A stretch of DNA of 25,458 bases. It comes from a virus. The notes below the pieces were generated by a model. That model had not been told where the DNA came from. It saw nothing but the letters and a program-made list of their open reading frames with translations, and did not search any database. A program made the position numbers and the translations under genes. Below, piece after piece: positions 1 through 25,458 of the stretch. The stretch's first letter is position 1. Each line of letters starts with the position of its first letter. The stretch is taken from the IMG/VR virus record IMGVR_UViG_3300012355_000038, positions 1 through 25,458 of that record. One strand, written 5' to 3'.

Positions 1-250
1 GGCCCTGGTCCCAGACCTGGCCCCCGACCTGGCCCCCGACCAACCTCGAAAAGCCGAACGACCCGGCGAACGGCGAATCGAGCCACACGACGATACCTGG
101 TGGTTCGATGCCGGCGGCTCCGTAGGCATCGCGCACGCCGTCAAGGGCACGATCACGCTCAGCGGGCTCGGTGGACAGTCCGTGCACGAGCCACTCGTCT
201 CGCATCATAGGGAGCGCCGCCTCCTGTTCCGCTGTCAGTTTGCTGAGCAT
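1..250 (-). CDS. DUF6745-like phage protein, partial (3' end beyond window)
   Basis: The first 83 residues of a protein that runs off the left edge. It starts at an ATG sharing a TGATG overlap with the recT stop. The N-terminus MLSKLTAEQE, then MRDEWLVHGL, VVWLDSPFAG and a run of Gln-Val units (GGQVGGQVWDQ) fit a family of large uncharacterised actinophage and bacterial proteins, often labelled DUF6745, in which WLDSP is followed by many QV repeats. The repeats are visible in DNA as a twice-repeated 12-mer close to the edge. No enzymatic function is known to me. Its place at the end of the recombination operon says only that it is probably expressed early. The family name is a recollection from the motif pattern and was not checked by search. 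Confidence 0.7.
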   Translation of the reverse strand, partial: MLSKLTAEQEAALPMMRDEWLVHGLSTEPAERDRALDGVRDAYGAAGIEPPGIVVWLDSPFAGSFGFSRLVGGQVGGQVWDQG

Positions 251-1194
251 CACTCGGGCCTCGCCTTAGCGTTGGGGGAGTCGCCCGCCAAGGGAATGAG
301 GGGGGCCTCGGCGGGCAACTCCGTTGCGGTCGACGAGACGAACGCGGGTTCGTCTACGTCGCCGGACTTGTCGATAGTGTCGAAGACGAAGGCGCCAGCG
401 TCGGTGGCTTCGGCGAGCATGATGGTGCCGTCGTCGTCGAGAGTGAGCCGGGCCTCATCGGCGGCGAAGGCGTGAGCGGCCGAGCTCGACAGGTCGAGGT
501 AGGGCACGAGAGCGCGCACGGCCGACTTGCGCCACATAGCCTCTGGCCATTTCGTCCACGGCGAGTATGGGCGGGCCTTCACGTTCGTCCACGAGTCGGC
601 CAGCGCCCGTCGGGCCTCGACCTGCCGACGGTTGAGGACCACGAAGTTGTAGCCACCATTGACGTAGCGGACGACGGCGAAGGCGTGGGTCAGTTCCCCC
701 TCGTCGCCATGCTCGTCGCTCGGCCGGAACTCCAGCAGGTCGGCTTCGAGCCCGCGTTCCCACACGAAGTGGTCGCCCTGGCGGACAGCCTCGGCATAGA
801 GCGTCTTGATGGTGCCGCTTCTGCGGGCGAGCCGTTGGTAGCCGCGGTAGCCGATGGCGAGCCGGCATTCCCACACCCCGTGGTCACGCCGGGGGAGGAG
901 CCATGCATCCTGGGTCGCCGTGTTCGGTTCGAGGTCAACTGCGGCGGCTTGCATGGCGGCGAGGAGAACCGATACCTCACCTTGCGCCGTCTCGAAGCAC
1001 CGCATGAGGTCCGGTGTCGCCTTGACCGCCGACAGGACGAGACGGGCGAACCGTTCGGCATCCCGGTCGCTGCCCCGGGGTAGCACGGCGGCGAACGCTC
1101 GGGTCTGGCGTTCGATGCTGGCCCGGATGACCTTGGCCGGGTCGACCTTCGCCGACGTACCCTCGACCTTCTCGACGGCCTGCCTGACGGTCAT
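250..1194 (-). CDS. recT: RecT-family single-strand annealing protein
   Basis: A 314-aa protein resembling RecT/Bet-type annealases, which coat single-stranded DNA made by a partner exonuclease and anneal complementary strands. Features seen: a basic N-terminal segment; LLAAMQAAAVDLEPNT followed by AWLLPRR, the RecT pattern of a helix, then product-quality wording such as CRLAIGYRGYQRLARRSG; later SPWTKWPEAMWRKSAVRAL, the typical RecT segment in which W..MWRKTA.R.L is conserved. The C-terminus is acidic and Pro/Ala-rich, which often mediates partner contacts. Length matches the family (about 270-350 aa). The start overlaps the upstream DUF2303 gene by ATGA. The YqaJ exonuclease three genes upstream is the expected partner. 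Family assignment is firm; the activity is inferred. Confidence 0.93.
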   Translation of the reverse strand: MTVRQAVEKVEGTSAKVDPAKVIRASIERQTRAFAAVLPRGSDRDAERFARLVLSAVKATPDLMRCFETAQGEVSVLLAAMQAAAVDLEPNTATQDAWLLPRRDHGVWECRLAIGYRGYQRLARRSGTIKTLYAEAVRQGDHFVWERGLEADLLEFRPSDEHGDEGELTHAFAVVRYVNGGYNFVVLNRRQVEARRALADSWTNVKARPYSPWTKWPEAMWRKSAVRALVPYLDLSSSAAHAFAADEARLTLDDDGTIMLAEATDAGAFVFDTIDKSGDVDEPAFVSSTATELPAEAPLIPLAGDSPNAKARPE

Positions 1195-2024
1195 CGGACG
1201 GCCGGCGCCTTGGCCAGGTACGGCTCGATCCCGGTCGCGGCCCCGATGACGACGACCACCGAGTTGAACGCCGCCCGCTCAACATCCTCCGGCTGGTGGA
1301 GCTGATAGCCAATGGCGAGCTGCCCGTTCCGCACCCGGTAGCGGAGCCGGGCCGTCACCGAGATCTGGTCGGAACCCTCGAACGGCGAGATGACGAGCGT
1401 GAACTTCTCGGGCACGTTGATCTGGCCCTGCTGGCCAGCCCGGGCCTCGACCTTCTCGACCCACCGCAACTGGCGCGACCCGTCGTGCAAGCGGGCGCCG
1501 GACGTGAACTCGGCTGAGGTCGCCGCCTCGAAGGTCTGGGCGAGCTCGAGCAGGTCGGCGCCGGGCGGAGAGGCGATGTCGGCCAGGTTGTCCTCGATGT
1601 GCTGGGCGAACTCGACCTGGTCCCCGATGCGGCCATCGCGGGCGAGCCACCGTTGCCACTGCCGGGTCCGGACGACGGGAAGCACGACGCGGTGGTCGCC
1701 CCACCCGGCCTCGGCGTCATGGTCGTTAAGCACGGCCGTCACGTTGGGCGTCTCGATGTCGGCATAGATGGCAGACCGCCCATCGTCCGGGCCGAGATCA
1801 GTGACGAGCCGGGCGAAGCTGGCAGCATCGAGCGCGATGACCAAGCCTTTGCGCCGATGCGGGCGAACGTTGTACCGCTCCAGGTCGATCAGGTGCTGCG
1901 CCTCCGGGTGGGCGAACAGCCGCCCGGGGCGGAGCTCGTGCGGCTTGGTCGCCTTCGAGGCAAGCACGGCGACAACGGCGGCTTCGGCCGTGCCGTCGGA
2001 TTGGACAGGGGTGAGGTCGGTCAT
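1191..2024 (-). CDS. DUF2303 (YfdQ-like) family protein
   Basis: A 277-aa protein with the layout of the DUF2303/YfdQ family, common in phage recombination operons. It has an N-terminal region ending HPEAQHLIDLERYN, then a segment SAIYADIETPNVTAVLNDHD followed by WGDHRVVLPVVRTRQWQRW, and a central QVEFAQHIEDNLADIA. A beta-rich C-terminal half ends in a hydrophobic stretch before GIEPYL. The function of the family is not known. It is placed between a small conserved early protein and RecT, with ATGA overlaps on both sides, so all three are probably made from one message in linked amounts. An accessory role in recombination or replication is inference from context only. Confidence 0.85.
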   Translation of the reverse strand: MTDLTPVQSDGTAEAAVVAVLASKATKPHELRPGRLFAHPEAQHLIDLERYNVRPHRRKGLVIALDAASFARLVTDLGPDDGRSAIYADIETPNVTAVLNDHDAEAGWGDHRVVLPVVRTRQWQRWLARDGRIGDQVEFAQHIEDNLADIASPPGADLLELAQTFEAATSAEFTSGARLHDGSRQLRWVEKVEARAGQQGQINVPEKFTLVISPFEGSDQISVTARLRYRVRNGQLAIGYQLHQPEDVERAAFNSVVVVIGAATGIEPYLAKAPAVR

Positions 2025-2398
2025 GCTTGCTTCTCCTCGGTGATCTCGCCGGTGTCGGCATCGACACCGGTGGGCGGGGGAACAGCCCGGGGGCCGAGTG
2101 GGAGCTGGGGTTGCCGGGGATCGACCCGGGTGAGGTTCCCGTGGTCATCCGCGAACCACAGCGCGGTCTCACGGTCGTGCTGGGGCGGCTTGATGGTGAC
2201 CTTGTCAGTCACCTCCAAGGAGTTGCCCTTGCCGGGTTCGATACGGATGGTCAAGATGAGAGTGCCGCCCTTGTTGGTGTCCCGGACCGCCTCGACGAGC
2301 TGGTTGAGCTCGAAGCCGGCCTCGACGTTGAGTGCACCTTGGCGCTGGGCGGTCAGCCATTCGCCAAACGGGCGGATGTGGCGGAGTTCGTCGATCAC
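2021..2398 (-). CDS. Conserved early phage protein of unknown function
   Basis: A 125-aa protein. I chose the GTG at 2398 because an AAGGAG-like ribosome-binding site lies 6 nt upstream and it makes a GTGA overlap with a tiny upstream reading frame; an in-frame start at 2440 would add 14 residues overlapping that frame. The sequence has IDELRHIRPFGEWLTAQR at the start, a beta segment GGTLILTIRIEP, then EVTDKVTIKPP, ETALWFADDHGNL and PRQPQLPL. This pattern recurs in actinophage genomes beside DUF2303 and RecT as I remember it, but I know of no assigned function. The C-terminal tail is polar and Pro-rich. It overlaps the DUF2303 gene by ATGA. Confidence 0.8.
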   Translation of the reverse strand: MIDELRHIRPFGEWLTAQRQGALNVEAGFELNQLVEAVRDTNKGGTLILTIRIEPGKGNSLEVTDKVTIKPPQHDRETALWFADDHGNLTRVDPRQPQLPLGPRAVPPPTGVDADTGEITEEKQA

Positions 2399-2466
2399 CG
2401 TGTCTCCTTCGGTATGAGCGTCCCCCGCGGCGTCCTGCACGTCAGGTGAGCGATGTCGAGTGTCAC
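2395..2466 (-). CDS. Candidate 23-aa peptide bridging two early genes
   Basis: A GTG-initiated frame of 23 codons fills the gap between the YqaJ gene and the next early gene. Its GTG overlaps the YqaJ stop (GTGA) and its own TGA overlaps the next GTG start (GTGA), so ribosomes could pass through all three by stop-start coupling. The peptide begins MTLDIAHLTC and ends LIPKETR. The codons for KET overlap the ribosome-binding site of the next gene. No family is recognised. It could be a true small protein, a coupling device whose translation opens the downstream start, or chance in a GC-rich sequence; the two exact overlaps favour the first two. Confidence 0.45.
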   Translation of the reverse strand: MTLDIAHLTCRTPRGTLIPKETR

Positions 2467-3407
2467 GTCTGCGCCTCCTTCAGCTCATATGCCCGAAGGG
2501 CACGGAATGTCGCCTCGGGTACCGTGTACGACTTGCGTGTTTGGTTCCGCCAGCTGACGACCCGCTGGCCGTCGATCGTGCCCTCTTCGGCTTCGCCGAG
2601 CGCCGCCTCAATACGGGTGGCATAGCCCTGTGCGTTCCTCTTGGCCTCGCGCTCGTACCGCTTCTCGCGTTTCCACCAGGCGACGATGTCAGCCAGGTCA
2701 TCGAGGGCGATGGATGTGCCGGGCGTGTGCTCCGGGTAGACGCGGGCCAGGGCGTGGTAGGTGGCATCGGACCCGTCTACCTCAGGCGCCACGCCGGTGA
2801 GCACGTGCTCATGCCAGAACGCCGATGCTCGCTCGACGATGAGGTCTATGTCTGCCTGGTCTCGCTCGAGCTCATAGGTGGCGAGGCGGCGGCCGTGGAG
2901 CACAGCGAACCACAGGTGCTCATGGCCGGTGACGTGAAGCTGCCATTGTGCCTGCGCCTGGTAATGCGGCGGGATGCCGTCGACCCATTCCCGCCACGAC
3001 CAGGGTGCCTTGATTTCAAGGAGGCCAAGCGGGTCATACAGCCGGGCCTCGCTGCCGATGTAGCTCTCGGTCACGAAGCCGTCGAGTGTGCACCGCTGCC
3101 AGGGGTGCTCCGGATGACTGACGCAGGTCTGGACGCCGTAGACGTGGAGCCCGGTGCGGTCGGCGAACCACGGCGCGATCGCACGCTCCAACCAGTGGCC
3201 GGCCTCCATCGGCTCGGATTGCGCTTTGGGCGGCAGAAGCCCAACCTTGTCGGCCCACACGGACCACGGAGAGGACCACGGGCTGATCCCGAGCACGCCG
3301 GCGACGTCGGACGCGCCGAGCCCTTGTCGGCGCCATTCGAGCCACGCCGCGCGGTCGGTCGTGGGATCGGCGATTGGCGATGGTGTGGGCAGGTCCGCGG
3401 TGGCCAT
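2463..3407 (-). CDS. YqaJ-family viral recombinase/exonuclease
   Basis: A 314-aa protein of the YqaJ/lambda-exonuclease (PD-(D/E)XK) class, which degrades one strand of double-stranded DNA to prepare ends for an annealase. Seen: RQGLGASDVAGVLGISPWSSP near residue 28, the family's N-terminal GASD..A.LG.SP signature; MEAGHWLERAI near 67-77; catalytic-type Asp in TLDGFV (D109) and the E-x-K in LLEIKAPW (E131, K133); then HYQAQAQWQLHVTG, the Q.Q.Q segment conserved in these nucleases. The C-terminal third is charged and helical. Start chosen at ATG 3407 because it gives a TGATG overlap with the upstream gene; an in-frame start 63 nt upstream would overlap that gene. RecT lies downstream in the same operon as its expected partner. 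Confidence 0.92.
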   Translation of the reverse strand: MATADLPTPSPIADPTTDRAAWLEWRRQGLGASDVAGVLGISPWSSPWSVWADKVGLLPPKAQSEPMEAGHWLERAIAPWFADRTGLHVYGVQTCVSHPEHPWQRCTLDGFVTESYIGSEARLYDPLGLLEIKAPWSWREWVDGIPPHYQAQAQWQLHVTGHEHLWFAVLHGRRLATYELERDQADIDLIVERASAFWHEHVLTGVAPEVDGSDATYHALARVYPEHTPGTSIALDDLADIVAWWKREKRYEREAKRNAQGYATRIEAALGEAEEGTIDGQRVVSWRNQTRKSYTVPEATFRALRAYELKEAQT

Positions 3408-3697
3408 CACGATTCGACCGACTCGTAGGGATGGTGACCGGGCCAGTCGCAGAGCAACGCGCCGCGGCATCCCGCACCGCAGTACGGCGGGGTGAGCGAC
3501 CAGAACACGTCGCCACGAGCTCGGCGCTGCTCGGATGTGTGGCCGGGTCCGGGTGGCCGAGTCGGCGATCGCTCCTGGCGATGGTGGCCGTCATGGGTCT
3601 GGCAGTGGCCGCAGCGCCAGTGGGACTGGTTGTTGCAGCCGGGTTCGACGCACAGCAGCCGGTTCACCAACCCGCGACGGCGGAGACGAGCGGTCAC
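3407..3697 (-). CDS. Small Cys/His-rich protein, probable zinc binder
   Basis: A 96-aa protein with seven cysteines and many histidines. C16 and C21 flank VEPG, then WRCGHC gives C29 and C32 with His at 26, 31, 35, 38 and 39, followed by a Pro-rich linker, then C73, C77 and C83 with a second His cluster. This arrangement fits two small zinc-binding units. It starts with an ATGA overlap on the upstream gene and ends in a TGATG overlap with the YqaJ gene. No named family is recognised. Such proteins in early operons may bind DNA, RNA or host proteins, but nothing in the sequence decides this. Confidence 0.75.
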   Translation of the reverse strand: MTARLRRRGLVNRLLCVEPGCNNQSHWRCGHCQTHDGHHRQERSPTRPPGPGHTSEQRRARGDVFWSLTPPYCGAGCRGALLCDWPGHHPYESVES

Positions 3698-3936
3698 AGT
3701 GTGCCCAATCCGAGGTTGATGGTGGAACGCCGACGTTTCGCACCGGGGATTGTGGGCCGGCCGTGGCGGGCGAACCAGCCGTCCCGTTCGGTCGGCTCAT
3801 AGGGGCGGTGAGGCACCCAGTAGCCGGGGGTGGTGGCAGAGACGGCGGCCAGCAGCTGCTCCCGGCGAACGGCCCGGGCGAGGTGCCATATCCGGTAGTC
3901 GACATCGGGCAGGGACGACTTACCGAGCGCGTTCAC
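3694..3936 (-). CDS. Hypothetical early protein
   Basis: An 80-aa protein starting at GTG 3936, which overlaps the upstream stop as GTGA and ends in ATGA with the next gene. It holds a helical stretch DYRIWHLARAVRREQLLAA, then the aromatic, Pro-rich segment TPGYWVPHRPYEPTE, DGWFARHGRP and a basic run AKRRRS near the C-terminus. The exact overlaps on both sides and the coherent composition support it as a real gene. I recognise no family. The basic tail would suit contact with nucleic acid, which is only a guess. Confidence 0.65.
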   Translation of the reverse strand: MNALGKSSLPDVDYRIWHLARAVRREQLLAAVSATTPGYWVPHRPYEPTERDGWFARHGRPTIPGAKRRRSTINLGLGTL

Positions 3937-4148
3937 TTCGGTACTCCCGCACGGTGGCGGCCGAGGCGGGCGCGGCGCCGCTGGCTGGCTCGCAGCAGAT
4001 CGTCCACTTGGCAGCCGAGCCACCCGTACACGCCCGTCTCGCTGCAGCGCCAGCACGCCTGCATCAGCCGGTCCAGACGGGCTTCGCCGGGGGTCGGGAA
4101 GATGGCGGCGATGAGCTGGCGGGCCTCGATGTCGATCGGGGCGATCAT
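3933..4148 (-). CDS. Hypothetical early protein
   Basis: A 71-aa protein starting with MIAPIDIEARQLIAAIFPTP, then an amphipathic helix EARLDRLMQACWRC, SETGVYGWLG, and a strongly basic C-terminus (QRRRARLGRHR). It has an ATGA overlap with the upstream HTH gene and a GTGA overlap with the next. The beginning looks like a short helical domain; the two cysteines (AC.RC) are close but have no partner pair, so zinc binding is doubtful. No family recognised. Confidence 0.65.
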   Translation of the reverse strand: MIAPIDIEARQLIAAIFPTPGEARLDRLMQACWRCSETGVYGWLGCQVDDLLRASQRRRARLGRHRAGVPK

Positions 4149-4459
4149 GCCGGTTTCCTCTCCCGGCTCCTGCGTACGGCGAGCGCCCGTTCCTCCGCTT
4201 CGCCGACGAACGACTCGACCGAGCGGCGGGGGATCAGGATCGAGGTGGTGCCGGGCAACCGGCCGAGCAGCCCGCTGCTAACCCAACGGCGCACAGTGGC
4301 CTCACTGGTGCCGAGCACGACGGCGGCCTCCTCGGCTGTATAGACCTCGGGCCTCGGTTCGTGGCCGTCGAGGCGGGCGACAGCGTCGACGAGCGGGGCG
4401 AGCACCTCGGTGAGGCGGCGGGCGACAGCGTCGCCGAGGGCGGCTTCGATGGTGGCCAC
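4145..4459 (-). CDS. Excisionase/MerR-like helix-turn-helix protein
   Basis: A DNA-binding protein of about 104 aa. The start at GTG 4459 is preferred because it overlaps the upstream TAG by one base (TAGTG); an in-frame GTG at 4468 would add three residues. The central part, VYTAEEAAVVLGTSEATVRRWVSSGLLG followed by a beta wing ILIPRRSVESFV, is the HTH_17/excisionase fold: first helix, turn, recognition helix with TVRRWV, then the short wing. The N-terminal 40 residues form a leucine/alanine-rich helix that may dimerise. The C-terminus is basic. Many phage recombination directionality factors have this fold, so it is the best Xis candidate here, although it lies apart from the integrase and could be a transcriptional regulator instead. 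Confidence 0.8.
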   Translation of the reverse strand: MATIEAALGDAVARRLTEVLAPLVDAVARLDGHEPRPEVYTAEEAAVVLGTSEATVRRWVSSGLLGRLPGTTSILIPRRSVESFVGEAEERALAVRRSRERKPA

Positions 4460-4638
4460 TATTGCCACTGGTCCAATAGCTCAAGCTTGCCGTTCAGGAA
4501 CAGGTCCCCGGACTGCATCCACCGCGACGGGTAGTCGGTCTGGTACACGTCGACGTCGAACCCGGCCCGGTGGTAGCCCATGGCCGCGCCGCCGGCACCG
4601 CAGAACAGATCAAGCAGCCGAGGGCATCGACTGGCCAT
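4459..4638 (-). CDS. Truncated C5-cytosine methyltransferase N-terminus
   Basis: A 59-aa frame whose ATG directly follows the zinc-ribbon gene stop (TAAATG). The first half, RLLDLFCGAGGAAMGYHRAG, is the S-adenosylmethionine-binding motif I of DNA cytosine-C5 methyltransferases (FCGAGG). Full enzymes are 200-400 aa and need the PC motif with the catalytic Cys and later ENV and QRR motifs; none is present. After FDVDVYQTDYPS the match stops and an unrelated tail, ending LELLDQWQ, leads to a TAG overlapping the next start. It can hardly be an active methyltransferase. It is either a decayed remnant left by an internal deletion, or a short protein keeping a cofactor-binding loop for another use. 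Confidence 0.65.
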   Translation of the reverse strand: MASRCPRLLDLFCGAGGAAMGYHRAGFDVDVYQTDYPSRWMQSGDLFLNGKLELLDQWQ

Positions 4639-4893
4639 TTACGCCGCCCCCCGGTCCGGCCCAGCTGGGCCGGAGTCGAACCGTCCGCCCTGTGAAGGGG
4701 CCTTCCATTCAGCCGAGCCGGACCGGAGATGTTGCAGCGGCCAGCGGTGGCCGCAGGCAGCGCAACGCCGCACATAGTGGGCATGGTCGGCGTTGCTGCA
4801 CGGGACGGCCCGGACCTCGGTGTCCTCCGACCCGCAGGCCGGGCAGCGCTCGGCGTCGATGGGCAGCCCGGAAGCGACCGGGACGAGGCTCAC
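4639..4893 (-). CDS. Zinc-ribbon protein
   Basis: An 84-aa protein with a clear Cys4 zinc ribbon: C17-P-A-C20-GSED and, 24 residues on, C44-A-A-C47-GHRW, with one more Cys at 32. The spacing and the GS/GH after each pair are typical of treble-strand zinc ribbons in transcription or replication factors. The C-terminal 30 residues are Gly/Pro-rich and look disordered. The ATG overlaps the upstream HTH gene by ATGA and the stop abuts the methyltransferase remnant. A regulatory or nucleic-acid-binding role is likely but unproven. Confidence 0.75.
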   Translation of the reverse strand: MSLVPVASGLPIDAERCPACGSEDTEVRAVPCSNADHAHYVRRCAACGHRWPLQHLRSGSAEWKAPSQGGRFDSGPAGPDRGAA

Positions 4894-5105
4894 GCTACGG
4901 CCTCGTCGCTCATGGTGACGATGGCGGCGAGCGGGACGCCGATACCGGCGGCGAGCTTGAGGATGGTGGCCGGCCCGGCGACTTTGACCCCCCGCTCAAT
5001 CTCGGAGAGGTAGGATTGTGAGACGCCGGACCGCTGGGCCGCCTGGTTCTGCGATAGCCCTAGGGCCTGTCGGAGCAGGACCCACGCTGCCAGGTTCAAC
5101 CGCAC
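4890..5105 (-). CDS. XRE-family helix-turn-helix regulator (Cro-like position)
   Basis: A 71-aa protein that is almost entirely one HTH_3 (XRE/Cro-CI) domain. LLRQALGLSQNQAAQRSGVSQSYLSEIERG shows LSQ..AA..SGVSQ, the recognition helix SQSYLSEIE, and VKVAGPATILKLAAGIGVPLAAI as the closing helices. Start is GTG at 5105, only about 7 nt beyond a -10-like element, so its mRNA is probably leaderless. It is the first gene of the leftward early operon and is divergent from the rightward HTH repressor candidate. This is the classical position of Cro or an early-operon autoregulator. Which of the two HTH proteins maintains lysogeny cannot be told from sequence alone. Confidence 0.85.
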   Translation of the reverse strand: MRLNLAAWVLLRQALGLSQNQAAQRSGVSQSYLSEIERGVKVAGPATILKLAAGIGVPLAAIVTMSDEAVA

Positions 5106-5112
5106 GCCGGAT

Positions 5113-5141
5113 ATCTAACGCTAAATAGCGCCAGTTGTCAA
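5113..5141 (-). promoter_or_regulatory. Early leftward promoter with palindromic operator in the spacer
   Basis: On the minus strand a perfect -35 TTGACA (5141-5136) is followed by a 17-nt spacer and a -10-like TTAGAT (5118-5113). The spacer contains the palindrome CGCTA-AA-TAGCG (5119-5130), well placed to block polymerase when bound. Only 7 nt separate the -10 from the GTG start at 5105, so transcription should begin at or within two bases of the start codon. The promoter would drive the entire early operon to the left. Confidence 0.65.
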
Positions 5142-5198
5142 CCCGAATCCCTCGATCGGCGTCAGAGTCCACCATGGACTATCGCCAGCTATCGCCAG
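5126..5198. repeat. Three copies of a TA(T/G)CGCCAG element in the divergent control region
   Basis: TAGCGCCAG at 5126-5134 lies inside the early promoter spacer. TATCGCCAG recurs at 5180-5188 and 5190-5198 as part of a perfect tandem CTATCGCCAG. Repeated 9-mers between divergent HTH genes are expected of repressor operators. The two right-hand copies fall inside the rightward gene if it begins at ATG 5174, but upstream of it if it begins at GTG 5219. Confidence 0.5.
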
Positions 5199-5578
5199 CA
5201 GGCGTACCGTCCGGGGTCGTGGGCGATACTGCCACCGACTACGGGCGACGGGTGCGAAGGCGCCGAGACGCCCTCGGGCTAACGCAAGCGGAGGCAGCGG
5301 CCCGCAGCGGCGGGAGGGTATCGCCGTCTCAGTGGCGGGTCATTGAGGCGGGGACCGGCGGTAACTACCGTGAGCGAACGCTACGTGGCGTCGAACAGGC
5401 CCTCGGCTGGCCGACGGGGGGGGCCAGCGGGAACGACCGCATCACCCAGCTCGAGGAATCGGTACAAGCGCTCCGACGAGAAGTCACGGACCTTGCCATG
5501 CTTGTACGAGCACGGCCACGAGGCGACGAAGTTCTGCGGTCGTCGCCTCCAGCCGATCGAGGCGGTCGATCTCGCTGA
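5174..5578 (+). CDS. HTH repressor candidate (rightward immunity gene)
   Basis: One of only two plus-strand genes in the window. It has 134 aa from ATG 5174. The HTH core is YGRRVRRRRDALGLTQAEAAARSGG, with the T-Q-A-E-AA turn typical of XRE proteins, then SPSQWRVIEAG as the recognition helix, NYRERTLRGVEQALGW, and a leucine-spaced coil RITQLEESVQALRREVTDLAMLV that may dimerise. An alternative GTG start at 5219 removes 15 poorly ordered residues and leaves the tandem TATCGCCAG repeats upstream as an operator; a TACCGT element 8 nt before it would permit leaderless expression. Being divergent from the early operon and next to the integrase suits an immunity repressor. Its last 30 codons overlap a candidate gene on the opposite strand. 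Confidence 0.75.
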   Translation: MDYRQLSPAGVPSGVVGDTATDYGRRVRRRRDALGLTQAEAAARSGGRVSPSQWRVIEAGTGGNYRERTLRGVEQALGWPTGGASGNDRITQLEESVQALRREVTDLAMLVRARPRGDEVLRSSPPADRGGRSR

Positions 5579-5681
5579 CCGCTTCGACCCACGCCAGCCG
5601 TTCCTCGTGGTCTTGCAGGCGGCGGTCCCGTCTCTCCCCTTCGGTCGCCAGCTCGCGCAGGGGCCCATCGTCTACGTTCAC
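5484..5681 (-). CDS. Candidate small coiled-coil protein, convergent with the repressor
   Basis: A 65-aa frame from GTG 5681, preceded by GGGAGG about 9 nt upstream. Its sequence is a near-continuous amphipathic helix: ELATEGERRDRRLQDHEERL, then EIDRLDRLEATTAELRRLVAVLVQAW, with leucines at heptad spacing. The frame is open further upstream into the integrase but has no good start there. It ends 95 bp inside the 3' end of the plus-strand repressor gene. The coherent heptads argue that it is real; the antisense overlap with another coil-encoding gene argues that one frame may be a shadow of the other. Function unknown. Confidence 0.4.
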   Translation of the reverse strand: MNVDDGPLRELATEGERRDRRLQDHEERLAWVEAVSEIDRLDRLEATTAELRRLVAVLVQAWQGP

Positions 5682-5737
5682 CTGTTCCGCCCTCCCAGCC
5701 TCCCGCTCGATTAGTGCTCGGGAGACTACACCTCGCC

Positions 5738-6823
5738 TCAGCCGTCGAGCCAGTCGTCCATCGCCTGCGCGGCGCGCCGGTCGGCTTCGGTGACGAACTG
5801 GGCGTACCGGGTCAACAGGACCTGCGGGTTGGCCCAGCCGCCCCGGCCCTGGACGGTGCGCACGTCGTGCCCGCCGGTGAGCAGCGTCGTGCTCATGGTC
5901 CCACGGAGGTCGTGCAGGCGGACGCCGTCGAGGCCAACCTGGGAGCGCAGCCGCAGCCAGGCGTGGGTGACCGAGCTCGGCCGGATGGGCTCGCCCCATC
6001 TCCTGACGCTGGGGAACACCCACCAGTCGCCCGGCATCGGCCCCCGTACGGCCTCATGCTGGACGGCGACGGCTTCCCGCCACTGTCGGAGCGCCGAAAC
6101 GGTGGCGGGGCCTAGGGCGAGCACCTTCGGCGTGTCCGTCTTCGTCTGGTCGACGCCGACGACGCCGACTTCGAGGTCGACGTCGGACCAGCGGAGGGCG
6201 CACAGCTCGCCGCGACGGGCGCCGGTGTGAACGGCGAGGCGTAGGAGCACGGACAGCCACGGGTCCGCGGCGGCGATGGCGGCCCGGACCCGTTCGGGGT
6301 CGGGCACCGGGCGGGGCTTCGGGCGCCTCATCTTCGGCGGGGTGGCCCGGTCGGCCGGGTTCGACCCGAGCCGTCCCCACTTGACCGCCTGCTCCAGGGC
6401 GGCGTGGAGCAGCGTGTGCACGCGGCGCACGGTGGCCGGGGTGACGGTGCGGCGCATCTCCCGGTAGAGGGCGTCGAGGGCTTCGCTGTCGACCTCGGCG
6501 AGCCGGCGGGCCATGAGGTCGGCGGGCACGTGTTTGTCGAGCCGGTACCGGGCGTTGCGCACGGCGCCGGGCGGCCATTCGGGAGCCCGGAACGCCAGCC
6601 AGTCCTCGATGAGGGCGCCGAGGGTGCCGGCTGCGGCGCGGCGAACGTACGCCTGGTCGTAGAGGGAGGCGGCGAGCCGCTCAGCCTGGCGTCGACCAGC
6701 CGCCGTGTTGGGTGCGTGGACGGTGCGACTGGTTCGCTGGCGGTTGGCGTAGACCCGGATGCGCCAGGCTCCATGCCGCCATTCGACGTTGCCGCTCCCG
6801 TGCGGCCGCTTTGCGCGGGTCAT
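5738..6823 (-). CDS. int: Tyrosine-family integrase
   Basis: A 361-aa site-specific recombinase. ATG 6823 gives an ATGA overlap with the upstream gene; a GTG nine nt earlier is possible. Residues 9-60 form an arm-type DNA-binding domain (GSGNVEWRHGAWRIRVYAN). Residues about 66-155 are the core-binding helices. The catalytic domain shows R203 in TGARRGELCALRW, the beta-hairpin Lys228 in QTKTD, H304 and R307 in LHDLRGT, W330 in GGWANP where most relatives have His, and the nucleophile Y340 in LLTRYAQF. All catalytic positions are filled if Trp is accepted for His. The attP-like tRNA segment lies about 840 bp upstream, separated by one gene. It should integrate the phage by strand exchange through a 3'-phosphotyrosine link. 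Confidence 0.95.
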   Translation of the reverse strand: MTRAKRPHGSGNVEWRHGAWRIRVYANRQRTSRTVHAPNTAAGRRQAERLAASLYDQAYVRRAAAGTLGALIEDWLAFRAPEWPPGAVRNARYRLDKHVPADLMARRLAEVDSEALDALYREMRRTVTPATVRRVHTLLHAALEQAVKWGRLGSNPADRATPPKMRRPKPRPVPDPERVRAAIAAADPWLSVLLRLAVHTGARRGELCALRWSDVDLEVGVVGVDQTKTDTPKVLALGPATVSALRQWREAVAVQHEAVRGPMPGDWWVFPSVRRWGEPIRPSSVTHAWLRLRSQVGLDGVRLHDLRGTMSTTLLTGGHDVRTVQGRGGWANPQVLLTRYAQFVTEADRRAAQAMDDWLDG

Positions 6824-7620
6824 GTCATGCACGAGCCCGAGTCGCAGTCCGACCCGAACAGGTCGAGCTGATCGTCTACCGCGAGGTCGAGCGGCAGGGT
6901 GGCGGACGCCAGCCCGGCCCGGTCACCCCGCAGGCGTACGTGACGTTCGGACAGCATGGCGTCGAGGGCGACGTTCCGAGCCCACAAGTCGGGCCGCTCC
7001 CGCCGCTGCTTGCGCCACTGTGGGCGGCCTTGGAATGGGCAGAACGAACACGACGACTTCGGTGGGCATGGCAACCCGGCGTCAGTGATGATGCGAATGC
7101 AATCACGCAGGGACAGGCCAAGGTCGAGCAGCGGGTACGCCCGAGTCGTCCACGGCTGCTTCGGCGGCACCGTCGTGGCCCGGCCGATCTCGTCGGTCGA
7201 GATACCGAGGCCGACGACGGCCTGAGCGTCGGCAGTCGCCCCTCGACGAGCGAGTTCACGGGCGACGACCTCGATCTTGTACCGCGGGGTGCATGCGCGG
7301 ATTCCGAACCCGCCCGAGTCGCGCAGCGGAATCTTGAGACTCTTGTCCTGGCGTAGGAGGTCCTCGTACAGATCGCGGGTGCGGCCGCTCCGGTCGACCC
7401 ATCGGAGCTCGACCAGTTCGATGTCGTGCTCGGCGGCAAAGGGAACAGCAATCTCGCGGTGGTAGGCAAGTGTGTCGGGGTTCTCGGCCTGGTCGCCCAC
7501 GTTGGCGAACAGGAACAGCGGGTAGTCGATGCGGCCCTGTGCTTGGAGGACGAGCAGGGCGGTCGTCTGGCGGCCGCCACCGTGGGAGATGCAGCGGAGA
7601 CATGGCCGCGGTTCAGGCAT
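6820..7620 (-). CDS. PAPS-reductase/DndC-like adenine nucleotide alpha-hydrolase protein
   Basis: A 266-aa protein from ATG 7620; an in-frame start at 7671 would run into the tRNA segment. The N-terminal ISHGGGRQTTALLVL (residues 11-25) is the PP-loop of the PAPS reductase/ATP pyrophosphatase superfamily, followed by a beta-strand LFLFANVGDQAENPDT where adenine-binding sequences usually sit. C110 in RACTPRYK together with C185, C191 and C194 in CPPKSSCSFCPFQ resembles the cysteine set that holds an iron-sulfur cluster in DndC-type sulfurtransferases and some PAPS-reductase relatives. The C-terminus has another Cys pair (CDSGSC). The chemistry could be sulfur transfer to DNA or RNA, or another adenylation. 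No other Dnd genes are visible. It lies between attP and int, overlapping int by ATGA. Confidence 0.85.
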   Translation of the reverse strand: MPEPRPCLRCISHGGGRQTTALLVLQAQGRIDYPLFLFANVGDQAENPDTLAYHREIAVPFAAEHDIELVELRWVDRSGRTRDLYEDLLRQDKSLKIPLRDSGGFGIRACTPRYKIEVVARELARRGATADAQAVVGLGISTDEIGRATTVPPKQPWTTRAYPLLDLGLSLRDCIRIITDAGLPCPPKSSCSFCPFQGRPQWRKQRRERPDLWARNVALDAMLSERHVRLRGDRAGLASATLPLDLAVDDQLDLFGSDCDSGSCMT

Positions 7621-7628
7621 TGCCTGGT

Positions 7629-7661
7629 AGTCTACTATGCCGGATTGGCCCTCCGGGCCAA
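7629..7661 (-). promoter_or_regulatory. Possible promoter region with hairpin upstream of the PAPS-like/int operon
   Basis: Upstream of ATG 7620 on the minus strand lies TAGTAGACT, offering TAGACT (7634-7629) or TAGTAG (7637-7632) as -10, and TTGGCC (7661-7656) as a weak -35. The -35-like element is one arm of a 7-bp perfect inverted repeat, TTGGCCC-TCC-GGGCCAA, at 7645-7661. Only about 8 nt separate the -10 from the ATG, so the message would be nearly leaderless. No consensus match is strong, and the region may instead be an integrase or host-factor site beside attP. Confidence 0.3.
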
Positions 7662-7663
7662 AC

Positions 7664-7705
7664 GGGCGCATAGCTCAGTGGTTAGAGCGCTGCCTTCACA
7701 CGGCA
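7664..7705 (+). other. attP-like segment: 5' half of a tRNA-Val(CAC) gene
   Basis: Forty-two bases that read as the start of a tRNA: acceptor strand GGGCGCA, then TA, a complete D-arm GCTC-AGTGGTTA-GAGC, and an anticodon stem-loop CTGCC-TTCACAC-GGCA with anticodon CAC for valine. After GGCA the match ends. The fifth stem base is C instead of G, and no T-arm or 3' acceptor strand TGCGCCC follows. A tRNA fragment between the lysis module and the integrase is the usual sign of attP. Most known attP cores copy the 3' half of the tRNA, so a 5' half is unusual. The alternative is a decayed phage tRNA. Confidence 0.65.
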
Positions 7706-7811
7706 CTTTCGGCCCGGTCAGGCGTGTCCAGTGGCGTCCCCGTCACGAGTATCCGCAGGTCATGCGCAACCACGCATCTCTCGCTTCCCACAGACGCCGG
7801 GTACCGGAGAG

Positions 7812-7835
7812 CGGATTACCGAACGGATTACCGAA
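7812..7835. repeat. Perfect 12-bp tandem repeat near attP (possible integrase arm sites)
   Basis: CGGATTACCGAA occurs twice with no gap (7812-7823 and 7824-7835), a little over 100 bp from the tRNA segment, in the non-coding stretch 7706-7902. Paired direct repeats of 10-12 bp on an attP arm are the usual arm-type sites for integrases with an N-terminal arm-binding domain, which this integrase has. A weaker similar sequence (GGTACCGGA) lies just before the pair. The remainder of 7706-7811 shows only a short inverted repeat (ATGCG/CGCAT at 7762-7777). Confidence 0.6.
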
Positions 7836-7841
7836 ACGCAA

Positions 7842-7876
7842 AGAGCCCGCCGGGCCTCGTGGGAGCGGCGGGCTCT
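7842..7876 (-). terminator. Intrinsic terminator closing the late leftward operon
   Basis: An 11-bp perfect, GC-rich inverted repeat, AGAGCCCGCCG/CGGCGGGCTCT, with a 13-nt loop. Read on the minus strand it is followed by CTTTGCGTTTCGG, a broken U-rich tract; on the plus strand no U tract follows. It begins 26 nt after the last late gene and stops late transcription before it reaches attP and int. Confidence 0.65.
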
Positions 7877-7902
7877 GATGCGGCCGTTGTGCCGAATGGA
7901 GA

Positions 7903-8127
7903 CTATCTCGGGCCGTGACGCTGGGCGTGCATGATCGCCTCCCCACGCTGCATCTGTACATGCCGCCAGGGTTCACCGCGGACCTGCCTCTCCCGCCGGC
8001 AACCTTCGAGCTCGGCGAAGCGTCTGGCTGGCGCGATGATCGACCGGGGTGCCGGCTGCCAGTCGGGGACGACCAGGGCGACGAGGCGGTCATTCTCCCA
8101 CGAGTAGCGGGCTCGGCGGCGAGTCAT
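7903..8127 (-). CDS. Hypothetical small basic protein, last gene of the late operon
   Basis: A 74-aa protein starting at ATG 8127, overlapping the upstream stop as ATGA. It begins MTRRRARYSWENDRLVALVV, then PDWQPAPRSIIAPARRFAELEGCRRER, and ends in a His/Arg-rich tail. The longer open frame reaching 8235 would lie across the preceding small gene, so I prefer the coupled start. The protein is strongly basic with one Cys. No family recognised. The terminator hairpin follows directly. Confidence 0.55.
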   Translation of the reverse strand: MTRRRARYSWENDRLVALVVPDWQPAPRSIIAPARRFAELEGCRRERQVRGEPWRHVQMQRGEAIMHAQRHGPR

Positions 8128-8279
8128 TGTTCGGACCACCAGAAGACAGCCTTCGGTTCCACTTGCGGGCCTTCGATGGCTCGCGCTGTGTGCATGGTCT
8201 TGGCGAGCCAGCAGTAGGCGCACAGCGGCACCCATATCGGGCAGCTGTTCGTCTTCTCTACCGCGGGAGGGATCGCCAT
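8124..8279 (-). CDS. Hypothetical 51-aa Cys-containing protein
   Basis: Starts at ATG 8279 with AGGAG seven nt upstream, and ends in an ATGA overlap with the next gene. The sequence MAIPPAVEKTNSCPIW, then VPLCAYCWLAKTMHTARAIE and EPKAVFWWSEQ has three cysteines (C13, C20, C23) and a short aromatic C-terminus. The C-x2-C with one more Cys and a His at residue 28 could hold a metal ion. The clear ribosome-binding site makes translation likely. Function unknown. Confidence 0.55.
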   Translation of the reverse strand: MAIPPAVEKTNSCPIWVPLCAYCWLAKTMHTARAIEGPQVEPKAVFWWSEQ

Positions 8280-8322
8280 CAGTCGCTCCTAGGTGATGAC
8301 GTCGAGGATCTGGAACGGGAGC

Positions 8323-8454
8323 TCATGGACCGAGCCGCTCATGGAAACGGCGGTCGTGCCATACCCAGCCGAGGCCGGGGTGGTGGCACCGGGCGACGTT
8401 GCGGTGACCGAGGGCTCGTCCCGCAGCGAACCGATTGTAGAGGCGGCGCCTCAC
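8323..8454 (-). CDS. Candidate 43-aa protein
   Basis: Frame from GTG 8454, which overlaps the upstream TGA as GTGA. It encodes a basic, His-rich peptide: RRRLYNRFAAGRALGHRNVA then RCHHPGLGWVWHDRRFHERL. The overlap supports it, but another frame over the same bases also reads smoothly to a stop just before the next ribosome-binding site (see findings), so which frame is used is uncertain. No family recognised. Confidence 0.35.
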   Translation of the reverse strand: MRRRLYNRFAAGRALGHRNVARCHHPGLGWVWHDRRFHERLGP

Positions 8455-8636
8455 GGAGTGTTCTCTCGAAGTTCGTCCAGGTGGCGTTGGCAGAGGCCGA
8501 GGTCATTCACCACGTTCGCCAGGCAGACATGCCCGCATGAGTTCGCGTCGAGGCACGAGCAATGCTTATTGAAGCTGGCCCAGCACCCGAACAGGACGGA
8601 GCCCTGATTGACTAGCCGGCCGTCGAGGAGGCTCAT
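8451..8636 (-). CDS. Small Cys-rich protein
   Basis: A 61-aa protein from ATG 8636, overlapping the preceding small membrane gene as ATGA; an in-frame start at 8690 would lie inside that gene. Six cysteines (18, 26, 28, 34, 38, 49) sit in 32 residues, with His at 25, 36 and 52: FGCWASFNKHCSCLDANSCG, then HVC and LGLCQRHLDEL. The density fits a compact zinc- or disulfide-stabilised domain ending in a short helix. It follows secreted and membrane proteins in the lysis region but has no signal peptide of its own. Function unknown. Confidence 0.6.
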   Translation of the reverse strand: MSLLDGRLVNQGSVLFGCWASFNKHCSCLDANSCGHVCLANVVNDLGLCQRHLDELRENTP

Positions 8637-8758
8637 GGTGAGCTCGAGCCGGCGAAGTCGTCGGAGAGCACGCACCATGCGGTCAGCCACATGCCGAGCC
8701 CGAACACGCCGGCGATCAGCAGCAGATCCGCGGCGAGCGAGCTCATCACGAGAAGCAT
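8633..8758 (-). CDS. Small single-pass membrane protein (41 aa)
   Basis: A short frame between two coupled genes: its ATG overlaps the upstream TGA (TGATG) and its TGA overlaps the next ATG (ATGA). The peptide begins MLLVMSSLAADLLLIAGVFG and goes on LGMWLTAWCVLSDD, a hydrophobic stretch of about 28 residues ending in acidic residues, as expected of one transmembrane helix. Exact coupling on both sides supports translation. In a lysis region it could be a small holin-like or accessory protein, but there is no family evidence. Confidence 0.6.
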   Translation of the reverse strand: MLLVMSSLAADLLLIAGVFGLGMWLTAWCVLSDDFAGSSSP

Positions 8759-9135
8759 CAGCAATTCACGACCAGATGGAACCCGGACGAATACGAGTCC
8801 CGGGTGAGAACCGCGTCGTATTGGAGGGCGAATACCGCAGTCGAGTTGTTGTCCCTCGGGGCAACTCCGATCGTGATCGCATCATCGGGACCAGAGTAGG
8901 TGTCGCCGGTGTAGTCGCCGCCGACGGCAACGTAGGCGCATCTGGATACGTCGCGGTCGAACACCACCTCGTAAGTACCGTCGGCGCCGAGCTGTTGGGA
9001 GGAAACCGCCCCGTTGCCGTAGGCCAGATGGCCATCCACATCGACAACCGCCCACAATGTGGACTGAGACCGACTGGCACCTAGCAAGAACAGCCCGGCA
9101 CAAAGAATGAGGATGAGGATGAGGGCGCGTTTCAT
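8758..9135 (-). CDS. Secreted or membrane-anchored beta-rich protein
   Basis: A 125-aa protein with an N-terminal signal or anchor MKRALILILILCAGLFLLGA, followed by a compact beta domain: STLWAVVDVDGHLAYGNGAV, GTYEVVFDRDVSRCAYVAVG, then a tail ending SSGFHLVVNC. The two Cys (in SRCAY and the last residue) may form a disulfide outside the membrane. A similar WAVV.-DG.L..G-EVVF.RDVS.CAYVA layout occurs in domains at the ends of tail fibre or surface proteins of actinobacteria and their phages, as I recall it. It is coupled by ATGA to the holin candidate gene and by TGATG to the next. A surface, exclusion or binding role is possible but unproven. Confidence 0.7.
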   Translation of the reverse strand: MKRALILILILCAGLFLLGASRSQSTLWAVVDVDGHLAYGNGAVSSQQLGADGTYEVVFDRDVSRCAYVAVGGDYTGDTYSGPDDAITIGVAPRDNNSTAVFALQYDAVLTRDSYSSGFHLVVNC

Positions 9136-9311
9136 TCGACGGGCCGGGTTTCCTTGACGAGGAAGCCGAGCGCGAACGCGACGAGGGTCGTGACGGCGGC
9201 GGCGACCGCGGCGGGCACCTCGAGGTCAGTCAACGCCCCGAGGGTGTACAGGGCGATGGTGGTGAACGCGCCGCCGAGAGCGGCGGCCGTCACCTTGGCG
9301 GTAGGGACCAT
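9132..9311 (-). CDS. Holin candidate (two-helix membrane protein)
   Basis: A 59-aa protein from ATG 9311, with AAAGGAGA centred about 9 nt upstream; this start is far better than the longer in-frame alternative. After MVPTAKV come two hydrophobic helices, TAAALGGAFTTIALYTLGAL and VPAAVAAAVTTLVAFALGFL, split by a short TDLE turn, and then KETRPVE. Small size, two helices and a charged C-terminus fit class II-type phage holins or the small membrane proteins found near actinophage endolysins. The endolysin gene is about 1.3 kb upstream in the same operon. Several other membrane proteins lie beside it, so which one forms the lethal hole is undecided. Confidence 0.65.
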   Translation of the reverse strand: MVPTAKVTAAALGGAFTTIALYTLGALTDLEVPAAVAAAVTTLVAFALGFLVKETRPVE

Positions 9312-9322
9312 CGTGTTCTCCT

Positions 9323-9406
9323 TTAGAGGATGTGGGCCGTGAGGATGAAAATGCAAAGGGCGAGAGACACGGCGAGGCTGAGGCACCATGCCTGGCCTTC
9401 ATTCAT
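9323..9406 (-). CDS. 27-aa transmembrane peptide
   Basis: A short frame from ATG 9406 overlapping the upstream stop as ATGA. It encodes MNEGQAWCLSLAVSLALCIF followed by ILTAHIL: an acidic start and one hydrophobic helix of about 20 residues. It is followed within 12 nt by the holin candidate. Such peptides can act as antiholins or membrane-active helpers, but the sequence alone does not show that. Confidence 0.55.
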   Translation of the reverse strand: MNEGQAWCLSLAVSLALCIFILTAHIL

Positions 9407-9675
9407 GTCGTCCCCTTCGCTGGAACGTTGTCGAGCCATACGATGCGGGTCTGCCCGTTGTGGCCATGGATCGCCTCCACTGACTCGATGCCATGGTCGT
9501 GCCATACCACCGATGTCGGGTGCAATGAACACCAGCGGAGGCATACGACGCCGTCGGAGAACTCGACGCCCTCGGCGACAATCCCCGTCCCCGACAAGCC
9601 GGTGATGTCGACATCGCGGGCCAACACGAACCGGCGGTGGTCGCCGCTGCCTGTCCCTATCTGGCCGAGGGTCAT
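9403..9675 (-). CDS. Small conserved late protein of unknown function
   Basis: A 90-aa protein from ATG 9675 with a GAGGAGG-like site upstream. It reads RRFVLARDVDITGLSGTGIV, then AEGVEFSDGVVCLRWCSLHP, SVVWHDHGIESVEAIHGH and TRIVWLDNVPAK. The pattern of a short beta-barrel-like FVL.RD.D.TG.SGTG.VAEG.-FSDG domain ending in an I..VEAIHGH..TRI.WLD segment occurs in many actinobacterial prophages as I remember it, without assigned function. It has no membrane segment. It lies between the collagen-like protein and the small membrane proteins, overlapping the latter by ATGA. Confidence 0.75.
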   Translation of the reverse strand: MTLGQIGTGSGDHRRFVLARDVDITGLSGTGIVAEGVEFSDGVVCLRWCSLHPTSVVWHDHGIESVEAIHGHNGQTRIVWLDNVPAKGTT

Positions 9676-9694
9676 GTCGCTGTCGTCCTCCTCA

Positions 9695-10417
9695 TCATGT
9701 CGCCCTCGTACAGCTGATTGTCACAGGGGCCGGCGGCGTGCCCACGACAAGGCAGGCGTAGCTGTGGTTGTCGAGCTGGAAGGTGAACACGGTGAATGCG
9801 GTGCCAGCGGGTCCGGGTGGTCCGGGTGGGCCGGTCGGCCCCACTTCGCCTTGCGGCCCGGCGGGACCGGCTTCGCCTTGCGCGCCGGCTGGGCCTGTGG
9901 CACCGGTAGAGCCAGCAGCGCCCGTCTCACCTTGTGGACCAGTGCCGCCCGCTTCGCCTTGGCTACCAGCGGGACCGGTACCACCGGTAGCGCCGGCGGC
10001 GCCTGTCGCACCGGGCTGGCCGTCGTTGCCTGCCGTGCCTGTCGAACCGGGTTGGCCAGCCGCCCCGTCTTTCCCGTCATTCCCCGCCGGGCCTTGAGGC
10101 CCCGTCGGCCCTTGTGGCCCCTGCGGGCCTTCTGGTCCTCGTTCACCGGCCGGGCCGACCTGCCCGCCAACCTCGCTCCCTGGCTCGACCACGACCGGCT
10201 GTTCACCGAGCGCCCGCACCTGGGTAGACAGGGCGTCGATGGCGTCGGCACGGTCTTCGGCGATCGCCTGTTGGGCGTTCAGTTGGTCTTCCTGTGCGAC
10301 GATGCGGTTCCGCAGCAGGATCTGCCCTATGAGGGCGGCCAGACCGAGCACGATGATGACCGCGGCGAGCGCCAAGGCGAGGCGGGGCAGCTTCATGTCA
10401 CTGCGCATCTTTATCAC
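9695..10417 (-). CDS. Membrane-anchored collagen-like protein
   Basis: A 240-aa protein built from four parts. Residues 1-11 are basic; 12-31 form a hydrophobic anchor (ALALAAVIIVLGLAALIGQI); 36-72 look like a coiled coil (AQEDQLNAQQAIAEDRADAI); 85-207 consist of 41 uninterrupted Gly-X-Y triplets; the last 33 residues form a small beta-rich end piece with two Cys. The anchor plus coil suggests a type II membrane protein whose collagen rod, about 35 nm if fully triple-helical, points outward. Collagen-like regions are common in phage tail fibres, but those have no membrane anchor. It starts at GTG 10417 in a GTGA overlap. Its place among lysis genes could mean a spanin-like, surface-blocking or adhesion role; none is proven. 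Confidence 0.85.
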   Translation of the reverse strand: MIKMRSDMKLPRLALALAAVIIVLGLAALIGQILLRNRIVAQEDQLNAQQAIAEDRADAIDALSTQVRALGEQPVVVEPGSEVGGQVGPAGERGPEGPQGPQGPTGPQGPAGNDGKDGAAGQPGSTGTAGNDGQPGATGAAGATGGTGPAGSQGEAGGTGPQGETGAAGSTGATGPAGAQGEAGPAGPQGEVGPTGPPGPPGPAGTAFTVFTFQLDNHSYACLVVGTPPAPVTISCTRAT

Positions 10418-10632
10418 GGCCGCCGGTCCTCAGCGTCCCGTAGACGTTCACGCAACATGGACACCTCGGTTTCGAGCTCCCGGATGCGCTGCTCCTGCCG
10501 CTGCAACCGGGCCGCGTACTCATCTGAAAAGTCGCGCTGGAACCCGATGATGAGCCGCAGCACGATCCACACGCCGCCGAGCGTCAACCCTCCGGTCAGG
10601 ACGGGACCGATCCATTGGTCAAGAGCATCCAC
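10414..10632 (-). CDS. Membrane protein with C-terminal coiled coil (holin-associated candidate)
   Basis: A 72-aa protein from GTG 10632. A single hydrophobic segment, VLTGGLTLGGVWIVLRLIIG (residues 10-29), is followed by a charged coiled coil, DFSDEYAARLQRQEQRIREL and TEVSMLRERLRDAEDRR. N-terminal anchor plus long cytoplasmic or external coil is seen in many small proteins next to actinophage endolysins and may be holin, antiholin or i-spanin-like. It follows the endolysin gene by 15 nt and overlaps the collagen-like gene by GTGA, so the three are co-translated. Confidence 0.7.
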   Translation of the reverse strand: MDALDQWIGPVLTGGLTLGGVWIVLRLIIGFQRDFSDEYAARLQRQEQRIRELETEVSMLRERLRDAEDRRP

Positions 10633-10647
10633 TGAGGAACAGGTCGT

Positions 10648-11460
10648 TCATTTCGCGGCGACCGCCGGGCCACCTACCAGGCTCCCGCCCAACGCCTCCC
10701 ACCCGGACCAGCCGACCCCATCGACATACCAGATGTGGTAGAGGGCGGCGTCCGTGCCGCGGGCGAACACGTCGAGCTGGTCCCCGCACCACGACGCGGC
10801 CGGGTCGGATGTGAGCACCCCGCCCAGCGCCTCCCACTCGAACCATTTAGCGTCAGCGGTGGACCACCAGCGGTGCCAAAGCTGATTGTCGGTGCCTCGC
10901 ACGAAAACGTCGACACGGTTGGGGCCGGGCACGGTCACCTCCAAAGGTGGCGGGCTGGTGGGGAACGCGAGGTTGGGGAGCTGGGCGTACAGGAGGCGGC
11001 CGGGGCAGGCGGTCGAAGCGCCCGAGGCGTCGCGGTGGCCGCCGGTGAACCGGCCGGGCCACCAGCGCCGGTCACGGCCGGCGGCGCCCAACCGGCGAAT
11101 GGCATCGAGCAGCACCGGGCCGACGGTCTGCGTCTCGTAGTTGCCCATAGCGCAGATGGCGTGGCTGATCGTGTTGTGGCCCTCTGTGTGCCCTCCGGCG
11201 ACGCCCGCGCCGCGACCCTGGTAGACGGTCCCGTCGTCGTCAACCAGGTACGAGTAGGCAATGTCGGACCAGCCTTTGACATCCATGTGATAGTCCTGGA
11301 TGTCTCGCACGTCGGCTGGCCCATCGTCGCCGGCGCCGGCGGTGTGATGCAGCCACAGTTCCGGGGTCGGGGTGGCGATGCGGTTCACGTACCGTGGGGG
11401 CCGGGCACCCCATTCGGCGCGGGTGACAAGCTGGACGCCGTAGCCGAGGTCGATGGTCAC
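10648..11460 (-). CDS. Endolysin: N-acetylmuramoyl-L-alanine amidase with lectin-type repeats
   Basis: A 270-aa lysin from GTG 11460 with GGAGG upstream. Residues about 10-165 are a PGRP/Amidase_2 domain: [18 protein letters not shown] with zinc ligand in HH (38-39), [40 protein letters not shown], second ligand H142 in GGHRDAS and third C152 in TACPGRLL. It should cut the bond between muramic acid and the stem peptide. Residues 180-260 contain two similar 45-aa units with the pattern VDVF.RGTD..L.H.W followed by W..WEALGG, as in PLL-type beta-propeller lectins, where seven blades are usual. No signal peptide is seen, so export depends on a holin. Confidence 0.93.
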
Positions 11461-11532
11461 GCCGCCTCCAAGAGGTGAAGATGAGTCATTCGGCCCTTAC
11501 CCCGTCGTGCCTTGTCGTGCGATGATGCGGCC

Positions 11533-11700
11533 ATGGAACCCTGCCCTTTCTGCCTCATGGATGGTGTCACCGTCGTTCACGATGACTGCGCCCGCCGCGA
11601 TTTGATGTGGCGGCAGATCGACTCGCTGCTCGCGGACGCTGCCCGGTTCACCGTTCGGCCGTTCACCCGGCAGGGCCGGCCCGACGTCACTCTCGGCTAG
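11533..11700 (+). CDS. Small plus-strand Cys/His protein, probable zinc finger
   Basis: A 55-aa protein beginning MEPCPFCLMD, with C4, C7, H16 and C19 (HDDC) spaced like a small zinc-binding knuckle, then a helix RRDLMWRQIDSLLADAARF and a basic tail TVRPFTRQGRP. It sits on the opposite strand to all neighbours, between the endolysin and the tail-fibre gene. A -10-like GATGAT (11521-11526) ends 6 nt before the ATG and TTACCC lies 18 nt further up, so a leaderless message is plausible; no Shine-Dalgarno sequence is seen. The frame on the other strand is less protein-like. No family recognised; it may be a lysogeny-expressed or regulatory factor. Confidence 0.55.
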   Translation: MEPCPFCLMDGVTVVHDDCARRDLMWRQIDSLLADAARFTVRPFTRQGRPDVTLG

Positions 11701-11717
11701 CCCTCCCATGGTGGCGG

Positions 11718-12263
11718 TCACAGCGACACCCAGTGACACCAGAACTCGGGTGACTGAGGGGACGCTACTGACACGTTCAAGGCAGCGCCGGCGTTATGGG
11801 TAACAAATAGCTCCACGTAGTTGCCGGCCGCGAGCTGATAGTCACAACCCACTGTCTGGTCCGTGCCGATGGCGCTTCCTACAAGCGTGTCGTGGGCTGT
11901 ACGGGCGATAACGGACGTTCCTCCGACTCTGATGTCGAGGCTGCGATAACCAGTGGTGTTGTAAGCCCACCGGACACAACCACCGATGTGGTAGAAGCCG
12001 GCTTCCCCGGTGGGGATGGTGAGCCGGCTGTTGTTTGTCACCGTGTCATGCATCCCGCCGACATCGACACGTTCCGAATCGAATGCCAGCGCGGTTGGTG
12101 TGCCGGTGGCAATCGACTGGTTGGCCGAATGATAGACACGGGCATGCGGCCGGTTGCGGGCCAGGTACTCGACAGCGTCGCGTACACCGTCACCCCAGGT
12201 TGCGGGTGCGATGCCGCCGGTCGCCGGGTTGTGGATGGTTTGCGGGTCGACGTAGGGGCACAT
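11718..12263 (-). CDS. C1q/TNF-like tail tip or fibre protein
   Basis: A 181-aa protein whose start has TAGGAG a few bases upstream. The N-terminal 40 residues (IHNPATGGIAPATWGDGVRD) resemble the short leader of many actinophage tail proteins that joins the tail. Residues about 42-181 show a jelly-roll pattern like that of C1q/TNF domains: ARVYHSANQSIATGTPTALA, FDSERVDVGG, RLTIPTGEAGFYHIGGCVRW, a strand YRSLDIRVGG, and a terminal EFWCHWVSL. Such domains form trimers and serve as receptor-binding heads. It is the last tail gene before the endolysin, the common place for a host-recognition protein. Fold assignment is by pattern only. Confidence 0.7.
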   Translation of the reverse strand: MCPYVDPQTIHNPATGGIAPATWGDGVRDAVEYLARNRPHARVYHSANQSIATGTPTALAFDSERVDVGGMHDTVTNNSRLTIPTGEAGFYHIGGCVRWAYNTTGYRSLDIRVGGTSVIARTAHDTLVGSAIGTDQTVGCDYQLAAGNYVELFVTHNAGAALNVSVASPQSPEFWCHWVSL

Positions 12264-12272
12264 TGCGGTCTC

Positions 12273-14192
12273 CTAGAAGGCCCAGCGGGTTGTTTCGCCC
12301 CAGGTGGATGTCCCCCAGATCCAGTAGGGGCGGATGTCGGCGGGCGACAGGTGCAGGGTGACGGTGTGCTCGTTGCGGCCGTCGGCGGCCTGATGGTCGA
12401 TGCCTTCGATCAGCATGTCCAATGTGATCGCTGCGCCGATCCCTTGGGGGAGCAGCCGGAACGCGACCCGGTCCCAGATGCGCAACCCGAGCACGGTCGC
12501 CTGCACGGCTGGTTGGGCGGCCAGGTCGATCGTCAACGACGAGACTCGCGGTACGAGGTCGCTGTAGTGGTCGAGGAACCATTCGCCGATCCCTCGAGCA
12601 TCGCTGGCACTGGCCGCCAACGTGTCGATGTCGCGCCGTCTCGGCCCGTACTCGGACGCCGGTTTCTTGACGAGCACCTGGCCGCCTGGCCATTTGACGA
12701 GCGCCTGATTGTAGACAAGCTGTTCGGAGCCGGGGTCGATGGTCAGGTCGTCGCGTTCGAACCGGATGACACCGCCGATGTCGGCGTCCGAGAACGTCGC
12801 CTGGACTGTGGTTGACCGGGTGTCGGTGAGCGCATCGGTCCGGTTACGGAACCGGATGCCACCTGGAAAGACCGGGTGCTGTTGGTCGATGTAGAGGGCG
12901 CCCTGTTCGGTTTTGGCGAGCTGGTCCAGCATGTCGAGCGAGGCGGCCGACCGAAGATTGGCTGCTCCGGCTTTGGACAGGCCAGTGTCGATGGCGCGGA
13001 GACCGGAGGGAACACCGATCTGGTCGAGCACATGGTTGGCGCGAGGACCGGTCGTCTCACCGATGGACCATGGGTAACCGAAGCGGAACGCCTGCGTGTG
13101 CACAATCAGACGGGCGCCGGACAGAGCAGACCCGTAGATGGAGACTGGGCCGATCGGGCCGTCCCATCCCTGGTGGGCTGATCCCGGGCCGCTCAATGTC
13201 GAAGCCCGACCGATCCGGACACCCGAGTACGCCTGGCCGATTGCCGCGGATGTTGTGACCGGTGTAGGGACGCCCAGTTGGTACAGCGTGGGTGCGCCGC
13301 CCCCGCTGGGCACCGTCCATGTGTAGAGAAGCGGTGATGTGATCTGCGGGACCCAGTTTGTCTGGATGTACGCGGTCGCTCCAATCGTCAAGGCGTGTTG
13401 GAACTGGTTGTTGGTGACATCCCAGATGACATAGGCCCGCCAGGTCCCTGCGGCCGTGCCGTCTCCCCATTGAGCTATGTAGTAACGCGTGTAGGGCGTC
13501 GGATATGGCGCACGTGGGTCAAGCTGTACGACATATTCCAATGTGAACGGTCCGGCTATCGGCAGGCCCTCCCTGGTGGGAAGCTCGCCCCACGTCACAC
13601 CGTCAAAGTGCTGGACCCGGTATTCGAGGCCGTTCGCCAAGGTCACCGTTTCGGCTGTTTGCAGGCCCTCGGTGAGACCATCAGTTCTCTGGTAGGTGCC
13701 GTCGTGCGCATTACCGGAGGCGTCGAGCATTGTCGCGCCGTCGGTTTCGTCCATCGGCCAGTAGGCGAGCGGCGTATCGGCCATGACTTCGATCTCGTAC
13801 ACGTTGCGGGGCAGCCGATGGTTCGAGATGAGCGCTGTCAGGTCGGACACACTGATCCTGACGGTCGCTTGGCGGGGCGGCCGGTACGACTGGATGTAAC
13901 CGTCAGTGAAGCCGGTGAACACATGGAACGTGCTGCCCGAGACGGCCTGCAGCCGGATGCGGCGCCGGGGTTTCACATTCGGGTAGTACGCCGAGCCGGT
14001 GTTCAGGGGGTCGAGCGCACGGTCCGAGTTGTCGAGGACCACTTCGGCCGAGGTGGCCTGCCAGTCGTCGAGCTCAGACTGGCGGCCAGTCACGGCCGAC
14101 ACTGAGATCAGCCGGCTCGACACATCCGTCCAGATTGGTGTCGTGGCGAGCGGCTGCGACGCGAACGCGACCTCGCAGGTCCAGGTCGCCAT
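12273..14192 (-). CDS. Minor tail protein with LamG/concanavalin-like insert
   Basis: A 639-aa protein directly downstream of the tape measure (adjacent start and stop). Residues 1-125 look like a distal-tail type beta domain (VSSRLISVSAVTGRQSELDD, SAEVVLDNSDRALDPLNTGS). Residues about 133-375 carry a LamG-like insert: ADTPLAYWPMDETDGATMLD, FTLEYVVQLD and DGPIGPVSIYGSALSGARL, with YWPMDE and VSIY.. AL as the usual marks. The rest, including VLDQIGVPSGLRAIDTG and LDMLDQLAKTEQGALYIDQQ, matches the tail-associated segment of actinophage minor tail proteins, ending in WIWGTSTWGET. It probably forms the baseplate hub and the LamG part may bind cell-wall sugars. Confidence 0.85.
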   Translation of the reverse strand: MATWTCEVAFASQPLATTPIWTDVSSRLISVSAVTGRQSELDDWQATSAEVVLDNSDRALDPLNTGSAYYPNVKPRRRIRLQAVSGSTFHVFTGFTDGYIQSYRPPRQATVRISVSDLTALISNHRLPRNVYEIEVMADTPLAYWPMDETDGATMLDASGNAHDGTYQRTDGLTEGLQTAETVTLANGLEYRVQHFDGVTWGELPTREGLPIAGPFTLEYVVQLDPRAPYPTPYTRYYIAQWGDGTAAGTWRAYVIWDVTNNQFQHALTIGATAYIQTNWVPQITSPLLYTWTVPSGGGAPTLYQLGVPTPVTTSAAIGQAYSGVRIGRASTLSGPGSAHQGWDGPIGPVSIYGSALSGARLIVHTQAFRFGYPWSIGETTGPRANHVLDQIGVPSGLRAIDTGLSKAGAANLRSAASLDMLDQLAKTEQGALYIDQQHPVFPGGIRFRNRTDALTDTRSTTVQATFSDADIGGVIRFERDDLTIDPGSEQLVYNQALVKWPGGQVLVKKPASEYGPRRRDIDTLAASASDARGIGEWFLDHYSDLVPRVSSLTIDLAAQPAVQATVLGLRIWDRVAFRLLPQGIGAAITLDMLIEGIDHQAADGRNEHTVTLHLSPADIRPYWIWGTSTWGETTRWAF

Positions 14193-16013
14193 TTAGACGC
14201 CGGCCAGGCCACGCCGCTGGGCGCGTTGCAGGATGCCGATGATCTCCCGTTCGGTGCCGAGAATGTTGCCTTGCACGACGATCGTGATGCCCCCGCCGCC
14301 GTTGCCGAGGATCCGGTCGAGCGGCATGATCGCCTCGGGGCCGGCCTCGCCGAGCACCGCCAGGGTGGGGCGGGTGACGACACCGCCTTCGGCGAGACGC
14401 GGCAGGTTGACACCACCGAACACGGGGAGGTTGATACCGGGCACCCGGTTGATGAGCCGGATGATCGCGTTGACGCCGTCGATCACCATGTTGATGCCCC
14501 GTTCGATCGCCCACAGGACACCGTTGATGATGCCTTTGACGATGTTGACGATGCCGCCGAACGCGTGGCCGACGATGTTCGCCATCCACGACCATGCGTT
14601 CCACCAGACGCCACCCAGCCAGCCGAGAAGGTTGGCGATCGTGCCGGCCATCCAAGAGACACCAGTCACCAACGGTTGGATGACGTTCTGCCACGCCCAC
14701 ACGGCCACCCTCGAGATGATGTTCCATGCTCCCTGGAAAGCGTGCCAGGCGGCGACGGCGCCGACGACGACCACATTCCAGACCCCCTGGAAGATCCTCC
14801 ACAGGAAGGCGAGCGTCGGGCGAATGTAGTTGTACACGAACTTGACGAGCGCATCCCAGATTGGCTGGATGACGTGCCACGCCCACACGGCCACCGATGT
14901 GATGATGTTCCACGCTCCCTGGAAGGCTTGCCACAGGAACGCGAGCGCCGGGCGGATGTAGTCGTACACGAAGTTGACGAGCGCCTCCCACGCCGGCTGG
15001 ATCCAGTCCTGCCAGGCGGCAACCGCGATTCGCACAATCGGGTCCCACGCCGCCTGGAACGCGTGCCAGGCGGCGACGGCGCCGATGACGATGATGTCCC
15101 ACACCCGCTGGAAGCCGTGCCACAGCTCACCTAGGAACGGGATGAGCGGATCTTCGATGAACCGGCCGATCGCCTCGAACGTCGGTTTGAGCACCGTCTC
15201 CCATGCGTTGCTAGCCCAAGCGATCGCTCCCGGCAGCTTGTCGGCCAGCCACGAAGCCGCCAGGTCGAGTTTCGGGACGAGATTGGTACCGACCTGTTCC
15301 GCGAGGTTCCCCATGGTGACTTTGAGCCGGTCCCATGGTGTCGCCACCGCCTCGGCGGTACCGCCGAACTGGCGCCCGACCTCGTCGAGGAGCACCCTCT
15401 GGGCGCCGAGCAGATCGCCGGATTCCATGAGCACCTTGATCTGGTCTTCCTGGGCGACCGTGAACTGCACGCCGACCCGGCGCAGTGCTGTCAACCCGCG
15501 GATCGGGTCGTTCAACGCCTTGCCGAGCATGATGCTGCTCGACTGCATGTCCTGGCCCAATGCCACTGACATGTCGTTGGCCAACCCGACGGTGCGGTCG
15601 AACACGTCGTTGCCTTCGCCGGCGGCGTTGCGGATGTTGCCGAAGGTGAGGATGACGTTGGCGCCGTGCTGGATGAGCTCGTCGTCGATGCCCGACAGGT
15701 TCGACAGCTTGGTGGCCAGCCCTGCCACCCCGTCAGCCGACGTCCACGCCCCGGCGCCCATCGTCGAGATGACCTGGGCGGTTTGGGCGTTGACCCTGGC
15801 CGCTTCCCGCGCCTCGTCCACTGCGAACGACAGCCCGCGGCCCAAGGCGTACACGCCACCGAGGGCGGCGCCACCGAGGGCGAGCCCAACGGTCCGGCCG
15901 ATCCCGGCGAGCTTGGAGCCCATGCTGCTGGCGTCCCGCTCGATCTGGCCGAGTGCCCGGCGCGCATTAGAGGCGTCGCCGGCGATTTCGATTTCGAGTT
16001 TGCGGGTCGCCAT
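14193..16013 (-). CDS. Tape measure protein
   Basis: A 606-aa tail length determinant, starting 4 nt after the stop of the frameshifted chaperone. The N-terminus (EIEIAGDASNARRALGQIER, GSKLAGIGRTVGLALGGAAL) is typical of actinophage tape measures. Residues about 75-255 contain VISTMGAGAWTSADGVAGLA and DRTVGLANDMSVALGQDMQS, the TP901-type segment for tail assembly. A tryptophan-rich repeat region follows at about 300-448, then hydrophobic helices (GIVNIVKGIINGVLWAIERG), and a C-terminal piece RLAEGGVVTRPTLAVLGEAG that matches the family end, where LGEAGPEAI..L is conserved. Compared with many actinophage relatives (800-1500 aa) it is short, implying a rather short tail. Confidence 0.93.
   Translation of the reverse strand: MATRKLEIEIAGDASNARRALGQIERDASSMGSKLAGIGRTVGLALGGAALGGVYALGRGLSFAVDEAREAARVNAQTAQVISTMGAGAWTSADGVAGLATKLSNLSGIDDELIQHGANVILTFGNIRNAAGEGNDVFDRTVGLANDMSVALGQDMQSSSIMLGKALNDPIRGLTALRRVGVQFTVAQEDQIKVLMESGDLLGAQRVLLDEVGRQFGGTAEAVATPWDRLKVTMGNLAEQVGTNLVPKLDLAASWLADKLPGAIAWASNAWETVLKPTFEAIGRFIEDPLIPFLGELWHGFQRVWDIIVIGAVAAWHAFQAAWDPIVRIAVAAWQDWIQPAWEALVNFVYDYIRPALAFLWQAFQGAWNIITSVAVWAWHVIQPIWDALVKFVYNYIRPTLAFLWRIFQGVWNVVVVGAVAAWHAFQGAWNIISRVAVWAWQNVIQPLVTGVSWMAGTIANLLGWLGGVWWNAWSWMANIVGHAFGGIVNIVKGIINGVLWAIERGINMVIDGVNAIIRLINRVPGINLPVFGGVNLPRLAEGGVVTRPTLAVLGEAGPEAIMPLDRILGNGGGGITIVVQGNILGTEREIIGILQRAQRRGLAGV
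14667..15116 (-). repeat. Tryptophan-rich internal repeats of the tape measure gene
   Basis: In-frame repeats visible in DNA and protein. Two nearly full units, 45 aa (from 15062) and 44 aa (from 14927), share the pattern AFQ.AW..I...AV.AW..IQP.W.AL and V.FVY.YIRP.LAFLW. An 18-aa half unit (FQ.VW....V.GAVAAWH) occurs once before them and again from 14795, each time followed by AFQ(A/G)AW; a final partial unit runs to QPLV. The YIRP segments lie 132 bp apart. Confidence 0.85.
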
Positions 16014-16017
16014 CAGG

Positions 16018-16529
16018 TCATCTCCGCATCGGGCGGGCGAGGTCGCGGTGCTGTTCGGCGATTGCCGCCAGCGCGTCGAGGTAGGCGTTCAACTCGGCTG
16101 CCGTCAACCGGCCGATGTCCCACGGGTGCAACCCGAAATGCTTGGACAGGGCCGGCCAGGCTTCTACGAGCCTGGCCCGTGTTTTCCCAGGTCGTCGCTC
16201 GGCTCCCCGTCGTCATCGAGTATCTCAACGTCGATGTCGTCGGCGGTCAGCGGCGACGGCCACTCGGCCAAGTGCTGCGCCCACGGCAACCCCGGCTCGC
16301 CGTTCGCCCGCCGGGCCAGCCACCACAGAACGCTTAGGCTGTCCTCGCCGACGCGGCCCTCCCCCGCCCAGAACGCCTCGAACGGCAAACCCGTCGCCAG
16401 ACGGACCGTCATCTTCTCTTGGAGGGACACGTTGGCGACCAGTTCCAACGTCCGGTCCCGCACCCGGATCCGGAATTGGGCCGCCGGGTCGGGCGCGCTT
16501 GTGCTACTGGGTGTCGGGGCTCGCGCCAT
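16018..16529 (-). CDS. Tail assembly chaperone, -1 frameshift product (GT-type)
   Basis: The longer chaperone made when ribosomes slip back one base at GGGAAAA (16188-16182), joining 16529-16182 to 16182-16018, about 170 aa. Downstream of the slip the new frame reads ARLVEAWPALSKHFGLHPWD, then IGRLTAAELNAYLDALAAIA and EQHRDLARPMRR to a TGA four nt before the tape measure. LS.HFGLHPWD followed by LT..ELNAY is the usual second half of actinophage chaperones. Like lambda gpGT, it is expected to bind the tape measure and tube subunits and is absent from the finished tail. No good independent start exists for the second half. Confidence 0.88.
16154..16188 (-). promoter_or_regulatory. Programmed -1 frameshift signal: slippery site plus stem-loop
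   Basis: The zero frame reads CTG GGA AAA, so G-GGA-AAA is a standard X-XXY-YYZ heptamer. Four nt later (CACG) starts a perfect 9-bp stem, GGCCAGGCT/AGCCTGGCC (16177-16169 with 16162-16154), with a 6-nt loop CGTAGA. The zero-frame stop TAG lies across the loop. A slippery heptamer with a stable hairpin just downstream is the usual pattern for stimulated -1 slippage; the spacer is a little short. Confidence 0.85.
16164..16529 (-). CDS. Tail assembly chaperone, short form (G-type)
   Basis: A 121-aa zero-frame product. The start lies 26 bp inside the upstream gp10-like gene. It has a Pro/Ser leader, then AAQFRIRVRDRTLELVANVS, LQEKMTVRLATGLPFEAFW and DSLSVLWWLARRANGEPGLP, ending in an acidic tail (DDIDVEILDDDGEPSDDLGK). 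The motif of a beta-hairpin, a basic L..K...R.ATG and a W.LARR helix is that of actinophage tail assembly chaperones encoded just before the tape measure. It should assist tail assembly together with the frameshifted longer form and not be part of the virion. Confidence 0.88.
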   Translation of the reverse strand: MARAPTPSSTSAPDPAAQFRIRVRDRTLELVANVSLQEKMTVRLATGLPFEAFWAGEGRVGEDSLSVLWWLARRANGEPGLPWAQHLAEWPSPLTADDIDVEILDDDGEPSDDLGKHGPGS

Positions 16530-16971
16530 CAGGGAATGCCCTTCTCGCCAGCTGCGTGATCAGCTCGGCGTAGATGTCGATGATCTCGTCGCGGGTCTCC
16601 CGGACCGCCGGGTGCAGCATGTAGCCCACCCCGCCAGCGTCCGGCAGCCACTGGTTGCCGCGCCACGCCGGGAACTGGTGGTACCGCTTGGACCCGAACT
16701 CGGCGCCGAACGCGAACGCGTTGCGCTTCGTCGAGGCGTCGATGACAACCTTGGCCCGTCGCTGTTCGGCCCGCGCTTTGAACGCCCCGGCCCGCACCGT
16801 TTTGGCGTGGACACCACCGAGCGCCCGGCCCCGCTTCTCGGTTTCGGTGACAACCATCTGGGCGGCGTCGAGGTTGAGGCGGCGCAGCTCCCGAGGGAAC
16901 CCGGCGCCCGCCCGACGCAGCTCCCGCTGGAACTCGGCGAGGCCCCGGATGTTGATCTCGCGGACCGGCAT
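16504..16971 (-). CDS. HK97 gp10-like tail completion protein
   Basis: A 155-aa protein adjoining the tail tube gene. It has INIRGLAEFQRELRRAGAGF, then AQMVVTETEKRGRALGGVHA, KVVIDASTKRNAFAFGAEFG, and the characteristic YHQFPAWRGNQW with GYMLHPAVRETRDEIIDIYA after it. The N-terminal helix followed by FGAEFGS and QFP.WRG.QW and by a helix from P..RE fits the HK97-gp10/neck-type family that joins head to tail. It lies after the tube gene, whereas such genes more often precede it. Confidence 0.82.
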   Translation of the reverse strand: MPVREINIRGLAEFQRELRRAGAGFPRELRRLNLDAAQMVVTETEKRGRALGGVHAKTVRAGAFKARAEQRRAKVVIDASTKRNAFAFGAEFGSKRYHQFPAWRGNQWLPDAGGVGYMLHPAVRETRDEIIDIYAELITQLARRAFPDGASPDTQ

Positions 16972-17916
16972 CTACGGTGTCACATCGCTGTTGACGAGGA
17001 CGGCGGTGATCGCCGAGGCGTCGGTTGTCGAACCGACGCATTTGAATGGCAGCGGCTGCTGCAGGATGCCTCGCCCGGCCAGCTTCGGGGTTTCCCCGTC
17101 GAACCGGACGTTGCAGGTGATGTCGACCGTGCTCGCCCCTTTCGCCAGGTGGACGACGAGCGCCGCCTCGGTGCCGTTGACGAACCGGTTGTAGGCGGTG
17201 AGCGACTGGAATTCGGATTCGATGGTCCCCGTGTATTCCCGGAGGTCGGCTTCGAGCGGCTGGCCCATCAGGTCGGAACCGACGAAGTAACGGTCGTAGT
17301 CGAGCTTGTTGTCGCCGGACAGGGTGATCTTCTTAATCGGGTAAGCCCCGGCGGCGATGGTGAGACTGCCACCGACGAACGTCAGGGGAGCGATACCGGT
17401 CGCGTACGCCGCGGTCGCCAGCGCGGTAAGGGTGGTCTCCGACTGGGCGGCGACGGTCAACCCGAGCGTGGCGATCTCACCGGCGGCACAGGCCAGCTCC
17501 CACTGCGACACCTTGCACCCGGCGTACGTGAACGGTTGCACGGTGCCGGCGATGTCGGGTCGGCCGATCTGCATCGTGAAACTGTCGTCGTCGAGGTCGC
17601 CGGGCGTGAACGTGTGGGTGTACGGCCCGGTGCCGGTCGTGGCGACCACGCCGAACATGTGGCGGAACAGCAACCCGACCGACCGGTCGTACACCTCCAA
17701 GCCGATGTCACCGGAGATTTTGCGGTTCCCGGCCGACCACTGTTGGGAACGGAGGACACGAGCCCCGGCGATGACGCCTGACGACTCCAAGCGGTCGATG
17801 TCCTGGCTGATCGACTCGTCGATGAGCGGCACGAACCGGGTGACCGTCACACCGGTGCCGTACACCGTCTCAGTCGCAAAGCCCACCTGCCCGGCGAGGC
17901 CAGATTTGAGCGGCAT
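16972..17916 (-). CDS. Major tail tube protein
   Basis: A 314-aa protein with the actinophage tail tube pattern: GLAGQVGFATETVYGTGVTV near the start, LESSGVIAGARVLRSQQWSA, GDIGLEVYDRSVGLLFRHMF, PYTHTFTPGDLDDDSFTMQI, and later GCKVSQWELACAAGEIATLG and VTVAAQS-like strands. It would polymerise into the hollow tail tube round the tape measure. It starts 2 nt after the 54-aa gene stops. Length is in the usual range. No Ig-like C-terminal domain is visible; the protein ends in a short beta segment. Confidence 0.88.
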   Translation of the reverse strand: MPLKSGLAGQVGFATETVYGTGVTVTRFVPLIDESISQDIDRLESSGVIAGARVLRSQQWSAGNRKISGDIGLEVYDRSVGLLFRHMFGVVATTGTGPYTHTFTPGDLDDDSFTMQIGRPDIAGTVQPFTYAGCKVSQWELACAAGEIATLGLTVAAQSETTLTALATAAYATGIAPLTFVGGSLTIAAGAYPIKKITLSGDNKLDYDRYFVGSDLMGQPLEADLREYTGTIESEFQSLTAYNRFVNGTEAALVVHLAKGASTVDITCNVRFDGETPKLAGRGILQQPLPFKCVGSTTDASAITAVLVNSDVTP

Positions 17917-17918
17917 GG

Positions 17919-18083
17919 TCAGGACTCCTTCGTCTTCGTGGGCCGGGCCACGGCCTCGAACGTGCCCTGCTCGACCAGTTTGGCGCCGGTGGCCTCATCG
18001 AACTCGACCGGTTCACCGTACCGGCAGACGACATCGCCGATCTGGACGCCGGACGTTGACTCCCCGATGTACCGGATCTTCAC
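17919..18083 (-). CDS. Small structural-module protein (54 aa)
   Basis: A short protein from GTG 18083 with GAGGAG centred about 9 nt upstream. The longer open frame upstream lies across the preceding gene and is not protein-like. The sequence begins MKIRYIGESTSGVQIGDVVC, then RYGEPVEFDEATGAKLVEQG and ends in a basic tail. It has the layout of small SH3-like or capsid-adjacent proteins often found between head-tail connector and tube genes in actinophages: V.YIG....V...G....G..VE....-A..L..Q..FE. Precise role unknown. Confidence 0.75.
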   Translation of the reverse strand: MKIRYIGESTSGVQIGDVVCRYGEPVEFDEATGAKLVEQGTFEAVARPTKTKES

Positions 18084-18093
18084 GGTGCGCTCC

Positions 18094-19194
18094 TCATGAC
18101 AGGGACAGGCGGGATTCGACGTGCAGTTCGAGCTCGAAACGGGAACCGTGGCCGACACCGTTCGGCATAACCCCGGTGACGTGGCTCCACGACGTAGGCG
18201 TGACCTCGCATCGCACGAACGGTGTGGTGATGCCCAATGTGGGGTCGGCGGCCAAGACACCCAGGACCTCGCCGAGAACCGCGTTGGCGCGGTTGTCAGC
18301 TGCGAATTGGGTGCCGCCCGAATCGACACGCAGCACTTGGATGAACAGTTCGAGGTCGTAGCTTTCGTCGAACTCGAGGGGCAGCGCCCGCAGGATCTGT
18401 ACCGTGTGGGCGGCTTCGGCGTCACCGAACCAGACGGCATCAAGCACCCCGGCCCTTTGTACGTCCGGCTTGCGGACGGGGGCCTGGTAGGACACGTTGA
18501 CGCCGGCCAGCATGGGGCGGGTTTGCAGCGCAGCGACGAGCCCGGATTTGACGGCGAGAAGACTGGACCCGGTTTCGCCGGGGTTCAGGATGGCGGCACT
18601 GCCGCCCAGCGTCCACAGGTTACCTTGAGCGTCAACAAAAGAGATGGCGCCGGGTGGCTGCACCGTGAAGTCGGGTGAGGCAACCAGCGTGCCGTTGGCC
18701 CAGATCTTCGCTGAATAGAAGTTGCCGACGGCCCTCTCGGTGTTGTTGAACGCCCCGATCGCGATGGGTGCCGTCGAGTTCCACACCCCACCGGGGACAG
18801 CCGCCCCGGTCGCCAGCGCTCCCAAGGGGGCGCCGTCCATCTCGAATTGGCAATCCGATACGCCGCCCACATTGGCATGCCACACCCAGCCCATCCGATG
18901 CCGCGACCCGTCGACGGCGGTGTGCACTCGGTTGTAGGCAGGCGCCAAGTTGGACCCGTCAGCCGACACGTAGACGTACATGCGCCTATCGGTGATGTAG
19001 TTCCCGCGGAACAGGATGGCGGTTTGGCCGGCGCCGGCGGCCTGGGAAAGCAGCGCGTGGGCGGTCGTGTACCAATCATCCAACGCCACGTCTACTTCGA
19101 TCTCAAGTGTCGTCGCCCCGGCGATTGCGGCGATGTCGGGGCACGAGGCGTAGCAGCCCGAGGTGCCGTTGAGCCGGAGATAGCTTTCGGCCAT
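18094..19194 (-). CDS. LamG-like domain fused to a tail-terminator-like protein
   Basis: A 366-aa protein in two parts. Residues 1-215 look like a LamG/concanavalin domain: [54 protein letters not shown], a strand [10 protein letters not shown], then [20 protein letters not shown] and [15 protein letters not shown]. Residues about 217-366 begin [20 protein letters not shown] and continue [34 protein letters not shown] and [20 protein letters not shown], which is the pattern of the short actinophage neck proteins (tail terminator or completion), normally 130-160 aa. No internal start lies at the junction. It is placed between the connector and the 54-aa gene, where the terminator is expected. 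The fused sugar-binding-type fold would decorate the neck. Confidence 0.75.
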
Positions 19195-19836
19195 CTACCC
19201 GACCACTGCTCGGGGGCGGTAGTCCTGCCATTCGTCGGCGAGAAGTTGCTTCACGGCGTTGGGGACGGCGAAGCGGGGGAACGCCTGGGCCGGCACATCG
19301 AACTCGCCTACCGAAGCGATGCTCTGCTCCTGGGAGCGCCACAGGTTGGCGAGCATGATCTGCGCCGCCTCCTTGTAGATCGGCTCCACGACTGCTGTGT
19401 TGGCCGCCCGGCCCGCCGTGTACACGACAACGACGTTCGCCCGGCCAGGTTCGAAACATCGGTCGGAACCGGAACGGCGGCGGACGAGCCGCCCGTTGAA
19501 CAACGACTGGTTCGGCTCGTATCGTTCGGCGAGATAACTGTCGGCCGGTTTTATGGCTTCGTCCTCAGCGGTGAGCACCATCGCTATCCCGTAACTGTCG
19601 TACTCCGTGACCGTGGTGAATGTGGCCGCCGGGCGCCGCTTGAGCTGTACGGCCGGTCGGCCGCCGTTGTGGCGGACCGTGAGCGCTCGCTGCACGACGG
19701 GACCGACGCCGCTGTCGAGCCGATGGGATACTCCGGTGATCAGTGCCGCCAGCTCAGTGTCCTGGGTTGTGTCGAGCACGTCGATGTTGAGCGCGGCCTT
19801 CGCCTCGGCGAGAGTGACAACATCGAGGACCGCCAC
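19195..19836 (-). CDS. Head-tail connector (gp6-like adaptor)
   Basis: A 213-aa protein. The beginning, VVTLAEAKAALNIDVLDTTQ followed by DTELAALITGVSHRLDSGVG, is the helical pattern of gp6-like/SPP1 gp15-like adaptors (LAEAKA.L......DTEL..LI......ID). A beta hairpin segment follows (TFTTVTEYDSYGIAMVLTAE), then YKEAAQIMLANLWRSQEQS, the closing helix. It should form the ring under the portal. Stop and next start are directly adjacent, so the fusion neck protein is likely produced in step with it. Confidence 0.85.
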   Translation of the reverse strand: MAVLDVVTLAEAKAALNIDVLDTTQDTELAALITGVSHRLDSGVGPVVQRALTVRHNGGRPAVQLKRRPAATFTTVTEYDSYGIAMVLTAEDEAIKPADSYLAERYEPNQSLFNGRLVRRRSGSDRCFEPGRANVVVVYTAGRAANTAVVEPIYKEAAQIMLANLWRSQEQSIASVGEFDVPAQAFPRFAVPNAVKQLLADEWQDYRPRAVVG

Positions 19837-19839
19837 CGG

Positions 19840-20166
19840 TCAGCCTCCGGCGACCCGAACGGCGGCGACAGTGACGCTCGTGACCGCCGAATAGGTGACG
19901 GTTTCCACGTGGTCGTAGATGCCATGGACCGGGATCATCGCCGTTCCGGTCGTGGCCGGCACGATGTACTGGCGGGTGACACCGGCCGGGCCAGCGGCCG
20001 TCACTGTCACGGCGCCGGCGGAGGCGTTGCGCACCTCGACCAAGACGCCGGTCGACCAGCCCGCGCCCCGTCGACCGCGGGGCACCGTGTCCCCACCGGC
20101 GGACGCCGCAACGAACGCGACGGAGGCGAGGCCATTGCTGGCGTCTTGGACGGTGAGCAGTGCCAT
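19840..20166 (-). CDS. Small beta-rich head-module protein (decoration candidate)
   Basis: A 108-aa protein rich in Val, Thr, Ala and Gly with alternating beta strands: MALLTVQDASNGLASVAFVA, GVLVEVRNASAGAVTVTAAG, TRQYIVPATTGTAMIPVHGI and ETVTYSAVTSVTVAAVRVAG. The composition and the place just after the capsid region suit a head decoration or stabilising protein. Only 3 nt separate it from its neighbours on both sides. I do not recognise a specific family, so this is a position-based suggestion. Confidence 0.65.
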   Translation of the reverse strand: MALLTVQDASNGLASVAFVAASAGGDTVPRGRRGAGWSTGVLVEVRNASAGAVTVTAAGPAGVTRQYIVPATTGTAMIPVHGIYDHVETVTYSAVTSVTVAAVRVAGG

Positions 20167-20169
20167 GGG

Positions 20170-20400
20170 TCACGCCTCCTGTTCCGCGACGGACCAGCCG
20201 CCACCCTCGGCGGCACCGTGACCGTTCGGGCATTTGCCCTGGTCGACCATGGCGCCGCACACCGAGCACTGCACGTACTCGGCGGGCGTGGCCGGCTCGG
20301 GGTCGGCCAGGATCTCGTGGCCGCCCGCCTTGATGACCCGCTTCGCGGGTTCAGCGGGGCCCTTCGGCTCCGTGGGCTTGGATGTGCCGCTGGCCGCCAT
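20170..20400 (-). CDS. Zinc-ribbon protein in the head module
   Basis: A 76-aa protein from ATG 20400, whose last base is the first of the capsid stop (TGATG). The first 40 residues are Pro/Ala/Lys-rich and probably flexible; then VQCSVCGAMVDQGKCPNGHG gives C45, C48, C57 and H61, a compact CCCH zinc knuckle. A zinc-binding protein among structural genes is not unusual in actinophages, but its job is unknown to me; a capsid-associated or assembly role is inferred from position only. Confidence 0.7.
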   Translation of the reverse strand: MAASGTSKPTEPKGPAEPAKRVIKAGGHEILADPEPATPAEYVQCSVCGAMVDQGKCPNGHGAAEGGGWSVAEQEA

Positions 20401-22202
20401 CAGGCGCTCTTGTTCAGGGCGGCGAGACCGGCGGGGCGCAGGACTTTGGTGGCGTAGTAGCCGAACAGGGCGAGCTCGACGAGTGCCGGCCCGGATTTCT
20501 CTTCGAAGCGGAAGTCGAGCAGCGGCGATTCCCACACCCAGAAGTCGTTGCGGTTGATGATGATCAGCACATCATCGGTGATCGTCTCGGTCATCGCCCA
20601 CGCCGGCACGAACGGCAGGCCGTCTACGTACCAGCCCTGCTGGACGGCGTTGCCGAGGCCCACGGTGTTCGTGGCCCCGATGCTCGGCAGCAGCGGCCGG
20701 CCGGTCGTGTCTACCGCGTTGGCGAAGTTGCGGGTCACCGACTGGCTGATGACGGCGCCGGTCGGTGCCGCGAACCGCGTGAACGGGTACATGGCCAGCA
20801 GGTTGCGGGTCGGCCCGATCGCCAGGCCGGTGGTCAGGTCCAGGTTGGCCTGCGTGACGTTCGTGACCAGCGGGGCGGCAGCCTGGTTGTTGATCGCGGC
20901 GTACGCCTTCTGTTCGGTCTGCCGATTCCATGATTCCCGCATCGCTGACATGGCGATGGCGTCGATCGCCGGGTTGGCGGCGTCGACGATCTCGCGGGTC
21001 AGCTTGAACGAGCCCGAGATGCCACCGGGGGTGACCGTCACAGTGTCGAGGGTCAGTGTGCCGTCCGTCGGGTTGACGCCTTCCACATGGTCGGCGGTGG
21101 CGCCCGTAGCGGTCACGAACCGGGGGACCGTGAACGGCGTCGCGTCCGAGATGGTGCCTCTCGATGCGTGGGCGACGATCGGCCGGCCCTGCATGAGCTG
21201 GGTGACGTACAGGTCAGGCCGATAGCCGGGCGGGATCACCTGGGAGGCGTTGCCGGTGGTGACCGTCGCGAACTTCACGAGATCGCTCTGCTGCTCCTTG
21301 AACTTGTTGAGCCGGTCACGGGCGTCGTAGTCCCGATGGTCGTAGAAGGCCCAGGCGTCCCGCACCAGCGACTCGTGACGGGAATCGCCGTCGAACCGGT
21401 ACACGGGCGGTTCCGAGATCACCTTGAACCGGGCCGCGGCCGCCTCGCCCCGGCCGGCCGCGTCGACGTCCTCAAGCCGGCTGAAGGCTGCCCCGAACGC
21501 GTCGGCCACGTTTTTGGCGATCGACTCCTGGGATGCCTCGAATGACTCGGACAGCTTGTCGGCCATCTTCGCGAACCGCTGGTCCAGTTCGGCCTCGAAA
21601 CGTTCCATGCCCGAACCCTGGTGTTCCAGGACTGTGGGCTTGGCTCCGTCGCCGGTGGCCTTGTCGCCCTCACGGGCAGGGATGGTTGCCATTTCCGCTC
21701 CCTCCTGGGAAGCAACAACCGACGCAACTCTTGCGTCGGCGAACGCTGGGATAGCCACGATGGACACCTCCACGAGACGGGCATCGTGCACGAGGCGCAC
21801 ACTCGGGTCGTCGGGGTCCGCCTGCCAACCGTCGGCCGCGAACGCCGGCCCGACAGAGAACCCGTCGAGGACGCCATCTTCCGCTTCGGACAGGATCTCG
21901 TCGCCCGCCTGGCCCCGCTTCACCTGGAACTCGGCCCACAGACCTTCGTCGCGGTCCTCGAACCCCAACGCCTTGCCGACTGCGTTCTGCGGGTCGTGGT
22001 CCTTGAGCAGTTTCACCCGGCCGGTGTCAGCCGGCACCTCCACCGAACTGCGGGCGAAACGCCACTGGAACCCGCCAGAAAAGGCGACCTTGCCCCAAGG
22101 TAGGACCATTCCAGAAATCCGGCGCCGGGTGCGGTCAACCCGGAATTCGGCGTCGGGCGCAGCGAAATCGAACCGTTCAGGATGCGACGGGGACTCGGCC
22201 AT
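20400..22202 (-). CDS. Prohead protease fused to major capsid protein (HK97-type)
   Basis: A 600-aa polyprotein; ATG 22202 has AGAGGAG upstream and overlaps the portal gene by 26 bp. Residues 1-165 are a U35-type protease: RRISGMVLPWGKV, catalytic-type H69 in LLKDHDPQ, S116 in VLDGFSVGPAF, and E145 in LVEVSIVAIPAFADA. Residues 185-265 form a charged helical scaffold (RFEAELDQRFAKMADKLSES). Residues 270-600 are the capsid fold: VIPPGYRPDLYVTQLMQGRP, TPFTVPRFVTATG, SGSFKLTREIVDAANPAIDA and FVPAWAMTETITDDVLIIIN. The protease should cut itself and the scaffold off as the prohead matures. An internal ATG at 21692 with its own strong ribosome-binding site may add capsid subunits without protease. 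Confidence 0.92.
   Translation of the reverse strand: MAESPSHPERFDFAAPDAEFRVDRTRRRISGMVLPWGKVAFSGGFQWRFARSSVEVPADTGRVKLLKDHDPQNAVGKALGFEDRDEGLWAEFQVKRGQAGDEILSEAEDGVLDGFSVGPAFAADGWQADPDDPSVRLVHDARLVEVSIVAIPAFADARVASVVASQEGAEMATIPAREGDKATGDGAKPTVLEHQGSGMERFEAELDQRFAKMADKLSESFEASQESIAKNVADAFGAAFSRLEDVDAAGRGEAAAARFKVISEPPVYRFDGDSRHESLVRDAWAFYDHRDYDARDRLNKFKEQQSDLVKFATVTTGNASQVIPPGYRPDLYVTQLMQGRPIVAHASRGTISDATPFTVPRFVTATGATADHVEGVNPTDGTLTLDTVTVTPGGISGSFKLTREIVDAANPAIDAIAMSAMRESWNRQTEQKAYAAINNQAAAPLVTNVTQANLDLTTGLAIGPTRNLLAMYPFTRFAAPTGAVISQSVTRNFANAVDTTGRPLLPSIGATNTVGLGNAVQQGWYVDGLPFVPAWAMTETITDDVLIIINRNDFWVWESPLLDFRFEEKSGPALVELALFGYYATKVLRPAGLAALNKSA
21690..21706 (-). promoter_or_regulatory. Strong internal ribosome-binding site and ATG in the protease-capsid gene
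   Basis: AGGAGGG lies on the minus strand just after the protease domain, with AGGAGG at 21706-21701, followed after 8 nt by an in-frame ATG (21692-21690, residue 171, MATIPAREG). Initiation here would give a 430-aa scaffold plus capsid protein without protease. The position at the domain border makes chance occurrence less likely. Confidence 0.7.
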
Positions 22203-23433
22203 TGCCGTTGCTCCTCTCGGCCGGCGGTTCAGCCGGTTCGGCCACTGGTCTGGCGCGCTGCTCGAGGCGGGCTTCCTCCGCCGGGGTGAGCGGTGGACGG
22301 TGCTCCGCCTCCCGGATCTCGCCGGTCGTTATGGCGCCCACCTCCCGGCCGATCTGGTAGGACTCCATCCGGGTCTTGGTGTCGGCCCGCAGGAATCCTC
22401 TGACGTCGAACTTGGCGTGCAACCCCCGCGGCAACACATCATCCTTCGACAACCGCTGCTCAATAGCGACCATGTACGGCATGAGCGTGAAGCTGATGAG
22501 GTCCATGCGCCGCTGCTCAGCGTTCTGGTAGGTGCGGGTCGTCGTCGAAATGCCCAGGTCCTCCGGGTCGATCCCGGCCGCCCTGGCGATCTCCAGGACC
22601 GCGTGGTTGCGGGCGTCGGCCAACTGGATCTGTTCGGCGTTCCATTGCGGCGTTTCCAGGTCGAGCGAGTTGGGCACGTAGCCGAACGCCCGGGTGCGCC
22701 GGGCTGCCGCCCACTGGTCCAAGACGGCGGTGATCTCCTCGTCGTCGAGCGGGTCGACGTTGTCCTTGTCTGTGAAATAGCCGAGCGGCATCGGGTCGGA
22801 GGCGTAGAGCTCGGCCGCCTTGTCGAGCAGCAGGGCCGCCCGGACCGCCCGTGCCGCATGCTTGAGCAGCGGCGGGTTCGGCGACACGAACCGGATGACC
22901 TCTCGGGGCGGGACCGGGGCACCGTCGATGAAGATCGGGTCCCGGGGCGAGAACGTGAGGTCTTCGGACAGCACCTCGGACGGCATTCCGAGGATGGCAT
23001 GTTGGGAGACGGAACGTTTGTCGAGGTGGTGGCCCTCCACTGGGTAGCCCTCAGCATTGAAGCGGGTGACCCGCCAGTAGGACACCGATTCGAACAGCAG
23101 GTCTTCGAACGTCGCCGCGTACACGACCGACGCCGGGATCTCGGGGTGCGGGTCGCCGACGATCGAGTTGCGGGTATCGACCGCCAACGTCCTGTCGTAC
23201 ACGTTGATGGGCAGGGTCGACGGGATGCCGGCCACCATGTTCCGAGCCCGCAGTACCGCCGGCACGCTCAGCGCGTCGCGGCGCGACACTTTCGCCGATG
23301 AGAGACCGGCCAGTTGGTCGAGGAGGAACGGGTCGGCGTTGAGGCTGAACCCGAGCTGGAAGCCATTGACGCCCGGCTCCGACCACTCCTCGGCCACCGG
23401 CTCGGTGCGAGCCCAGCGGCTGTACCACGCCAT
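22177..23433 (-). CDS. Portal protein
   Basis: A 418-aa portal. Seen: FLLDQLAGLSSAKVSRRDAL with VPAVLRARNMVAGIPSTLPI, the beginning of HK97/SPP1-type portals; RVTRFNAEGYPVEGHHLDKR and VIRFVSPNPPLLKHAARAVR; then FTDKDNVDPLDDEEITAVLD and FGYVPNSLDLETP; and LADARNHAVLEIARAAGIDP, followed by the stem helix sequence QNAEQRRMDLISFTLMPYMV. It makes the twelve-fold ring through which DNA enters and on which the tail docks. The start is one base before the large terminase stop ends (shared base), and its end overlaps the capsid gene. Late-operon translation is thus tightly coupled. Confidence 0.92.
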   Translation of the reverse strand: MAWYSRWARTEPVAEEWSEPGVNGFQLGFSLNADPFLLDQLAGLSSAKVSRRDALSVPAVLRARNMVAGIPSTLPINVYDRTLAVDTRNSIVGDPHPEIPASVVYAATFEDLLFESVSYWRVTRFNAEGYPVEGHHLDKRSVSQHAILGMPSEVLSEDLTFSPRDPIFIDGAPVPPREVIRFVSPNPPLLKHAARAVRAALLLDKAAELYASDPMPLGYFTDKDNVDPLDDEEITAVLDQWAAARRTRAFGYVPNSLDLETPQWNAEQIQLADARNHAVLEIARAAGIDPEDLGISTTTRTYQNAEQRRMDLISFTLMPYMVAIEQRLSKDDVLPRGLHAKFDVRGFLRADTKTRMESYQIGREVGAITTGEIREAEHRPPLTPAEEARLEQRARPVAEPAEPPAERSNGNGRVPVAS

Positions 23434-25016
23434 CAGCCGCCCTCCTTGTTGGGCTCGGTCGGCAGCAGCAGCTTCCGGGTCCGGGTCCGACGCCTCGGCA
23501 TCGTCATGGCGGCCTCCAAGGCGAGTACGTCGGCGATGCCTGCGTCGATCTTGCGGGTGTCCATCTTCACGAACACATGCCGGGTGCGGCCATCGTCGGC
23601 ATCGGCATTGACCCTTACCTTTTTGCGGGCCATCGCCAACACGTGCCGGGTCGTCGTCTCATCGCCATCATGGGTGGACGACTTCTCGGCCAACGCCGTC
23701 GAATAGCGGTCGCAGGCGGCGGCCATCCTGCGGAGCGAGTTCGTGTCGAACACAAGCACGCGGGCATCCTTCTCTTTGCGGCCAGCGTTCCACCGCAGCG
23801 CCCACGTCTCAACCTCGGTCCACCATTTCGCCGGGTCGCATAACATCAGGCCGACGTCGTAGCGCTCGAACGTCTCGGCCACCTTGGCCTCAACCTCGAG
23901 GCGCGGCACCCGCCAACCCTCGCGTGCGCCCATCGGCCGTTCCCACACAGCGATCGTGAACCGGTGGCCGGCAGTGGTACAACCCCGCAGCGCTGTGGCG
24001 TCGTCGGAGATGCTGCCGTCGAACCCGACACCGATGCGCTCACCCTCGGGCACCACATCGGGCCGGGCAAGTTCCGCCCACCGATGCGGGTCCACCGCCG
24101 CCAGCTCGCCCTTGACGAGCTGGTTCAGGTAGAAGCGGCGCGCGTCGGCCGCATCCGTTGCCGGGTCCTGGACTTCGGCGACGATCCGGTCGAGATTGAC
24201 CCATTTCGCATCGCCATAGGCGATTTTGAGAGCCCGTTTCAGAACCCGCTTCTCTGACAAGTCCTCGACCCACGGCACCTCGGGGCCAGAGTCGTACAGG
24301 AGGCCGGCTTCGCCTTTTTCCCACGCCTTGTGGCTGTCCTCTGCGACGCTGTGCTCACCGGGAACGAACGCGTTGGTCGATTCGATCGACCGGCCGCCGC
24401 CTTTGCCGAGGTTGCGACGCAACACGGCGGCCAGGCGCCGACCGCCGTTCGAGCTGAGCCACAGATGCGTCTCGTCCAGCACGGCCGCCGTGATGAGCGA
24501 CCCTTCCCGGCTCCCCGCTGCGCTCGTCACCGGCTCAATCAGGCAGCCGGGCCGGTCCTTTACGAACACTTTGGTCCGGCCGAGGTCGAGCCCGAAGTCG
24601 TCAAGTGCCGGCGAGTCGGCGAGCATGGCGTACACCGCCGAGTAGGTGTTCCCGGTCTGGTCCTCGGAGCACGCCGCGATCTGTTCCCACGGGGTCGGCC
24701 ACGGCTTCCCAACCGGGCGGCCCTTGGCATCCCACCCGTCGAACAAGACGGGGCCGACGAACTCCCCGAGCGCCCACGCCGCCAGCTTCGGCGACTTCCC
24801 CCAACCCTTCGACCGCCTCGAAGCCGCCCGGCGGTAAACGAACCGTCCACGCCCATCGACCATGTAGAACCGGACAACGAACCGGGCCTGCTCATCGGTC
24901 AGGCGCAACGGCTTGCCGTAATCCGGACCGGACGGCACCCGCAGGTACGTTTCATACCAGTCGAGGAGCTCCCACCCGAGCGACGGCGTGTTCTCGGGAG
25001 TCAGGAACTCGCTCAC
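23433..25016 (-). CDS. terL: Terminase large subunit
   Basis: A 527-aa packaging motor. The ATPase part has a Walker A-like SRRSKGWGKSP at 67-76, the variant seen in phage large terminases, and Walker B ITAAVLDETHLW with D181 and E182. A coupling-type segment follows (GGGRSIESTNAFVPGE). The nuclease part shows IGVGFDGSISDDATAL with D333, LMLCDPAKWWTEVETW, and a terminal HVFVKMDTRKIDAGIADVLA with the last acidic residue of the metal site. It should cut concatemeric DNA and drive it through the portal. It directly follows the small subunit and shares one base with the portal gene. Confidence 0.95.
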   Translation of the reverse strand: MSEFLTPENTPSLGWELLDWYETYLRVPSGPDYGKPLRLTDEQARFVVRFYMVDGRGRFVYRRAASRRSKGWGKSPKLAAWALGEFVGPVLFDGWDAKGRPVGKPWPTPWEQIAACSEDQTGNTYSAVYAMLADSPALDDFGLDLGRTKVFVKDRPGCLIEPVTSAAGSREGSLITAAVLDETHLWLSSNGGRRLAAVLRRNLGKGGGRSIESTNAFVPGEHSVAEDSHKAWEKGEAGLLYDSGPEVPWVEDLSEKRVLKRALKIAYGDAKWVNLDRIVAEVQDPATDAADARRFYLNQLVKGELAAVDPHRWAELARPDVVPEGERIGVGFDGSISDDATALRGCTTAGHRFTIAVWERPMGAREGWRVPRLEVEAKVAETFERYDVGLMLCDPAKWWTEVETWALRWNAGRKEKDARVLVFDTNSLRRMAAACDRYSTALAEKSSTHDGDETTTRHVLAMARKKVRVNADADDGRTRHVFVKMDTRKIDAGIADVLALEAAMTMPRRRTRTRKLLLPTEPNKEGG

Positions 25017-25421
25017 CTACACCGCCTTGAGGCGCCTCGGCTTCACCTGGCGGACCGGAGCCGCCTTCTGCTCGGTGGCCGGCGGCGCCCAGCGGCGGTC
25101 CTGCTGGCCCTTCGGTGTGATCCCATACGTGTCCATCTGCAGCCGCAGCTCGGACGCCCGTTGGAACTCGCCCCGCTCGACCTGGTCGTAAATACGGACC
25201 ACCTGGCGCAGCCCCGGCAGATCGGTCGGTGTCCAGTGGGCCGCCACCCACGAGGCCATCCATGTTGACCATGCCTCCCGGCTCGCCTTCTGCAGACCGT
25301 CCGGCGGCTGCGGCACTTCGCCTAGCTGCCAACCCTCGCCCGACGCCGGCGTCCAGTCGCCTCGCTCCGGCTGGTTCTCCCGCCGTCGCTGCGTTTTCGG
25401 TGTGGGGCCTCGTCCGGCCAT
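25017..25421 (-). CDS. terS: Terminase small subunit (P27-like)
   Basis: A 134-aa protein beginning MAGRGPTPKTQRRRENQPER, the basic leader typical of small terminase subunits in actinophages. Helices follow (LQKASREAWSTWMASWVAAH, LPGLRQVVRIYDQVERGEFQ, RASELRLQMDTYGITPKGQQ), with RW.PP and a basic tail KPRRLKAV. The P27 family pattern is a helical bundle with LRQVVR..D and YGLTPK.....W. It should recognise the packaging site and present DNA to the large subunit. GGGAG lies about 8 nt before the ATG. The 37 bases to the right edge show no gene. Confidence 0.9.
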   Translation of the reverse strand: MAGRGPTPKTQRRRENQPERGDWTPASGEGWQLGEVPQPPDGLQKASREAWSTWMASWVAAHWTPTDLPGLRQVVRIYDQVERGEFQRASELRLQMDTYGITPKGQQDRRWAPPATEQKAAPVRQVKPRRLKAV

Positions 25422-25458
25422 CGGTCAACTCCCAAACCCGTAGAGAACCCGAGAAGCC

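Follow-up and report, generated by a model that had tools for sequence, protein, structure and literature searches.

In phage lambda, an in-frame start within the protease gene C gives rise to a shorter scaffold protein, Nu3, that is without the protease domain; the lambda C protease is ClpP/S49-like, and the capsid protein E is the product of a separate gene. Gifsy-2 has a tripartite capsid gene in which protease, scaffold and capsid are combined. For the Pseudomonas phages MD8/F10, the available part of the published description presents gp5 as one gene for protease, scaffold and capsid, with no mention of an internal start found there (PMC8508860). Genes called "major capsid and protease fusion" occur in small actinobacteriophages of clusters EE, AN, AX, FE, CW and DM and in RRH1 (accessible portions of PMC7302621 and PMC5513430), and in these portions both Klyczek 2017 (PMC5513430) and Jacobs-Sera 2020 (PMC7302621) describe the fusions as single fused genes; we found no mention of an internal start in the same portions of either paper. 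We searched the literature, largely its open-access part, for descriptions of protease-capsid fusions in which the capsid has an internal start and found none, although prior notice is possible; we also found no product, ribosome-profiling or N-terminal data for the relatives of the phage considered here.

The DNA that we analyzed, hereafter the window, is a viral stretch of 25,458 nucleotides (positions 1 to 25,458 of IMG/VR record IMGVR_UViG_3300012355_000038). On its minus strand, a single open frame combines an S78 prohead protease, a scaffold and an HK97-fold capsid (Pfam, PHROG, AlphaFold and Foldseek), and this frame holds a second candidate start. The features to which we refer are the following.

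20400..22202, minus strand: protease-scaffold-capsid fusion gene, 600 aa (open reading frame; Pfam; PHROG)
22211..22218, minus strand: long-form ribosome-binding site, GAGAGGAG, whose core precedes the ATG at 22202 by 8 nt; duplex energy -8.3 kcal/mol
22177..23433, minus strand: separate portal gene (phrog_12 portal, 5.8e-39)
21708..22121, minus strand: prohead serine protease domain S78 (Pfam PF04586, 1.6e-14; pLDDT about 90)
21609..21728, minus strand: low-confidence linker, residues 159-198, which holds the internal start (AlphaFold pLDDT below 50)
21701..21706, minus strand: internal Shine-Dalgarno (SD) AGGAGG, -10.8 kcal/mol, SD kept in relatives
21690..21692, minus strand: internal start codon ATG, Met170, with ATG or GTG at the equivalent junction of relatives
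20400..21692, minus strand: putative nested in-frame gene, scaffold-capsid, 431 aa (predicted product; compare the split relatives L043/L044, L047 and L048)
21462..21611, minus strand: long helix, residues 198-247, a probable delta-domain-like scaffold (AlphaFold/DSSP)
20592..21236, minus strand: HK97-fold major capsid domain (Pfam Phage_capsid; Foldseek)

In the 600-aa protein, Pfam places Peptidase_S78 at residues 28-165 and Phage_capsid at residues 323-537, with no ClpP/S49 match to the protease, and the major head protein profile phrog_2263 gives a full-length match over residues 21-594 (E 2.1e-57). The AlphaFold model (mean pLDDT 71) is confident for the protease to about residue 157; it continues with a predicted disordered stretch (159-198) that contains Met170, the long helix and then an HK97-type capsid. 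The best Foldseek matches were all phage/HK97 capsids, HK97 itself included (E 2e-12 to 6e-11), and a PDB sequence search with the fusion protein found no relative. According to this model, the internal start falls at the border of the protease and scaffold domains, in a disordered linker.

An earlier sequence-only reading of this DNA had noted an AGGAGG 8 nt ahead of an in-frame ATG at the protease/scaffold border, and had proposed that a frame of about 430 aa is nested there inside the 600-aa one. The minus strand indeed reads AGGAGG-GAGCGGAA-ATG at 21706..21690, with a spacing of 8 nt and in frame with the 600-aa open reading frame, and the site lies in the linker between the S78 domain and the scaffold-HK97-capsid part; the ATG is codon 170, and the exact length of the predicted nested product is 431 aa. 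That the ribosome-binding site is stronger than most others, as was also claimed, holds as well, since, of 10 starts in the window whose duplex energy with the 16S tail was scored, only that of the portal (-11.7) exceeds it (internal site -10.8, the fusion gene's own start -8.3 kcal/mol). The pattern AGGAGG-N5-9-ATG occurs three times in the window against 0.71 expected, and 3 of 100 shuffles reach three, so that by itself the single copy in the window is modest, suggestive evidence; it is the comparative tests in relatives that place the internal SD and ATG far beyond chance. The other two copies are starts of open reading frames, that of the portal gene and one at 20166. The latter, an AGGAGG-N8-ATG at 20164-20180 on the minus strand, begins an open reading frame (20166..19840) downstream of the capsid gene that is possibly a small head gene. 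In the window, the portal is a gene of its own, which shares 26 nt with the beginning of the fusion gene.

A first scan for relatives gave a single locus, L002, and a scan with a two-sequence alignment gave 53 viral loci (L002 included) and 4 loci in the sequenced actinobacterial genomes of Actinoplanes, Jiangella, Amycolatopsis and Prauserella. Removal of loci more than 80% alike left 39 non-redundant relatives of 40-60% identity, 37 of which have the protease and capsid fused in one frame. Loci L045, L052 and L053 (no protease match) and L054 (no capsid match) were unused, and L042, in which the protease-end motif was not found, was left out of the statistics. In the family alignment, the protease ends with a conserved PAFDDARV motif beyond which the amino acids are unconserved, and in nearly every locus the linker that follows has an ATG, in some cases a GTG, preceded at 5-12 nt by a purine-rich SD. 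For L034 and L055, the automatic choice of the best SD fell too near the protease end to be a likely true start; each has a junction ATG farther on.

Averaged over the 37 fused relatives, the SD energy at the best in-frame linker start is -7.3 kcal/mol compared with -4.0 kcal/mol in codon-permuted linkers (z -8.6), and a strictly defined SD plus start is present in 95% of the linkers versus 8% of 594 other 33-codon windows from the same genes. The start codon at the junction is ATG in 89% and GTG in 11%, and RNA folding near it is weaker (-10.4 versus -16.4 kcal/mol, p 9e-15). When the first ATG after the protease is simply taken, regardless of its SD, that SD nevertheless exceeds in strength those of 355 control ATGs (p 4e-11). 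Residue 2 of the predicted nested product is A, T, S, P or G in 84% of cases, versus 43% after other ATGs, and this preference resembles that of true N-termini. An in-frame internal start with its own SD is found inside the protease gene and is kept in the relatives.

Conservation of this kind could reflect the RNA or the protein. Randomization over all synonymous codons brought no significant drop in SD strength averaged over the family (z -1.2), a result that we count as neutral, since the K/E/Q/G-rich linkers already spell purine-rich, SD-like DNA; we therefore used codon-specific tests, which alone separate the two constraints. In codons -5 to -3, Gly is encoded by GGA or GGG in 21 of 21 cases compared with 26% elsewhere (p 8.5e-13), and Arg by AGA, AGG or CGA in 8 of 10 compared with 7% elsewhere (p 3.5e-8); the codons ahead of control ATGs are unbiased (Gly 20/69, Arg 2/53). 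The sequence-only reading had suggested looking at whether AGGAGG and ATG are conserved in related fusions, and had named as damaging to it a pattern in which the amino acids are kept and the AGGAGG/ATG is lost. The reverse is seen: the SD and an ATG or GTG stay in essentially all relatives, while the linker residues vary.

A few relatives have the protease and the capsid in different frames, and their capsid open reading frame begins with an SD and ATG at the junction. These split-frame loci are:

L043:4365-5804
L044:4044-5483
L047:3624-4994
L048:4491-5819

They group together among loci in which the portal is fused as well (capsid tree, midpoint rooting). The frame break in this group is a natural gene-splitting event, and once the frame is broken the internal start, to judge from its position, serves as the start of the capsid gene. 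Together with the conserved SD and ATG/GTG and the biased synonymous codons, these capsid starts lend support to the earlier interpretation that the site is an internal start. In the family as a whole, the segment from the protease to the start has 11 different lengths, mostly 11-22 codons, and 37 of the 39 relatives retain an open frame. Such variation in length with the frame kept, together with invariant catalytic residues (His69 and Ser116 among 35 aligned family sequences), suggests that the protease-bearing long form is probably needed too.

The same arrangement recurs well beyond this family, in named phages and in unrelated ClpP-type fusions, a breadth that the sequence-only reading had missed; nor had it seen that in many relatives the portal joins the fusion and brings an internal start of its own. 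Among 14 named actinobacteriophages with protease-capsid fusion genes, each annotated as one CDS, 13 have an SD and ATG at the protease/capsid border; it reads CGAAAGGAACTCCGC-ATG in Penoan and GAGAGGACACCCCCAAC-ATG in Scamander, and Root, MooKitty, RRH1, McGonagall, Schiebs and Noely also carry it. Two laboratory phages have this layout, Microbacterium Scamander (gp5, Met166) and Arthrobacter Maggie (gp7, Met160). The sole exception is the Gordonia phage EricDab, which is without a good internal SD at this junction. In EricDab (L069:2009-3895), the protease-capsid part is preceded in the fusion by a hydrophobic N-terminus that is possibly holin-like, and an SD and ATG (CGAAAGGAACCCGAT-ATG, codon 117) lie between the two; the N-termini of RRH1 (L065) and McGonagall (L066) are extended in a similar way but have no internal SD of this kind.

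In the Pseudomonas phages, the gene concerned is:

L073:4387-6468: ClpP-type protease-scaffold-capsid gene of F10/MD8 (relatives L142, L147-L164)

The ATG that directly follows its protease domain, at codon 220, is conserved in 14 of 14 relatives of 60-98% identity, with an SD of -5.6 or below. A mean SD below -3.5 is reached at only one other widely kept ATG/GTG column, codon 185 (12 of 14 relatives). We set the strong SD at Met185 aside because of its position within the protease domain and its presence in just a part of the family.

For 24 of the 37 fused relatives of the window gene, the open frame takes in the portal as well, over about 1,000-1,400 open codons, and in all 4 sequenced genomes the portal and head-protein profiles share one open reading frame. 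The triple-fused loci, with about 19 more, include:

L002:1697-4768
L055:2711-5824
L056:2231-5734
L057:2726-5863
L058:1871-5095

At the portal/protease border, an SD with GTG or ATG has a mean energy of -8.2 kcal/mol compared with -3.5 kcal/mol in shuffled sequence (z -9.1), and an SD at or below -7 is found in 79% of these borders versus 4% of portal windows. We consider it reasonably likely that, in this large family of actinobacterial phages and prophages, portal, protease, scaffold and capsid form one stop-less frame with two conserved internal ribosome sites that yields a nested series, and that the solution arose independently in S78- and ClpP-type fusions. One mRNA frame would then give portal-protease-capsid, protease-capsid and capsid proteins in copy numbers set by the strength of initiation, and the rarer members would be tethered to the shell by their built-in capsid tail.

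For the window gene itself, the 600-aa frame very probably represents two nested in-frame genes with a shared stop that set the stoichiometry of protease and capsid. This reading builds on observed features: the domains, the internal SD and ATG with their nucleotide-level conservation, the gene starts of the split-frame relatives and the recurrence in unrelated families. Initiation at the ATG at 22202 would produce the 600-aa protease-scaffold-capsid protein, and the AGGAGG would recruit ribosomes to the ATG at 21692 for a 431-aa scaffold-capsid protein, the presumed bulk subunit of the shell; both proteins would then be made, with the short form presumably in excess. By analogy with HK97 and lambda, the long form could co-assemble through its scaffold/capsid part and so bring protease into the procapsid in limited copy number; there the protease may cut away the delta-like scaffold region during maturation.

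It is improbable, in our view, that all capsid instead derives from a self-cutting full-length fusion and that the internal SD and ATG are left over as a relic from an ancestor in which the capsid had its own gene. Such a polyprotein would agree with the in-frame fusion to a protease that looks active and with existing annotations that give one protein (available part of PMC7302621). A relic, however, would be expected to decay at 40-60% protein identity, and essentially every lineage retains the SD and start codon along with the relaxed RNA structure and the bias in synonymous codons; the split state, moreover, is found in one group among triple-fused relatives of the midpoint-rooted capsid tree. 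We give even less credence to a protein reason for the purine-rich junction, be it cleavage or a flexible K/E/G-rich linker motif, with the SD as its by-product. Synonymous randomization alone does keep many SD-like sites, and an RKE motif is common to some of the phages, but the linker residues differ widely (SQEGAEM, SKEKGTSM, EREEPDM, RQQGGGM and others), the rare codons GGA, CGA and AGG are chosen only at the junction, and an ATG or GTG at fixed spacing after the SD is kept as well. A chance SD and ATG within a G+C-rich gene, which the expectation of 0.7 such motifs per window might seem to allow, is scarcely conceivable: family-wide conservation across the 37 fused relatives refutes it, and the arrangement is found independently in other families.

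Should ribosomes use the nested start, the annotation of the main shell protein in such phages is wrong, and a 1:1 ratio of protease to capsid is no longer a puzzle: the stoichiometry could be tuned through two initiation sites (or three) within a single frame. A simple rule would then be at hand for how phages can fuse neighbouring head genes and still control their dosage.

Nested starts as such were already known; what appears to be new is the whole capsid as the predicted nested product, its conservation in a family, its recurrence in unrelated ones and the three-gene fusions. As in lambda C/Nu3, an internal in-frame start in the window gene would give a shorter assembly protein that lacks the protease domain, but the lambda product is scaffold only, whereas the nested frame described here continues across the HK97 capsid domain as far as the common stop; by Pfam, the protease of the window gene is S78 and not homologous in fold to the ClpP/S49-like lambda C. 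With HK97, the window gene shares a scaffold (the delta-domain of gp5) N-terminal to an HK97-fold capsid and an S78-type protease upstream, although in HK97 the protease gp4 and the capsid gp5 are separate genes. The gp5 of F10/MD8 likewise has protease, scaffold and capsid in one gene with an SD and ATG after the protease, but its protease is ClpP-type and the phages are unrelated. The fusions of the small actinobacteriophages have the same order of S78 protease, scaffold and HK97 capsid in one frame and, in 13 of 14, the border SD and ATG; their sequence similarity to the window family is low, 31-41% in the protease only.
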